NCBI RefSeq assembly: GCF_000496075.1
Contig: NZ_AWXZ01000044.1
Span: forward strand, 1 to 64,000
Reading direction: 5' to 3'
Source: Lutibaculum baratangense AMV1
GTDB lineage: Bacteria; Pseudomonadota; Alphaproteobacteria; Rhizobiales; Tepidamorphaceae
Length of the DNA: 64,000 bases
Made by a program: the position numbers and the translations under genes. How positions within the stretch are numbered: the first letter of the stretch is position 1; each line of letters opens with the position of its first letter. This document shows positions 1 to 64,000 of this stretch, piece by piece. Below the pieces are notes generated by a model. That model made no database searches. It had not been told where the DNA came from and saw only the letters and a program-made list of their open reading frames with translations.

Positions 1-235
1 CGGCCTGGCGGCGCTCTTCCTCGGCGCGCTGGCGCTGCTGCTCCTCGGCCTGCCGACGCTCTTCCTCGGCGCGCTGGCGCTGCTGCTCCTCGGCCTGCCG
101 ACGCTCTTCCTCGGCGCGCTGGCGCTGCTGTTCCTCGACCTGGCGGCGCTGTTCGTCGGCGCGCTGGCGCTGCTGCTCCTCGGCCTGCCGACGCTCTTCC
201 TCGGCGTGCTGGCGCTGCTGCTCCTCCACCTGGCG
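1..235. repeat. 45-bp tandem repeats inside a coding region
   Basis: A 45-bp unit recurs with starts at 1, 46, 91, 136 and 181, and a decayed copy follows from 226. The copies at 46 and 91 are nearly identical; those at 136 and 226 differ at several positions. The period is exactly 15 codons, so length changes preserve the reading frame of the coiled-coil protein. The array continues beyond the left edge. Confidence 0.9.
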
Positions 236-583
236 GCGGCGCTCCTCGGCACGGTCGCCCTGACGGTCATTCTGCCGCCCGAGCTCCTGATCGCGCTGCT
301 GCTCGAGCATGCGCCGATGCTCCTCGTTGCGCTCACGCTGCTGGTCCTGCGCCTGCTGGCGCTGCTCCTGAACCTGGCGGCGCTGCTCCTGAGCCTGCTC
401 ACGCAGCTGCTCGCGCATGCGGCGGAGCTGGTCCCCCGGACCCTGGCCCTCGCCCTGATCGGGTCCTCCCTGCGCGAGAACGAGGGGGCGCGGTTCCTCC
501 GCCGACGCCGGCGCCGCAAGGCCGGCCGCCAAGAGCGCGGGCACGGCGGTGCCGAGCGTCAGGATTATCTTCAGTCTCTTCAT
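1..583 (-). CDS. Secreted coiled-coil repeat protein, N-terminal part (runs off left edge)
   Basis: The frame opens at an ATG at 583, preceded by a GGAG ribosome site, and runs off the left edge with 194 codons visible. Residues 1-28 look like a Sec signal peptide (MKRLKIILTL start, hydrophobic core, PASA before the likely cut). The rest is Gln/Glu/Arg-rich with almost no hydrophobic residues, and from about residue 115 it becomes a 15-residue repeat (RRQAEEQQRQRAEEE). Such highly charged helical linkers occur in alphaproteobacterial envelope proteins, some ending in an OmpA domain, but the C-terminus is not in the window, so the function is unknown. The open frame on the opposite strand here is a shadow of the repeats. 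Confidence 0.8.
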   Translation of the reverse strand, partial: MKRLKIILTLGTAVPALLAAGLAAPASAEEPRPLVLAQGGPDQGEGQGPGDQLRRMREQLREQAQEQRRQVQEQRQQAQDQQRERNEEHRRMLEQQRDQELGRQNDRQGDRAEERRRQVEEQQRQHAEEERRQAEEQQRQRADEQRRQVEEQQRQRAEEERRQAEEQQRQRAEEERRQAEEQQRQRAEEERRQA

Positions 584-712
584 TGTCTGCTCCGTCTTCT
601 GCCGGTGCTCCCCGGTGCCTAGCCAACGCGCAACGCCCCGGTTCGGTTTGCCGGAGTTAAGGCGGAGTGACATGAACCCAGGCTGAACCGGGTGGAGCGG
701 CTGTCCTGCGGA

Positions 713-1828
713 TCAGCCGCGCGCGAGGGCGACGTGATTGTCGAAGGCGAGATCGTGGCGTCGCGCCAGCAGCGTCTCGCCCGCCGTGAACTCGCGGATC
801 TCGCCGAGACCGTTCGTGCCGAGGAAGCCCGACGGCGCCGTCCCGGAGACGATGCCGCAGCTGTCTTCGAAATCGCGCGCGGCGACGAGTTCGCCCCGCA
901 GGTTCCAGACGAGAACCTTGCCGCCCCGCGGGCACGACGCGGCGACGAACTGCCCGTCTCGGCTCGTGGCCATGGCGCCGACATAGTTCATGAGGCTGTT
1001 CTGGATGTGATTGGGCGCGGCGAGCAGGCGCGGCGCTTCCTGCGGCCCGGCATAGCCGACGAGCGGCGGCCTGTCGGCCTCGGGCCCGACATACTGGCAG
1101 CCGAACCAGGATCGCCCGTCGGCGTCGAGCGAGACATGCCGGATCGACAGCTTGTGGACCTCCGGCGGCAGCGCGTGGCGCGCGATGAGGTCTCCGGAGC
1201 GCCAGTCGACGAAGGCGAGGTTCGCCTGCATGGAGTCGACGTTCAGCATCGTGCGGCCCGCGGCCGGATGGGTCTCGATGCCGCCGTTCCCGATGGCCAG
1301 CGTGCGGCCGTCCGGCATCAGGACGACCTCGTGCGGCCCGACCCCGTAGGACTCGATCTCGCCCAGGCGGGCATATCCGCCTCGGGCGTCGTAGATGCCG
1401 ATCGTGCCGCGCGCGTTGTCGTAGTCGTTCTCGGTCGCGAAGAGCAGCCGGCCGTCCGGGCTGAAGTCGCCGTGGCCGTAGAAGTGTCGGCCCTCGGGCG
1501 TGTGGAAGACCGTCGGCTCCGTCTCGCGCCTCAGGTCGATGGCGCAGGCGAATGTGCCGGGCCGGCGCGCGAAGGCGATCGCTCGCCTTCCGCCGGGCGA
1601 CACGCAGATGTCGTGGCCGCGGTCGGGCAGGGGAACGGTGCGGACGATGCCCTCTTCGGGGCGGAAGACGGCGACCGCGAAGCTGCCGTCCGGCTTCCGG
1701 CAGCCGCTGAGATAGAGCGGCTCGGCTCCTGCTGCCTCGGCGCGGCGGCCGAGCGCGCCGAACAGCATCAGCCCCGCGGCGCCCGCTCCCCGCAGGAAGG
1801 CGCGCCGTTCAATCGCCGTCGAGCGCAT
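713..1828 (-). CDS. DUF1513 family Tat-exported beta-propeller protein
   Basis: 371 aa. A twin-arginine motif (ERRAFLRGAG) followed by a hydrophobic stretch indicates Tat export to the periplasm. The remainder has the repeated blade pattern of YncE/DUF1513 propellers (for example GHDICVSPGGRRAIAFARR and SPDGRLLFATENDYD). The start overlaps the end of the upstream imelysin gene by 20 bases, so the two are probably translationally coupled. It is the last gene of the iron locus. The biochemical role of DUF1513 is not established; the context suggests a structural or redox partner in periplasmic iron handling. Confidence 0.88.
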   Translation of the reverse strand: MRSTAIERRAFLRGAGAAGLMLFGALGRRAEAAGAEPLYLSGCRKPDGSFAVAVFRPEEGIVRTVPLPDRGHDICVSPGGRRAIAFARRPGTFACAIDLRRETEPTVFHTPEGRHFYGHGDFSPDGRLLFATENDYDNARGTIGIYDARGGYARLGEIESYGVGPHEVVLMPDGRTLAIGNGGIETHPAAGRTMLNVDSMQANLAFVDWRSGDLIARHALPPEVHKLSIRHVSLDADGRSWFGCQYVGPEADRPPLVGYAGPQEAPRLLAAPNHIQNSLMNYVGAMATSRDGQFVAASCPRGGKVLVWNLRGELVAARDFEDSCGIVSGTAPSGFLGTNGLGEIREFTAGETLLARRHDLAFDNHVALARG

Positions 1829-2888
1829 TGAACCCCGCTTTCAATCCCGCCGCCGACATGAGCTGCTCGGAGACGAGGCTCCGGGCATTGTCGAGCGAAT
1901 AGAAAAGCGCCGTCAGGTCCCGCCGCCCGTCGGTGTCGACGACGGCTTCCTCGATGGGCTCGGCGATCCGGCCCGCCACGGCCCTCGCGTTCGCGATCTC
2001 GAAGCCGATCGAGCGCTCGAGCCATGACAGGTCCTTCGGCAAGATAGCCTCGATCCCGCCCGCCTGCAGCAGGGCGCCGGTCCCCCCGACCATATGGCCG
2101 ACATAGCCGAGCGTCGTGCCGCTTCGCCAGAAGGGCGCGGTCTTCGGACGTGCCGTCTCGACCGACTCTCCCATCGCCGGGCGGACGATCCGCTCCGCCG
2201 CGAGCTCGAGGCCCGTCGCGGCGCTCCCGATAAGGTCCCGGACGGGCTCGCTTGGCCCGCGGTAGAGCGGGTTGTCCGCTCCAGGGGCGGAGAACTCCGA
2301 CGCGAACGCACCGTCTTCCGCGAAAGCGACCTGGAGTTCCTGCGCGACCTGGTGGACGTTCTCGCCCATCGCCTGCGCATAGCGGCAACGGAAGCTCATG
2401 GGGAGCTCGGCCAGCGTCTCGGATCCGCTGCCGAACATCAGAAACTCCAGCGCGCCCAGGCCCTGCACGGCGACGCTCTTCTGCCTCAGCTCTGCCGGCA
2501 ACGTCGCCGCCGGGTCCTCCTCGGCCAGAACGCCCTGCACCTGTCTCAGCGTCACGCCCCGCGGGTCGGGCCAGAAGAACACGCGAGCCTGTCGGTCGTC
2601 CTGCCGCAGCGGGTCGAGCGCCAGGAAGGACAGGCCGGCCCAGGCCTCCGCGACCTTCCGGAACGAGGCCTGCGCCGTCTGGAGCGACGCCTCGCCCGGT
2701 GTCTCGCACAGGGTCGCGACATCCGCCGAAAGAGAGGCCGTCGCCGCCTCGAAATCGGCAGCCGCCGGGCGGACATAGCCTGCGAGTGCCCGGTCGGCGA
2801 AACCCTGCAGGGCCTCGCCACCCGGCTGAGCGTGAGCCGGGGAGGCGGCCATGACGGCCATCGCGAGGGCGGCGAGCGCGAACCGCAT
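1809..2888 (-). CDS. Imelysin family (M75) periplasmic protein, second copy, altered metal motif
   Basis: 359 aa with a Sec signal peptide (cut near AHA at residues 18-20) and a helical imelysin domain. In this family the GxHxxE motif is thought to bind metal. Here the aligned segment reads GLGALEFLMFG (Gly143, Gly145, Glu148), so the histidine is glycine. It follows the DUF1111 gene by 3 bases and overlaps DUF1513. It may have become a structural or haem/iron-partner subunit rather than a metal-binding copy. The family call is firm from the conserved EFLMFG block and context; the functional reading is inference. Confidence 0.87.
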   Translation of the reverse strand: MRFALAALAMAVMAASPAHAQPGGEALQGFADRALAGYVRPAAADFEAATASLSADVATLCETPGEASLQTAQASFRKVAEAWAGLSFLALDPLRQDDRQARVFFWPDPRGVTLRQVQGVLAEEDPAATLPAELRQKSVAVQGLGALEFLMFGSGSETLAELPMSFRCRYAQAMGENVHQVAQELQVAFAEDGAFASEFSAPGADNPLYRGPSEPVRDLIGSAATGLELAAERIVRPAMGESVETARPKTAPFWRSGTTLGYVGHMVGGTGALLQAGGIEAILPKDLSWLERSIGFEIANARAVAGRIAEPIEEAVVDTDGRRDLTALFYSLDNARSLVSEQLMSAAGLKAGFNALDGD

Positions 2889-2891
2889 GAT

Positions 2892-4412
2892 CTAGAGAGA
2901 CTCCAGGAACCGGATGAGGGCGGCGCGGTTGTCGGGCGTCATGGCCGCCACGGAATCACGGGTGGCCTCGGCCTCGCCGCCATGCCACAGCACGGCCTCG
3001 AGCAGGCTGCGGGCGCGCCCGTCGTGCAGGAACAGCGTGTGGCCGCTCACCGCCTGCGTCAAGCCGATGCCCCAGAGCGGCGGCGTGCGCCATTCGCGCC
3101 CCGAGGCGGCCCCTTGCGGCCGGCGGTCGGCGAGGCCGTCCCCCATGTCGTGCAGCAGCATGTCGGTGTAAGGCCAGATGAGCTGCCGGCGCAGCGCCAC
3201 CGGCACCTCGTCATCGTCGCGCGTGACGTATTTGGGATGGTGGCAGCCGACGCAGCCCGTCTGGTAGAAGAGCTCCTTGCCGCGCAGGACCTCGGGGTCT
3301 TCGACGTCGCGGCGCGCCGGCACGGCCAGGTGCCGGGAATAGAAGGTCACGAGCGCCAGCAGTTCCTCCGGCACCTCGTGCCCGTCGTAGTCCTGCCCGA
3401 CCGGCGCGTCGATGCAGGACGTCTGGGCTTCGGTGCAGTCGCCGTGGGGCTCCGGCACGTCCGGGTTGCCGAGCCCCATGTCGGTCACGAAGGCGAAGGC
3501 CGCCTGCTGGCGGACGGTCGGCTGGATCGCCTTCGAGCCGAAGCGCCCGAGGGCCGGCTCGCCGGTCGACACGTCGACATTCCAGTTCGGACGGCCGGAT
3601 ATCCCGTCTCCGTCCTCGTCGTCCGGGTCGGCGAGCGCGAGTATGTCGCCCTCGTGGACGAATTCCAGAAGGCCGAGCCCGATCATCTGCGGGGCGACCC
3701 TCGGCGAGATCATCGTGTCTGGGTGAAGCGGCCCGTAGCCCAGCTCGGCGATCTCGTAGCGCGGCACGCGCAGGCTCGCCGTCTCCCCGCCCGACAGCTG
3801 CACCGCCCGCTCGCCATACGTGACCACGACGCGCCCCTCGGCGGCGTGGCCGGCCGCCGCCAGGTCCTGAAGCTGCGAGCCGTAGGTCGGCTCCGGCACG
3901 ACGAGCTCCGAGACGGTCTGGGGGAACTCGGGCTCGCCCTCCGGCGCCGGCACGCTGAGGCCCAGCACGAAGGACTCCGCGCCGGCCGCCCCATCGCGGG
4001 GCGGCTGACCGCGCCCGTCCTTCAAATGGCAGTTCTGGCAGCCCCGGGAGTTGAACAGCGGACCGAGGCCGTCGGAGGCGGTCGTGGAGGAGGGGGCGGG
4101 CGTCCACAGCTTGCGGAAGACGCCGTTCCCGACCGCAAAGTCCGACCGCCCCTCGAATGGCAGGTTCGCCGAGAACTGGGAGAAGGCATCCCGGTCGAAG
4201 CGTTCGACCGTCGTCGCGCCGCCCTGGTTCACCTCGAAGGGCTCCGCCTTCGTGAAATCCCCGGTGGAAGCGGTGACGCCCGCGATGCGCGCCCGGTCCG
4301 CCTCGCTGAGATCCGCGCGATGGGCAAGCGGACCCTCCGAGGCCGCGTAGGCGAAGAGGGTCATGGCGGTCGAGACGCCGAAGCTCAGGGCGATGAGGCG
4401 GGCGGAGGTCAT
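2892..4412 (-). CDS. Di-haem cytochrome c oxidoreductase family protein (DUF1111)
   Basis: 506 aa. An N-terminal hydrophobic segment (about residues 5-24) exports it to the periplasm. There are two c-type haem sites: CQNCH at 125-129 and CVGCH at 387-391. The DUF1111 family is related to MauG/CCP-like di-haem proteins and is commonly found beside imelysin genes, where an electron-transfer or ferric-reduction role in iron uptake is suspected. It lies 52 bases after the first imelysin gene and 3 bases before the second. The aspartate-rich stretch near 262-272 (DPDDEDGDGISG) resembles a calcium site. Confidence 0.9.
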   Translation of the reverse strand: MTSARLIALSFGVSTAMTLFAYAASEGPLAHRADLSEADRARIAGVTASTGDFTKAEPFEVNQGGATTVERFDRDAFSQFSANLPFEGRSDFAVGNGVFRKLWTPAPSSTTASDGLGPLFNSRGCQNCHLKDGRGQPPRDGAAGAESFVLGLSVPAPEGEPEFPQTVSELVVPEPTYGSQLQDLAAAGHAAEGRVVVTYGERAVQLSGGETASLRVPRYEIAELGYGPLHPDTMISPRVAPQMIGLGLLEFVHEGDILALADPDDEDGDGISGRPNWNVDVSTGEPALGRFGSKAIQPTVRQQAAFAFVTDMGLGNPDVPEPHGDCTEAQTSCIDAPVGQDYDGHEVPEELLALVTFYSRHLAVPARRDVEDPEVLRGKELFYQTGCVGCHHPKYVTRDDDEVPVALRRQLIWPYTDMLLHDMGDGLADRRPQGAASGREWRTPPLWGIGLTQAVSGHTLFLHDGRARSLLEAVLWHGGEAEATRDSVAAMTPDNRAALIRFLESL

Positions 4413-4464
4413 GGCGGAAGACGCCTGTGGAGGGCTGGGCGCCGGAAGCGCCCGCCCAGGGTCT

Positions 4465-5736
4465 TTACTGGAAGACGGCGTTCGGATTGTCGAGGCTGTC
4501 GGACCCCTCGAGGTCGATCTGCTCCAGGTCGAGCGCCGCGATGGCCCGCTCCAGCGACCGGGTCTGCGCGATGAGCGCGTCGACGGCGTGCTGGACGACC
4601 TCGTTCCCCTCCTCGTTGCCCTCGCCGATCATCTGGTCATAGGCCTCGCCACCCTCGGCCCGCTCCCTGATGGCGTCCATCGCCGCCAGCGTCTCGTCGA
4701 GCTTGGCGAGAAGCTCGGCGTGGGTCTCGGGCTTTGCGGCCTCGACGAGATCCGCGGGCGCAGGCCCCTCGACCACCGAGCCGTCGGTGCGGACGTAGCG
4801 GCCGACATAGACGTTCCTGATGCCGAGGGCGTCGTAATAGTGCGAGTTGTGGGTGTTGTCGGAGAAGCAGTCGTGCTCCTCCTCGGGATCGTGCAGCATG
4901 AGCCCGAGCTTCATGCGCTCGCCGGCGAGCTCGCCATAGGAGAGCGACCCCATGCCGGTGAAGATGGCGCGAACACCGGCCTCAGGATCCTCCGTCACCG
5001 CCGCGCGCGCCTCGCCGCCCTCGGCCCACATCTCCGCCATCTCGCGGAGGTCGCTCACCAGAAGCTCCGTCGCCGCGGTCAGATACTGCGCGCGCCGGTC
5101 GCAGTTGCCGCCCGTGCAGCCGTCGCCCTGCACGTAGTCGGTATGCGGCCGGTCGCCGGCCCCGGCATCGGTGCCGTTGAGATCCTGGCCCCAGAGCAGG
5201 AACTCGACCGCGTGGTAGCCGGTCGCGACGTTCGCTTCCACGCCGCCCAGTTCCTGCAGCGTGCCCTCGAGCAGGTCCGCGTCGATCGTGGAGGCATCGA
5301 CCTCCCGCCCGCCGACCTTCAGCTGCGGGTTGGCGATGACGTTCGCGGCATAGGCCTCGTTCTGGTCCGACTCGGTCCCGTAGGACGCGTCGACATAGTC
5401 GATCAGCCCCTCGTCGAGGGGCCAGGCGTTCACCTTGCCCTCCCACTCGTCGACGAGGGGATTGCCGAAGCGGTAGACCTCCGTCTGCTGATAGGGCACC
5501 CGGGCGTCGATCCACGCCTGCCTCGCCGCCGCTAGCGTTTCCTCGCTCGGGTCCGCGACCAGTGCCGCCACGGCGTCCTTCAGCGTCTCGGCCGTGGTGA
5601 GCGAATCCTCGTAGCCGGCCTGCGCGATGTCGGCATAAGTCGCGGCCACCTCATCCAGTGCCGGCTGCGCATGAGCGGCCGTCGCGACGAGCATCGCCAA
5701 TCCCCCGGCGAGCACGTACCTGCCTGGTCCCGTCAT
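4465..5736 (-). CDS. irpA: Imelysin family iron-regulated periplasmic protein (IrpA-like)
   Basis: 423 aa, with a signal peptide ending about residue 23 (ATAAHA). The imelysin domain keeps the GxHxxE metal motif intact (Gly173-Tyr-His175-Ala-Val-Glu178) and the family hallmark HDCFSDNTH. A GGGGAGACC ribosome site precedes the ATG. It is the first gene of the locus, and a palindromic iron-box-like element sits 15-31 bases upstream. IrpA-type proteins are periplasmic or outer-membrane iron-uptake factors. No EfeU-type permease is encoded with it, so how iron would reach the cytoplasm is not shown here. Confidence 0.9.
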   Translation of the reverse strand: MTGPGRYVLAGGLAMLVATAAHAQPALDEVAATYADIAQAGYEDSLTTAETLKDAVAALVADPSEETLAAARQAWIDARVPYQQTEVYRFGNPLVDEWEGKVNAWPLDEGLIDYVDASYGTESDQNEAYAANVIANPQLKVGGREVDASTIDADLLEGTLQELGGVEANVATGYHAVEFLLWGQDLNGTDAGAGDRPHTDYVQGDGCTGGNCDRRAQYLTAATELLVSDLREMAEMWAEGGEARAAVTEDPEAGVRAIFTGMGSLSYGELAGERMKLGLMLHDPEEEHDCFSDNTHNSHYYDALGIRNVYVGRYVRTDGSVVEGPAPADLVEAAKPETHAELLAKLDETLAAMDAIRERAEGGEAYDQMIGEGNEEGNEVVQHAVDALIAQTRSLERAIAALDLEQIDLEGSDSLDNPNAVFQ

Positions 5737-5750
5737 CGCGGTCTCCCCGT

Positions 5751-5767
5751 TTTCGAAGGGTTCAAAA
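5751..5767 (-). promoter_or_regulatory. Candidate Irr/ICE-type iron box upstream of the imelysin operon
   Basis: The plus strand reads TTTCGAA-GGG-TTCAAAA, an interrupted palindrome. Each half matches 6 of 7 positions of the rhizobial ICE pattern TTTAGAA-N3-TTCTAAA. It ends 15 bases before the irpA start, where a bound protein could block initiation. A second imperfect repeat (aactacac...gtatagtt, 5766-5793) lies just upstream. This is pattern evidence only; no Irr gene is in the window. Confidence 0.45.
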
Positions 5768-5842
5768 CTACACTTTTCTCTGCAGGTATAGTTGATCCCT
5801 CATCCCCGGAGCGATTGCAAGCCTCGATCTGCAGGCGCGGGA

Positions 5843-6247
5843 TCACCGGGAAGCGTCGGTCGCTCCACCGCCGCAAGGCCTCAGTGTCACGGGATCCGCG
5901 TCGACGATCTCGCCGAGGGGACGGCAGGCGCGGCGAGGCTCGCCGTCCCCGGGCGTGCAGAGCGTCCAGTCCCCGACCCCCGGCTCCGTGGCGCGCCGCA
6001 GCACGATCTCCGGCCGCGGCTCCTCGGGATGCCAGACATACCAGCCATCGACGAGACGGGCCTCGGGCGGCGGCTCCATGCCGGCGCCCGAGCCCTTGAT
6101 GCGCGAGGTCTCGAGCACGAGGCGATCGCCTTCGACCCGCCACTCCTCCTGCCAGGGAACGCGCTCGACGGTGTGCGTCCAGGAAAGGGCGAAGCCGGCG
6201 ACCGCCAGCGTGACGATCTTGCCGGCCCCGAGGACGCAGAGCGGCAT
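5843..6247 (-). CDS. DUF1850 family small protein of TAXI-TRAP locus
   Basis: 134 aa starting MPLCVLGAGKIVTLAVAG; its start codon shares one base with the permease stop (TGATG), implying translational coupling. The N-terminus is hydrophobic (signal or single membrane segment, about residues 8-24). The rest is a beta-rich domain with PWQEEWRVEGDRLVLETSRI, typical of DUF1850. DUF1850 proteins are regularly encoded with TAXI-type TRAP fused permeases, but their role is not known. Longer open frames extending upstream of this start merely shadow the permease gene. Confidence 0.85.
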   Translation of the reverse strand: MPLCVLGAGKIVTLAVAGFALSWTHTVERVPWQEEWRVEGDRLVLETSRIKGSGAGMEPPPEARLVDGWYVWHPEEPRPEIVLRRATEPGVGDWTLCTPGDGEPRRACRPLGEIVDADPVTLRPCGGGATDASR

Positions 6248-8349
6248 CAGGCCGGCAGCGGCTCGGTTCGCGTGCGGCGGATGCGCCACCAGACCCAGCC
6301 GATGAAGGCGATGCAGGCCGCGAAGCCGATCTCGTCGGTGACGGGGAGGGCGACGATGAGGGTCGAGGCGGCGAGGAAGGCCCAGATCCGCTCCCACCAG
6401 CGCAACCTCACGCCGAAGAAGCCGATGGAGGCCGCGCCCCACAGGCCGATCGCGAGCAGCGCCTTTCCGATATTGTAGGCGACGGCGGGCCAGAAGCCGA
6501 TCGCGTCGGCGAGCGGCCCGCCCGGCTGGAGCATCAGAGTGGGCGCGTAGACCGCCATGTAGGGCACGACGAAGCCGGCGATGGCGACGCGCATCGCCTG
6601 CACGCCGATCTTCATGCCGCCTTCTTTCGCGATCGGCGCGGCCGCGAAGGCGGCCAGCGCGACCGGCGGCGTGAGGTCCGCCATGATGCCGAAATAGAAG
6701 ACGAACATGTGGCTCACGATCAGCGGGACGCCGAGATCGAGCAGGGCGGGGCCGGCGATCGAGGAGGTGATGATGTAGTTCGGGATCGTCGGGATCCCCA
6801 TCCCGAGGATCAGGCAGGTGATCATCGTCAGGAAAAGCGAGAAAAAGAGGGAGCTCTCGCCGACGCTCACGATCACGCGGGTGAAGGTCGTGGCGGTGCC
6901 GGTCAGGGCGAGGATGCCGATGAGGACACCCACGAGAGCGCAGGCGACGCCGACGGGGAGGGCGTTCTTCGCGCCGAGCGCGAGGCTCTCGATCGTCAGC
7001 CGCAACGTCTCGCGGCCGCCGCGGTTGACGAGGTTGAACGCCATCAGCGCGACGATCAGCAGGACGACGGGGGTAATGCCGTAGGACTGGAACGTCCAGG
7101 CGGCGCCGATGCCCAGCGCGATCCAGAAGACGATGCGCAGGGGAACCGGGCCGAGGATGCCCGCGATCGGCGTGCCGAGGATCAGGAGCAGGGTGAAGGC
7201 GAGGCCGATCGTGCCGGCGAAGAGCGGCGTGTAGCCGGAGAACAGGAGATAGACGAGGGCGACGAGCGGCAGGAGGAGATACCAGCGGTCGACGAGGGCC
7301 CTCCAGGCGCTCGGCAGCTCGTCGCGCGGCAGGCCCTGCAGGCCGAGGCGGCCGGCCTCGAGATGCACCATCAGGAAGACGGTGGCGAAGTAGAGCATGG
7401 CCGGGACGATCGCCGCCCACACGACCGAGACGTACGGCACGCCGATCGTCTCGGCCATGATGAAGGCGACGGCGCCCATCACGGGCGGCATGATCTGGCC
7501 GCCCATCGAGGCGGTCGCCTCGACGCCGCCGGCGAAGGCCGGACGGAAGCCGAAGCGCTTCATCAGCGGAATCGTGAACTGGCCGGTGGTCACGACGTTC
7601 GCGACGCCCGAGCCGTTGATCGTGCCCATGAGGCCGGAGGAGACGACGGAGACCTTCGCCGGCCCGCCCTTCGTGTGCCCGACCGTTCCCATGGCGAGGT
7701 CGGTGAAGAGCTGGATCATCCCGGCCCGCTCGAGGAACGAGCCGAACAGGATGAACAGGAAGATATATGTCGACGAGACGTAGATCGGCGTTCCGAATAT
7801 CCCCTCGGTGCCGAGGAACAGGATGTCGACGATCTGGTCGTAGGCATAAGGCCGGTGGATGAGTGGCGGCGGCAGGAGATGGCCGTAAAGGCCGTAGAGA
7901 ACGAAGACGCCGCAGATGATCGGCAGCGCCCACCCCATCATCATGTAGCCCGCCAGGAACACGAGCCCGATCGCCACGGTGCCGAAAATGATGTCGAGCT
8001 CGGTCGGGCGGGCCTGCAGGATGATCCGGTGATAGCCCTCCCAGTGGTAGAGCCCGATGGAGAAGCCGACGATCCCGAGAATGAGGAAGGCCGCGAAGCG
8101 CGCCTTGTTATGTGGCTTCTGGTTCGCCAGGAGCCCGAACAGGAGCAGGAGCAGGAAGCCGACATGGACCGCCCGCGTGATCTGGCTCGCGATCGGCGAA
8201 TAGGCGGCGGTCCACAGCTGGAACAGGGAGAACGCGATCGCCACGCCCATCAGCACGCGGGCGAAGGGCCCGGTGCCCCAGCCATACTCGTGCTGGATCG
8301 GCTCCTCGTCGGGCGGAAGGCTGCCGTTCGCGGGGGCGGACGCGCTCAT
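6247..8349 (-). CDS. TRAP transporter fused permease (DctQ-DctM fusion, TAXI type)
   Basis: 700 aa and strongly hydrophobic throughout, with many membrane spans. The N-terminal part (about residues 30-160) corresponds to the small DctQ-like subunit. The C-terminal part carries the large-permease signatures FGSFLERAGMIQLFTDLA and VSSGLMGTINGSGVANVVTTGQFTIP, typical of the 4TM/12TM fused permeases that work with TAXI binding proteins. It probably imports an organic acid with a cation gradient; the substrate cannot be told from sequence. It lies downstream of the binding-protein gene (gap about 130 bases) and is coupled to the DUF1850 gene. Confidence 0.93.
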   Translation of the reverse strand: MSASAPANGSLPPDEEPIQHEYGWGTGPFARVLMGVAIAFSLFQLWTAAYSPIASQITRAVHVGFLLLLLFGLLANQKPHNKARFAAFLILGIVGFSIGLYHWEGYHRIILQARPTELDIIFGTVAIGLVFLAGYMMMGWALPIICGVFVLYGLYGHLLPPPLIHRPYAYDQIVDILFLGTEGIFGTPIYVSSTYIFLFILFGSFLERAGMIQLFTDLAMGTVGHTKGGPAKVSVVSSGLMGTINGSGVANVVTTGQFTIPLMKRFGFRPAFAGGVEATASMGGQIMPPVMGAVAFIMAETIGVPYVSVVWAAIVPAMLYFATVFLMVHLEAGRLGLQGLPRDELPSAWRALVDRWYLLLPLVALVYLLFSGYTPLFAGTIGLAFTLLLILGTPIAGILGPVPLRIVFWIALGIGAAWTFQSYGITPVVLLIVALMAFNLVNRGGRETLRLTIESLALGAKNALPVGVACALVGVLIGILALTGTATTFTRVIVSVGESSLFFSLFLTMITCLILGMGIPTIPNYIITSSIAGPALLDLGVPLIVSHMFVFYFGIMADLTPPVALAAFAAAPIAKEGGMKIGVQAMRVAIAGFVVPYMAVYAPTLMLQPGGPLADAIGFWPAVAYNIGKALLAIGLWGAASIGFFGVRLRWWERIWAFLAASTLIVALPVTDEIGFAACIAFIGWVWWRIRRTRTEPLPA

Positions 8350-8480
8350 GCCAGGTCTCCGGATGGATGCGTGGGACAGGGATCCAGAACGCCGTGTGAG
8401 GATCGGGAGGACATGGGCCCTCCCGATCCGGCCGGCACGTGGCGCGCGCCGCTGAGGCGCCGGCCAGTGAGAAGCGGGCT

Positions 8481-9437
8481 CTAGAGAGCGCCGGCTTCCT
8501 TGTAGTAGCGCTCGGCTCCGGGGTGCAGCGGAACGGGCGCGCCTTCGGCGGCCGTCTCGATGCTGATCGCGTTGGCCGCGGCGTGAGCGGCCTTCAGCTG
8601 GTCGAGATTCTCGAAGATCGCCTTCGTCATCGCATAGGCGAGGTCGTCGGAGACGTCGGAATGCGTGACCAGATAGTTGACGATTGCGACGGTCTGCACA
8701 TCCTCGTCCTGGCCCTCATAGGTCCCCGCCGGGATCGGCTCCGAGACGAAAGGTGCGCCGAGCGTCTCCGCGATCTCCTGCGGCACCGCCACGACCTTGA
8801 TCGGAATGGCGGACGCGAGATCGCGGATCGAGGCGACGCCGAGACCGGCCGACTGGAGCGTCGCGTCGATCTGCCGGTTCTTCATCAGTTCCACGGATTC
8901 CGCGAAGGGCAGGTACTCGACCTTGCCGAGGTCGTCGTACGACATGCCGGCGGCCTGGAAGATCTGCCGGGCGTTGAGCTCGGTGCCCGACCGGGGCGCG
9001 CCGACGGAGAGGGCCTTGCCCTTGAGATCATCGAGGCTCTCGATGCCAGACTCCGCCGAGGCGACGATCTGGACGAAGTTCGGGTAGATCGCGGCGATCA
9101 CCCGCAGCTTGTCGAGCGGCTGTGCGAAACCGGCTTCCTCGTCGCCTTCGCCGGCCGCCTTGACCGAATCGCCGAGCGAGAAGGCGATCTCGCCGCGGCC
9201 GTCCTGCAGGAGGTTCAGGTTCTCGACGGATGCCTTCGTCGACTGCACGGAGGGGCGCGCGCCCTCGATGTTGTCGGCGAACACCTTCTCGAGCGCGACG
9301 CCCAGCGGATAGTAGACGCCCGCCTGGCCGCCCGTCAGGATGTTGATGAACTCCTGTGCGCCCGCCGCGGCTGGCGTAAGCGCCATGCTGGCCGCCGCGG
9401 CACCTGCCACTAGCATCCGCCTTGCACTGAATGTCAC
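8481..9437 (-). CDS. TAXI family TRAP transporter solute-binding protein
   Basis: The gene has a GTG start at 9437, chosen because GGGAGG sits 7 bases upstream; the longer frame from 9467 begins with TTG and has no such site. The product is about 318 aa with a signal peptide (ARRMLVAGAAAASMALTP, cut near AGA). The mature start FINILTGGQAGVYYPLG is the diagnostic TAXI glycine-rich loop, and SVGAPRSGTELNARQIF is also typical. It should bind the substrate in the periplasm and deliver it to the fused permease. Ligand unknown; glutamate and related acids are bound by studied relatives. Confidence 0.92.
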   Translation of the reverse strand: MTFSARRMLVAGAAAASMALTPAAAGAQEFINILTGGQAGVYYPLGVALEKVFADNIEGARPSVQSTKASVENLNLLQDGRGEIAFSLGDSVKAAGEGDEEAGFAQPLDKLRVIAAIYPNFVQIVASAESGIESLDDLKGKALSVGAPRSGTELNARQIFQAAGMSYDDLGKVEYLPFAESVELMKNRQIDATLQSAGLGVASIRDLASAIPIKVVAVPQEIAETLGAPFVSEPIPAGTYEGQDEDVQTVAIVNYLVTHSDVSDDLAYAMTKAIFENLDQLKAAHAAANAISIETAAEGAPVPLHPGAERYYKEAGAL

Positions 9438-9573
9438 TGGCTTTCCTCCCGTTTTCTTTGGCAGCAAGAATCCGCCCCTTGGGGGCGGTCGATGGGCGGC
9501 AGTCTAGGTTGACGCCGCCGGAAATTCCAATAGCCGAAAGACCAAGCGGGAGATGAGGCGCGAAATGGCGGAA

Positions 9574-9600
9574 GGGCCGCGCCCTTTCGGTGCGCGGCCC
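9574..9600 (-). terminator. Hairpin after bfr
   Basis: A perfect 9-base stem (gggccgcgc / gcgcggccc) with a 9-base loop lies 36 bases past the bfr stop. There is no U-tract, so termination efficiency is uncertain. Confidence 0.45.
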
Positions 9601-9635
9601 CTCCGGAATGCCTTGATGACGCGATGGCCGGTCGT

Positions 9636-10124
9636 TCAGGCCTCGGGCTGGTCGGCCGAGCCGGCGTTGAGGAGCATGTAGCGCTCGACGCCGATCTTCT
9701 CGAGGAGCTCGAGCTGCGTCTCGAGGAAGTCGATATGACCCTCCTCGTCGGCGATCAACTCCTCGAACAGGTCCTTGGAGACGTAGTCCTTGGCTTGCTC
9801 GCACACGTCGCGGAACTTCGTGTAGGCGCGCTGCGCCTCGTACTCGCCGGCGAGATCGCCCTCGAGCACTTCCTTGATGTTCTGTCCCACACGCAGAGGG
9901 GCGATCGTCTGCAGGTTGGGGTGCCCCTCGAGGAATATGATCCGCTGCACCAGCTTGTCGGCGTGGTGCATCTCCTCGATGGATTCCGCCCGCTCCTTCG
10001 CGGCCACCTTCGCGAGGCCCCAGTCCTCCGTCAGACGGTAGTGCAGCCAGTACTGGTTGACCGCCCCCAGCTCCATCTTCAGGGCCTCGTTGAGGCAGTC
10101 GATCACTTTGGGATCGCCCTTCAT
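9636..10124 (-). CDS. bfr: Bacterioferritin
   Basis: 162 aa and collinear with E. coli Bfr. It oxidises ferrous iron and stores it as a mineral in a 24-mer cytoplasmic shell. The ferroxidase ligands Glu18, Glu51 and His54 (in EEMHHAD) are visible, with the later pair in [12 protein letters not shown]; the methionine that ligates the inter-subunit haem (in EEM) is conserved. A strong AGGAGGAGG ribosome site precedes the ATG, and an iron-box-like palindrome lies 31-47 bases upstream. The ferredoxin partner gene bfd lies directly upstream on the same strand. Confidence 0.97.
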
Positions 10125-10154
10125 GTTCCTCCTCCTGTACAGGTCGCCGGGTTG

Positions 10155-10171
10155 TTTCGAATTACTCTAAT
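10155..10171 (-). promoter_or_regulatory. Candidate Irr/ICE-type iron box upstream of bfr
   Basis: The minus strand reads ATTAGAG-TAA-TTCGAAA, matching the ICE pattern TTTAGAA-N3-TTCTAAA at 5/7 and 6/7 half-site positions. It shares the TTTCGAA half with the box ahead of irpA. bfr is a known Irr target in rhizobia, which supports the assignment, but binding is not shown. Confidence 0.45.
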
Positions 10172-10227
10172 CTGGAGACCTAGCACAAGTTCCGGCGCGT
10201 GGGGAGGGCATGTTTCAGCCGCATGGC

Positions 10228-10479
10228 TCACGCGACCTTGGAAAGGCCGGGGGCGGGCCCGTCGCATGCGGGCAGGCCTTCTTCCCGATGGGTGCGCTCC
10301 ACGCGCTCCACGAGAATCTGGACGACGAGAGGAAAGCAGTTGCAACACCGGCCGCGCTTCCCGAGGCGGTGATAGATGCGGCCCGGGGTGACGACGCAGT
10401 AGGGATCGGCGGCCAGCAGCCGGTCGACCACCTCCTCGATCTCTTTGCGCGTGATGACGTTGCAGTGGCAGACGATCAT
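10228..10479 (-). CDS. bfd: Bacterioferritin-associated ferredoxin
   Basis: 83 aa starting MIVCHCNVITRKEIEEVVD. The [2Fe-2S] ligands are Cys4 and Cys6 (CHC) plus a second pair in GRCCNCF (Cys45/46 and Cys48). The spacing between the pairs is several residues longer than in E. coli Bfd. Bfd passes electrons to bacterioferritin to release stored iron, and the gene sits directly upstream of bfr on the same strand, 103 bases apart. The start at 10479 is the only ATG matching the family N-terminus. Confidence 0.93.
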   Translation of the reverse strand: MIVCHCNVITRKEIEEVVDRLLAADPYCVVTPGRIYHRLGKRGRCCNCFPLVVQILVERVERTHREEGLPACDGPAPGLSKVA

Positions 10480-10521
10480 GGCGGCAGGCGCTTGCTGTGA
10501 GGCTGAATAAGCTGGAGTTCG

Positions 10522-10557
10522 TGCAGGTGGATGAGTGCATAGCACGCAAAACCTGCA
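10522..10557. promoter_or_regulatory. Nested inverted repeat upstream of bfd
   Basis: Outer arms TGCAGGT / ACCTGCA enclose inner arms GTGC / GCAC with nearly the same centre. It lies 43-78 bases upstream of the bfd start; on the minus strand a TATGCA -10-like hexamer falls inside it. It could be an operator or an RNA leader hairpin. It does not match the iron boxes seen upstream of bfr and irpA. Confidence 0.35.
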
Positions 10558-10631
10558 AGCAACATACAGATTAATGCGGATCTGCCGCCAGTGCCACTCA
10601 CCTGCGGCGATTTCCCGCGCCCCGCGGGTTG

Positions 10632-12161
10632 TTAGCGGCCGCGGCCGAACCAGCCGGAGAAGACACGCGAAAGCCCGCGCCGCAGGATTTCCGGCCTCTC
10701 GGGGTCGACGAGTTCGCCTTCGGCCAGGGCGGTGTCGATCAGGTCGTTCTCGCCGTTCGGCATCGGGACAAGGCACGGCGCGCCGTCCCGACGCAGCCGG
10801 TCGACGGCGCCGGCGATCGAGCCCGCGTCGCGGATCGCTGCGCGCACCTCCTCCAACCCGCAGCCCATATGCTCGGCGATGAGATCGTCGCGGATGGAAA
10901 GGATCTCCTCCCGGATCTCGGCCTCTCGCGCCGTGCCGGGACACGCTTCGATGGCCACGTCGCACTCGCTGTCGAAGCCCATCGACCTGTTGTTCAGGTT
11001 CGACGAGCCGATCCTCAGGAGGCGATCGTCGACGAACAGGATCTTCGCATGCACGTAGATCGGCGTCCCTGCGGCGTTGGTGGGGTAGTACGCCGAGAAG
11101 CGCCGGTACGGGTCCCGGGAGCGGAGATGGGAGAGAAGTCGCGTGCGGGCCGCGTCCATCGTCTTGATCTCGAGCCAGCCATCGGCTTCGGCCGGGAGCA
11201 CGATGACGATCTCGGGCCCGTCGGGCTCCTGCAGGCGGTCGGCGAGCGCCTCCGCGATCCGCCGCGACGCGAGATATTGCGACTGGATGAAGAGGGTCTT
11301 CCGCGCTGCGGCGATGGCCGCGAAGGTCAGCGCGGCGACCTCGTATGCGGGCTCGGCCTCGTCGCGCTCCGGCCAGCTCCGCGCGAGCCCGATGTCGATG
11401 TCGCGGAAGGTCGGCTCGAGCTTCTCCGGCCACAGCTTCCGGTCCGACTCGAGTGGCTTGATCCAGTTGCCCGTCGCGCGCCCCCAGCGTTCCCTCGCGA
11501 GGTCGCCCAGGGCCGCAGCGGCGGGACCGTCGACCGCCACGGCGGCGTCGTGCCATGGCTTGGACAGGCCGCCCCGGGGGATGCGCCGCCGCTCGTCCTG
11601 CTCGATGTGCTCCCGGGTGTCCCACCGGCCGACGGTCATGTCGATGCCGCCGCAGAAGGCCAGGCAATCGTCGATGACGGCGACCTTCTGATGATGCGCC
11701 GCCGACGGGGGATGCTTGGCGTCCAGCCGGAAGTGGATCCGGCGGCTCGTGATCCAGTCGAGGATGAACAGCGGCGTCGTCCCGCGCGGCAGGTTCTTGA
11801 GGAAGCCGAGGTTCCATTTCAGGACGAAGATCTCGAGCCGCTTGCGGCGCCGACTGAGCCAGGTCAGGAACCGGCCGAGAGCGTTCGGCCCCTCCAGCGT
11901 CTTCTGTCCCGGCTCGAACTCTATACGCGTGTCGAAGTCCCAGCCGATCAGGAATATCGAACGCTCCGCGTTCAACATCGCGGCCTTCGCGTGCCGGAAG
12001 TACTCGGCCGCGTCGATGATCACCGCCAACTTGTCGGCCCGCTCGATGCGCCAGCACGTCTGGCCTTGAACGAGGATCTGCTCCCGCGCCCCTGCCGGCG
12101 CCGGGGTGGCTTCGCCCGCCCGCTCGTCCCGCGCGGGACGCTCTCGCGCCTGCATCTCCAT
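10632..12161 (-). CDS. Phospholipase D family protein (cardiolipin synthase-like)
   Basis: I place the start at the ATG at 12161, which has AAGGAG seven bases upstream; the frame is open to 12422 but that extension looks non-coding. The product is about 509 aa with two HKD catalytic motifs, HHQKVAVIDD and VHAKILFVDD, each followed by the GG/GS-x-N-type element (CGGIDMT, GSSNLNNRS). This marks a phosphatidyltransferase/phospholipase D enzyme acting on phospholipids. There are no clear membrane segments, unlike classical ClsA. Substrate specificity cannot be decided. It is transcribed divergently from the PRC-barrel gene. Confidence 0.85.
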   Translation of the reverse strand: MEMQARERPARDERAGEATPAPAGAREQILVQGQTCWRIERADKLAVIIDAAEYFRHAKAAMLNAERSIFLIGWDFDTRIEFEPGQKTLEGPNALGRFLTWLSRRRKRLEIFVLKWNLGFLKNLPRGTTPLFILDWITSRRIHFRLDAKHPPSAAHHQKVAVIDDCLAFCGGIDMTVGRWDTREHIEQDERRRIPRGGLSKPWHDAAVAVDGPAAAALGDLARERWGRATGNWIKPLESDRKLWPEKLEPTFRDIDIGLARSWPERDEAEPAYEVAALTFAAIAAARKTLFIQSQYLASRRIAEALADRLQEPDGPEIVIVLPAEADGWLEIKTMDAARTRLLSHLRSRDPYRRFSAYYPTNAAGTPIYVHAKILFVDDRLLRIGSSNLNNRSMGFDSECDVAIEACPGTAREAEIREEILSIRDDLIAEHMGCGLEEVRAAIRDAGSIAGAVDRLRRDGAPCLVPMPNGENDLIDTALAEGELVDPERPEILRRGLSRVFSGWFGRGR

Positions 12162-12532
12162 GTCGCGCTCCTTGCCGAAAGGCCCGTGGTCGAGTGCCGG
12201 CCGCTCCACCGGCATCGCCTTGGGAAGACCGAGCGAGTGGCATCGGTTCCTGCCGCGACAGGCGCTCGTGCTGCGAGCGAAGCCTCCCGTCACCGTCTCC
12301 AGAAGCGAGGAACCTTTGCCGCCGCCCGACATTTCTAGCTCAACTTCTTCATGACACCCAGCTCGCACCGGTGGTGTCAGGAAGAGGGTCGCGCCAACGG
12401 CGTGATGTGGAACCACCTTCAAGAACAGGCGTTGTGATGCCGAAGGTCCGGGACCGGGCCTTTCATGTTCGAGAAGGGGGCCTTTCTTTCACCGGCACCG
12501 GGAGGGAGCCGGCTAAACGAGGAGATGGACGG
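12162..12532. other. 371-bp divergent intergenic region
   Basis: This region separates the divergent phospholipase D and PRC-barrel genes. It holds an EcfG-type promoter (12409-12433) and a spaced inverted repeat (TGACACC ... GGTGTCA, 12352-12379). Open frames cross it on both strands, but none has a convincing ribosome site or family match, so I see no gene here. Confidence 0.6.
12409..12433 (+). promoter_or_regulatory. EcfG-type (general stress) promoter
   Basis: GGAAC at 12409-12413 and CGTT at 12430-12433 are separated by 16 bases, which is the consensus spacing and sequence for the alphaproteobacterial general-stress sigma factor EcfG. It is oriented toward the PRC-barrel gene starting at 12533, giving a leader of about 95 bases. 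Confidence 0.65.
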
Positions 12533-13357
12533 ATGACCAAAGAACTTCTGACCGGAAGCGCGCTGGCTCTTCTTCTTGCGGTGACCCCTGCGGCCGCCCA
12601 GACCGACAACGCGACGACGCAGGAGCCGCAGGCCCAGACCGACTCGACCGACTCCACAACCGTCACGGTTCCTGCCGAGGGCACCGCCGAGGCCGAGGGC
12701 GAGGCGATCGAGACGCAGGACACCGCCCAGGACGTCGAGACGCCGGACGCCGGCGAGATGGACGCCGCCGAGAGCGAGACGCTGACCACGGACGAGCCGG
12801 CGACGGCGGAGACGGACACGCTCGAGACCGAGCAGGACGCCGTCACGGCGACCGAGACCATGGAAGGTGACGACGCCGCCATGGACACGGCCGAGACGGA
12901 AGCGACGACCGACGCCGCCCCGATGGAGCAGGCCTCGGGCGAGATGTATATCGGCCAGCAGAGCGAGGAAGAGCTCCTCGCCAGCGACCTGATGAGCGTG
13001 AACGTTCAGAACGCCGAGGGCGAGAACCTGGGCAGCATCAAGGACGTCCTCATCACCGAGGATCGTGGCGTGCAGGCGGTCGTGATCGGCATCGGCGGCT
13101 TCCTCGGAATCGGCGAGAAGGACGTGGCCATCAATTACGACCAGGTCGAGCGCAGCCGTGACGAGAACGGCGAGCTGGTGCTCACGCTCAACGCGACCCG
13201 CGAGGAGCTGGAGAACGCACCGCAGTTCGTCTCGCTCGAGGAGCGCGAGGAGGCCGAGCGCCAGCAGGCCGAGGCCGCCCAGAACGAGAGCACGATGGGC
13301 ACGGACACGATGGGCTCCGGCTCTTCGACGACGGGCACGACCGGCACCGCGCAGTAA
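12533..13357 (+). CDS. Secreted acidic PRC-barrel domain protein
   Basis: 274 aa. The start at 12533 has CGAGGAG upstream and gives a clean signal peptide (MTKELLTGSALALLLAVTPAAA). Residues 23-145 are low-complexity Thr/Glu/Asp/Ala, strongly acidic. A PRC-barrel domain follows (LMSVNVQNAEGENLGSIKDV ... VVIGIGGFLGIGEKDVAI), then a Glu/Gln helix and a Gly/Ser/Thr tail. Periplasmic PRC-barrel proteins are common in Rhizobiales and often stress-induced; the EcfG-type promoter upstream agrees. The molecular function is unknown. The gene is monocistronic, with two hairpins downstream. Confidence 0.88.
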   Translation: MTKELLTGSALALLLAVTPAAAQTDNATTQEPQAQTDSTDSTTVTVPAEGTAEAEGEAIETQDTAQDVETPDAGEMDAAESETLTTDEPATAETDTLETEQDAVTATETMEGDDAAMDTAETEATTDAAPMEQASGEMYIGQQSEEELLASDLMSVNVQNAEGENLGSIKDVLITEDRGVQAVVIGIGGFLGIGEKDVAINYDQVERSRDENGELVLTLNATREELENAPQFVSLEEREEAERQQAEAAQNESTMGTDTMGSGSSTTGTTGTAQ

Positions 13358-13383
13358 GCGCCCGACGGACGTCCCTGACGACG

Positions 13384-13414
13384 AGGCGCTCGGCCGACAG
13401 GCCGGGCGCCTTTT
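13384..13414 (+). terminator. Intrinsic terminator of the PRC-barrel gene
   Basis: A 12-base stem (aggcgctcggcc / ggccgggcgcct, one G-T pair) with a 4-base loop is followed by TTTT. Confidence 0.85.
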
Positions 13415-13417
13415 CGT

Positions 13418-13445
13418 ATGCGGCACCCCCGAGCGGGTGCCGCAT
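13418..13445. repeat. 11-bp perfect inverted repeat
   Basis: The arms atgcggcaccc and gggtgccgcat are separated by 6 bases, immediately after the terminator. The element may be a second terminator stem or an operator for ettA, which begins 82 bases further on. Confidence 0.55.
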
Positions 13446-13526
13446 CTCGTTGCATGGCACCGAGCCATGCCCTAGAACGGCGCCACATCTCCGAAATCGA
13501 ACAGTTCTCGAGAGGAACGTGGCCCC

Positions 13527-15184
<1,658 letters not shown>

Positions 15185-15185
<1 letters not shown>

Positions 15186-15682
15186 TGGCTGCACCGCGAA
15201 ACGGGGACGCCGCGGCCAGCGCGGCCGTCCTCTTCGTCTGTCTGGGGAATATCTGCCGTTCGCCGTTGGCCGAGGCGGCATTCAGGCTCGAGGCGGCGCG
15301 GCTCGGTCTCGATGTCGATGTCGAGTCCGCGGGCACGGGCGACTACCATGTCGGCGAGCCGCCGGACCGGAGGGCTCAGGCGGTCGCGCGGCGCAACGGT
15401 GTCGACATCAGCACATATGCGGCTCGGCAGGTGACGGAGGAGGACTTTCGCCGCTTCACCCACGTCGTGGCTCTCGACCTGCAGAACCTCGAGGCATTGC
15501 GGCTGCGCCGCCCGGGCGACGCCACCGCTGAGCTGAGCCTGCTCCTCGACCACGTCGAGGGACGGGCGGGAGAGGCCGTGGCCGACCCCTATTTCGGCGA
15601 CGCGTCGGGCTTCGACACCACATGGGCCGACGTGACGGCAGGCGCGCGCGCACTCGCGCGCCGTATCGCGGAGGAACGATGA
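15185..15682 (+). CDS. Low-molecular-weight protein-tyrosine-phosphatase family protein
   Basis: 165 aa. The P-loop CLGNICR (Cys19 to Arg25) and the acid loop DPYFGD are intact. The start at 15185 shares its A with the ettA stop (TGATG), and the stop overlaps the next start (ATGA). LMW-PTPs remove phosphate from phosphotyrosine, but members of this family also dephosphorylate protein-bound ribulosamine 5-phosphate. The overlap with a fructosamine-kinase-like gene makes that second activity worth considering here. Activity on tyrosine cannot be excluded from sequence. Confidence 0.92.
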
Positions 15683-16485
15683 CCGACCTCGCCGCGGCCG
15701 GGGCGGCGCTGCTCGGCGGAAGCGTGAGGCTCTCGCATCCGCTCGGCGGCGGCGACCTCTCCGAGCTCGTCCTGATCACGCTCGACGACTGCCGGGAGGC
15801 GGTGGTAAAGGGCGGCCCGGCCCCGCGGACCGAGGCCGCCATGCTTCAGGCGATCGCGGCCGCCGGGGCGCCGGCTCCGGCCGTGCTCGCGGTGAGTGAC
15901 GAGGTTCTCGTCCTCGAGCGGCTGCGCGAGAACGGGACGCTCGGCCGGGCCGGGGCAAGCCTGGGCGGGGCCCTGCGCACGCTGCACGCCACGGTCGGCC
16001 GGCGCTATGGCTGGGACCGCGACTATGCCTTCGGACGCGTGGCGATCGAGAACGGTGAGTCGGACGACTGGCCCGTCTTCTGGGCCGAGCGGCGCTTGCT
16101 CGCCCATGTCGACCATCTCCCCCCGGACCTCACCCGGCGCGTCAACCGGCTGGCGGCGACGTTGCCCGACCGGCTCCCCCATAGTCCGCCCGCGTCCCTG
16201 CTCCACGGCGATCTGTGGAGCGGGAACGTCGTCGCCTCAGGTGACGCGGTGACGGGCTTGATCGATCCCGCCTGCTATCACGGGCACGCCGAGGTCGACC
16301 TCGCGATGCTGACCCTGTTCGGCAACCCGGGACGCGCCTTCTTCGAGGCCTACGGCCCTCTCGAGCCAGGCCACGGGGAGCGCCGCCCGATCTACCAGCT
16401 CTGGCCCGCCCTCGTTCATTTCAGGCTCTTCGGCGCCGGGTATCGCCGGATGGCGGAAGGATTGCTGGAGGCGGCCGGCGCCTGA
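15679..16485 (+). CDS. Fructosamine/ribulosamine 3-kinase family protein
   Basis: 268 aa. The start is the ATG at 15679 that overlaps the phosphatase stop (ATGA) and has GAGGA upstream. Kinase-like fold with the nucleotide lysine in AVVKGG, the catalytic loop HGDLWSGN (His176, Asp178), and IDPACYHGHAEVDLAM as the metal-binding segment. Family members phosphorylate ketoamines on glycated proteins at C3, so that the adduct falls off. Many bacterial members prefer ribulosamines. It is coupled to the upstream phosphatase and appears to end the operon. Confidence 0.9.
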   Translation: MTDLAAAGAALLGGSVRLSHPLGGGDLSELVLITLDDCREAVVKGGPAPRTEAAMLQAIAAAGAPAPAVLAVSDEVLVLERLRENGTLGRAGASLGGALRTLHATVGRRYGWDRDYAFGRVAIENGESDDWPVFWAERRLLAHVDHLPPDLTRRVNRLAATLPDRLPHSPPASLLHGDLWSGNVVASGDAVTGLIDPACYHGHAEVDLAMLTLFGNPGRAFFEAYGPLEPGHGERRPIYQLWPALVHFRLFGAGYRRMAEGLLEAAGA

Positions 16486-16589
16486 GCCCTTAGGCCGCAG
16501 GGCGTTCGAGCGTCCGTGTCTTCAATTCGTCATCCGCCGACCGTACCGCTGATCCGCGGACCATTCGGGTCAGTGCATCGGGGATCCTC

Positions 16590-18080
16590 ATGCAAGACGC
16601 CATCGGCGAGCTCAGACGGCCCGAGGAACTGCTGGACGAGGTGACGGTGCTGCGCTCCGGCGTGGCGGAGGAGGGCAGGCGGATCTTCGAGGCGTGGCGG
16701 CCCGGCATCGTCCGCCGGAGCTTCCAGGTCAGCGCCCTGAACTTCGCCCACTATCTCGCGCTGCGTCGGCGAGATCTCCGGGGCCTGCAATCTCAGCTGA
16801 TGGTCTACGGCCTCTCGTCCCTCGGACGGCTGGAGGGCAGGGTGCTCGCCAACCTCGATGCGGTCGGCGGCGCACTTCGCGCCATGGCGGGCGAGGCGCC
16901 AGCCCACTACCCGCGGCCACACGCCTTCTTCCGCGGGCAGCGCCTCCTGGCGAGCCATGCCGAGGCACTTCTCGGTCCGCAGGCTCGCCCGGGGCGGGAC
17001 GTCCGCATCATGGTGACGCTGCCGAGCGAGGCGGCGGACGAGCCGCACCTTCTTCTGGCGCTTGCGCGTGCGGGTGCCGAGGCGGTCCGCATCAACTGCG
17101 CGCACGATGATGCCGAGCGGTGGGAGCGCATGGTCGCCGGAATCAGGCACGCGGAGGTGGCGGTCGGCCGGCGCATGCGGATCCTCATGGACCTCGGGGG
17201 GCCGAAGTGCCGCACGGCGGAGGTGCGCCATCCGCCGGACCGCGGGCGCATCGCCGAGGGGGACGTGGTCCTGCTCGTGCGCGACGGCGCTTTCGTTCCA
17301 CTGGAGCAGGCCCCGTTCCAGGCGGCATGCGGCCTTCCCGGTGTGGTCGATCGCCTGAGAAGCGGTGATCCCGTGTTCGTCGACGACGGCAAGCTCGGCG
17401 GGGTCGTCGAGGCCGTGTCGGCGGAGGGTGCCCGCATCCGCGTCACGCGTGCGACGGCGAAGGGCCGGAAGCTCAAGCCCGACCAGGGTCTGAACTTTCC
17501 CGCCACGGATCTCGGCGTCGTCGCCCTCACGGACCGGGATCGGGCGGATCTCGATTTCGTTGCCGGACATGCCGACGTCGTCGGTTACTCCTTCGTCCAG
17601 AGCGCGGACGACGTGCGTGTGCTCCAGCGCGAGCTCGCCGTCCGGCGGCCAAACGACTGGAATCGGATCGGCGTGATCGCGAAGATCGAGACGCCGCACG
17701 CGGTGAGGAACCTGCCGGAGATCATCGTGGCGGCCGCCTCCTGCCAGCCGTTCGGCGTGATGATCGCCCGCGGCGATCTGGCCGTCGAACTGGGCTTCGA
17801 GCGCCTGGCGGAGATGCAGGAGGAGATGATGTGGCTCTGCGAGGCGGCGCACGTGCCGGTCGTCTGGGCGACGCAGGTGCTGGAAAGCCTCGTGAAGAAG
17901 GGGCTGCCGACTCGCGGCGACATGACGGACGCGGCCATGTCCGCCCGAGCCGAATGCGTCATGCTCAACAAGGGGCCAAATGTCGTCGAGGCCGTGAACA
18001 TGCTCGACCGGCTCCTCGTGCGGATGGCCGAGCATCAGACGAAGAAGACGCCGCGCCTCAGGGCTCTCACAAGCTGGTGA
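16590..18080 (+). CDS. Pyruvate kinase-like protein with N-terminal extension
   Basis: 496 aa. From about residue 130 onward it follows the pyruvate kinase barrel: VRINCAHDD, MDLGGPKCRT, GLNFPATDLG, IAKIET (catalytic Lys), VMIARGDLAVELGF (metal-binding region), and VWATQVLESLVKKGLPTRGDMTDAA. It ends soon after and lacks the C-terminal regulatory domain of classical pyruvate kinases. The first ~125 residues form a helical extension not found in glycolytic PykA/PykF. The catalytic core seems intact, but whether it makes pyruvate is uncertain. Confidence 0.85.
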   Translation: MQDAIGELRRPEELLDEVTVLRSGVAEEGRRIFEAWRPGIVRRSFQVSALNFAHYLALRRRDLRGLQSQLMVYGLSSLGRLEGRVLANLDAVGGALRAMAGEAPAHYPRPHAFFRGQRLLASHAEALLGPQARPGRDVRIMVTLPSEAADEPHLLLALARAGAEAVRINCAHDDAERWERMVAGIRHAEVAVGRRMRILMDLGGPKCRTAEVRHPPDRGRIAEGDVVLLVRDGAFVPLEQAPFQAACGLPGVVDRLRSGDPVFVDDGKLGGVVEAVSAEGARIRVTRATAKGRKLKPDQGLNFPATDLGVVALTDRDRADLDFVAGHADVVGYSFVQSADDVRVLQRELAVRRPNDWNRIGVIAKIETPHAVRNLPEIIVAAASCQPFGVMIARGDLAVELGFERLAEMQEEMMWLCEAAHVPVVWATQVLESLVKKGLPTRGDMTDAAMSARAECVMLNKGPNVVEAVNMLDRLLVRMAEHQTKKTPRLRALTSW

Positions 18081-18290
18081 AGCGGTTGCCGGATCCACTG
18101 GCCGGCGGCTGTCGGGGCGCGCGCCGGGGGAGCGCCCGTTGGCCGGCGCGGGGGCGCGAACTCGCGCCCGTCCCGGTTGCGTGTTTCGGATCGCCTCCAG
18201 GCGGCGAGCGCGGCATGATCATACCAAGGTCCCATGGCGAGATGATGGGGCCGCGGTTTCGGCACGTGGCGTCAGCAGAATTTGTTGCCA
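18081..18290. other. Intergenic stretch, no gene seen
   Basis: GC-rich, with one 7-base hairpin (gggcgcg / cgcgccc at 18152-18169) lacking a U-tract. No ORF with a ribosome site or family resemblance is visible. The YafY operator region follows. Confidence 0.5.
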
Positions 18291-18307
18291 CTGACAGGAC
18301 CTGTCAG
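18291..18307. promoter_or_regulatory. Palindromic operator candidate upstream of WYL regulator
   Basis: CTGACAGG-A-CCTGTCAG is a perfect 8-bp inverted repeat around one base, 43 bases before the regulator start. A TTGCCA hexamer lies just upstream (18285-18290). The position and symmetry suggest autoregulation by the YafY-type regulator it precedes. Confidence 0.55.
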
Positions 18308-18350
18308 GAGCGATGGGATATGCTGCCGTCTCAACGGATGGGGATGAGCC

Positions 18351-19064
18351 ATGCGCCGCGCAGACCGCCTTTTCGCGATCATTCAGATGCTGCGCCGGGA
18401 GAAGCTCTTCCGGGCCAGGGAACTGGCCGAGAAGCTCGAGGTATCCGAGCGCACGATCTACCGCGACATGCAGGATCTCGTGGCCTCGGGGGTGCCGATC
18501 GAGGGTGAAGCCGGTGTCGGCTACGTACTGCGCGGCGGCTATGACCTACCGACCCTCATGTTCACGCCGGAGGAGATCGAGGCGCTCGTTCTGGGCGCGC
18601 GCATCGTCAGGTCGTGGGCCGACTGCGCTCTGGCCGACGCGGCGGCGGACGCGCTGGCGAAAGTAGAGGCCGTGCTTCCCGCCGAGCTCCGCGAATACAT
18701 GAACGAGATCGCGCTGTTCGCGCCCGACAACCATTTCAGCGAGCCCGTCTGCGTCGACATCGCGGAGCTTCGGGGGGCGATCAAGCGGCGCTTCAAGATC
18801 GCCTTCAGCTACTGCAACAAGGAGGGGAGGTCGTCGGCGCGCATCGTGCGGCCGCTGCTCATCTCGTTCTTCGGCCCGGTCTGGACGATGTCCGGCTGGT
18901 GCGAGCTGAGGAAGGACTTCCGCACCTTCAGGCTCGACCGGATCATCGATCTCGTGGTCCTCGATCAGCGCTTCCGGCCCGAGCCCGGGAAGACACTGCA
19001 CGATTTCCTGAAGGCCGACGGGCATTCGGCGGCCGCGATGGCCGCCGAATACGCGCGTCAGTGA
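18351..19064 (+). CDS. YafY-type helix-turn-helix/WYL transcriptional regulator
   Basis: 237 aa. An N-terminal winged helix (about residues 3-60) with recognition segment VSERTIYRDMQDL is followed by a WYL ligand-sensing domain (about 135-225) containing the family's RIVRPLLISFFGPVWTMSGWCELRKDFRTFRLDRI stretch. It binds DNA and likely responds to a small molecule or nucleic-acid ligand. GGGGATGAG is the RBS. It is flanked by a convergent manganese catalase gene, with a hairpin between them; no obvious target gene is adjacent, apart from its own promoter. Confidence 0.92.
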   Translation: MRRADRLFAIIQMLRREKLFRARELAEKLEVSERTIYRDMQDLVASGVPIEGEAGVGYVLRGGYDLPTLMFTPEEIEALVLGARIVRSWADCALADAAADALAKVEAVLPAELREYMNEIALFAPDNHFSEPVCVDIAELRGAIKRRFKIAFSYCNKEGRSSARIVRPLLISFFGPVWTMSGWCELRKDFRTFRLDRIIDLVVLDQRFRPEPGKTLHDFLKADGHSAAAMAAEYARQ

Positions 19065-19073
19065 GTTAGCGCT

Positions 19074-19092
19074 CCCGCCGAAGCTCGGCGGG
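19074..19092. terminator. Hairpin between convergent genes
   Basis: The stem cccgccga / tcggcggg with a 3-base loop lies between the regulator stop and the end of the manganese catalase gene. It could serve both directions; there is no U-tract. Confidence 0.4.
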
Positions 19093-19096
19093 CGGA

Positions 19097-19918
19097 CTAC
19101 ATCTGCTCCTTCTGGGCGGCGCTGTCCGGCCGCGCCTTGCCGAGCGCCGGCTCCTGGCCCATCGGCTCGGCCTTCGCCTGGGAGAACTTCGCCTTCCCGT
19201 CGAGCGACGGCCCCGACGTCCAGCGGCCTTCCGGAGCCGGCTTGTCGAGCGAGGTGTTGAGGAAGACGTAGGAGTGCTTCGTCGCCTCGTGGCTCTCCGG
19301 CACGGAGTTGGGGATGGGCAGCGCCGCCTCGAGGCCGCCGAGCTCCTCGATGACCGCAAGCCACTGCTGCTGGTGCATCGTGTCGCGGGCGATCAGGAAG
19401 GACAGCATGTCCTTCATGCCGGGATCGTCGGTCATGTTGTAGAGGCGCTCGGCGAGCACCCGTCCGCCGGCTTCGGCGGTCGCGTTCGCCAGCATGTCGG
19501 CGCCGATATTGCCGGTCGCGTAGATGTGGCTCATGTCGAACGGCACGCCGTTCGAGTTGACCGGCATGGCCGACAGCCCCGAGGACAGGATGTGGCGCGG
19601 GTTCATGCCGCCCAGGATCGCGTTCACGACCGGATCCTTCGCCGCTTCCTCCTGCATGGAGGTCGGCGCCTTCTCGAGGTTCAGCGCCACCGCGTGGCCG
19701 AGGAACTCGATGTGCGAAAGCTCTTCCGTGGCCGTCGCGATCAGCAGGTCGCGGTACTTCACGGGCCCTCGCGCACCCATTGCCTGGAAGAAGTACTGCA
19801 TGGCGACGCGGATCTCGCCCTCGACACCGCCGATCGCCTGCTGGAGCATCTTGGCGAAGAGTGGGTTCGGCTTTTCCACGCGCACTTCGTACTGGAGCTT
19901 GGATGAGTGGTAGAACAT
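19097..19918 (-). CDS. Manganese catalase
   Basis: 273 aa, ferritin-like four-helix protein that dismutates hydrogen peroxide with a dimanganese centre. The ligands appear in VEGEIRVAMQYFFQ (Glu), ATEELSHIEFLGH (Glu, His), the later AEAGGR glutamate and RDTMHQQQW (His). The C-terminal 40 residues are a polar tail. It is cytosolic by lack of a signal. The nearest upstream gene on the same strand is the GH13 pair, 103 bases away. It is unrelated to the haem catalase at 32446. Confidence 0.94.
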   Translation of the reverse strand: MFYHSSKLQYEVRVEKPNPLFAKMLQQAIGGVEGEIRVAMQYFFQAMGARGPVKYRDLLIATATEELSHIEFLGHAVALNLEKAPTSMQEEAAKDPVVNAILGGMNPRHILSSGLSAMPVNSNGVPFDMSHIYATGNIGADMLANATAEAGGRVLAERLYNMTDDPGMKDMLSFLIARDTMHQQQWLAVIEELGGLEAALPIPNSVPESHEATKHSYVFLNTSLDKPAPEGRWTSGPSLDGKAKFSQAKAEPMGQEPALGKARPDSAAQKEQM

Positions 19919-20020
19919 CTGGAGGTCCGTTCCTGCGGTTGCGTTTTGGACGGATCCTCAACAATAAAAGTCAGGTTTTCGTTTCTGGTCGGCTCCGGCA
20001 GTACGAGAACGTACAGCTCC

Positions 20021-21664
20021 TCACCTTCTCTCGCGGTCGGGCCGCAGCCACGCGAAGCCGTAGGGCCCCAGTTCCAACCTGTCTCCCGGCCTGAGCCCGT
20101 TGCCGGCGGAGTTGGCCGCCTCGAGGTGGTGCGCGTAGCAGACATCTTCCGAGTCGGGCGAGGCAGGAATCTCGATCTCCACGGCCTCCGAGGCGAAGTT
20201 GTGGAATGTCAGCATCTCGTTGCCGCGCCACGAAACCCGCAGCCCGAGGACCCGGCTGTCGATCTCGATCACGCTCCATTGGCCCCAGCCGATCTCCGGC
20301 GCCGATCGCCGCGCGGTGATGAGCCGGCGAATGAAGTTCATCAGCGAGTCCTGGTCCTCGGCCTGCGCCCGGACGTTGACCTTGTCGAAGGCGCCCGGCC
20401 CCGCCGTCAGGACGGGCCGCACCAGATCCTCCGGGTTTGCGTCGGAGAAGCCTCCGTTCGGCCGCTCCGACCACTGCAGCGGCGTGCGCACCGAATCGCG
20501 TTCGTCGAGGCTCAGGTCCTCCGCCATGCCGATCTCCTCGCCGTACCAGAGCACGGGCGTGCCGGGCAGCGCGAACATCAGCGCGTAGGCGAGCTTGAGG
20601 CGCCGCTGGTCGTTCGCGAGCATCGGCGCGAGCCGCCGCCTGATCCCGCGGTCATAGACGATCATGCCGGGATCCGGAGCCATCGCATCGTAGACCTCCT
20701 GCCGCTCGTGCGAGGACAGTCGCCCGAGGTCCAGCTCGTCGTGGTTCCTGAGGAAGCTGCCCCACTGCCCCTCGACCGGCAGGTCGGGCATGATGTCCAT
20801 GATCCGGCGGATGGGCTCGGCGTCGTGTCGGACGAAGGCGAGGAACATGTACTGGTTCAACATGAAGTTGAACACCATGTGCATCCTGTTTCCCTCGACG
20901 CCGAAATAGTCCGTGATCTCCTTCATCGAGACGTTGGCCTCGGCGAGGAGAACGGACTCGGCCTTCCGCCACGACATGAAGCGTCTGATGTCCGAGAGGT
21001 AGTCCTCCGGCGCACGGTCCGGCGGGTTCTCGAGGCCCAGATACTCGATCACGAAGGGAACGGCATCGAGCCGGAAGCCCGAGACGCCGAGCTGCAGCCA
21101 GAAGCCCATGATCTTGTCGATCTCCTCGCGCACCTCCGGGTTCGCGATGTTCAGGTCGGCCTGATGGTCGTAGAACCGGTGCAGGTACCACGCCTTCGCC
21201 TTGCGATCGTAGTCCCAGATCGCGTCCTGCACGCCCGGAAAGATGACGCCCTCGTGGATGTTCTCGGGCTTCTCTTTCGACCACACGTACCAATCGCGGT
21301 AGGGGGAGTTCGGGTCGCTTCGCGCGCTCTGGAACCAGGGGTGGTCGGTCGAGGTGTGGTTGATCACGAGGTCGACGAGGACCCGCAATCCCCGGTCGGC
21401 GGCCGCGCGGGTGAAGGCGACGAAGTCTCCGAGCGTTCCGAGGCGCGGGTCGACGCCGTAGAAGTCGGTGATGTCGTAGCCGTTGTCGCGGTTGGGCGTG
21501 GGATAGAAGGGCAGGAGCCAGATGCAGGTGGCGCCCAGGCGCTCGATGTGGTCGAGCCGGTCGGCGAGACCCCGGAAGTCGCCGCACCCGTCGCCGTTGC
21601 CGTCCATGAAGGTCTCGACGTCGAGGCAGTAGATGACGGCGTTCTTGTACCAGAGGTCGAGCAT
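20021..21664 (-). CDS. GH13 alpha-amylase family enzyme, trehalose synthase-like
   Basis: 547 aa. The N-terminus (WYKNAVIYCLDVETFMDGNG) and GFRLDAVPFVIEYLG resemble trehalose synthase (maltose glucosyltransferase). Catalytic residues: Asp in GFRLDAV, Glu in LLAEANV, Asp in RNHDELDL. There is no fused maltokinase and no signal peptide, so it acts in the cytoplasm on maltose/trehalose or short glucans. AGGAGCTCAG is the RBS. It lies 21 bases after the alpha-glucosidase gene, hence one operon. Whether it makes trehalose or hydrolyses glucosides cannot be settled by eye. Confidence 0.85.
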   Translation of the reverse strand: MLDLWYKNAVIYCLDVETFMDGNGDGCGDFRGLADRLDHIERLGATCIWLLPFYPTPNRDNGYDITDFYGVDPRLGTLGDFVAFTRAAADRGLRVLVDLVINHTSTDHPWFQSARSDPNSPYRDWYVWSKEKPENIHEGVIFPGVQDAIWDYDRKAKAWYLHRFYDHQADLNIANPEVREEIDKIMGFWLQLGVSGFRLDAVPFVIEYLGLENPPDRAPEDYLSDIRRFMSWRKAESVLLAEANVSMKEITDYFGVEGNRMHMVFNFMLNQYMFLAFVRHDAEPIRRIMDIMPDLPVEGQWGSFLRNHDELDLGRLSSHERQEVYDAMAPDPGMIVYDRGIRRRLAPMLANDQRRLKLAYALMFALPGTPVLWYGEEIGMAEDLSLDERDSVRTPLQWSERPNGGFSDANPEDLVRPVLTAGPGAFDKVNVRAQAEDQDSLMNFIRRLITARRSAPEIGWGQWSVIEIDSRVLGLRVSWRGNEMLTFHNFASEAVEIEIPASPDSEDVCYAHHLEAANSAGNGLRPGDRLELGPYGFAWLRPDRERR

Positions 21665-21685
21665 CTGAGCTCCTTTCGAACGGCT

Positions 21686-23299
21686 CTAGGGCCTGATGTG
21701 CCGATGTGCGGGCAGGGCCACGATCAGCCCCTCATGCCCTTCGAGCTCGAGGGTCTTGCCGACTTCCTCGCCCTGGCGCTCCGCGCGGCAGGAGAGGAGG
21801 ATCCGGCCGCCGCGATCGGCAGGGGCGGGATCGAAGATATGCGGCTCCGCCTCGAGGTTCAGGACGACCAGGAACCTCTCGCCACCGAGCACCCGCCTGT
21901 AGGCGATCAGCCCGCCTTCCGCCTCGACGGCCTCGTAGTCCCCCTGAGAGAGGGCCTCGTGCGACCGTCTCATGTCGATCAGCCGGCGATAGAGCGACAG
22001 GATGGAGTGGGGGTCCTCCCTCATCGTCTCGACGGTCCGGGAGGGTTCCCGCCGATCGACGGGCAGCCACGGCTTGCCGGTGGTGAAGCCGAAAGTCTCC
22101 CCCGGTTCCCACTGCATGGGGGTTCTCATCGGGTCGCGGCCGAAGCCGAGGCCCGGCTCGTTCTTCTCCCACGGGTCCTGCACCTCGTGCTCGGCGATCG
22201 GAACGTCCGGCAGGCCGATCTCGTCTCCGTAATAGAGGGTGGGTGTGCCCCGGAGCGTGAGAAGCAGCATGGCCGCGACGCGCGCCTGGTCCGGCCCGAC
22301 ACGGCCCGCGATGCGCTGACGGTCGTGATTGCCGAGCACCCAGTTCGGCCAACCGCCGTCGGGCAGCGCAGCCTCGTACTCACGGACGAGCCCATCGATA
22401 TGCCGCGCGTCCCAGGCAGCCTGCAGGAGCTGGAAGTTGAACGGCAGGTGCGCGCCCCGCAAATCCTCGCCGTAATACGCCATCAGCCGTTCGATCGGCA
22501 GGTAGATCTCGCCGATCAGGACGCGATCCTCATACTCCTCGAGAACGGAGCGCATCTCCGCGACGACATCGTGCACCTCCGGCTGGTCGCAGGAATGGAC
22601 CTGAAGAAGGCGAGCGATATCCGGCTGTCCCTCCTCGTATGCCGGGTTCGGAGGGTTGTCCCTGAAGTTCGCGTCCTTGATGAGGTGCCAGATAACGTCG
22701 ACCCGGAAGCCGTCGACGCCCTTGTCGAGCCAGAACCTCAACGTGTCATACATGGCCGCCCGAACCTCGGGATTGCGCCAGTTGAGGTCGGGCTGGTCCT
22801 TGAGGAAGGCGTGATGGTAGTACTGGCCGGTCGCCTCGTCGAAGGTCCAGGCGGGCCCGCCGAAATTCGAGATCCAGTTGTTCGGAGGCCCGCCGTCGGG
22901 GGCGGGATCGCGCCAGATGTACCAGTCGCGCTTCGCGTTCTCGCGTGACGACCGGCTCTCGCGAAACCACGCGTGCTGGTCGGACGTGTGGTTGGGCACG
23001 AAATCGAGGATCAGCTTCAGGCCGGATGCGCGAGCGTCCCCGATCAGCGCGTCGAAGTCCGCCATCGAGCCGAAGATCGGGTCTACGCCGCAATAGTCGG
23101 CGACGTCGTAGCCAAAATCCGCCATCGGAGAGGGGAAGATCGGTGACAGCCAGATCGCATCGACGCCCAGCCAATCGAGATAGGGCAGACGCCGGCGGAT
23201 ACCCTGAAGGTCGCCGATGCCGTCGCCGTTCGAATCCTGAAAGGAGCGGGGGTAGATCTGGTAGATCGTGCCGCTCTTCCACCACACTGCGCCGCTCAT
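21686..23299 (-). CDS. GH13 alpha-glucosidase
   Basis: 537 aa from the ATG at 23299 (MSGAVWWKSGTIYQIYPRSF); the frame is open further upstream but that part is non-coding. The GH13 regions are DFVPNHTSDQH, GFRVDVIWH (nucleophile Asp), LIGEIYLP (acid Glu) and NHDRQRI (Asp). VIWHLIKDANFRDNP and the calcium-like DSNGDGIGD loop fit oligo-alpha-glucosidases. It probably hydrolyses short alpha-glucosides in the cytoplasm and is the first gene of a two-gene operon with the trehalose synthase-like enzyme. Confidence 0.92.
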   Translation of the reverse strand: MSGAVWWKSGTIYQIYPRSFQDSNGDGIGDLQGIRRRLPYLDWLGVDAIWLSPIFPSPMADFGYDVADYCGVDPIFGSMADFDALIGDARASGLKLILDFVPNHTSDQHAWFRESRSSRENAKRDWYIWRDPAPDGGPPNNWISNFGGPAWTFDEATGQYYHHAFLKDQPDLNWRNPEVRAAMYDTLRFWLDKGVDGFRVDVIWHLIKDANFRDNPPNPAYEEGQPDIARLLQVHSCDQPEVHDVVAEMRSVLEEYEDRVLIGEIYLPIERLMAYYGEDLRGAHLPFNFQLLQAAWDARHIDGLVREYEAALPDGGWPNWVLGNHDRQRIAGRVGPDQARVAAMLLLTLRGTPTLYYGDEIGLPDVPIAEHEVQDPWEKNEPGLGFGRDPMRTPMQWEPGETFGFTTGKPWLPVDRREPSRTVETMREDPHSILSLYRRLIDMRRSHEALSQGDYEAVEAEGGLIAYRRVLGGERFLVVLNLEAEPHIFDPAPADRGGRILLSCRAERQGEEVGKTLELEGHEGLIVALPAHRHIRP

Positions 23300-23500
23300 C
23301 GCGTGCCCCTCGTCGCGTTCCCGTCGGGCTCCTGACGGAAAACCGCCGTCGCGGCCTTCGGTTCGGGCAAACCGCCCAGATTCGGCACGATAGCGCTCAC
23401 CCCGTTGTGAGGGGCCTCCGCTTTCACCGCTCTTGTCGTCCGTCCGTGTCGGACAGATGTTCCACGCTCGCCCCCCGGGCACGGGAGACCCGCATCGACC

Positions 23501-24518
23501 ATGACCGTCGTCAAAGCCATAGGACTGGCACTTCTTCTTCACCTCGCGCCGGCGCCGGCGATCGCTGCGAGCGAGGAGGCGAACGGGCCCTTCGCGGCGG
23601 CGATCGAAAGGGCCGGGAGCTACGACCAGCTCCGCACGCTCATGGTCGCGCAGGAGGGTGAGATTCTCGTCGACCGCGGCTTTCGCGGGCACGAGACGAC
23701 GGGGGCGACGAACATAAAATCCGCGTCGAAATCGGTCATCTCGGCCCTTATCGGCATCGCCATCGAACAGGGGGTGCTGGAGGGCCCGGACCAGCGGATC
23801 GCCCCGCTTCTCGAAGAGAGCCTTCCGGCGGATCCCGATCCGCGGCTTAGGGAGGTGACGATCGGCAACCTGCTCTCGATGCAGGCGGGACTGGAACGAA
23901 CGTCCGGCGCGAATTACGGCGCCTGGATTCGCAAGCCGCGACTGGGTGGCGGCCGCGCTCGACAAGCCCTTCGTCGAGGATCCCGGCGGGAGGATGCTCT
24001 ACTCCACCGGCAACAGCCACCTCCTCTCGGCGATCCTGACGAAGGAGACCGGCCGCTCCACGCTCGCCCTTCTGAACGATTGGCTGGGTCCGGCGGGGGT
24101 GCGTGTCTCGAGCTGGGAGCGCGACCCGCAGGGGATCTATCTCGGCGGCAACCAGATGGCGATGAGCCCGCGCTCGCTCCTTGCCTTCGGCGAGCTCTAC
24201 CGCCGTGGGGGACGCACCGAGGACGGGCAGGAGATCATCCCGGAATCCTGGATCGAGCAGTCGTGGCAGCCGCGGACGCGGTCGGCTTTCGGGAACGGCG
24301 AATATGGCTATGGCTGGTTCGTGCGCGATCTGGCCGGGCACCGCGCCTATTTCGGCTGGGGCTATGGCGGGCAGATGATCTACGTCCTGCCCGACCTCGC
24401 GCTGACCGTTGCGATCACCTCCGATCCGGACAGGCCCTCCGGTCGGACGGGCTTCGACGAAGCGCTGCACGCGCTCGTGGCGGAGAGGATCGTTCCTGTG
24501 GCGGAGGAGCGGCGCTGA
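23501..24518 (+). pseudogene. Serine hydrolase (class C beta-lactamase fold), single-base frameshift
   Basis: The first frame (from 23501) encodes a signal peptide (LALLLHLAPAPAIAA), the SxxK nucleophile motif SASKSV and a typical domain up to NYGAW. From about 23931 similarity continues in a different frame: ASRDWVAAALDKPFVEDPGG through FGWGYGGQMIYVLPDLALTV to a stop at 24518. The joint lies at 23927-23931, where 'attc' would need to be three bases. One extra base would explain it. It may be a real inactivation or a sequencing error. Intact relatives are periplasmic hydrolases of unknown substrate. Confidence 0.82.
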
Positions 24519-24559
24519 GCGATCCAGGTCGCGCGCGCCGCTTCGCCTCGAGATAGGGT

Positions 24560-24925
24560 CTACTTCTCGAGCCGCGCCGTCTCGCGCCCGACTTCCTCCG
24601 CCTCGACGTGGAGCGCCGAACCGCCGCGCGTGAACGAGTAGCGGACGCCCTGCCGGCCGGGCAGGCTGAATCTCGTCCTGTCGCCATCGGCAAGCTCCAT
24701 GCGGAGCCGCGCCGGTGCCGCGGACAGGTCGCGTGGGGCATAGGTGCCGACGACGTGGAAGAGGCCGTCGGCTTCGGTGAAATAGACGGCCATGTCGATG
24801 CCGGCCGTGTGGAGCGAGGCGCCCGCGAGAGGATCTGTGAGGGTGATCGCCTCCGCGGAAGCCTCCGAGGGGGCGAAGCCGAGCGTGCTGGCAGCGGCAG
24901 CGGCGAGAAGAACTTTGCGGATCAT
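24560..24925 (-). CDS. Small secreted protein of unknown function
   Basis: 121 aa. I chose the ATG at 24925 because it gives a clean signal peptide (MIRKVLLAAAAASTLGFAPS, cut near ASA) with GGAG about 10 bases upstream. The mature part is short and beta-rich (AVYFTEADGLFHVVGTYAPRD). No recognised domain. The gene stands alone on this strand between the frameshifted hydrolase and the DUF6064 gene; a perfect 15-bp palindrome lies about 100 bases upstream. Confidence 0.72.
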   Translation of the reverse strand: MIRKVLLAAAAASTLGFAPSEASAEAITLTDPLAGASLHTAGIDMAVYFTEADGLFHVVGTYAPRDLSAAPARLRMELADGDRTRFSLPGRQGVRYSFTRGGSALHVEAEEVGRETARLEK

Positions 24926-25021
24926 CTGTCGGTCTCCACGAGATGGCACGCCGGTCGCTCCGGGGTGCTTCATGGCGAGAGACCCTGCCGTTTCCGGATT
25001 TCCCCGCGATGTCCCGGCCCC

Positions 25022-25036
25022 GGAAACAATGTTTCC
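25022..25036. promoter_or_regulatory. Perfect 15-bp palindrome
   Basis: GGAAACA-A-TGTTTCC lies 97-111 bases upstream of the small secreted protein gene and just after the DUF6064 stop. This looks like a repressor or activator site for a dimeric regulator, whose identity is unknown. Confidence 0.4.
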
Positions 25037-25057
25037 CGTGCGGAGTGCCTCGGCGCG

Positions 25058-25726
25058 TCAGCGGCTCCGGCGCGGCGAGGTCGCGACCGCCGCCAACGCC
25101 AGCACGAACGCCGCAAGCGGTATCCACGCCTCCCAAGCTCCCATCGTCCGAAGCGTGAGCCAGCTCACCAGGCACCACAGCGCCGGAACGGGCAGGAGCA
25201 CCCACCGGCCGGCCCCGCGACTGGCGGCGATCACGCCGAGCGTCGCGATGGCGTTGGGATCGGGTGCCAGGCCCAGGATCTCCGCCGTCCTGATCGACCG
25301 GTCTCCCAGAAGCGGCAGGAGCGGGTGGAGGAGGAGCGCATAGGCAAAGAGCGAGATGCCAATTCGGGCGTGAAGACGCCGCTCCGGCCCGAGCCGGAGC
25401 CATCCGCCCAGGCCGATCCCGATGAGGAGAGCAGCCTCTGCCAGGAAGGCGGGTATGACGTAGACGACGGCCCAGTTGACGGCCGCGTACCGGTTCCACA
25501 GGTACGCCCAGGCCACGAAGCACCAGGCAGCCGCCAGGAGGAACCCGATGCCGCGCGCCGTTCCCGGCCGCGGAGCGAGGAGCCGATGGAGCACCCAGGC
25601 GGCCGCCGGCAGCGCGATGAGCGCGGCCGGCCAGAACGCCTCGTTGTGCAGTTCGAAGAGCCGCCAGTAAACGGTCTCGGAGAACAGGAGAAAGTCCTCC
25701 GGCCGGTAGGTCCACCACTCCGACAT
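25058..25726 (-). CDS. DUF6064 family integral membrane protein
   Basis: 222 aa beginning MSEWWTYRPEDFLLFSETVYWRLFE, the typical opening of DUF6064 proteins. About six hydrophobic helices follow, for example PAALIALPAAAWVL, GFLLAAAWCFVAWAY and VVYVIPAFLAEAALLIGIG. Function unknown. It begins one base after the stop of the exported aldo/keto reductase, so the two form an operon. Confidence 0.85.
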   Translation of the reverse strand: MSEWWTYRPEDFLLFSETVYWRLFELHNEAFWPAALIALPAAAWVLHRLLAPRPGTARGIGFLLAAAWCFVAWAYLWNRYAAVNWAVVYVIPAFLAEAALLIGIGLGGWLRLGPERRLHARIGISLFAYALLLHPLLPLLGDRSIRTAEILGLAPDPNAIATLGVIAASRGAGRWVLLPVPALWCLVSWLTLRTMGAWEAWIPLAAFVLALAAVATSPRRSR

Positions 25727-25727
25727 G

Positions 25728-26654
25728 TCACAGCGAACGCACGTGGTCCGACATGCGCTCGCGAAGCGCTGCGTCGGGCAGGGGACCGGACGCCGCGGCC
25801 AGGTTCTCCGTCGCGTGATCCGGCCTCGTGGTCGCCGGAATGGCGACGGTGACTGCCGGATGGGAGAGAATGAACTTCAGGATGTACTGCGCCCAGGTCC
25901 GCGCACCGATTTCGGCCGCGAAGCCCGGCAGGGGCCGGCCCTCGAGCGACCGCGTCAGCGCGCCCTGCCGGAACGGCCTGTTGACGATCACGCCCATGCC
26001 CCGGTCCTCCGCCAGCGGCAGGATCCGCCGTTCGACCTCGCGGTCGAGGACGTTGTAGGTCACCTGTACGAAGTCGAGCGGCTCGTTCCGCATGATCTCC
26101 TCGAAGAGGTCGTGCCGACGCCCTTCCGAGGTGGTGATGCCGATGTAGCGGATCTCGCCCCGCTCCTTCATGACCAACAACGTGGGCAGGTGCTCGCTCC
26201 AGGCGCGGAGGTTGTGGATCTGCATCAGATCGAATCGAGGGACGTTCCACTTCCGCCGGGACGCCTCGATCTGGGTCGGCCCTTCGTTTCCGGACGATGT
26301 CCACACCTTGTCGGCCGCGAAGAGCCGCTCGGGCGGGCCTAGCTTTTCGAGGCCGTGTCCCACCGTGTCCTGCGACGAGCCGTACATGGGCGAGGAGTCG
26401 ATCATCCGTCCTCCCGCCGCGAAGAAGGCCGCCATGACGGCGGCCGACCGGTCGAGCAGCATCGGATCGTTGCCGACATTGAAGGTGATCCACGTGCCGA
26501 GCCCCACCGCCGGCACCGGTTCGCCGGACGACGGGATCACTCGCCGGAGTGGTTCCGCCGCATGGGCCGGGCCTGCCGTGCGGAGGGGCATGGCGGCCGC
26601 GACGGCGGCGGCCCCGGCGACGACCGCGCGGCGCGTCGGGTGACGGTTCGTCAT
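25728..26654 (-). CDS. Tat-exported aldo/keto reductase
   Basis: The start is set at the ATG at 26654 with GAGGA upstream, giving 308 aa. A twin-arginine leader (TRRAVVAGAAAVAAAMP, cut near AHA) precedes an AKR barrel. The catalytic tetrad is visible: Asp and Tyr in DSSPMYGSSQ, Lys in AADKVW and His in LMQIHNL. AKRs reduce carbonyls with NAD(P)H, a cofactor not expected in the periplasm, so either the cofactor is carried through Tat export or the leader is retained as an anchor. It is coupled to the DUF6064 gene. Confidence 0.87.
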   Translation of the reverse strand: MTNRHPTRRAVVAGAAAVAAAMPLRTAGPAHAAEPLRRVIPSSGEPVPAVGLGTWITFNVGNDPMLLDRSAAVMAAFFAAGGRMIDSSPMYGSSQDTVGHGLEKLGPPERLFAADKVWTSSGNEGPTQIEASRRKWNVPRFDLMQIHNLRAWSEHLPTLLVMKERGEIRYIGITTSEGRRHDLFEEIMRNEPLDFVQVTYNVLDREVERRILPLAEDRGMGVIVNRPFRQGALTRSLEGRPLPGFAAEIGARTWAQYILKFILSHPAVTVAIPATTRPDHATENLAAASGPLPDAALRERMSDHVRSL

Positions 26655-26733
26655 GGAATCCTCGTCGCGTTGCAGATGCCCGGGATCTGGGACCTCGTCC
26701 GCCGACGGCAAGCCCGGCCGCTGCTCCTGCGCG

Positions 26734-28512
26734 TCAGATCCCGAAGAACATCATGATGGCGAGGCAGGTGGCGATGCCGACCAGGATGTTCATGGGAAGG
26801 CCGACCTTCACGAAGTCGACGAAGCGGTAGTTGCCCGCGCCGTAGACGAGCGTGTTCGTCTGGTATCCGATGGGAGTGGCGAAGGTCGCGCTCGCCCCGA
26901 ACATCACGGCGATGACGTAGGGCCGGGGATCGTGGCCGAGCTGGACCGCGAGGCCAATCGCGATGGGCGTCAGGATGACGGCGACGGCGTTGTTCGTGAT
27001 CGTCTCGGTCAGGAGCGAGGTGAGGAGATAGACGCCGAACAGGAGCACGACCGGCGGGGCGTTCGTCAGGAACGGCCCGAGCCAGCCGACGAGGAGCTCG
27101 ATCGTGCCCGCCCGATCGAGGCCGATGGCAAAGGCGAGCATGGCGAAGATCAGGAGCAGGATGTTGCCGTCGAGCGACCCGAGTGCCTCGTCGAGATCGA
27201 CGCAGCCGAGCGCGAGAATGGCCGCCGCGGCGATCAGGGCGAGCCCGCCGATCGGCATGACGTTGAACGCCGCGAGGACGACCACACCGACGAGCGCGCC
27301 GATCGCGATCGGCGCCTTGGACCGTCGGAATGCCCGGAAGCGGCTCTGGCTGATATTGACGAACTCGGGCTCTGCCGCGAGCGCCGCAAGGCCGGATGCC
27401 GATCCTTCCAGAAGCACGCTGTCCGCCGGCCGCAGCCTCGTGTTCCCGAGATCGGGCCCCGGCGTGTGGTTGTGGCGATGCACGGCGATCGGGGTGACGC
27501 CGAACCGCGTTCTCAGCGCATACTCGTTGAGGGTGCGCAGCGTGCCGCGCGTGCTCGGCGCGATCAGCGCCTCGACAACCACGCGGTCCGCCCCCTCCTG
27601 CGGGCGCTGGGCCGTGCCGACGGTGACCCCCGGCCGCCCCCGCAGCGTCAGGATCTCCGGGGCGGGAGCGCTCAGAACGATCCGGTCGTGGGTCTGAAGC
27701 TCGATCTCCCCCAGCCGGACCCTCATCGTCTCGCGGCGGCGGCGGACCGCGAGGACCTTGATCCCCTGCCGCTTGAAGGCGGCGATGTCGGCGACCCGGC
27801 GTCCGGTGAAGTCCGAGCCCTCCTGCAGCACGAGCTCGGTGAGGAACAACTGCTGATCCGGCCCCGAAAGCGCCTCGCCGAACGTCGTGCGGTCCGGCAA
27901 CAGATACCGGCCGGCGAGCAGCAGGAACACCGTCCCCGTCGTCGCCGTCACGAGGCCCACGGGTGTGATCTCGAAGATCGAGAACGGCTCGAGCCCGGCG
28001 CCGCGCGCGACGCCGTCGACCAGGATGTTCGTCGATGTCCCGAGCAGCGTGCAGGTTCCGCCCAGGATCGAGACGTAGGAGAGCGGGATCAGGAGGCGCG
28101 AAGGCGCGAAGCCGATCGCGGAGGCGAGGCGGATGATGATCGGGATCATGACGATCACGACCGGCGTGTTGTTCATGAAGGCGGAGGCGACGAGCGTGCC
28201 CCCGAGAACGAGCAGGACAGCCAGCGTCGGCCGGCTCGAGGAGTGCTCGATGGCGAACTTCGCCACCCAGTCGATCGTGCCGGTCCGGATCAACGCGCCG
28301 GAGATCGCGAAAAGCGCCGCGATCGTGATCGGCGCGCTGTTCGAGAATACCGACATGACATCTTCCGTCGAGACGATGCCGAGCAACAGGAACATGATGG
28401 CGCCGGTCGAGGCGGCGACCGCCGGGGGAAATTGCTCCGTCACGAAGAGCGCAAACAGCGCGATCAGCAGCGCGAGGCCGATATAGGCCTCGAAACCTTC
28501 GATGAAGGGCAT
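26734..28512 (-). CDS. SLC13 (DASS) family permease with two TrkA-C domains
   Basis: 592 aa. Membrane helices in the N- and C-terminal thirds flank a cytoplasmic region (about 205-380) holding two TrkA-C/RCK_C-like segments (LTELVLQEGSDFTGRRVADI and VVEALIAPSTRGTLRTLNEY). The DASS hallmarks are ASAFMNNTPVVIVMIP and LTETITNNAVAVILTPIA, each with the SNT-type substrate loop. Probably a sodium- or proton-coupled transporter of an anion such as sulfate or dicarboxylate. ACGAGG precedes the start. No operon partner is evident. Confidence 0.92.
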   Translation of the reverse strand: MPFIEGFEAYIGLALLIALFALFVTEQFPPAVAASTGAIMFLLLGIVSTEDVMSVFSNSAPITIAALFAISGALIRTGTIDWVAKFAIEHSSSRPTLAVLLVLGGTLVASAFMNNTPVVIVMIPIIIRLASAIGFAPSRLLIPLSYVSILGGTCTLLGTSTNILVDGVARGAGLEPFSIFEITPVGLVTATTGTVFLLLAGRYLLPDRTTFGEALSGPDQQLFLTELVLQEGSDFTGRRVADIAAFKRQGIKVLAVRRRRETMRVRLGEIELQTHDRIVLSAPAPEILTLRGRPGVTVGTAQRPQEGADRVVVEALIAPSTRGTLRTLNEYALRTRFGVTPIAVHRHNHTPGPDLGNTRLRPADSVLLEGSASGLAALAAEPEFVNISQSRFRAFRRSKAPIAIGALVGVVVLAAFNVMPIGGLALIAAAAILALGCVDLDEALGSLDGNILLLIFAMLAFAIGLDRAGTIELLVGWLGPFLTNAPPVVLLFGVYLLTSLLTETITNNAVAVILTPIAIGLAVQLGHDPRPYVIAVMFGASATFATPIGYQTNTLVYGAGNYRFVDFVKVGLPMNILVGIATCLAIMMFFGI

Positions 28513-28646
28513 GCGCCTCGTTATCCTCGTCTGTCCGGAGCCGCTGTGGCCGCGTGGGGAACGCCGCCCCGAGAGGGCGGTGCGACGCCGTTGACTCGGG
28601 AAGCCCGGTCGGCGAGCAAATCCAGTTCGTGCGAGGGATGCAAGAC

Positions 28647-29798
28647 ATGAATGACGCGGGAGCCGACACGCCCGGCGGACGGGACAACGAGACCACGGTG
28701 CCCGCCGAGACCGCCGTGGCGAGGCGGCAGGTCAAGCTCGAGCTCGCCTCGAAGGAGCATCTTCGCCACGTGGACGACCCGCTCCACGAGGACATTTCGG
28801 CCGTCGCCAAGGCGGGGAACAGCCTGTTTCTCGCCTGCGACGAGACTGCGACGGTGGAGCGGGTCGTGCGGCTGGACGACGACCGCTTCGGCAATCACCG
28901 CAGCTTCTCCCTCGGCGACATCTTCGACCTTCCCGCAGGGCCCGAAGGCGAGATGGACATCGAGGGGTTGGCCACCGATTCGGGCTACCTCTGGATCGTC
29001 GGATCGCACTCGCTGAAGCGCACGAAGCCGAAACGGGAGAAGAAGGATGCGTCGGACGCGCTCGATCGCATGACGGAGATCGAACGTGAGCCGAACCGCT
29101 ACTTTCTCGGCCGGGTGCCCCTCCTGGAAGAGTCGCCGGGTCTGTATGCGCCGGTGAGGGAGGCCGGCGGCCGTCGGGCTGCCTCGCTCAAGCTCTCGAG
29201 ACGAAAGAGCATCCTCATCGAATGGCTGCACGACGACCCGCATCTCGCCCCGTTCTTCGACATCCCCTCGAAGGAGAACGGGTTCGACATCGAAGGCATA
29301 GCCGTGAAGGAGAACCGGGTCTGGCTCGGCCTGCGCGGGCCGGTCTTCCGGGGGCACGGCGTCATCCTCGAGCTCGAGCTCAAGGAGAAGTCGGAGGGTG
29401 TCCTGAAGGCGCGCCGGATCGACGGGGAGCGCAGGTATCGCAAGCACTTCTTCGACACGCGTGGCCTCGGGATCCGCGACCTTCGCCGCGACGGGCAGGA
29501 CATGCTGATGCTGATCGGCCCGACGATGGCGCTCGACGGTCACTGCCACGTCCTGCGCTGGCTGGATGCCACGGCGCACGCGACGTCGGGGGTCGTGCAC
29601 GCGGATCGGGTGGAGGACCTCTTCGAGCTGGAGTACGGCCTCGACCGGGACCACCCGGAAGGCATCGAGACCTGGCGGGAGGGAGGCAGGACGATGCTCC
29701 TCGTCGTCCATGACGCGCCGGCAGAGCATCGGCTGGATAAGGGAGATTTTGCCCTCTGGGCAGATCTCGTGGACGTGCCGCCGCGGCCTCGCGGGTGA
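28647..29798 (+). CDS. DUF3616 domain protein
   Basis: About 383 aa. I prefer the ATG at 28647 (GAGGG about 10 bases upstream) over the in-frame ATG at 28638 and the upstream open frame. The core shows repeated 'DIEGLA/DIEGIAV' elements (EMDIEGLATDSGYLWIVGSHS and NGFDIEGIAVKENRVWLGL), which are the signature of DUF3616 beta-propeller-like proteins. No signal peptide. Function unknown. It precedes the bd oxidase genes on the same strand, but a promoter-like sequence lies between. Confidence 0.82.
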   Translation: MNDAGADTPGGRDNETTVPAETAVARRQVKLELASKEHLRHVDDPLHEDISAVAKAGNSLFLACDETATVERVVRLDDDRFGNHRSFSLGDIFDLPAGPEGEMDIEGLATDSGYLWIVGSHSLKRTKPKREKKDASDALDRMTEIEREPNRYFLGRVPLLEESPGLYAPVREAGGRRAASLKLSRRKSILIEWLHDDPHLAPFFDIPSKENGFDIEGIAVKENRVWLGLRGPVFRGHGVILELELKEKSEGVLKARRIDGERRYRKHFFDTRGLGIRDLRRDGQDMLMLIGPTMALDGHCHVLRWLDATAHATSGVVHADRVEDLFELEYGLDRDHPEGIETWREGGRTMLLVVHDAPAEHRLDKGDFALWADLVDVPPRPRG

Positions 29799-29827
29799 GA
29801 CGAAGTGCCCCGCGGCGCATCGCACGG

Positions 29828-29855
29828 TTGAGGTGCGGCGCGAACGACCTATCCT
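29828..29855 (+). promoter_or_regulatory. Candidate sigma-70 promoter for cioAB
   Basis: TTGAGG and TATCCT are separated by 16 bases, 55 bases upstream of the cioA start. I saw no FNR/Anr-type TTGAT-N4-ATCAA site. Confidence 0.35.
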
Positions 29856-29909
29856 TCTGCAGGAGGAATGCCGGGTCCCTTCCGGGGCCGCCAGCGGAGG
29901 GGCTCAGCG

Positions 29910-31313
29910 ATGGATGCCGATGCGACGCTTCTGGCGCGCCTCCAGTTTGCCTTCACCATCTCGTTCCACATCATCTTTCCCGCCTTCACGATCGGCCTCT
30001 CCGCCTGGATCGCGACGCTCCTGGTGATGTGGCGGATCACCGAGCGCGACCGCTACCGGAATCTCGCCCAGTTCTGGACGAAGATCTTCGCGGTTTCGTT
30101 CGCCATGGGCGTGGTGTCGGGCATCGTGCTGTCCTATCAGTTCGGCACGAACTGGAGCGAGTTCTCCCGCGCCGTCGGCAACACGATCGGGCCGCTGATG
30201 GGCTACGAGGTGCTCACGGCGTTCTTCCTGGAGGCGACCTTCCTCGGCGTCATGCTGTTCGGCTGGAACCGGGTGCCGCCCTGGCTCCATGTGACGGCGG
30301 CGATCTGCGTCGCCGTCGGCACCCTCATGTCCGCCTTCTGGATCCTGTCGGCCAACAGCTGGATGCAATATCCTGCCGGGCACGAGATTGTGGACGGGGT
30401 GGCCTATCCGACCGACTGGTGGGATCTGATCTTCAATCCCACCTTTCCCTACCGCTTCGCCCACATGGTCACCGCGGCCTACCTCACCACCGCCTTCGTG
30501 GTCATCGGGGTCGGCGCCCGCTACGCGCTGAAGAACGAGCATCCGCGCCAGTCGTGGACGATGCTCCGAATGGGGCTCGGCATGGCTGCGGTCCTCGCCC
30601 CGCTGCAGGCGGTGATCGGCGACTTCCACGGGCTCAGCACGCTCGAATACCAGCCGAGCAAGATCGCAGCGATGGAGGCTCACTGGGGCGGCGAGGAGGC
30701 GGCAGAGGGAGGCGTTCCTCTCGTCCTCTTCGCGTTGCCGAACGCCGAGACGGAGTCGAACGACTACGAGGTGGCGATCCCGAATCTCGGCAGCGTCATC
30801 CTGACCCACAGCTGGACGGGCCAGTTTCCCGGCCTCAAGGAGTTCGCGCCGGAGGACCGGCCGCCACTGTGGTGGCCGTTCTTCGGCTTTCGCCTGATGG
30901 TGGGGCTCGGTTTCCTCATGATCGGGATCTCCTGGTGGGGTGCCTGGCTCTGGTGGAGAGGCAGGTTGACGACGAGCCCCCGCTTCCTGCGCCTTGCCTC
31001 ATGGTCCTGGCCCGTCGGCTTCATCGCCATCCTCGCGGGGTGGATCACGACGGAGACGGGGCGTCAGCCATGGGTCGTCTGGCAGGTCCTGAGGACGGAA
31101 GACGCGGCGTCCAATCTCGGCTTCGCGACGGTGCTCACCTCGCTCGTCATGTTCGTGCTCGTCTACAGCGTCGTCTTCGCGACCGGCATCTACTACATGA
31201 ACCGGCTCATCGTGACCGGACCCAAGCCCTATGATACGGGCGGGACCCCGAGCCGGCCGCTGACCGGCGCGGGGCGGCCGGGCAACGAGCTCACGCGGGC
31301 AGGGGAGGCGTGA
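29910..31313 (+). CDS. cioA: Cytochrome bd-type quinol oxidase subunit I, cyanide-insensitive (CIO) type
   Basis: 467 aa from the ATG at 29910 (GGAGGGG upstream); an upstream in-frame ATG has its ribosome site too close. Haem ligands sit in FTISFHIIFPAFTIG (His), YEVLTAFFLEATFLG (Glu) and FPYRFAHMVTAAYL (His). The Q-loop between GDFHGLSTLEYQPSK and the later helices is short, and GRQPWVVWQVLRT is present, both marking the CIO branch. It oxidises quinol and reduces oxygen to water at high affinity without proton pumping. Stop and next gene nearly abut. Confidence 0.94.
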   Translation: MDADATLLARLQFAFTISFHIIFPAFTIGLSAWIATLLVMWRITERDRYRNLAQFWTKIFAVSFAMGVVSGIVLSYQFGTNWSEFSRAVGNTIGPLMGYEVLTAFFLEATFLGVMLFGWNRVPPWLHVTAAICVAVGTLMSAFWILSANSWMQYPAGHEIVDGVAYPTDWWDLIFNPTFPYRFAHMVTAAYLTTAFVVIGVGARYALKNEHPRQSWTMLRMGLGMAAVLAPLQAVIGDFHGLSTLEYQPSKIAAMEAHWGGEEAAEGGVPLVLFALPNAETESNDYEVAIPNLGSVILTHSWTGQFPGLKEFAPEDRPPLWWPFFGFRLMVGLGFLMIGISWWGAWLWWRGRLTTSPRFLRLASWSWPVGFIAILAGWITTETGRQPWVVWQVLRTEDAASNLGFATVLTSLVMFVLVYSVVFATGIYYMNRLIVTGPKPYDTGGTPSRPLTGAGRPGNELTRAGEA

Positions 31314-31315
31314 TC

Positions 31316-32320
31316 ATGGAGGAGTGGCTGCCCTTCGTCTGGGCGGGGATCATCGGTCTCGCCGTCGTGTTCTACGTGATCGCGGACGGGTTCGACCTCG
31401 GCATCGGCATTCTCTTTCCCTTCACCTCCGACGAGGAGGACCGGGACGTGATGATGAACTCCGTCGCCCCCTTCTGGGACGGTAACGAGACCTGGCTCGT
31501 GCTCGGCGGAGGCGGGCTTCTCGTCGCGTTCCCGCTCGCCTACTCGATCATCATGCCGGCGCTCTACGTGCCGCTGATCCTGATGCTGCTCGCGCTCATC
31601 TTCCGCGGCGTCTCTTTCGAGTTCCGGTGGGTCTCCAAGCCGAACCACAAGGCCTGGGACTTCGCGTTCTGGGCGGGCTCGACCGTGGCGACCTTCTGCC
31701 AGGGCCTCGTGCTCGGCGGCTTCCTGCAGGGCATCAGCGTCACGGACGAGCGTTTCTCCGGCAACGCGCTCGATTTCCTCACGCCATTCTCCATCATGTG
31801 CGGCTTCGGCCTCGTCGCCGGCTACGCGCTCATCGGCGCCACGTGGCTCATCATGCGCACAGAGGGCCGCGTCATGGAGCGGGCGGTCAAGCAGTCGCAG
31901 ATCCTGCTTCTGATCGTGCTCGCCTTCATCGTGATCGTCAGCGTGTGGACGCCATTGAGTTCCGAACGCATCGCCGGACGGTGGTTCGCGATGGAGCGCA
32001 TCCTGTGGCTCTGGCCGGTGCCGCTCGCGACGGCGGCGCTCGCGTGGTTCGCCTGGGCGAAGCTGAGGCTCGAATGGTCGGCGTGGCCGTTCGTCGCGGT
32101 CATCGGCCTGTTTCTGCTGGCGTTCGTCGGGTTGGGGATATCGACCTACCCCTACATCGTGCCGCCGGACATCACGATCGTGCAGGCGGCTTCCTCGCCG
32201 TCGACGCAGATGTTCATGCTGTGGGGCGTGCTGATCCTGCTGCCCGTCATCCTCGGCTACATCGTGTTCGTCTACTACACGTTCCGCGGCAAGGTTCGGC
32301 CGGGTGAGGGCTATCACTAG
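31316..32320 (+). CDS. cioB: Cytochrome bd-type quinol oxidase subunit II
   Basis: 334 aa from the ATG at 31316, which has AGGGGAGG eight bases upstream; the in-frame GTG at 31310 overlapping the cioA stop is less likely. The N-terminus WAGIIGLAVVFYVIADGFDLGIG and PFWDGNETWLVLGGGG are standard for CydB/CioB. Eight to nine membrane helices. It pairs with CioA, and no CydX-like small subunit follows, as expected for CIO-type oxidases. Confidence 0.94.
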   Translation: MEEWLPFVWAGIIGLAVVFYVIADGFDLGIGILFPFTSDEEDRDVMMNSVAPFWDGNETWLVLGGGGLLVAFPLAYSIIMPALYVPLILMLLALIFRGVSFEFRWVSKPNHKAWDFAFWAGSTVATFCQGLVLGGFLQGISVTDERFSGNALDFLTPFSIMCGFGLVAGYALIGATWLIMRTEGRVMERAVKQSQILLLIVLAFIVIVSVWTPLSSERIAGRWFAMERILWLWPVPLATAALAWFAWAKLRLEWSAWPFVAVIGLFLLAFVGLGISTYPYIVPPDITIVQAASSPSTQMFMLWGVLILLPVILGYIVFVYYTFRGKVRPGEGYH

Positions 32321-32381
32321 GGCGCTTGAACCCCCAGATTTGAATCCTTCAAAAAAAGTGCCACTATCGGGTTCCCGAGGC

Positions 32382-32411
32382 TTGCCACCGTACCCTGGAA
32401 GAAGCTATACG
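32382..32411 (+). promoter_or_regulatory. Candidate promoter of the haem catalase gene
   Basis: TTGCCA and TATACG are separated by 18 bases, 35 bases before the catalase start. The predicted transcript start falls at about 32418, next to the TTTAGAATTCTTC element. Confidence 0.5.
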
Positions 32412-32418
32412 ACCCCTG

Positions 32419-32435
32419 TTTAGAATTCTTCCAGG
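32419..32435 (+). promoter_or_regulatory. Possible ICE-like half-palindrome at the catalase start site
   Basis: TTTAGAA-TTC-TTCCAGG matches the first half of the rhizobial ICE box perfectly (7/7), but the second half only 4/7. It lies between the promoter and the start codon and overlaps the ribosome site. Weaker than the bfr and irpA boxes. Confidence 0.25.
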
Positions 32436-32445
32436 GAGAGGGTCG

Positions 32446-33909
32446 ATGTCGAAGCCCACCATGACGACCGCGAGCGGAGCGCCGGTCGCCGACAACCAGA
32501 ACTCGCAGACCGCCGGTCCGCGTGGCCCCGTCCTGATGCAGGACTTCCACCTCCTCGAGAAGCTCGCCCACCAGAACCGCGAGCGCATCCCCGAGAGGAC
32601 CGTGCACGCCAAGGGATCGGGCGCCTACGGCAAGCTCACGATCACGAACGACATCTCGAAATATTCCTGCGCCAGCATCTTCTCGAAGGTCGGCAACGAG
32701 TGCGAGGCGTTCCTGCGCTTCTCGACGGTCGCCGGCGAGCGCGGCGCGGCGGACGCGGAGCGCGACGTGCGCGGCTTCGCCCTGCGGTTCTACACGGATG
32801 CGGGCAACTGGGACATCGTCGGCAACAACACGCCCGTGTTCTTCATCCGCGATCCGCTGAAGTTCCCCGATTTCATCCACACGCAGAAGCGCCATCCGAA
32901 GACCAACCTGCGCTCCGCCACTGCGATGTGGGACTTCTGGTCGCTGAGCCCCGAGAGCCTCCATCAGGTGACGATCCTGATGTCGGATCGCGGCCTGCCG
33001 CAGACCTATCGCCACATCCACGGCTTCGGCTCGCACACCTATTCGTTCTGGAACAAGGACGGCGAGCGCTTCTGGGTGAAGTTCCACTTCAAGTCCATGC
33101 AGGGCATCCGGAACTGGACGAACGATGAGGCCCACGACGTCGTCGGCGCCGATCGGGAGTCGGCCCAGCGCGACCTCTTCGAGTCGATCGAGCAGGGCGA
33201 CTATCCGCGCTGGAAGTTCTGCGTGCAGGTCATGCCGGAGGCCGATGCCGACAAGCACTGGTACAACCCGTTCGACCTGACGAAGGTCTGGCCGCACGGC
33301 GACTATCCGCTGATCGAGGTCGGCGTCCTCGAGCTGAACCGCAATCCCGAGAACTACTTCGCCGAGGTCGAGCAGGCGGGCCTGACGCCGGCTAACGTGA
33401 TCCCGGGTGTCGGTCACTCGCCCGACAAGATGCTGCAGGCACGCATCTTCTCCTACGCCGACGCCCATCGCTACCGTCTCGGGATCAACCACCACCAGAT
33501 CCCGGTGAACCAGCCGAAGGCGACGTCGGCACATACCTACCACATGGACGGATCGATGCGGCTTCAGGGCCCGGCGAACCCGAACCACTACTACGAGCCG
33601 AACACGATGGGCGGCCCCGCCCAGGACGAGGCCTTCCGCGAGCCGCCGCTGAAGATCTCCGGTGACGCCGACCGCTACAACCACCGCGACGGCAACGACG
33701 ACTACCGCCAGCCGGGGGATCTCTTCCGCCTGATGAGCGAGGAGCAGAAGGCGCAGCTCTTCAGGAACATCGCCGGCGCCATGCAGGGCGTGCCGGAGGA
33801 GATCATCCGCCGCCAGCTCGCCCACTTCTACAAGGCCGACCCGGCCTATGGAGAGGGCGTGGCCAAGGCCGTGGGCGTTGAGATGAGCGCCGCGGAAGCC
33901 GCGGAGTAA
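32446..33909 (+). CDS. katA: Monofunctional haem catalase
   Basis: 487 aa, small-subunit (clade 3) length. The distal His54 lies in [13 protein letters not shown], the asparagine in [12 protein letters not shown], and the proximal haem tyrosine in [14 protein letters not shown]. Decomposes hydrogen peroxide in the cytoplasm; NADPH-binding residues are likely. It has its own promoter and terminator. Together with the manganese catalase at 19097 the organism has two unrelated catalases in 15 kb. Confidence 0.96.
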
Positions 33910-33948
33910 GGGGTAGCCAAGAGCAGCCTTCGTGCCGCTCGCCCGAGG

Positions 33949-33979
33949 GGGCCGGCTCCGGCAAGGGGCCGGCCCTTCT
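33949..33979 (+). terminator. Terminator of katA
   Basis: The stem gggccggc / gccggccc, with an 11-base loop, is followed by TTCTT, 40 bases after the katA stop. Confidence 0.65.
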
Positions 33980-34048
33980 TCATTGGGACCGACTGTCGCT
34001 GGAGAGGGATCGCGCCGTGGCCGCGCGGCCCGAAAGGCCGTATTCGGC

Positions 34049-34450
34049 CTATTCGTCCGGAGTGATCCGGAGACCGCCGTCTGGATCGACGACGCGGTAG
34101 AAGCAGCTCTTGCGTCCCGTGTGGCAGGCGCCGCCGTCGCCACCGACCTCGACCCTGAGGACGATCGCGTCCTGGTCGCAGTCGGCGCGCATCTCCTTCA
34201 CGCGCTGGATCTGCCCCGAGGTCTCGCCCTTCTTCCAGAGCTCTCCGCGCGAGCGGCTCCAGTAATGGGCGATGCCGGTCGTCAGCGTGGCCTCGAGCGC
34301 CTGGTCGTTCATGTGGGCGACCATCAGCACCTCGCCCGTCGACGCGTCGAGCGTGACGCAGGTGATCAGGCCCTTCTCGTCGAAGCGCGGCGCGAAGATC
34401 GCGCCTTCCTCGATCTCCGTCTTGTCGGCGGGGGGAGGGGGAAACGGCAT
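34049..34450 (-). CDS. hisI: Phosphoribosyl-AMP cyclohydrolase
   Basis: 133 aa. Third step of histidine synthesis: opens the purine ring of PRAMP. Conserved [16 protein letters not shown] and the zinc/magnesium segment [10 protein letters not shown] with downstream [14 protein letters not shown] are all present. It is the stand-alone HisI type without the HisE domain. It lies 78 bases after folE on the same strand, a pairing common in alphaproteobacteria. Confidence 0.96.
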
Positions 34451-34528
34451 GGTTGTGCCTCGGCAAGCTCGATGGCGGCGCCCACCTGAGAGGGCCCGCT
34501 TACGCGGCGTGGCGACTGTCTGGTGCCC

Positions 34529-35176
34529 CTAGCGGCCGTTGACGAGCTCGAGGAAGCGCCGCTTCTGGTCGCGGTCGTCGCGGAACTCGCCCGTGAACAT
34601 CGTCGTGACCGTCGAGGAGCCGTTCTTCTGCACGCCGCGCAGGGTCATGCACATATGCTCGGATTCGATCATCACGGCGACGCCGCGGGGCTTCAGCACC
34701 TCGTCGATCGTCGCGGCCACCTGGGCCGTGAGGTTCTCCTGCGTCTGCAGCCGGCGCGCGTAGATCTCGACGACCCGGGCGAGCTTGGAGAGGCCGACGA
34801 CGCGCCCGGACGGCAGGTAGGCGACGTGCGCCTTGCCGATGAACGGCACCATGTGGTGCTCGCAGTGCGAGTTGAACGGCACGTCGCGCAGGAGCACGAT
34901 GTCGTCATAGCCGCCGACGTCCTCGAAGGTGCGCGACAGCACCTCGACAGGGTCGTCGTCGTAGCCGCGGTAGAACTCCTGGAAGGCCTTCGTCACGCGC
35001 TTCGGCGTCTCGAGCAGGCCCTCGCGCAGCGGATCGTCGCCGGTCCACGCGATCAGCGTCCGGACGGCGGCCTCGGCTTCCTCACGTGTCGGGCGCTTCA
35101 GAGGCGTCCTCTCGCCCGGCGGAACCAGCGCGTGGACCGTCGCTTCCGCCGACTTGCTCCCGGAGCGCTCGACCAT
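34529..35176 (-). CDS. folE: GTP cyclohydrolase I
   Basis: 215 aa, first enzyme of folate/tetrahydropterin synthesis. The zinc-binding and catalytic motif [21 protein letters not shown], the later QTQENLT and [13 protein letters not shown] are complete. The N-terminal ~30 residues are a non-conserved lead. AGAAGG is the RBS. Transcribed divergently from the iron-sulfur scaffold gene. Confidence 0.96.
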
Positions 35177-35297
35177 GAACCTTCTACCCTTCGTAACGGG
35201 GAATATCTGGGCTGCCCGTGCGAAAATACGCTCGGGCGCAGCGCACGGATCAACTCCCGGATCATTCCGCCCATGCGCCGCACGCGATGCCGACGGC

Positions 35298-35326
35298 TTG
35301 CCAACCGTCTGGTCCGCTTCGATATA
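35298..35326 (+). promoter_or_regulatory. Promoter of the iron-sulfur scaffold gene
   Basis: TTGCCA-N17-GATATA (with TATATA offset by two bases) lies 70-98 bases before the start codon and fits sigma-70 spacing. Confidence 0.5.
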
Positions 35327-35395
35327 TAGTCACACAGGCTCTCGCCGCAACTGGGCCGCGTCCCCAATTGAGGCCCGAAGGTAGGCGCTTATTCC

Positions 35396-35839
35396 ATGCT
35401 GAACGATATCTACAACAAGCGCATCCTAGAGCTCGCGGGGAATATCCCGCGTGCCGGGCGCCTCTCCCACCCGGCGGGCACGGCGACGGCGCGCTCGAAG
35501 CTCTGTGGCTCGACGGTCACGGTGGACGTCGATACGGACGGCGAGAGAGTGACGGATTTCGCGCACGAGGTGAAGGCATGCGCGCTCGGCCAGGCATCGT
35601 CGTCGGTGATGGCGTCGAAGGTGATCGGATCGACCCTCCCCGAGCTCAAGGAGCTGCGGGAGACGATGCACGCGATGCTGAAGGAGAACGGGCCGGCGCC
35701 CACGGGCAGGTGGGCGGACCTTCAGGTGCTGGAGCCCGTCCGCGACTTCAAGGCCCGTCACGCCTCGACGCTCCTGACCTTCGACGCGACGGTGGAGGCG
35801 ATGGAGAAGGCCCTGCAGAGCCAGACCGAGAGCGCCTGA
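35396..35839 (+). CDS. NifU/IscU-like iron-sulfur cluster assembly scaffold protein
   Basis: 147 aa. The N-terminus MLNDIYNKRILELAGNIPRAG and the ligand cysteines in SKLCGSTVTV and KACALGQASSS match the scaffold fold. The third cysteine position of IscU appears as RHAS here, as in the alphaproteobacterial subgroup of this family. Probably a cluster carrier or scaffold rather than the main IscU/SufU. Its stop overlaps the presumed yidD start (CTGA). Confidence 0.88.
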   Translation: MLNDIYNKRILELAGNIPRAGRLSHPAGTATARSKLCGSTVTVDVDTDGERVTDFAHEVKACALGQASSSVMASKVIGSTLPELKELRETMHAMLKENGPAPTGRWADLQVLEPVRDFKARHASTLLTFDATVEAMEKALQSQTESA

Positions 35840-36144
35840 GCCTCGCGCAGCGCGGCGCCGTCGCCGCGATCCGCCTCTACCAGCTGACCCTCTCGTCAGT
35901 CGTCGGGCGCGGCTGCCGGCATCTCCCAACCTGCTCGGACTACACCGCGACCGCGATCCGCCGCCACGGCCTCTGGGCCGGCGGCTGGGTCGGCCTCGCC
36001 CGCATCGCCCGCTGCAATCCGCTGGGCTCCGCCGGGTTCGATCCGGTGCCGGATGCGTTGCCGGAGACCGGGCGGTGGTATAGACCGTGGCGCTACGGTC
36101 GATGGAGCGGACGGCACATCACGCTGCGCCCCGACCGCGACTGA
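35836..36144 (+). CDS. yidD: Membrane protein insertion efficiency factor YidD
   Basis: About 102 aa. It has the YidD core IRLYQLTLSSVVGRGCRHLPTCSDY and HGLWAGGWVGLARIARCNP, with all three conserved cysteines. YidD aids YidC-dependent membrane insertion. No ATG, GTG or TTG occurs in frame near the natural start; the best candidate is CTG at 35836, overlapping the upstream stop. The next alternative is GTG at 35710, which adds 42 unlike residues. The frame itself is open from 35218. Confidence 0.85.
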   Translation: MSLAQRGAVAAIRLYQLTLSSVVGRGCRHLPTCSDYTATAIRRHGLWAGGWVGLARIARCNPLGSAGFDPVPDALPETGRWYRPWRYGRWSGRHITLRPDRD

Positions 36145-36222
36145 ACGGCGGGCGGCGAGGCCGTTCCGCGGGATTTAACCGCTTACCTGCTTGGTTGGCA
36201 GGAGTTGAGCCGGAGAGACACC

Positions 36223-38175
36223 ATGATTTCCCTGACATTCCCCGATGGCGCCGTGCGCGAGTACGACGAGGGCGTGACCCCGGCCGATGTCGCCGCGTCG
36301 ATCTCGAAGTCGCTGTCCAAGAAGGCGATGATCGCCCGGGTCGACGGCAACCTCGTCGACATGAGCCAGCCGCTTCGCCAGGACGCCTCGCTCGCCATCA
36401 TCACGCGTGACGATCCCGCAGCCCTCGAGATCATCCGCCACGACGCGGCCCACGTGCTGGCGGAAGCGGTGCAGGAGCTGTTCCCCGGCACGCAGGTCAC
36501 GATCGGGCCGGTCATCGAGAACGGATTCTACTACGACTTCTGGCGCGAGGAGCCGTTCACGCCCGACGACTTCGAGACGATCGAGGCGAAGATGCGCGAG
36601 ATCGTCCAGCGCAACGCGCCCTTCACCTGCGAGGTCTGGCCGCGCGACAGGGCCCGCGACTTCTTCGAGAAGCGCGGCGAGGCCTTCAAGGTCGAGCTCG
36701 TCGACGCGATCCCCGAGGATCAGGACGTGAAGATCTACCGGCAGGGCGAATGGCTCGACCTCTGCCGCGGTCCCCACGGCGTCTCGACCGGGCAGATCGG
36801 CACGGCCTTCAAGATCCTGAAGCTCGCGGGCGCCTACTGGCGCGGCGACTCGAACCGGCCGATGCTCCAGCGCATCTACGCGACGGCCTTCGCCAACGAC
36901 AACGACCTGAAGGCCCACCTCCATATGCTCGAGGAGGCGGAGAAGCGCGACCACCGCCGGCTCGGACGCGAGATGGATCTCTTCCACTTCCAGGAGGAGG
37001 CGCCCGGCTCCGTCTTCTGGCACCCGAAGGGCTGGGCGGTCTTCACGGCGCTCATCGACTACATGCGCCGGCGGCAGAACGCGGCCGGCTATCTCGAGGT
37101 GAACAGCCCCGACATGATGGAGCGCTCGCTCTGGGAGCAATCGGGCCACTGGGAGAAGTTCGGGGAGAACATGTTCACCACGCAGACGCCCGACGAGCGG
37201 GTGTACTGCTGCAAGCCGATGAACTGCCCCGGCCACGTCCAGATCTTCAGGCACGGCCTCAAGAGCTACCGCGAACTGCCTCTGAAAATTGGTGAATTCG
37301 GGAAGGTTCACCGCTACGAGCCGTCCGGCGCGCTGCACGGGCTCATGCGCGTGCGCCACTTCACGCAGGACGACGCCCACCTCTTCTGCACGCCGGAGCA
37401 GATCACCGAGCAGTGCCTCGAGGTCAACGCGCTGCTCCTGTCGATCTACAGGGACTTCGGCTTCGACGAGGTGCGCATCAAGTTCTCGGACCGGCCGGAG
37501 AAGCGGGTCGGCACCGACGAGGTGTGGGACCGCGCCGAGGAAGCCCTGATGAACGCCTGCCGGGCGGCCGGCATCGAGCCGGAGCTCAACCCGGGCGAGG
37601 GCGCGTTCTACGGGCCCAAGCTCGAATACGTGCTGCGCGACGCGATCGGTCGCGACTGGCAGTGCGGCACCCTCCAGGTCGACTTCAACCTGCCGGGCCG
37701 CCTCGGCGCCTTCTACATCGGCGCGGACGGCGAGAAGCACGTCCCCGTGATGCTGCACAGGGCAATCTTCGGCTCGCTCGAGCGCTTCACGGGCATCCTG
37801 ATCGAGAACTTCGCCGGTCACCTGCCGCTGTGGCTGGCCCCGGTGCAGGTCGTCGCCGCCACGATCACGTCCGATGCCGACGGCTACGCCGGCGAGGTGC
37901 AGGCGGCGCTGACGGCCGCCGGGCTTCGAGCTGGCATCGATCTTCGCAACGAGAAGATCAACTACAAGGTCCGCGAGCACTCGCTGGCGAAGGTGCCGGC
38001 GCTCTTCGTGTGCGGAAAGCGGGAGGCCGAGGAGCGGACAGTGTCCATCCGTCGCCTGGGCTCCAAGGACCAGGTCTTGATGCCGCTCGACGAGGCGATC
38101 GCCCGGCTGGTCGAGGAGGCGATGCCTCCGGACAGGCGCCGCGAGGGGTCGGACGTGGCGGTCGCTGCGGAGTAG
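36223..38175 (+). CDS. thrS: Threonine--tRNA ligase
   Basis: 650 aa from the ATG at 36223 (GGAGAG upstream); a TTG at 36205 is the alternative. Domains in order: TGS (1-60), the editing domain with [17 protein letters not shown], class II catalytic core ([38 protein letters not shown]) and anticodon-binding domain. Charges tRNA-Thr and edits serine mischarging. Monocistronic, with a strong terminator downstream. Confidence 0.97.
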
Positions 38176-38201
38176 CGCGGCGAACTGCCAGTGCCGTCCA
38201 G

Positions 38202-38231
38202 GGGCTGCCGGAATATCGGCAGCCCTTTTTT
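38202..38231 (+). terminator. Intrinsic terminator of thrS
   Basis: A perfect 9-base stem (gggctgccg / cggcagccc) with a 6-base loop is followed by six T residues. Confidence 0.95.
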
Positions 38232-38273
38232 GCTGCCGCGTGGCCCCGGCATCGGGGGAACCGCACCGGATTG

Positions 38274-38289
38274 TTAACCTGTGGTTAAC
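38274..38289 (+). promoter_or_regulatory. CtrA-type binding site
   Basis: TTAA-CCTGTGG-TTAAC is an exact full CtrA site (TTAA-N7-TTAAC), 56-71 bases upstream of the transglycosylase start. Confidence 0.65.
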
Positions 38290-38344
38290 CATAACGGGCC
38301 GTTACTCTCTCGCGTTCACCCACCCCGGGGCGCGGCCGCCAGCG

Positions 38345-39337
38345 ATGAAGTTCTTCACCACTCTCACCCGCCCGACCGGCACCCATCTTCCGGCTCCGGG
38401 TGGGGGCACGGGCGATGTGCGTCAGGCGCTGCAGCAGGCCAGCCGCCGCACCGGCGTCGACTTCGACTACCTGCTGGGCACGGCCCAGCGGGAATCGGGA
38501 TTGAACACGACCGCGAAGGCGCCGACCTCCTCGGCGCGGGGGCTCTTCCAGTTCATCGAGTCGACCTGGCTCGCGACGGTGAGGGATGCCGGCAGCGCCC
38601 TAGGCTATGCCGAGTATGCCGAGAAGATCGGCAGCGACCGGAGCGGCCGACCTGTCGTGAAGGACCAGGCCGCGCGGGACGAGATCCTGCGCCTGCGCGA
38701 CGATCCGCAGGCAGCCGCCATGATGGCGGCGGCGCTCGCGCAGCAGAACGCGGATGCCATGTCCGACGGCATCGGGCGAACCCCGACGCGGGGCGAGCTC
38801 TATATCGCGCATTTCCTCGGCTCGAAGGGGGCGGTGGATCTCGTGAGGCTCGCCGACAGGCAGCCGGGGGCGAACGCAGCCGAGGCATTCCCGCAGGCGG
38901 CCAAGGCGAACCACACGATCTTCTATGCCCCCGACGGACGGCCCCGCTCGGCCTCGGAGGTCTATCAGGCGCTCACGCAGCTCCCCCAGGCGGTCGCCGC
39001 CACGGGAGAGGGCGGCGATGCCGAGCCTGTGTCGCCTCCCGCCGGGCACGGCCTCTTCACGGCGCGCAACAACCCGTCGCAGCCGTTCCACAGCATGTTC
39101 TCCGACGTGAGTCGCGGCATGGGCCCGATCGCCGGCGCCGTGACGAGCATGTGGAGATCGGAGGGCCATGACGATACGGCCTCCGCCGAACCCGCGGAGG
39201 CTGTTGCGGCTCCGCAGCCCTCGGAGGCCGCGCGCCTTCAGATGGCGCGGCTGCAGGAGGCTCTCGCCCGATCCGACGGAAAGCCGCTGCCGATCGGCCC
39301 GGATGGGCAGGGGCCCATGGTGGGGGGGCTGTTCTAG
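38345..39337 (+). CDS. Transglycosylase SLT-domain protein
   Basis: 330 aa from the ATG at 38345. A lysozyme-like SLT domain spans about residues 30-175: the catalytic glutamate lies in AQRESGLN, followed by SSARGLFQFIESTWL and the late GELYIAHFLGSKGA. The C-terminal half is disordered, Pro/Ala-rich. No signal peptide is obvious, as in other alphaproteobacterial members thought to be exported with flagellar or divisome machinery. It cleaves peptidoglycan glycan strands. It follows a CtrA site and precedes the DUF2336 gene, both suggesting cell-cycle control. Confidence 0.87.
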   Translation: MKFFTTLTRPTGTHLPAPGGGTGDVRQALQQASRRTGVDFDYLLGTAQRESGLNTTAKAPTSSARGLFQFIESTWLATVRDAGSALGYAEYAEKIGSDRSGRPVVKDQAARDEILRLRDDPQAAAMMAAALAQQNADAMSDGIGRTPTRGELYIAHFLGSKGAVDLVRLADRQPGANAAEAFPQAAKANHTIFYAPDGRPRSASEVYQALTQLPQAVAATGEGGDAEPVSPPAGHGLFTARNNPSQPFHSMFSDVSRGMGPIAGAVTSMWRSEGHDDTASAEPAEAVAAPQPSEAARLQMARLQEALARSDGKPLPIGPDGQGPMVGGLF

Positions 39338-39438
39338 GCGCGCGTCCGTGCTCCGGCGGGGCATGGTGAACGTTTCCTTAAGCCTTGCCGCGTCACCATT
39401 CTCCGGAGACGGAAGAGCTTCCGAGGGTGACGGAGCGG

Positions 39439-40560
39439 ATGAGCATGCTCGTTAGGCGTTTTCTCGACAGGCTGGCGCAGGGAAGCCCGGAGGAGCGTGC
39501 CGAGATCGTCAGGGCTCTCGCTCGGGTCTATGTCGAGGTGGAGCTCGACGACGAGCAGCGCACCGATATCGAGCGCACCTTCCTCGTCATCCTCGACGAT
39601 CCCGCCCCGCGCGTCAGGCGCGCGCTCGCCCAGGCCATCGCCCCGGCGAGCCGGGCGCCGCGCAGCCTGGTGCGCGCGCTTCTCGCCGACCGCCCGGACA
39701 TCGCCGAGCCGCTCCTGCGCTCCTCGCCTCTCCTGGCGGACGAGGACCTCGTCGCGCTCGTCGACGGGTTCGACGAGGCGCAGCGGATGGCGGTCGCCGG
39801 GCGTCCGCATGTCGGCGTGCCGCTGTCGGCGGCGCTGATCGAGGTGTCTGGGCCCCGCTGCTGCCTCGCGCTCCTCGAGAACCCGGGCGCGATGATCGCC
39901 AGTTCGAGCTTCCGGCGGCTCGTCGAGCGCCACCGGCGGGACGGCAGCGTGCGCAACGCGCTGCTCGAGCGCGACGACCTGCCGCCTGTGCTCCGCCAGA
40001 TGCTCGTCGACGGCCTTTCGGAGGAGCTGCAGGAGAGCCCGCTCATCCTCGCCTACCTCTCCAGGGACAAGACCCGCCGGATCCTGTCGGACGCGCGCGA
40101 CAAGGCCGCGGTCGAGCTTGCCGGCTCCTGCGGCGAGAAGGCGCTGCGCCAGCACGTCGCTGCCCTTCACGATGCGGACCGTCTCGGCCCCACGGTCCTG
40201 ATCCGGGCCCTGGCGGGCGGGAACCTGCCGCTCGTCGCGGAAGCCCTCAGCCTCCTGGCGGACCTGCCGCTGCGCCGCGTTCAGGCCCTGCTGCAGGATC
40301 CGAGCGACGCTTCGCTCCGCTCGATCTGGCGGCGCGCCGGCCTGCCGGCCTTCGCTCTCCCGCCCTTCACGCGGCTCCTGCAGGCCTGCCAGCGCGGCGC
40401 GAGGCCGGGGGAGGCGGACGTGGAGGCGGCCCTGCATCTCTGCCGGGATGCCGTGGAGGAGGGCAGCGAAATGGTGCGCCACGCGCTCTCGCGGCTGGCG
40501 CACGAGCATGCGCTTATGGCCGCACGTGCCGGAACCGGGGGATATTTCCACGCCGCCTGA
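39439..40560 (+). CDS. DUF2336 domain protein
   Basis: 373 aa from the ATG at 39439 (GGAG close upstream), with 39445 as alternative. All-helical, with HEAT-like short repeats (RRALAQAIAPASRAPRSLVRAL, DEDLVALVDGFDEAQRMAVAGR) typical of DUF2336, a family largely confined to alphaproteobacteria. Function not established; some members are linked to cell-cycle or c-di-GMP signalling. TTAAGCC near 39375 is a possible CtrA half-site. Confidence 0.85.
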   Translation: MSMLVRRFLDRLAQGSPEERAEIVRALARVYVEVELDDEQRTDIERTFLVILDDPAPRVRRALAQAIAPASRAPRSLVRALLADRPDIAEPLLRSSPLLADEDLVALVDGFDEAQRMAVAGRPHVGVPLSAALIEVSGPRCCLALLENPGAMIASSSFRRLVERHRRDGSVRNALLERDDLPPVLRQMLVDGLSEELQESPLILAYLSRDKTRRILSDARDKAAVELAGSCGEKALRQHVAALHDADRLGPTVLIRALAGGNLPLVAEALSLLADLPLRRVQALLQDPSDASLRSIWRRAGLPAFALPPFTRLLQACQRGARPGEADVEAALHLCRDAVEEGSEMVRHALSRLAHEHALMAARAGTGGYFHAA

Positions 40561-40565
40561 GCGGC

Positions 40566-41354
40566 TCAGTATCCGAACTGTTCGGCGAGGATGCGCTCGC
40601 GCAGGTTGTGGCCGTGGTCGAACAGCATGATCGCCTTGTGGGCGTGCGATTCCTGGACCTCGACCCGCAGGACCGAGCGGAACTCGGTGTGGTCGGCCAC
40701 CGCGTTCACCGGGCGCTTGTCCGCCTCCATCACGTCGATGGCGATCTTCGCCTCGTTCGGCAGGAGCGCGCCGCGCCAGCGCCGCGGCCGGAAGGGGCTG
40801 ATGGGCGTGAGGGCGAGCATCGGGGCGTCGATCGGGATGATCGGCCCGTGCGCCGAGAGGTTGTAGGCCGTCGAGCCTGCCGGCGTCGCCACCAGTATGC
40901 CGTCGCAGATGAGCTCCGGCAGCCGGACCTTGCCGTCCACCATCACGCGCAGCTTGGCGGCCTGGAAGGTCTGGCGCAGCATGTGGACCTCGTTGATGGC
41001 GAGGGCGGTGTGCTCCTCGCCCTCGAGATCGGTCACGCGCATGAGCAGAGGGTGGATGATGCTGCGCTCGGCCTGCCGGATGCGGTCGATCAGGCCGTCC
41101 TCCTCGTAGTCGTTCATGAGGAAGCCGACCGAGCCCCGGTGCATGCCGTAGATCGGTCGGCCGCCGTCCATGTAGCGGTGGAGGACCTGCAGCATCAGCC
41201 CGTCGCCACCGAGCGCCACGATCACGTCGGCCTCCTCGGGTGAGGACGCGCCGTATCGTTCCTCGAGATGCCGCGCGGCTTCCATGGCCTCCGGCATGGG
41301 GCTGGCCACGAAGGCGAGCTTCATCGGGCTGGAGGGCTCGGATTCGGATGTCAC
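40566..41354 (-). CDS. nadK: NAD kinase
   Basis: 262 aa starting with GTG at 41354 (GAGAGAGG upstream); an internal ATG at 41324 lacks a ribosome site. The signature GGDG lies in [13 protein letters not shown], the NAD-binding segment is [10 protein letters not shown], and [22 protein letters not shown] is complete. Makes NADP from NAD and ATP, the sole NADP source. It converges on the DUF2336 gene with 5 bases between stops. Confidence 0.95.
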
Positions 41355-41473
41355 TGTCGGCCTCTCTCGGGAGCCAGGCGTCGGGGCCCGCGACTATACA
41401 CGGCAGCAGGTGGCTGAGAACCGCGTGACGACGTCCTGGTCGTTCATGGGGGCACGCCTCTGTCGGTATCGGC

Positions 41474-41501
41474 TTGCGGCAGGGCCCGCTCGGGGCATAG
41501 A
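41474..41501 (+). promoter_or_regulatory. Candidate promoter of bioY
   Basis: TTGCGG-N16-CATAGA lies 61 bases upstream of the bioY start. No BioR-type palindrome was recognised. Confidence 0.35.
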
Positions 41502-41561
41502 GCAGGATGGACGGTATTGGGCGCCGCCGTGCCGGCGGCTGCCGAGAGCAGGAGACACGTG

Positions 41562-42140
41562 ATGGCGATCGACGCGACGGGAACGACACTCATCGACCGG
41601 ATCTGGCCGGCGCGGGCCGACGGCCGGGTCATGCGCAACATCGCGATCGTGCTCGTCGGCAGCGCGCTGATGACGATCTCGGCGAAGATCCAGGTGCCGT
41701 TCTGGCCGGTGCCGATCACCATGCAGACCTATGTCGCGCTCATGCTCGGCGCCGTGCTCGGCTTCCGGCTCGGCGCTGCGTCGGTCGCCGCCTATCTCGC
41801 CCAGGGCGCGATCGGCCTGCCCGTCTTCGCGGGCGGCGCAGGGCTCGCCTACCTGGCCGGCCCCACCGGCGGCTATCTCCTGGGCTTCCTCGCGGCCGCG
41901 GCCGTCACCGGAGTCCTCGCCGATCGCGGGTTTGGGCGGCGCTTCGTTTCGGCGCTCGCCATGTTCCTCCTCGGAAACATCGCCATCTTCGCGCTTGGCC
42001 TCGGCTGGCTCGCGACGCTGATCGGTGTGGAGAAGGCCATCGCCGGGGGGCTCGTGCCGTTCCTTCCGGGCGAGGCGCTGAAGGTCGCCCTGGCCATGGC
42101 GAGCCTGCCGCTCGCCTGGAAGGCCCTCTCGCGGCGCTAG
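41562..42140 (+). CDS. bioY: Biotin ECF transporter S-component BioY
   Basis: 192 aa from the ATG at 41562 (AGGAGA upstream); the frame from 41517 is longer but unlikely. Six membrane helices and the biotin-binding pattern PFWPVPITMQTYVALMLGAVLG and GPTGGYLLGFLAAA identify BioY. It imports biotin. No BioMN energising genes are here; BioY alone can transport in some alphaproteobacteria. Confidence 0.95.
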   Translation: MAIDATGTTLIDRIWPARADGRVMRNIAIVLVGSALMTISAKIQVPFWPVPITMQTYVALMLGAVLGFRLGAASVAAYLAQGAIGLPVFAGGAGLAYLAGPTGGYLLGFLAAAAVTGVLADRGFGRRFVSALAMFLLGNIAIFALGLGWLATLIGVEKAIAGGLVPFLPGEALKVALAMASLPLAWKALSRR

Positions 42141-42282
42141 AGCCGCCGCGATCCGGGCCTGCGCTCCACGGATCGGAAGCTTCGACGAGCTCCCCCGGCG
42201 GCATCTGGACACCGGTCGGGGGAGACCCCCATAGTCGCATCTGCCGCATCCGGCACCATGCGTCATTGGGAGGCAAGGGTAG

Positions 42283-43869
42283 ATGAAGCATTTCCGTTCG
42301 CTCGCACTGGCTGCCGCGCTTTTCGCGGCCGCCGTGCCCGGCGCCAAGGCAGAAACTCCGGACGACACACTCGTGATCGCGTGGCAGTTCGACGACATCA
42401 TCTCGCTCGATCCGGCCGAGGTCTTCGAATTCTCCTCGGCGGAGATGATCGGCAACTCCTACGAGCGCCTGATCGGATACGACCTTGAGAACGTCTCGGA
42501 CATGTTCGGCGTCGTCGCCGAATCCTGGGACGTTTCCGAGGACGGGAAGACGATCACCTTCAAGATCCGCGAAGGGAAGAAATTCGCGTCCGGCAATGAC
42601 CTGACCGCCGAGGACGTCGTCTTCTCGCTCCAGCGCGCCGTGAAGCTCGACCTGTCGCCGGCCTTCATCCTGGGTCAGTTCGGCCTGACGAAGGAGAATG
42701 TCGAGGAGAAGATCCAGCAGACGGGCGACTACGAGCTCACCTTCGAGATGGACCAGGCCTATGCGCCGACCTTCGTGCTCTACTGCATGACGGCGACCGT
42801 CGCCTCCGTCGTCGACAAGGCCCTCGTGATGGAGCACGAGCAGGATGGCGACCTCGGCCACGAGTGGATGAAGACGAACTACGCCGGCTCCGGGCCCTAC
42901 GCGATCGTCAACTGGAGCGCCAACCAGGCGGTCGTGCTGGAGCGGAACGACAACTATTCCGAGCCTGCGCCGCTCGCCCGGGTGATCTACCAGCACGTCC
43001 CCGAAGGCTCCACGCAGCGCCTGCTGCTCGAGCAGGGCGACGTCGACATCGCGCGCAACCTCAGCCCGGAGGATCTCGCGTCGGTTGCCTCTCGCGACGA
43101 CATCAAGGTCGAGAGCAACGTGAAGGGCGCGGTCTACTATCTCGGGCTCAACCAGAAGAACGAGAACCTCGCGAAGCCCGAAGTTCGCCAGGCTCTGAAG
43201 TACCTCGTCGACTACGAGGCCATCGCCGACACCATCATGAAGGACCGTGTGAAGGTCCACCAGGCCTTCCTCCCGGAAGGTTTCCTGGGTGCCGTCAACG
43301 AAACCCCGTTCGCGCTCGACGTCGACAAGGCCAAGGAGCTTCTGGCAGAGGCGGGCCTCGCCGACGGCTTCAGCGTGACGATGGACACGCGCAACACGCC
43401 GGACATCACCGGCATGGCCGAGGCGATCCAGCAGACCTTCGCGCAAGGGGGCGTCGACCTCGAGATCATCCCCGGCGACGGCAAGCAGACGCTGACGAAG
43501 TACCGGGCGCGCCAGCACGACATCTATATCGGCCGCTGGGGCCCCGACTATCAGGACCCTCACACGAACGCCGATACGTTCGCGGCCAATCCGGACAATT
43601 CCGACGATGCGTCCGCGAAACCGCTCGCCTGGCGCAACGCCTGGGACATCCCGGAGCTCACCGAGAAGACCCAGAGCGCCGTGCTGGAAAGCGACCCCGA
43701 TGCGCGTGCGGAGATCTACGAGGAGCTGCAGCGCACGGTGATGGACGAGGGGCCGTTCGTCATCATGTTCCAGGAGATCGAGAACGCCGCCATGCGCACG
43801 AAGGTGGAGAACTTCGTGCTCGGCCCGTCCTTCGACTCCAACTCCTTCGCCCAGACCAGCAAGAACTGA
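42283..43869 (+). CDS. Peptide ABC transporter substrate-binding protein (family 5, DppA-like)
   Basis: 528 aa with a signal peptide (MKHFRSLALAAALFAAAVPGAKA). The SBP_bac_5 pattern is clear: LVIAWQFDDIISLDPAEVFEFS at the start, WDVSEDGKTITFKIREGKKFASG in the middle. Binds peptides or related solutes in the periplasm for the permease pair that follows 7 bases later. The dipeptidase that closes the operon suggests a dipeptide substrate. GGGAGG is the RBS. Confidence 0.93.
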   Translation: MKHFRSLALAAALFAAAVPGAKAETPDDTLVIAWQFDDIISLDPAEVFEFSSAEMIGNSYERLIGYDLENVSDMFGVVAESWDVSEDGKTITFKIREGKKFASGNDLTAEDVVFSLQRAVKLDLSPAFILGQFGLTKENVEEKIQQTGDYELTFEMDQAYAPTFVLYCMTATVASVVDKALVMEHEQDGDLGHEWMKTNYAGSGPYAIVNWSANQAVVLERNDNYSEPAPLARVIYQHVPEGSTQRLLLEQGDVDIARNLSPEDLASVASRDDIKVESNVKGAVYYLGLNQKNENLAKPEVRQALKYLVDYEAIADTIMKDRVKVHQAFLPEGFLGAVNETPFALDVDKAKELLAEAGLADGFSVTMDTRNTPDITGMAEAIQQTFAQGGVDLEIIPGDGKQTLTKYRARQHDIYIGRWGPDYQDPHTNADTFAANPDNSDDASAKPLAWRNAWDIPELTEKTQSAVLESDPDARAEIYEELQRTVMDEGPFVIMFQEIENAAMRTKVENFVLGPSFDSNSFAQTSKN

Positions 43870-43876
43870 CGGGCGG

Positions 43877-44941
43877 ATGGCTTCGGTCGACACGGCAACG
43901 GGGGGAGGGCGCGGCCGCGCCCTCCTGTCCACCTCCACGGCGGTGGCCCGTTTCGTCGGTATGGTGCTGGCGACCCTCCTGGGGCTCGTCGCCGTCACCT
44001 TCGTCATCGGCCGCGTCGTGCCCATCGATCCGGTGCTGGCCGTGGTCGGGGATCGCGCCTCGCCGTCGGTCTACGCCCGCGTCCGCGAGGAGATGGGGCT
44101 CCACCTGCCCCTCTGGCAGCAGTTCTTCATCTATCTCGGGGATGTCCTGAAAGGCGACTTCGGCAGGTCCGTGCTGACGACGAAGCCCGTCGTCGAGGAC
44201 ATCGCGCGCTTCTTTCCCGCCACCATCGAGCTCGCGACGCTGGGCACGCTCATCGGCACGATCTTCGGGGTACCGCTCGGCGTGCTGGCGGCGGTGAAGC
44301 GCGGCAGCCTGATCGACCAGGTCGTGCGCGTGATCGGCCTCGTGGGCTATTCAGCACCGATCTTCTGGCTCGGCCTGCTTGCGCTCCTGCTCTTCTACGC
44401 CAAGCTCGGCTGGGCCGCCGGTCCCGGCAGGCTCGACGTCGTCTACGAATACCAGCTGAAGGCGGTCACCAACATGGTGCTCGTCGACTCGCTCCTTCAG
44501 GGCAACATGGCCGTGTTCCGCAACGCCGTTTCGCACATCGTGCTGCCGGCGGGCATCCTGGGCTACTTCTCGCTCGCCTATATCAGCCGGATGACGCGCT
44601 CCTTCATGCTGAACGAGCTCGCGCAGGAATATGTCACGACGGCGCGGGTGAAGGGGCTGTCGGAGCGGCGCGTGATCTGGCGCCACGCGCTGAGGAATGC
44701 GGCGGTGCCGCTCATCACCGTGATCGCGCTTTCCTACGCGAACCTCCTGGAGGGCTCCGTGCTCACCGAGACGGTCTTCGCCTGGCCGGGCCTCGGCCGA
44801 TACATCACGAACTCGCTCCAGAACGCCGACATGAACGCCGTGCTCGGCGGCACGCTCGTCATCGGGGCGGCATTCGTGGCCCTCAACCTCTTCTCCGACC
44901 TTCTCTACCGGCTCTTCGACCCGAGGACGCGCAAGCGATGA
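43877..44941 (+). CDS. Peptide ABC transporter permease (DppB-like)
   Basis: 354 aa, six membrane helices. The EAA coupling loop lies in EYVTTARVKGLSERRVIWRHALRNA, and LLEGSVLTETVFAWPGLGRY is typical of DppB/OppB. An N-terminal ~30 residue polar lead precedes the first helix. Its stop overlaps the next start (ATGA). Confidence 0.94.
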   Translation: MASVDTATGGGRGRALLSTSTAVARFVGMVLATLLGLVAVTFVIGRVVPIDPVLAVVGDRASPSVYARVREEMGLHLPLWQQFFIYLGDVLKGDFGRSVLTTKPVVEDIARFFPATIELATLGTLIGTIFGVPLGVLAAVKRGSLIDQVVRVIGLVGYSAPIFWLGLLALLLFYAKLGWAAGPGRLDVVYEYQLKAVTNMVLVDSLLQGNMAVFRNAVSHIVLPAGILGYFSLAYISRMTRSFMLNELAQEYVTTARVKGLSERRVIWRHALRNAAVPLITVIALSYANLLEGSVLTETVFAWPGLGRYITNSLQNADMNAVLGGTLVIGAAFVALNLFSDLLYRLFDPRTRKR

Positions 44942-45870
44942 CGATCGTGAACGATCCTGCCGCCGAACCGGGGATCCGCGGCTGGCTCACCGATCCCGAG
45001 CCGACGTCCAGGACGCAGGCGCGGATCGGCAACCTCTACCGCGGCTGGCGCAGCTTCGTTCGAAACCCGCTGGCGATGGTGGGCTTCACGATCGTGGTGC
45101 TGCTGCTTCTGGCGGCGGCCTTCGCGCCCTGGCTCGCGACCCACAATCCCATCGTCGGCGGCGACCTGAGGACCCAGCGTCTTCTGCCGCCCGGGGACGA
45201 GTTCTGGCTCGGCACCGACGACCAGGCGCGCGACATCTATTCGCGCCTCGTCTACGGCTCGCGGCTGACGCTGCTCGTCGTCGTACTCGTCACGGTGATC
45301 GCCATGCCGATCGGGCTTCTGGTCGGCACGGTCGCCGGCTACATGGGAGGCTGGATCGACGCGCTGCTGATGCGGATCACCGACATCTTCCTCGCCTTTC
45401 CGAGGCTGGTCCTGGCTCTGGCCTTCGTCGCGGCGCTGGGGCCCGGGATCGAGAACGCCATCATCGCCATCGCGATCACCGCATGGCCGCCCTACGCCCG
45501 CATCGCCAGGGCCGAGACGCTGACGGTGCGCAATTCCGACTTCATCGCCGCGGTCCAGCTGCAGGGCGCCTCCTCGGGCCGCATCATCTGGAAGCACATC
45601 GTGCCGCTGTGCCTGTCCTCCGTGATCGTGCGCGTGACGCTCGACATGGCCGGCATCATCCTGACCGCGGCCGGCCTCGGCTTCCTCGGCCTCGGCGCAC
45701 AGCCGCCACTGCCGGAATGGGGCGCGATGATCGCCTCCGGCCGGCGCTACATCGTCGACCAGTGGTGGGTCGCCACCATGCCGGGCGTCGCGATCTTCGT
45801 CGTCTCGCTCGGGTTCAACCTCCTGGGCGACGGCCTGCGCGACGTTCTCGACCCGAAGGCTGCGAAATGA
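44938..45870 (+). CDS. Peptide ABC transporter permease (DppC-like)
   Basis: 310 aa, six membrane helices with the OppC N-terminal segment (WRSFVRNPLAMVGFTIVVLLLL) and EAA loop AETLTVRNSDFIAAVQLQGAS. GLGAQPPLPEWGAMIASGRRY is typical of DppC. Both ends overlap neighbours (ATGA), so the whole operon is translationally coupled. Confidence 0.94.
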   Translation: MTIVNDPAAEPGIRGWLTDPEPTSRTQARIGNLYRGWRSFVRNPLAMVGFTIVVLLLLAAAFAPWLATHNPIVGGDLRTQRLLPPGDEFWLGTDDQARDIYSRLVYGSRLTLLVVVLVTVIAMPIGLLVGTVAGYMGGWIDALLMRITDIFLAFPRLVLALAFVAALGPGIENAIIAIAITAWPPYARIARAETLTVRNSDFIAAVQLQGASSGRIIWKHIVPLCLSSVIVRVTLDMAGIILTAAGLGFLGLGAQPPLPEWGAMIASGRRYIVDQWWVATMPGVAIFVVSLGFNLLGDGLRDVLDPKAAK

Positions 45871-46706
45871 GCGACAGCCCGCTCCTGGAGGTCGAGGATC
45901 TCAACGTCCGCTTTCACCTGCCGACCGGCACGGTGGACGCCGTGCGGGGCGTCACCTTCAGCCTCGGGCGCGAACGCCTCGGGATCGTCGGCGAATCCGG
46001 GTCCGGCAAGTCGCAGACCGGCAGGTCCATCCTCGGGCTGACGCCGCCGCCGGGAGAGGTGATCGCCCGGAAGCTCGCCTTCGACGGGCGCGACCTTCTG
46101 TCCATGCGCCGGCGGGACCTCCGTCAGCTCCGCGGCCAGCGGATGACGATGGTCATGCAGGACCCGAAATTCTCGCTGAACCCGGTGATGACCGTCGGCG
46201 AGCAGATCGTCGAGGCCTACCGGGCGCACATCCGGTCGGGATGGCGGGAAGCCGAGGAGAAGGCGCTCGACATGCTGGAGGCGGTGCGCATGCACGAGCC
46301 GAAGCGGGTCTTCGGGCTCTATCCGCACGAGGTCTCGGGCGGGATGGGCCAGCGCGCGATGATCGCGATGATGCTCGTGACGGATCCCGACCTGCTGATC
46401 GCCGACGAGCCAACCTCGGCGCTCGACGTGACGGTGCAGCTCGAGATCCTTCGCATCCTCGACCGGCTGGTGGCGGAGCGCGGCATGGGGCTGATCTTCA
46501 TCAGCCACGACCTTCGTCTCGTGTCCTCGTTCTGCGACCGCGTCCTCGTAATGTATGCGGGCAGGGTGGTGGAGGAGCTCGCGGCCGGGGAGCTCGGCAA
46601 CGCCCAGCACCCCTATACGCGCGGCCTGATGGGCTGCCTGCCAGACCTTCACGTGTCGCGGCATCCGCTTCCCGTCCTCACCCGCGACCCCGCCTGGGCC
46701 CGGTGA
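45867..46706 (+). CDS. Peptide ABC transporter ATPase (DppD-like)
   Basis: 279 aa starting at the ATG overlapping the permease stop. Walker A GESGSGKS, signature EVSGGMGQRAMIAMM (the usual SGGMxQR of DppD), Walker B LLIADEPTSALD, switch ISHDLRL. The C-terminus ends in the PYTRGLMGCLP peptide-family tail, without the usual cysteine cluster. Provides ATP hydrolysis for uptake with its partner. Confidence 0.95.
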   Translation: MSDSPLLEVEDLNVRFHLPTGTVDAVRGVTFSLGRERLGIVGESGSGKSQTGRSILGLTPPPGEVIARKLAFDGRDLLSMRRRDLRQLRGQRMTMVMQDPKFSLNPVMTVGEQIVEAYRAHIRSGWREAEEKALDMLEAVRMHEPKRVFGLYPHEVSGGMGQRAMIAMMLVTDPDLLIADEPTSALDVTVQLEILRILDRLVAERGMGLIFISHDLRLVSSFCDRVLVMYAGRVVEELAAGELGNAQHPYTRGLMGCLPDLHVSRHPLPVLTRDPAWAR

Positions 46707-47461
46707 TGATCGAGATCGAGAATCTGAGGGTCGTCTATGGAGCCGGCGCACTGCGGACGGTCGCCGTCGACGGCGTGTCCTTCGGGGTCGCGGAGGGCCA
46801 GAGCTTCGGTCTCGTCGGCGAGTCGGGCTCGGGCAAGTCGACGGTGCTTCGCGCGATCACCGGTCTTGCTCCGGTGTCCGGTGGGACGATCCGTGTCGCG
46901 GGTCGGGAGGTTCCGAAGCGGCGCGACAAGGTCTTCTATTCGCAGGTCCAGATGGTCTTCCAGGACCCTTACGGCTCGCTTCACCCGCGCCACACGGTCG
47001 ACCAGATCCTGTCGGAGCCGCTGGCGATCCACCGGCTGCGCGACCGCAAGGACAGGATCGTCGAGGCGCTGAGGCAGGTGGGGCTCGGCGCGTCCTTCCG
47101 CTTCCGCTATCCCCACCAGCTCTCCGGCGGGCAGCGGCAGCGCATCGCGATCGCCCGCGCCATCATCCTCGAGCCGCGCGTCCTCCTCCTCGACGAGCCG
47201 ACCTCCGCGCTCGACGCGTCCGTGCAGGCCGAGATCCTCAATCTGCTCGAGCGCCTGCGCGCGGAGCGCGGTCTGACCTATATCCTCGTCAGTCACGACC
47301 TGGCCGTCGTCGCTCATCTGTGCGAGCGATTGCTCGTCATGTGGCGCGGCGGCGCCGTCGAGGAGACCTCCGCCGAGGCGCTGCGTTCGGGCGAGGTCAC
47401 GAGCGACTATACCCGCACTCTCATCCGCGCGACGCAAGGGTTCACCCGCGCCGGCGCATGA
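46706..47461 (+). CDS. Peptide ABC transporter ATPase (DppF-like)
   Basis: 251 aa; the start shares a base with the previous stop (TGATG). Walker A GESGSGKST, signature LSGGQRQRIAIARA, Walker B VLLLDEPTSALD, VSHDLAVVAHLCERLLVM. Shorter than most DppF proteins because the C-terminal oligopeptide tail is reduced. Confidence 0.95.
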   Translation: MIEIENLRVVYGAGALRTVAVDGVSFGVAEGQSFGLVGESGSGKSTVLRAITGLAPVSGGTIRVAGREVPKRRDKVFYSQVQMVFQDPYGSLHPRHTVDQILSEPLAIHRLRDRKDRIVEALRQVGLGASFRFRYPHQLSGGQRQRIAIARAIILEPRVLLLDEPTSALDASVQAEILNLLERLRAERGLTYILVSHDLAVVAHLCERLLVMWRGGAVEETSAEALRSGEVTSDYTRTLIRATQGFTRAGA

Positions 47462-47492
47462 GTCCCGTCATCTCCTTCAGCCGGAGTGTTTC

Positions 47493-48566
47493 ATGGCGCC
47501 TTCCGACGACCTGATGCCCGTTTTCGACGGCCATAACGACGTTCTCCTCCGGCTATGGCGGCAGGGGCCCGTCGGCGCGGAGGAGCGCTTCCTGAACGGC
47601 GAGGTGACGGGCCACCTCGATCTGCCCCGCATCCGCAAGGGAGGCTTTGCGGGCGGGCTCTTCGCGATCTTCGTGCCCGGCATGGAACGTGGAAGCGATG
47701 GCGACGCGGCGATGCGGCAGACGCAGTACGACATGCCGCTGCCGCCGGAGGTGAAGATCCCCGACGCGCTGCCGGTCACGCTCGCCCTTGCCGCTCTGCT
47801 GGTGCGGATCGAGCGGGCGTCGCGCGGGCAGGTGCAGGTGTGCACGACCGCAGCCGGGATCCGCGACTGCATGGCGCGGGGCGTCCTCGCACCCGTCATG
47901 CACATCGAGGGCGCCGAGGCGATCGATCCGGACCTCTACGCGCTCGACGTCCTCGTCGAGGCCGGCCTCCGGTCGATCGGGCCCGTCTGGAGCCGGTCGA
48001 ACATCTTCGGCCACGGTGTCCCGTTCCGCTTTCCCTCGTCCCCCGACACCGGGCCCGGCCTGACCGAGGCGGGGGAGCGGCTCGTGAAGGCCTGCGACCG
48101 GCTCGGGATCATGATCGACCTCTCGCACATCACCGAGAAGGGCTTCTGGGACGTCGCGCGGCAGTCGACCAAGCCGCTCGTCGCCAGCCACTCCAACGCC
48201 CATTCCGTCACCCCGCACTCGCGCAACCTGACCGACCGGCAGCTGGACGCCATCCGCGAGTCGCGGGGTATCGTCGGCATCAACTACGCCTGTGCCTTCC
48301 TGCGCCAGGACGGCCGGATGATCGCGGACACGCCGCTCGACGACCTGCTGCGGCACGCCGACCACCTGATCGAGCGCCTGGGCGTCGACCATGTCGGCCT
48401 CGGCTCGGACTTCGACGGCGCCGTGATTCCGGCGGCGATGAAGGATGCGGCGGGCCTCCCGGCGCTCGTCGCGGCGATGCGCCGGCACGGATACGACGAG
48501 GCGACGCTCCGCAAGATCTGTCACGAGAATTGGCTGAACGTGCTCGAGCGCACATGGGGCGCGTGA
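47493..48566 (+). CDS. Membrane dipeptidase family (M19) zinc dipeptidase
   Basis: 357 aa. Zinc ligands are visible in VFDGHNDVLLRLW (His, Asp), HIEGAEAI (Glu) and ASHSNAHSVTPHSRN (His), and HVGLGSDFDGAVIP is the later conserved block. No signal peptide, so it should act in the cytoplasm on imported dipeptides. It is 31 bases after the second ATPase gene and closes the operon, which supports the transporter's substrate. Confidence 0.93.
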   Translation: MAPSDDLMPVFDGHNDVLLRLWRQGPVGAEERFLNGEVTGHLDLPRIRKGGFAGGLFAIFVPGMERGSDGDAAMRQTQYDMPLPPEVKIPDALPVTLALAALLVRIERASRGQVQVCTTAAGIRDCMARGVLAPVMHIEGAEAIDPDLYALDVLVEAGLRSIGPVWSRSNIFGHGVPFRFPSSPDTGPGLTEAGERLVKACDRLGIMIDLSHITEKGFWDVARQSTKPLVASHSNAHSVTPHSRNLTDRQLDAIRESRGIVGINYACAFLRQDGRMIADTPLDDLLRHADHLIERLGVDHVGLGSDFDGAVIPAAMKDAAGLPALVAAMRRHGYDEATLRKICHENWLNVLERTWGA

Positions 48567-48599
48567 GGGGGGAGGTCGCAGCCGCCCCATCAGGCGCCT

Positions 48600-48953
48600 T
48601 CAGGCGTGGTGGTGGTAGACCTTGTTGACGATGAGCCACCGCCCATCGTCCTTCATCAGCGTGAGGTAGTCGGTGAAGCGGTTTCCGAGATAGTCGTCCT
48701 CGAGCTTCACAGCGGCCACGTTCTCCAGGATGTCGATCGAGAGGATCTGCGAGTAGTACCCTGCGCCGGCCGGGAGTGCGGGCGCCTCGAGGCAGGCGGT
48801 CACGAACTCCTCGAGGCTGAGCCACTCGAGCAGCCCCGCCCATCGGCCGACCACGCTCGCCCGCGGGTGGAACGCCGCCCGCAGCTTTTCCGCGTCCGCA
48901 TAGCTCATGCCGTCCAGATAGTCCCGGACCACGAGCTCGATCTCGGTGTGCAT
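48600..48953 (-). CDS. NTF2-like (SnoaL/lumazine-binding type) protein
   Basis: 117 aa with an NTF2 cone fold pattern: VVRDYLDGMSYADAEKLRAAFHPRASVVG at the N-terminus and DYLTLMKDDGRWLIVNKVYHHHA at the end. AAGGGAAGC is the RBS. Such proteins are often small enzymes or binding proteins; this one's substrate is unknown. Isolated gene. Confidence 0.8.
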   Translation of the reverse strand: MHTEIELVVRDYLDGMSYADAEKLRAAFHPRASVVGRWAGLLEWLSLEEFVTACLEAPALPAGAGYYSQILSIDILENVAAVKLEDDYLGNRFTDYLTLMKDDGRWLIVNKVYHHHA

Positions 48954-49054
48954 ATGCTTCCCTTACGGAATCTTCCGCAGCGGGAACATAGGGCGGGAAC
49001 GAGGAGCCGGGAAGAAGATGATCCCAACATTCCCAACGCTGGAATGGGGGTATG

Positions 49055-49080
49055 AAAAAAGGGCGCCGCGGCGCCCTTTT
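49055..49080 (-). terminator. Terminator of grxD
   Basis: The stem gggcgc / gcgccc is flanked by AAAAAA on the plus strand left side and TTTT on the right, so it can act in both directions. It lies 25 bases beyond the grxD stop. Confidence 0.85.
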
Positions 49081-49104
49081 CCACTCGGGTCTCGGAGACC
49101 CGCC

Positions 49105-49443
49105 TCAGGCCGTCTGCTCCTTGGCGACGAGCCCTTTTTCGGCGAACATGGACTGCAGCTCGCCCGACTGGAACATCTCGCGTACGATGTCGCAGCCGCC
49201 GACGAACTCGCCCTTCACGTAGAGCTGCGGCACGGTCGGCCAGTTCGTGTAGTCCTTGATGCCCTGGCGGATCTGGTCGTCCTCGAGCACGTTCACCCCC
49301 TGATAGGGCACGCCGACATAGTCGAGGATCTGGACGACCTGGCCGGAGAAGCCACATTGCGGGGCATTCGGCGTCCCCTTCATGAAGACGACGACGTCGT
49401 TCGTCTTCACGGCGTTGTCGATCCAGGCGTTGATATCGCTCAT
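49105..49443 (-). CDS. grxD: Monothiol glutaredoxin, Grx4 family
   Basis: 112 aa with the CGFS active site ([19 protein letters not shown]) and the GSH-binding [19 protein letters not shown]. Binds a [2Fe-2S] cluster with glutathione and delivers it, commonly together with a BolA protein, which is encoded just upstream on the same strand. Confidence 0.97.
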
Positions 49444-49502
49444 CTCAAGAATACCTTTCGTTTGGCTTGGCCATCGGGCCGCTCCGGAATGTCCCCGGGC
49501 AG

Positions 49503-49736
49503 CTATTCCGGCGCGCTCGTCTGGAGCGCCAGCGCATGCAGGGCTCCGCCCATCTGCCCCTGCAGCGCCTGATAGACCATCTGGTGCTGCTGGACGCGGG
49601 ATTTCCCCCGGAACGCTTCCGATACGACGATGGCGGCGTAATGGTCGTTGTCGCCGGCAAGGTCGCGGATGGTGACCTTCGCGTCGGGGATGTGGCTCTT
49701 GATGAGCTTCTCGATCTCGTTGGCGTCCATCGGCAT
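49503..49736 (-). CDS. BolA family protein
   Basis: 77 aa, [21 protein letters not shown] then [27 protein letters not shown]. This is the short BolA/IbaG-type fold. The partner of monothiol Grx in cluster transfer, here only 59 bases from grxD. A GGGGGAGC ribosome site precedes it. Confidence 0.93.
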
Positions 49737-49757
49737 GACGGTGCTCCCCCGGGTTTC

Positions 49758-51977
<2,220 letters not shown>

Positions 51978-51997
51978 CGGGCGCGGAAGCTCGTCGG

Positions 51998-52687
51998 TCA
52001 GGCGGCGGCGGATACGATCGAACGGAATATGCCGACGCCGTCGGTCGAGCCCTGGTGCGGCTCCACGTGGTCCTCGGGGTGGGGCATCATGCCGAGCACG
52101 TTGCCGCGCTCGTTGAGGATGCCCGCGACGTTGTCGACGGAGCCGTTGCGGTTCGCCTCCGTGGAGAACGAGCCGTCGGCCTCGCAGTAGCGGAAGACGA
52201 TCCGGCCGTCACCGTCGAGGCGCCGCCGCGTTTCGTCGTCGGCGAAATAGTTGCCCTCGCCATGCGCCACCGGCACGCGGATCACGTCGCCGGTGGCGTA
52301 CTGCCGGGTGAAGCGCGTGTCGTTCGATTCGACCTTGAGGTGGACGTCGCGGCAGATGAACTTCAGCTCGCGGTTGCGCATCAGGGCGCCCGGCAGAAGC
52401 CCCGCCTCGATCAGGATCTGGAAGCCGTTGCAGACGCCGAGCACCGGCGTGCCCGCCTCCGCCTTCGCCACCACCTCGCGCATGATCGGCGAGCGTGCCG
52501 CGATCGCGCCGCAGCGCAGGTAGTCGCCGTAGGAGAAGCCGCCCGGCAGGACGATGAGGTCGACCTGGGGCAGGCTCGTCTCCTTGTGCCAGACGATGAC
52601 CGGCTCCTCGCTGCCGGCGAGCCTCAAGGCCCGCGCCATGTCGCGCTCGCGGTTGATGCCGGGGAAGAGGATGATGGCTGATTTCAT
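51998..52687 (-). CDS. purQ: Phosphoribosylformylglycinamidine synthase subunit PurQ (glutaminase)
   Basis: 229 aa. Class I glutaminase with nucleophile Cys in [17 protein letters not shown], and His/Glu in [31 protein letters not shown] is the standard PurQ N-terminus. Supplies ammonia to PurL. Confidence 0.97.
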
Positions 52688-52737
52688 GTGCGCTGGACCG
52701 ACGTGAAGATGTTCAGGCGCCGTTTGGTGCCGCCCCT

Positions 52738-52827
52738 GGGCCCCGGATCAAGTCCGAGGCACGATTTCGTTCCCGTGGCACGGCCCCGCGCCCCGCTGAG
52801 GCGTGTCCCGGACTTGATCCGGGACCC
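52738..52827. repeat. REP-like palindromic element between purS and purQ
   Basis: Arms of 26 bases (52738-52763 and 52802-52827) are inverted copies with about two mismatches. The core cggacttgatccggg is perfect. Spacer 38 bases. This sequence type (..CGGATCAAGTCCG..) is a common dispersed palindrome of alphaproteobacteria. No other copy occurs in the window. Confidence 0.8.
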
Positions 52828-52852
52828 GGGAGGCCATCCGGCGGGCGGCTTC

Positions 52853-53092
52853 TCACACGAGGTCGATGCGATAGCTCTCGATGACGGTGTTCGCGAGCAG
52901 CTTCTCGCACATCGCCTCGACCTGGGCGCGCGCCGCCTCGCGGTCCGTCTCGGGCAGTTCCAGTTCGATGAGCTTGCCCTGCCGCACGTTCTCGACGCCG
53001 TCGAAGCCGAGCGAGTGCAGCGCGCCTTCGATGGCCTTGCCCTGAGGATCGAGGACGCCCTTCTTCAGGGTGATCGTCACGTTCGCCTTCAC
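52853..53092 (-). CDS. purS: Phosphoribosylformylglycinamidine synthase subunit PurS
   Basis: 79 aa, starting with GTG at 53092 (VKANVTITLKKGVLDPQGKAI in literal translation). A second GTG at 53104 overlaps the purC stop and would add four residues. PurS bridges PurL and PurQ. The gene lies 8 bases after the purC stop; a 165-base gap with a REP-like element separates it from purQ. Confidence 0.93.
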   Translation of the reverse strand: MKANVTITLKKGVLDPQGKAIEGALHSLGFDGVENVRQGKLIELELPETDREAARAQVEAMCEKLLANTVIESYRIDLV

Positions 53093-53100
53093 TGGAGCGC

Positions 53101-53865
53101 TCACTTCACGAGGACGGGGCCGCGGGGCGGGTTCGCTTCGCCGCCCGTCATGATGCCCAGGCGGCGCGCCACTTCCTGGTACGCCTCGACCAATCCGCCC
53201 ATGTCGCGCCGGAAACGGTCCTTGTCGAGCTTCTCGCCCGACTTCATGTCCCAGAGCCGGCACGAATCGGGGCTAATCTCGTCGGCGAGCACGATCCGCA
53301 TCATGTCGCCCTCGTAGAGGCGGCCGAGCTCGATCTTGAAGTCGACGAGCCTGATCCCGACGCCGAGGAAGAGGCCAACGAGGAAGTCGTTCACCCGCAG
53401 GGCGAGCGACATCATGTCGTCGATCTCCTGCGGGCTCGCCCAGCCGAAGGCCGTGATGTGCTCCTCGGAGACCATCGGGTCGCCGAGCTCGTCGTTCTTG
53501 TAGTAGAACTCGATGATCGAGCGCGGAAGCTGGACCCCTTCCTCCATGCCGAGCCGCTTCGACAGCGAGCCGGCCGCGACGTTCCGCACGACGACTTCGA
53601 GCGGGATGATCTCGACTTCGCGGATCAGCTGCTCCCGCATGTTCAGGCGGCGGATGAAATGGGTCGGAACGCCGATCGCGTTCAGGTTCTGGAAGATGAA
53701 CTCGGAGATGCGGTTGTTGAGGACGCCCTTGCCCTCGATCTGCGCATGCTTCTGCTTGTTGAACGCCGTCGCGTCGTCCTTGAAGTGCTGGACGAGGGTG
53801 CCGGGCTCCGGGCCCTCATAGAGGATCTTGGCCTTGCCTTCGTAGATCTTGCGGCGGCGATTCAT
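53101..53865 (-). CDS. purC: SAICAR synthase (phosphoribosylaminoimidazole-succinocarboxamide synthase)
   Basis: 254 aa from the ATG at 53865 ([20 protein letters not shown]). The frame is open upstream to 54057, but that part does not resemble the family. [14 protein letters not shown] and [10 protein letters not shown] are typical. Ligates aspartate to CAIR. First gene of purC-purS-purQ-purL-bolA-grxD. Confidence 0.96.
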
Positions 53866-54154
53866 GCGGATATAACCTGACATCAAGGACGCGACGCCTC
53901 GCGGGCGGCCCAATCGGCCGTGCGGGCGTTCCCATGGTCGAGTGGCATCAAAAACAAGACAGGCCCGCCCGGTCGTCTGGCAGGTGGGCCGTCCGCTGAA
54001 AACGGCGAAACCGTAGCGCATCCGGCACCGCAACACAATGCGAGCTGCCGATGGCATGGCTGACCTGCTTCGATTGATTTGGGATCGGCGCCCGCGTATT
54101 CAATGCTCGAGACCAGACGGCCGACCCGCATGACCCAGAGGACTGTTGCAGACC
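53866..54154. other. 289-bp divergent intergenic region
   Basis: Separates purC and the zeta-inhibitor gene. I see no gene, no riboswitch-like fold I can name and no strong palindrome; it must hold the promoters for both directions. Confidence 0.5.
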
Positions 54155-54478
54155 ATGGACGAGTTCGAGAAGCGCAAGAACGCCGCCGAGAGCAAGTTTG
54201 CCCACGACGAGGAGCTTCGCTTCAAGGCGACGGCCCGGCGTAACAAGCTGCTGGGCCTCTGGGCGGCCGAGAAGATGGGCCTCTCCGGCCCGGACGCGGA
54301 CGCCTACGCGAAGGAGGTCGTTCTGGCCGACTTCGAGGAAAAGGGCGACGAGGACGTGTTCCGCAAGGTGCGCCGGGACTTCGACGCGAAGGGCGTCGAG
54401 CAGTCGGACCATCAGATCCGCCGCAGGATGGAGGAGCTTCTCGTCCAGGCGGCCGAGCAGGTGCAGAAAGAGGTCTGA
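54155..54478 (+). CDS. ATP synthase inhibitor subunit zeta (DUF1476)
   Basis: 107 aa from the ATG at 54155; an in-frame TTG at 54146 is the alternative. MDEFEKRKNAAESKFAHDEELRFKATARRNKLLGLWAAEKMG is characteristic of the alphaproteobacterial zeta subunit, which binds F1 and stops ATP hydrolysis when energy is low. Its N-terminal helix is the inhibitory part. It is followed 8 bases later by an aldolase gene. Confidence 0.93.
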   Translation: MDEFEKRKNAAESKFAHDEELRFKATARRNKLLGLWAAEKMGLSGPDADAYAKEVVLADFEEKGDEDVFRKVRRDFDAKGVEQSDHQIRRRMEELLVQAAEQVQKEV

Positions 54479-54486
54479 GGCCCGCC

Positions 54487-55251
54487 ATGGCACCGCTCGC
54501 CGACCGGCTCCGCGCCGGCGAGACTGCGTATTGCGGCTGGTCGGTCGTCGGCGACCCGCTGACCGCTGAGGCCGTGGCGCGGGCCGGATTCGACGCGGTC
54601 TGCCTCGACACGCAGCACGGCTATTTCGGCTTCCGCGACCTCGCCGCCGCGGTCACAGCCGTCTCGGCGGCGGGATCCGCCCCGCTCGTGCGCGTGCCCC
54701 ACGGGGCCTGGCCCGAGGTGAGCCGCGCGCTCGACATGGGGGCGGAGGGCGTGATCTGCCCGATGGTCAACACGGCCGAGGATGCCCGTCGCTTGGCTTC
54801 GGCGATGAAGTTCCCGCCCCTCGGCACGAGGAGCTGGGGGCCGCATCGCGCGAACATGCTCTGGGGCACCGGGAACGACGGCTATATCGGCCAGGCGAAC
54901 GACCGCCTACTCGCACTCGCGATGGTCGAGACGCGCGAGGCCATCGCGAACCTCCCGGAGATCCTCGCCACGCCGGGGATCGACGGCGTGCTCGTCGGCC
55001 CGAACGACCTCTCCGTGGCGCTGACCGGCGGCCGCGCCCCCGACCCGGCCGACGCCTCGACGGCCGAGGCGGTCGCCGAGATCTGCCGGCAGACGCTCGC
55101 GGCGAAAAAGATCGCGACGATCTTCGCCAACACGGCCGAGCTCGCGCACGGCTACCGCGAGATGGGCTACGCGATGATCGCGCACGGCTCCGACCTCGCG
55201 ATGGTGCAGGCGGGATCGGCCACGGCACTGAAGGCGCTGAAGGGCGCCTAG
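54487..55251 (+). CDS. HpcH/HpaI family aldolase
   Basis: 254 aa (beta/alpha barrel). LDTQHGYFGF (metal-adjacent His), VRVPHGAWPEV, AMVETREAI (metal Glu) and VGPNDLSVALTGG (metal Asp) follow the class II aldolase HpaI pattern. Cleaves 4-hydroxy-2-oxoacids to pyruvate and an aldehyde; exact substrate unknown. Co-oriented with the zeta gene. Confidence 0.92.
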   Translation: MAPLADRLRAGETAYCGWSVVGDPLTAEAVARAGFDAVCLDTQHGYFGFRDLAAAVTAVSAAGSAPLVRVPHGAWPEVSRALDMGAEGVICPMVNTAEDARRLASAMKFPPLGTRSWGPHRANMLWGTGNDGYIGQANDRLLALAMVETREAIANLPEILATPGIDGVLVGPNDLSVALTGGRAPDPADASTAEAVAEICRQTLAAKKIATIFANTAELAHGYREMGYAMIAHGSDLAMVQAGSATALKALKGA

Positions 55252-55268
55252 ATCACGTTCTGGAGGTT

Positions 55269-55321
55269 GAGAGCGGGATGCGGGCGGAAAACCGGTCCCC
55301 ACTTTTCCTCATCCCGCTCTC
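55269..55321. repeat. Rhizobiales-type intergenic palindrome
   Basis: Perfect 12-base ends (gagagcgggatg / catcccgctctc) enclose ggaaaaccggtccccacttt. This motif resembles the dispersed AACCGGTT(C)CCACTTTTCC-type repeats seen in many Rhizobiales genomes. It lies between two convergent genes and may act as a terminator. Confidence 0.75.
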
Positions 55322-55332
55322 GCGACCGCGCC

Positions 55333-55892
55333 TCAGCGCGCGGGCAGGCGCTGCATGAAGCGGGCGAACATCATCAGGCCTTCCGGCCACGGCCCGTGCC
55401 CGCTCTCGGTGTTGAAATGGCCGGCCGTGCCGGCGCTGTAGAAGTCGGATCCCCAGGCGGCGGCGAAGTCTTCCGCTCGCACGCGCCGGCAATAGGGATC
55501 GTCCTCGCTCGCGATCATCATCGAGGGGAAGGGCAGGGGATCCGTCGGCAGCGGCGAGAATACCTTCACCGCCTCCGGCACCTTCTCGTCGGCCTCCACG
55601 TCGGGCAGCCCGACGAGGAACGCACCCTTCACCTTGTCCAGCGGATGCCGGGCGGCCGCGTGCGCGACGGCCGCCACCCCCGCGGAATGGGCGATCAGCA
55701 CGACCGGCCTCTCCGCTGCCTCCACCGCCTCGATGATCCGCGCCGCCCAGGTTTCGACCTCCGGACGCTCCCAGTCTTCCTGCTCGACGCGGCGCGCCGT
55801 GCGGATCTTCTCCTCCCAGCGCGTCTGCCAGTGCTCCGGCCCCGAGTTCGAGTAGCCCGGAATGATGAGGATGTCGGTGTCGGAGATTCGCA

Positions 55893-55893
<1 letters not shown>
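55333..55893 (-). CDS. RBBP9/YdeN family alpha/beta hydrolase
   Basis: 186 aa beginning MRISDTDILIIPGYSNSGPEHWQ. Nucleophile Ser in IAHSAGVAAVAHA, Asp in SEDDPYCRR and His in AGHFNTESGHGPWPEG complete a serine-hydrolase triad. The start shares its A with the purB stop (TGATG), so it is translationally coupled to purB. Substrate unknown. Confidence 0.9.
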
Positions 55894-57215
<1,322 letters not shown>

Positions 57216-57271
57216 CGTTCGTCTCTCCGGTGGATTGCGAAATGGGTAGGTAGCAGAGGCGCCGACGACCC

Positions 57272-57721
57272 TCAACGCCGTCCACCCCGGGCGCGGAGCG
57301 CGGCGACAACGAGGACCGCGAGCGGCGTCCACGGCAGGTAGAGCTGCAGGTCGGAGGTGTAGAGATAGAGCGCGACGAGGGACGACCACATGAGGACATA
57401 TAGGCCGCTCTCGGAGAAGGTGAACGGGAACGGCTCGGGGTAGGTCGCGATGTGCTGGACCACGAAGGCGGCGGCGCCGAGCGGGATGGCGATCACGGTC
57501 GCCCCCAGAACCACCGCAGCGGCTCTCAGGAAGGCGCCTGCCCGCCGCAGCACCAGGGACTGAAACAGGACGGCGAGCCAGATCCCGGCAACCTGGGGTG
57601 CGGCGAGGAGCAGCACCGCCCATGCCGTCCGCACCGTCGGCGGGTAACCGCCGCCGATGAGGCAAGCCGCCACGGCCATCGTCACGAGCGGCAGGCTCGT
57701 GGCAGCGAAGACGAGTCCCAC
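57272..57721 (-). CDS. Small multi-spanning membrane protein of unknown function
   Basis: About 149 aa; I propose a GTG start at 57721 but no good ribosome site is visible, and an internal ATG at 57679 is possible. Four or five hydrophobic helices (LPLVTMAVAACLIGGG, WAVLLLAAPQVAGIWLAVL, VLGATVIAIPLGAAAFVV, GLYVLMWSSLVALYL, WTPLAVLVVAAL). No family recognised. The codon pattern and helices argue that this frame is real, although it is the least certain gene here. Confidence 0.55.
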   Translation of the reverse strand: MGLVFAATSLPLVTMAVAACLIGGGYPPTVRTAWAVLLLAAPQVAGIWLAVLFQSLVLRRAGAFLRAAAVVLGATVIAIPLGAAAFVVQHIATYPEPFPFTFSESGLYVLMWSSLVALYLYTSDLQLYLPWTPLAVLVVAALRARGGRR

Positions 57722-57795
57722 CGGCCGCGATCGTGCCGTGGCCGGTCTGTCGTCGAGGGCATTCGTGTGCGCCAGGGGTCTGATCCTGTCTCTCG

Positions 57796-58764
57796 TCAGG
57801 CTGGATGCCGGCCGCGGCTCGACGCGCGGCGAAGCCGCCGCCCGGCCAGTTGCACCAGGAGCGGGGTCATATAGATCGGTAGCTGGCCCACGGCGAAGAG
57901 AATCCAAGCGATCTCGGGAAGCTGTGCCGCCATCGCCGCGGCCATGAGGCCCATGTTGCGGTTGCCGACCGCGAGCGCGACGACGAGCGCCCGATCGGCG
58001 CCCGCGGGCCGGAAAACGGCCCATGTCACCGCCGCCATCGCCAGTGCCAGGGCGATCGTGAGCCCCAGGAGACCGAGAACCAGCCACGGCTCGACGAGGA
58101 ACCGCATGGCGACGCCGTCCATGATGGCGACCGCGAAGACGAAGAGCACGATCACGTTCAGGCCGTCGAGCAGGTCGGCCGAGCCGGCGATGCGGGCTTC
58201 GCCGAGCCGGCGCCGCAGAACGAGGGCTCCTATTCCCGCGCCGGCCACCAGAACCGCGAGCCGCAGCGCCATTTCGGCCGTGTCGAGCGGCAGCGCCGCC
58301 CCGAGCATGAGCTCCGCCATCAGCGGGGCGAGCACGGGTGCGGCCGCGAGGCCGGCCAGCAGGACCGCGAGCGAGAGGGAGCCGTCGAGCCCCACGAGCA
58401 ACGCGAAGGCCGGCGCCGACATGAGCGGCGGGGCGACCGCGACGATCATGACCGCGAGCGCGAGCTCCGGCGCGGCGGCCTTGAGGCCGAGCGCCCAGAT
58501 GCCGGCCCCCATGAGCACCGGCCACGCCACCTGCATCCACAGCGTCGCCAGGATGACGAGGCGTGGCCGCCTCGCCCACGGCACCACGCGATCGAGCCCG
58601 ATCCGCAGGAAGGCGAGCAGCAGGAGCAGGAACACGGCGAACGGCAGCAGCGGCTTGGCGAGAGCTGAGAGAGGTGGCAGCGCCATGCCCACGAACAGGC
58701 TGAGCGCGACTGCGCGGCTGCCGTGGCGGCCGATCCATCTCACGGGACGTAGAAAGGCGAGCAC
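57796..58764 (-). CDS. Bile acid:sodium symporter (SBF-like) family transporter
   Basis: About 322 aa with a GTG start at 58764 (AAGG seven bases upstream); ATG codons at 58803 and 58836 are alternatives in the same frame. Nine to ten helices, ALPPLSALAKPLLPF, VAPPLMSAPAFALLVGLDG and VALAVGNRNMGLMAA follow the SBF family. Likely sodium-coupled uptake or efflux of an organic anion. Divergent from the DadA-like gene. Confidence 0.82.
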   Translation of the reverse strand: MLAFLRPVRWIGRHGSRAVALSLFVGMALPPLSALAKPLLPFAVFLLLLLAFLRIGLDRVVPWARRPRLVILATLWMQVAWPVLMGAGIWALGLKAAAPELALAVMIVAVAPPLMSAPAFALLVGLDGSLSLAVLLAGLAAAPVLAPLMAELMLGAALPLDTAEMALRLAVLVAGAGIGALVLRRRLGEARIAGSADLLDGLNVIVLFVFAVAIMDGVAMRFLVEPWLVLGLLGLTIALALAMAAVTWAVFRPAGADRALVVALAVGNRNMGLMAAAMAAQLPEIAWILFAVGQLPIYMTPLLVQLAGRRLRRASSRGRHPA

Positions 58765-58907
58765 GGCGGGACCTTGAGGGGCAAGGCTCTCATTATCTTC
58801 CATCGCGAGAGGGGGATGCAAGGCGGGGACGCGCATGGGAGGTCCCGGCTTGCGCGGTGTCCCGGAATGGCCGAGGAATCGGTGCTTTCGTTCAATGGGG
58901 GAGTGGA

Positions 58908-60170
58908 ATGGGCGAATCGCGCGGACGCACCGTCGTCGTACTCGGGGCAGGTATCGTCGGGGTCTCCTGCGCGCTCCAACTCCTTCGACGGGGGAGGGAG
59001 GTGACGCTGATCGACCGGCGGGAGCCGGGTGAGGAGACCTCCTACGGGAATGCCGGGATCATCGAGGCCGGCAACTACATCCCGATCGCGTTTCCCCTGA
59101 ACCCGCTCAAGCTCGTCCAGTACGGCCTCAAGCAGTCGAACGCCCTCAACTTCCACTGGGCCGCGATGCCGCGCGTGGCGCCCTGGCTCCTCGCCCTCGC
59201 GCGCCAGTCGACGCCTGCGGCGATCAAGGCCAATGGCGATGCCGTCAACACGCTCCTGGAGAGCGCGCTCGCGCTGCACAAGGCGCGGCTTGCCGAGGCC
59301 GGGCGGCTCGACCTTCTCCGGGAGACCGGCTGGCTCCACCTCTACCGGAGCGAGAAGAGCTTCGCCGCCTCCGCCTTCGACCGCGACCTCGCCGACGGGC
59401 GCGGCTTTCCCTATCAGGTGATGAGCCCGAAGGAGGCGCAGGAGCTCGAGCCGCATCTCGAGCCGAACTTCGCGCGCGCCCTTCACTGGCCGAGCCACGC
59501 GTCGGTCTCCGACCCGGGCGCCGTCACGCAGGCGTCGTTCGAGCTCTTCGCGCGCGAGGGTGGCCGTTTCCGCCGCGCGTCGGTCCGCACGCTGCGCCGC
59601 GAGGGGGAGCGCTGGTCGGTCGTCACCGACGGCGAGAGCATTGCCGCGGACGAGGCGGTCGTCGCCTTGGGGCCGTGGACGCCGCAGGCTCTGGCGCCGC
59701 TCGGACTGCGCTTTCCCTTCGCCGTGAAGCGCGGCTACCACCAGCATTACCAGGCACGCGGCAATGCCACTCTGACCCGCCCGGTGCTGGACATGGACGA
59801 GGGCTACGTGCTGACGCCGATGGCGAAGGGCTATCGCATCACGACGGGGGTGGAGTTCGGCCACATGGACACGCCGCCGACCCCCGTTCAGCTGCGCAAG
59901 GCCCGGGCAAAGGCGGGCGAACTCTTTCCGCTCGGCGAGGCGATCTCCGAGGAGCCGTGGCTCGGCCGCCGGCCGTGCCTGCCGGATTCCCGCCCGGTTC
60001 TGGGGCCCGCCCCTGGTCAGGAGGGCCTGTGGCTCGCCTTCGGCCATGGCCATCTCGGCTTCACCCTCGGGCCGGTGAGCGGCGAGCTGATCGCGCAGAT
60101 GATGACCGGCGAGGCGCCCCTTGTGGACCCGGCGCCCTTCGCGGCCGACCGGTTCGGCGCACCGAACTGA
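58908..60170 (+). CDS. FAD-dependent D-amino acid dehydrogenase family protein (DadA-like)
   Basis: 420 aa from the ATG at 58908 (GGGGAG upstream). N-terminal dinucleotide motif VVVLGAGIVGVSCALQLLRRG, ETSYGNAGII next to the flavin, and C-terminal GHGHLGFTLGPVSGEL. Oxidises D-amino acids or a related amine and passes electrons to the membrane. Specificity is not clear from sequence. Confidence 0.9.
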   Translation: MGESRGRTVVVLGAGIVGVSCALQLLRRGREVTLIDRREPGEETSYGNAGIIEAGNYIPIAFPLNPLKLVQYGLKQSNALNFHWAAMPRVAPWLLALARQSTPAAIKANGDAVNTLLESALALHKARLAEAGRLDLLRETGWLHLYRSEKSFAASAFDRDLADGRGFPYQVMSPKEAQELEPHLEPNFARALHWPSHASVSDPGAVTQASFELFAREGGRFRRASVRTLRREGERWSVVTDGESIAADEAVVALGPWTPQALAPLGLRFPFAVKRGYHQHYQARGNATLTRPVLDMDEGYVLTPMAKGYRITTGVEFGHMDTPPTPVQLRKARAKAGELFPLGEAISEEPWLGRRPCLPDSRPVLGPAPGQEGLWLAFGHGHLGFTLGPVSGELIAQMMTGEAPLVDPAPFAADRFGAPN

Positions 60171-60173
60171 CGT

Positions 60174-61181
60174 TCAGCGGCTGAAGCGGTCGCGATAGGC
60201 CGGCAGCAGGGCCGATCCGGCGCCGGCCGCGCCCGCCTCGTAGACGCCGCGCGCGATCGCACGGGCGAGGCAGATGGCGGCGGCGCTGCCGATCCTCACC
60301 ATGTCGCGCAGCGGCGAGACGAGCTCGCGCCGCCCGGTGGCGAGGGCGAAGACGATGTCGCCGTCGAGCGGCGTGTGGATCGGATGAAGCGCCCGCGCCA
60401 TGCCGTCCTGCGCCATCGTCGCGAGGCGCGAGGTCTCCGGCTTGGACAGCGCCGCGTCGGTCGCCACGACCGCGAGCGTTGTGGCGGCGCCGGGCGTCTC
60501 GCCCTTCGTGAGCGGAAGGAGAGCCTCCGCGGGAACGGGGCAGGGCAGGCCGTGACCGCCGAACTCGCCGCCGATCTCCCACGCGCCGGCCCAGAAATGC
60601 GGGCCCTCGCCGACCGTCGCGCGGCCGACAGCGTTCACCACGGCAAGGGCGGCGACGGTGCATCCATTGTCGAGGACAAGCGAGGCGCTCCCCACACCGC
60701 CTCGGTAATTCGCGGTCGTGGCCCCCAGTCCCGCGCCCACCGAGCCGAGAGCGAAATCTGCCCCGGCGGCCTCGGCCGCGCGCCAGCCGAGATCCCGGTA
60801 GGGCGGATAGCGCCCCCATCCCTTGTCGCCGCCATTCGCGAGGTCGAAGAGGATCGCACCCGGCACGATCGGCACGCGGTGGCCCGCCACCTCGAAGCCG
60901 CGCCCGGCCGCGCGGAGGAAGGCCTGCACGCCCGAGGCCGCGTCGAGCCCGAAGGCCGAGCCGCCCGACAGCACGATCGCGTCGACCCCCGGAACCGTCA
61001 TCTCGGGGGCCAGGAGGGCCGTCTCGCGGGTGCCCGGTCCTCCGCCACGCACGTCGACGCCGGCGGTCGCCGGCGCGTCGCACAGAACGACGGTCGTGCC
61101 GGAGAGGAGGGCGGCGTCTTCGGCATGACCGACGGCGAGGCCGTGCACGTCGGTGAGGGCGTTGCGTGGGCCGGGGCGCAT
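60174..61181 (-). CDS. P1 family (S58/DmpA-like) peptidase
   Basis: 335 aa. N-terminal nucleophile hydrolase of the P1/DmpA family, which self-cleaves to expose a Ser/Thr. NALTDVHGLAVGHAED is the family start, VLSGGSAFGLDAASGV and the segment GAATTLAVVATDAALSKPET contain the cleavage/nucleophile region. No signal peptide. Converges on the DadA gene with 3 bases between stops. Confidence 0.9.
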   Translation of the reverse strand: MRPGPRNALTDVHGLAVGHAEDAALLSGTTVVLCDAPATAGVDVRGGGPGTRETALLAPEMTVPGVDAIVLSGGSAFGLDAASGVQAFLRAAGRGFEVAGHRVPIVPGAILFDLANGGDKGWGRYPPYRDLGWRAAEAAGADFALGSVGAGLGATTANYRGGVGSASLVLDNGCTVAALAVVNAVGRATVGEGPHFWAGAWEIGGEFGGHGLPCPVPAEALLPLTKGETPGAATTLAVVATDAALSKPETSRLATMAQDGMARALHPIHTPLDGDIVFALATGRRELVSPLRDMVRIGSAAAICLARAIARGVYEAGAAGAGSALLPAYRDRFSR

Positions 61182-61202
61182 GGGCGGATCTCCCAGAATG
61201 CG

Positions 61203-61232
61203 AAAAGGGCCCGCGCATTCCGGCGCGGGCCC
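61203..61232 (-). terminator. Terminator of the livK-like gene
   Basis: A perfect 10-base stem (gggcccgcgc / gcgcgggccc) with a 6-base loop is followed on the minus strand by TTTT, 35 bases after the stop. Confidence 0.9.
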
Positions 61233-61267
61233 AGAGGCTAGAGGCTCAGATCGCGTCCGTCAGGCGA

Positions 61268-62377
61268 TCACATGCTCTCGAGGTAATCGTACTCGCCGTC
61301 CTTCCACTCGTAGAAGACATAGCCCGGCAGGGTGACGTCGCCCTTGTCGTCGAACTCGAGCTCGCCCAGCACCGTGTCGAACGTGCCCTCGTTGAGGGCG
61401 TCGACGACCGCGTCGTAGTCGGTCGAGCCGGCCGCCTCGACGGCCTGGACCCACGCCTGGATCGCGGCATAGGTGTAGAGGACGTAGCCTTCAGGCTCGA
61501 TGTTCTGGCCGCGGAACTCCTCCACGACCGGGGCCGCCTTCTCGCTCTTGCGCGGGTCGGGCGAGAACGTCATCAGCGTGCCGGCGCCGGCGTCGCCGGT
61601 GATCGACCAGTACTCGTCGGTCACCAGAGCGTCGCCCGAGACGAGGATCGTGTCCATGCCCTGGTCGCGCATCTGGCGCACGATCAGCCCGGCCTCGGTG
61701 TGGTAGCCGCCGACATAGAGCACGTCGACATTGCTCTGCTTCAGCTTCGAGACGAGGGCCGTGTAGTCCTTCTCTCCGGCGGTGTAGGCCTCGTAGATGA
61801 CCTCTTCCTTGCCGGCCTCGTTCAGGTACTTCTTCGTCTCGTCCGCCAGGCCCTTGCCGTAGGCGGTCTTGTCGTGGACGATCGCGATGTTCTTGTCGCC
61901 GAAGTGCTCGGCGAGATACTCGCCGGCGACCTGGCCCTGCTGGTCGTCACGACCGCAGACGCGGAAGATGCCGTCGCCGGGGCGGTTCTCGGTGAAGGTC
62001 GGATTGGTCGAAGCCGGCGAGATCTGGATGATCCCCTCCTCGGCGTAGACCTGGCTCGCCGGGATCGAGGAGCCGGAGCAGAAGTGGCCCGCCACGAAGA
62101 CCACGTCGCCGCCGGCGAACTGGTTCGCCACCGCGACGGCCTGCTTCGGATCGCACGCGTCGTCGCCGATCCGCAGGACGAGCTGCTCGCCCAGCACGCC
62201 GCCGGCGGCGTTGATGTCCTTCACGGCCTGCTCGGCGCCGGCCTTCATCTGCGCACCGAACGTCGCGTACTGGCCGGTCATCGGGCCGGCCGTCGCGATC
62301 GCGATTTCGGCGAGTGCGGCGCCGGGAGCGGCCGCCAGGCCGACGAGTACCACGCCCGCAAGGAGATGCTTCTTCAT
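61268..62377 (-). CDS. livK: Branched-chain amino acid ABC transporter substrate-binding protein
   Basis: 369 aa from the ATG at 62377 (GAGAGGGA upstream). Signal peptide MKKHLLAGVVLVGLAAAPGAALA. Mature start AIATAGPMTGQYATFGAQMK is the Peripla_BP_6 LivK fold, with AGHFCSGSSIPASQVYAEEGI and ISPASTNPTFTENRP forming the ligand pocket. The pocket suggests a branched-chain or related amino acid. Last gene of the liv operon in this window. Confidence 0.94.
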   Translation of the reverse strand: MKKHLLAGVVLVGLAAAPGAALAEIAIATAGPMTGQYATFGAQMKAGAEQAVKDINAAGGVLGEQLVLRIGDDACDPKQAVAVANQFAGGDVVFVAGHFCSGSSIPASQVYAEEGIIQISPASTNPTFTENRPGDGIFRVCGRDDQQGQVAGEYLAEHFGDKNIAIVHDKTAYGKGLADETKKYLNEAGKEEVIYEAYTAGEKDYTALVSKLKQSNVDVLYVGGYHTEAGLIVRQMRDQGMDTILVSGDALVTDEYWSITGDAGAGTLMTFSPDPRKSEKAAPVVEEFRGQNIEPEGYVLYTYAAIQAWVQAVEAAGSTDYDAVVDALNEGTFDTVLGELEFDDKGDVTLPGYVFYEWKDGEYDYLESM

Positions 62378-62520
62378 CAAACTATTCCCTCTCTGCTACC
62401 CGCAAGCGCCCGTCTTCCGCGGCCGCCGCGATCTCGTCCGGACGAAGTCCGGTTGTCCCCAATAATGCACGGGTCGACGAGGAAGAACATCATCTTCGCG
62501 TGCTTCCCTCGTCTCCGGCA

Positions 62521-62868
62521 TCAACCTTTCGCGCGCCACCCGAACGGGCCCGCGCGCTCGTAGATCCAGCGGTACTGCGTCACCATCTGCTTCACCCGCT
62601 TGAGCCGGAAGCCGAGCCATCCGGCGATCTGCAGCACCACCAGGTCGACCAGGTAGTAGTGGAGCGACAGAAGCGTTCCCTCGAACAGCGCGAAGTGCAG
62701 GAAGCGAACGAAGGCTGCCAGCAGGAACACGTAGGCGACGAGCTGCAGATAGGGGCGCCACGTCATCGCGATGGCGCGCCCGGACAGCCACGCCGCACCG
62801 CCCCCGAGCAGGATGGTAACGAGGAGGAAGGTGCCGAAGGACTGCTCTTCGTAGAGGATGCCGGTCAT
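62521..62868 (-). CDS. DUF6867 family small membrane protein
   Basis: 115 aa with three helices (FLLVTILLGGGAAWLSG, LVAYVFLLAAFVRFLHFA, YYLVDLVVLQIAGWLGF) and a C-terminal amphipathic tail VKQMVTQYRWIYERAG. It is the DUF6867 family regularly encoded within alphaproteobacterial liv operons. Function unknown; association suggests a transporter accessory. It starts 14 bases after livF's stop. Confidence 0.87.
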   Translation of the reverse strand: MTGILYEEQSFGTFLLVTILLGGGAAWLSGRAIAMTWRPYLQLVAYVFLLAAFVRFLHFALFEGTLLSLHYYLVDLVVLQIAGWLGFRLKRVKQMVTQYRWIYERAGPFGWRAKG

Positions 62869-62882
62869 GCTCTCGTCGCCCT

Positions 62883-63614
62883 CTAGTGCCGTCCGCCTTC
62901 GAGATAGGCCGCCCGGACCTCCTCGCGCGCGAGGAGCTCGGCGCCCGTGCCGTTCATCGTGATGCTGCCGTTCACCATCACGTAGCCCCGATGCGCGAGC
63001 TTCAGCGCGTGAAACGCGTTCTGCTCGACGAGGAAGACCGTCAGCCCTTCCGTCCGGTTCAACTCCGCGATCGCCGCGAAGATCTGCTTCACGACGAGCG
63101 GCGCGAGCCCCAGCGACGGCTCGTCGAGGAGCAGAAGGCGCGGCCTGCTCATCAGCGCACGGCCGATAGCGAGCATCTGCTGCTCGCCGCCCGAAAGGGT
63201 GCCGCCTCGCTGGTTGCGGCGCGCCTTCAGGACCGGAAACAGCTCGTAGACCTTCTGGAGGTCCTCGTCGAAATGGGAGAGGTCGGTGACGCCCGCGCCC
63301 ATTTGCAGGTTCTCGAGCACCGTCATGCGCGGAAAGATCCGCCGTCCCTCGGGGGACTGGGCGATCGCCATGCGCATGATCTCGTGCGTCGGCATGCGCG
63401 TGATGTCGGTGCCGTCGAACGTCACGGACCCGGTGCGGGCCTGCGGACTGCCGCAGATCGTCATCATCAGCGTCGACTTGCCGGCGCCGTTCGCGCCGAT
63501 CAGCGTCACGATCTCGCCGACATGCACGTCGAGGTCGACGCCGCGCAGGGCGATGATGTTGCCGTAGTAGGTCTCGACGCCGCGGACCGAGAGGAGGGGG
63601 GATGCCGCGTTCAT
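62883..63614 (-). CDS. livF: Branched-chain amino acid ABC transporter ATP-binding protein LivF
   Basis: 243 aa from the ATG that overlaps the livG stop (ATGA). YYGNIIALRGVDLDV, Walker A GANGAGKST, signature LSGGEQQMLAIGRALM, Walker B LLLLDEPSLGLAP and VEQNAFHALKLAHRGYVM mark LivF. Confidence 0.96.
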   Translation of the reverse strand: MNAASPLLSVRGVETYYGNIIALRGVDLDVHVGEIVTLIGANGAGKSTLMMTICGSPQARTGSVTFDGTDITRMPTHEIMRMAIAQSPEGRRIFPRMTVLENLQMGAGVTDLSHFDEDLQKVYELFPVLKARRNQRGGTLSGGEQQMLAIGRALMSRPRLLLLDEPSLGLAPLVVKQIFAAIAELNRTEGLTVFLVEQNAFHALKLAHRGYVMVNGSITMNGTGAELLAREEVRAAYLEGGRH

Positions 63615-64000
63615 CGGCGCTCGGCCTCTTCCTTGATCTCCTCGACCTCTTCCTCCGCGGCCTCGACCTCGTCGTCCTCCACGCCGAGATAGGCGGCTAT
63701 GACCGCAGGATCGTTGCGGATCACGTCGGCCGGCCCGTCGGCGATCTTCTTGCCGTAGTCGAGAACGACGACGTGATCGGAGATCTCCATCACCACGCTC
63801 ATGTCGTGCTCGATCAGCAGCACCGAGGTTTGGTACTCGTCGCGGATGAGGCGGAGGAGGTCGTTCAGCTCCGCGGATTCGCGCGGGTTGAGGCCGGCAG
63901 CCGGCTCGTCGAGGCACAGGATCTCGGGGCGCGTGCACATCGCCCGCGCGATCTCGAGCCGGCGCTGGGCGCCGTAGGGAAGGTCCGCGGCGGGGTCGTC
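63611..64000 (-). CDS. livG: Branched-chain amino acid ABC transporter ATP-binding protein LivG, C-terminal part (runs off right edge)
   Basis: 130 codons are open to the right edge. Signature LPYGAQRRLEIARAMCTRPEIL, Walker B LCLDEPAAGLNP and IEHDMSVVMEISDHVVVLDYGKKIADG are typical LivG. The C-terminus carries about 22 extra residues, mostly Glu/Asp (from EDDEVEAAEEEV), which standard LivG lacks. Stop overlaps livF start. Confidence 0.94.
   Translation of the reverse strand, partial: DDPAADLPYGAQRRLEIARAMCTRPEILCLDEPAAGLNPRESAELNDLLRLIRDEYQTSVLLIEHDMSVVMEISDHVVVLDYGKKIADGPADVIRNDPAVIAAYLGVEDDEVEAAEEEVEEIKEEAERR

Follow-up and report, generated by a model that had tools for sequence, protein, structure and literature searches.

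The four minus-strand genes at positions 713 to 5736 of the window (the whole 64,000-nucleotide stretch of Lutibaculum baratangense AMV1 DNA analysed) probably form an alphaproteobacterial copy of a widespread, iron-tied ICMP-DHOR-IPPA-DUF1513 operon, which would handle metal in the periplasm and rely on unlinked inner-membrane import. A permease-less double-imelysin operon of this type is already known and is not new. According to the passages of a 2011 paper that concern it (PMC3143127), P. aeruginosa PA4370-PA4373 is such an operon: like the locus studied here, it combines two imelysins (ICMP and IPPA type) with a DUF1111-family protein, termed an EfeB homologue there, and is without EfeU. 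The ICMP-type imelysin, the IPPA-type imelysin and the DUF1111 di-haem protein between them are all present in the window. The two systems differ in that the P. aeruginosa operon is stated to be Fur-regulated and its ICMP reportedly resides in the outer membrane (same passages of PMC3143127), whereas the window operon is preceded by an Irr-box-like site, has bfd-like and bfr genes nearby, and encodes an ICMP in which no lipobox was seen by eye.

The genes were located among the open reading frames of the window, and the Pfam families and the export signals, read by eye on all four proteins, agree with the row of four exported proteins given in a preliminary description. The first gene (4465..5736, minus strand; PF09375, E 4e-89) encodes an ICMP-type imelysin (M75) with the GxHxxE motif. 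It is followed on the same strand by the DHOR/DUF1111 di-haem protein (2892..4412; PF06537, E 4.4e-88), an IPPA-type imelysin with a GxxxxE motif that has lost the His (1809..2888; PF09375, E 1.9e-34) and a DUF1513 protein with a Tat-type signal (713..1828; PF07433, E 1.8e-103); the di-haem and Tat-export assignments made earlier thus hold. In this order, the first two genes are 52 nt apart, the next two 3 nt, and the last two overlap by 20 nt, which reproduces the short gap and overlap noted before among the last three genes. Coupling of the IPPA-type imelysin and DUF1513 genes is plausible because of the 20-nt overlap.

The first imelysin had been called IrpA-like, a label that needs correction: its best structure match is P. 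aeruginosa ICMP (7xrx, E 3.9e-120), and the match to IrpA (4ecg, E 2.4e-10) is far weaker. By eye, it has a signal peptide. Its motif reads GYHAVE, and 79 of 80 homologues retain GxHxxE; the ICMP proteins of 11 of 17 relatives were aligned with it. The second imelysin matches IPPA (3pf0, E 7.7e-7), and none of the 60 homologues (out of 69) where the pattern was found has His at the motif position in question. No domain besides M75, cupredoxin included, was detected in either imelysin (Pfam, E 0.001).

Conservation of the gene order, proposed as a check in the preliminary description, was borne out. Of 80 named loci, 65 share this order. The 80 are not a random sample: out of 582 confirmed matches they are the ones ranked best by closeness to the ICMP of the window. 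Fifteen of these 80 deviate from it. Nine of the deviating loci carry ICMP and DHOR only, and DUF1513 was not found in these nine even at E 0.1. Among close loci the order is kept in 18 of 21, the window counted in. The three outside this count are L025, without DHOR; L035, whose contig of 4463 bases lacks ICMP; and L039, without ICMP and DHOR, with an ICMP-like match on another contig of its genome. A first contig search with the second imelysin as query confirmed no relative.

The di-haem protein has two CxxCH motifs, which recur in 78/78 homologues (28 of the 78 were aligned with it, two of the 30 selected being left out). Its model, of middling confidence (pLDDT 78), aligns with BCCP/MauG entries in VIA at Z 10 to 14, after which matches drop to Z about 3. 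Among the alignments are 6e1c, a MauG-like protein tied to copper homeostasis (Z 13.2), and hydrazine synthase gamma (Z 13.8). Foldseek gave no match to the model at E 0.001, and a search of the sequence against solved structures returned nothing useful. As modelled, DHOR has a cytochrome c peroxidase/MauG-like fold and, with its two CxxCH motifs, the features of BCCP/MauG enzymes.

PA4373 is presumably the DUF1513 protein of the P. aeruginosa operon. The literature passages dealing with COG3490, PF07433, DUF1513 or PA4373 give no function for it. The window protein was modelled as a seven-bladed propeller (pLDDT 90) and aligned with 30 of 69 homologues; the rows of this alignment and of the DHOR alignment were drawn from every second named locus (best 80 of 582) and length-filtered. 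His72, His119, His166, His231 and His365 are conserved in 90/90 DUF1513 sequences, and in the model each sits in a blade of its own, on the innermost strand. Inner-strand placement was seen for 5/5 conserved His versus 7/29 other conserved residues; the hypergeometric value of 6.5e-5 is a guide only, because the inner strands were assigned from the strand list after the His positions had been seen, the fifth being extended from 285 to 281. From this model we infer a histidine-lined hub, and the conserved inner-strand His form a likely metal site.

The DUF1513 model aligns with nitrous oxide reductase (Z up to 28.7 over 305 residues, rmsd 3.0-3.1) and with hydrazine synthase beta (Z 29.8), and many unrelated propellers score similarly. 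The DUF1513 profile had no sequence match to either protein at E 1; a single-sequence search placed hydrazine synthase beta first (E 0.0029). The likeness of the model to NosZ is a fold match only, and membership in that family is not claimed. YopM, returned by the profile against PDB (E 8e-7 over 36 positions), was rejected as a spurious short repeat match. MauG acts on the propeller of methylamine dehydrogenase. On that pattern, DUF1513 might be a new Tat-exported metal propeller with a CuZ-like hub (five His and a Tyr, one per blade, holding iron, a mixed cluster or copper), on which DHOR would act while the imelysins deliver or receive metal; this is a tentative proposal that we rate as possible rather than probable.

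The preliminary description held that no permease is present. None is encoded among the four genes, but a fused TAXI/TRAP permease gene followed by DUF1850 lies close by on the same strand (6247-8349, minus). It is probably unrelated to the operon, judging from the sequence comparison, since tblastn searches at E 1e-8 with the neighbouring TRAP and TAXI proteins found no match around the operon in 20 relative loci and 80 named loci (best 80 of 582); the TRAP system was accordingly rejected as a partner. By eye, locus L119 has a different TRAP-like set behind DHOR. No iron-permease-like neighbour was seen by eye up to 6 kb from the core genes among the clusters occurring in at least 6 of the 80 loci (best 80 of 582). 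FTR1 (EfeU) had no match in this genome and occurs in 0/21 genomes with DUF1513 versus 4/20 without (P 0.048 in a Fisher test, one in a set of three related tests), so EfeU was rejected as the unlinked permease. FeoB likewise had no match in this genome. It is absent from 20 of the 21 genomes with DUF1513, this one among them, and present in 5/20 without, an association that is not significant (P 0.09).

The locus resembles EfeUOB and EfeUOB-M in joining an M75 imelysin domain to an extracytoplasmic haem protein in an iron-linked system. It differs in the lack of FTR1/EfeU in the genome and of a cupredoxin domain in the imelysins. The haem protein differs as well: the relevant passages of PMC9174327 assign EfeB to the DyP superfamily, whereas that of the window is a PF06537 protein with a BCCP/MauG-like fold and not a DyP-type peroxidase. 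The equation of DUF1111 with EfeB is therefore unsupported. Of the five over-cut-off TonB receptor matches in this genome, three have FecCD permease matches no further than 2.5 kb away.

An Irr-box (ICE)-like palindrome lies just upstream of the ICMP start (5751..5767), with two mismatches to TTTAGAANNNTTCTAAA, which we take to be the ICE consensus and used for scoring; the motif was tried after the palindrome had been noticed by eye. A weaker site with three mismatches lies between the bfd-like gene and bfr (10155..10171). Apart from the first, the 4.3 Mb genome has a single site with no more than two mismatches, upstream of a cysteine-desulfurase-like gene. The window holds four sites with up to three mismatches, compared with 0.03 expected in shuffled sequence. 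Other ICE-like sites precede bfr, a catalase-like gene and the cysteine-desulfurase-like gene. Irr is encoded in the genome (over the NCBIfam cut-off). With an Irr gene and an ICE-like site before the operon, as for genes of the Irr regulon, control by Irr through the 5751-5767 site is predicted.

ICE with at most two mismatches precedes ICMP in 17 of the 80 named loci (best 80 of 582), eight of them perfect. These loci are not independent, being mostly from related genera (Mesorhizobium, Agrobacterium). At the same threshold and in the same loci, the reversed pattern was found in 1/80 and 50 control palindromes gave a mean of 0.2; the top control palindromes reached 10/80 (at most two mismatches) and 16/80 (at most three). 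Among close loci only 2/18 have such a site near ICMP, the window and L026, where it sits beyond the called ICMP start, and ICE was rejected as a family-wide feature. A promoter scan of 5600-6300 found none. According to the passages on Irr in PMC3413700, every species studied up to 2012 shows repression by Irr when iron is depleted, so a box where the operon begins might imply expression under iron-rich conditions, contrary to a role in uptake.

Upstream of the operon are a bacterioferritin gene (9636..10124, minus; TIGR00754, E 3.5e-56, over cut-off) and a gene for a Bfd-like [2Fe-2S] protein (10228..10479, minus, start set by eye; PF04324, E 1.1e-4, with 22.9 bits where the cut-off is 26). 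Among the best 80 of 582, 20 of the 65 loci with the conserved order have bfr within the operon, and a Bfd-like ORF, named by eye, lies within it in 12 loci. R. sphaeroides irpA, bfd and bfr (RSP_1548-1546) are adjacent by locus number, and from its name and these neighbours irpA appears to head the same operon type. In the published passages on these genes, iron limitation raised irpA 4.05-fold, bfd 2.71-fold and bfr 1.99-fold in the wild type, the irpA response persisted without Irr, and bfd was called OxyR-dependent. The irpA data and the Irr-box-like site lend no more than indirect support to iron-dependent expression of the window operon, which the preliminary description had named as a check. 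Only two Irr boxes are predicted in R. sphaeroides, one of them at mbfA, in the passages of PMC3413700 that treat them.

These data also bear on an alternative in which the operon guards the periplasm against peroxide and excess iron, DHOR serving as a peroxidase, the imelysins and propeller buffering metal, and Irr repressing at low iron. The BCCP/MauG-like fold, the placing of the other ICE-like sites before genes of iron use and storage, and the OxyR dependence of bfd fit such a role, but the wild-type irpA response and the Fur regulation stated for PA4370-PA4373 argue against it, and we consider it unlikely. Still less likely is that the locus serves copper or another metal instead of iron. 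Nitrous oxide reductase among the propeller matches, the 6e1c match of DHOR and the preference of M75-only EfeM for copper, iron and zinc (in the passages on it in PMC9174327) point that way; against this, shared folds prove no function, and the iron response of the likely homologue, the bfr/bfd linkage and the Irr-box-like site speak for iron. That both imelysins are peptidases, the locus breaking down peptides or proteins, is highly improbable, for although the initial description of P. aeruginosa ICMP was that of an insulin-cleaving zinc peptidase and first imelysins keep GxHxxE, PIBO and IPPA are without overall structural similarity to known peptidases (both points from passages of PMC3143127), the second imelysin lacks the motif His, and bfr/bfd co-location and the iron response of the likely homologue argue otherwise.

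Of the earlier proposal of a periplasmic iron module, the conserved order stands and the permease is not EfeU. Iron capture as such is unproven, because thermofluor assays showed no specific binding of ferric ion or haem by PIBO and IPPA (as reported in passages of PMC3143127) and EfeM prefers copper and zinc as well as iron. Imelysin, irpA and DUF1111 go unmentioned in the text of a Caulobacter iron-response paper (PMC3751524), which was counted against an iron role. In the favoured reading of periplasmic metal handling, we infer that the two imelysins would bind or pass on a metal, iron or some other; setting its redox state, or modifying a partner, would fall to the BCCP/MauG-like di-haem enzyme; and the propeller may hold metal in its hub. 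Unlinked transporters would carry the metal in, candidates being the TonB receptor and FecCD ABC systems of the genome, and linkage to bfd and bfr would tie the operon to the cytoplasmic iron store.

Operons of the PA4370-73 type are widespread among the Proteobacteria examined. As EfeU and FeoB are missing here and rare in genomes with the locus, the search for an inner-membrane partner points to other systems. The conserved inner-strand His and the adjacent BCCP/MauG-like enzyme make the uncharacterised DUF1513 a concrete metal-site candidate. If the metal-propeller proposal is true, the operon would be a periplasmic machine for metal oxidoreduction, more than a set of binding proteins.

Four genes in a row occupy window 713-5736, as the preliminary description had observed. 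They lie on the minus strand and show fitting motifs in translation: an ICMP-type imelysin (4465-5736; GYHAVE), DHOR/DUF1111 (2892-4412; two CxxCH), an IPPA-type imelysin (1809-2888; GLGALE, with the His lost) and DUF1513 (713-1828; RRAFL twin-arginine start). Successive genes are separated by 52 nt and 3 nt and then overlap by 20 nt; the signal peptides of all four proteins were assigned by eye. G+C-rich, repeated-looking DNA with a recurring unit was noted by eye at window 1-400. The headline of that description, a permeaseless double-imelysin locus, is correct as an observation. In PMC3143127, P. aeruginosa PA4370-PA4373 is a Fur-regulated operon of two imelysins and a DUF1111-family "EfeB homologue", EfeU is absent from operons of this type, and imelysin (ICMP), IrpA, IPPA and EfeO are separate families. 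On that account, both the arrangement and the headline are already known. The name EfeB should be dropped for DHOR, because EfeB is placed in the DyP superfamily by a later paper (PMC9174327), whereas the DHOR model (pLDDT 78) was aligned with cytochrome c peroxidase (BCCP) and MauG at Z 10 to 14, the next rows being at Z 3.

The four-gene arrangement is more than chance. Conservation of the order, a point raised in the preliminary description, was borne out among 80 named loci, retrieved with an ICMP profile as the best 80 of 582 confirmed matches: in 65 the four genes follow the window's order and share a strand, and 63 of those 65 keep DHOR, IPPA and DUF1513 no more than 150 nt apart. The exceptions number 15 of the best 80; two of them, loci L096 and L102, may be cut, their contigs measuring 10.8 and 9.0 kb. 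Nine have ICMP and DHOR only, one ICMP and bfr, and one ICMP alone; in two the other three genes stand in front of ICMP, in one the last two are swapped and in one the three are inverted. Eleven loci lack the last two genes: a search at E 0.1 gave no DUF1513 there, and the IPPA profile matched nothing but the ICMP genes themselves. All four genes are present in 18 of 21 loci (20 fetched relatives and the window). Across 41 whole genomes, DUF1513 occurs in 21 and the imelysin family M75 in 25, including every DUF1513-bearing genome; a draw from the class gave DUF1513 in 18/142 genomes, 17 above cut-off.

Other genes were seen around the operon. A protein of ~170-190 aa, Cys-rich in some members, lies upstream of ICMP in 9/20 relative loci (ten ORFs, among them L028:6186-6764) and in 14 of the best 80 named loci. 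The window gave no match to it, the single member scanned has no Pfam match, and an accessory or sensor role is possible. In the relative locus L030 (~8004-12135) extra genes separate ICMP from DHOR, one of them ApbE-type flavin transferase-like by eye. Downstream of the operon, 15 of the best 80 encode what looks by eye like a TspO/MBR-type membrane protein (e.g. L124:14016-14468). The TRAP/TAXI genes next to the operon do not recur around it in the relative or named loci.

The proposal of an unlinked permease was narrowed, as neither EfeU nor FeoB was found in the L. baratangense genome. FTR1, the EfeU permease, is present in 0/21 genomes with DUF1513 versus 4/20 others; Fisher's test, one of a set of three related ones, gave P 0.048. 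FeoB is absent from 20/21 DUF1513 genomes, L. baratangense included, and present in 5/20 others (P 0.09). FecCD matches, weak ones included, occur in 37/41 genomes, and three of the five TonB receptor matches above cut-off in the genome have one within 2.5 kb.

Irr is encoded in the genome (211.7 bits to NF045678, whose cut-off is 150), together with Fur-like and Zur-like proteins, each under its best model's cut-off. A palindrome directly before ICMP (5751-5767) has two mismatches to the Irr-box (ICE) consensus; the only equally good site genome-wide is upstream of a cysteine-desulfurase-like gene. At three mismatches the genome holds 14 sites versus 7 for the reversed pattern. Four of the 14 fall within the window (expected 0.2, Poisson P 7e-5), one before ICMP, one before bfr and two before the catalase-like gene at 32446. 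That gene (32446-33909) adjoins cytochrome bd genes, its sites being at 32338-32354 and 32419-32435 with three mismatches. Sites with no more than two mismatches occur in 17 of the best 80 named loci, are perfect in eight of these, and cluster in related genera; the reversed pattern gave 1/80, and 50 control palindromes a mean of 0.2, one reaching 10. A bacterioferritin gene lies within the operon in 20 of the 65 ordered loci and a Bfd-like ORF (named by eye) in 12 of the best 80; in the window, bfr and bfd-like genes are upstream on the same strand.

The main rival is that the operon protects against peroxide and excess iron; both the peroxidase fold and the placement of the Irr-like box would suit that reading as well. 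Direct support covers anatomy, conservation and fold predictions; the most likely working is a proposal. The imelysins would bind periplasmic iron or another metal, the di-haem enzyme would alter a redox state or modify a partner, and the DUF1513 propeller would hold a metal site; import would proceed via an unlinked system, with Bfr and Bfd as the connection to storage.

The DUF1513 model (pLDDT 90, pTM 0.86) is a propeller, of seven blades by our count. Most of its listed Foldseek and VIA matches are titled propeller, WD40 or complexes containing them, with hydrazine synthase beta at Z 29.8, nitrous oxide reductase at Z up to 28.7, and designed and WD40 propellers also among them. Five of the 12 His of the window protein (72, 119, 166, 231 and 365) are invariant in 90/90 aligned sequences, and in the model each lies on the innermost strand of a different blade; Tyr282, at the start of the innermost strand of a sixth blade, is kept in 89/90. 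By residue counts, this placement has a chance P of 6.5e-5 (7/29 for other conserved residues on those strands), a guide only, since inner strands were assigned by us post hoc. The CuZ cluster of nitrous oxide reductase has seven hub His ligands, and His-to-Ala mutants at seven positions are among the nitrous oxide reductase entries matched. The predicted histidine hub of DUF1513 is the part that deserves a bench test.
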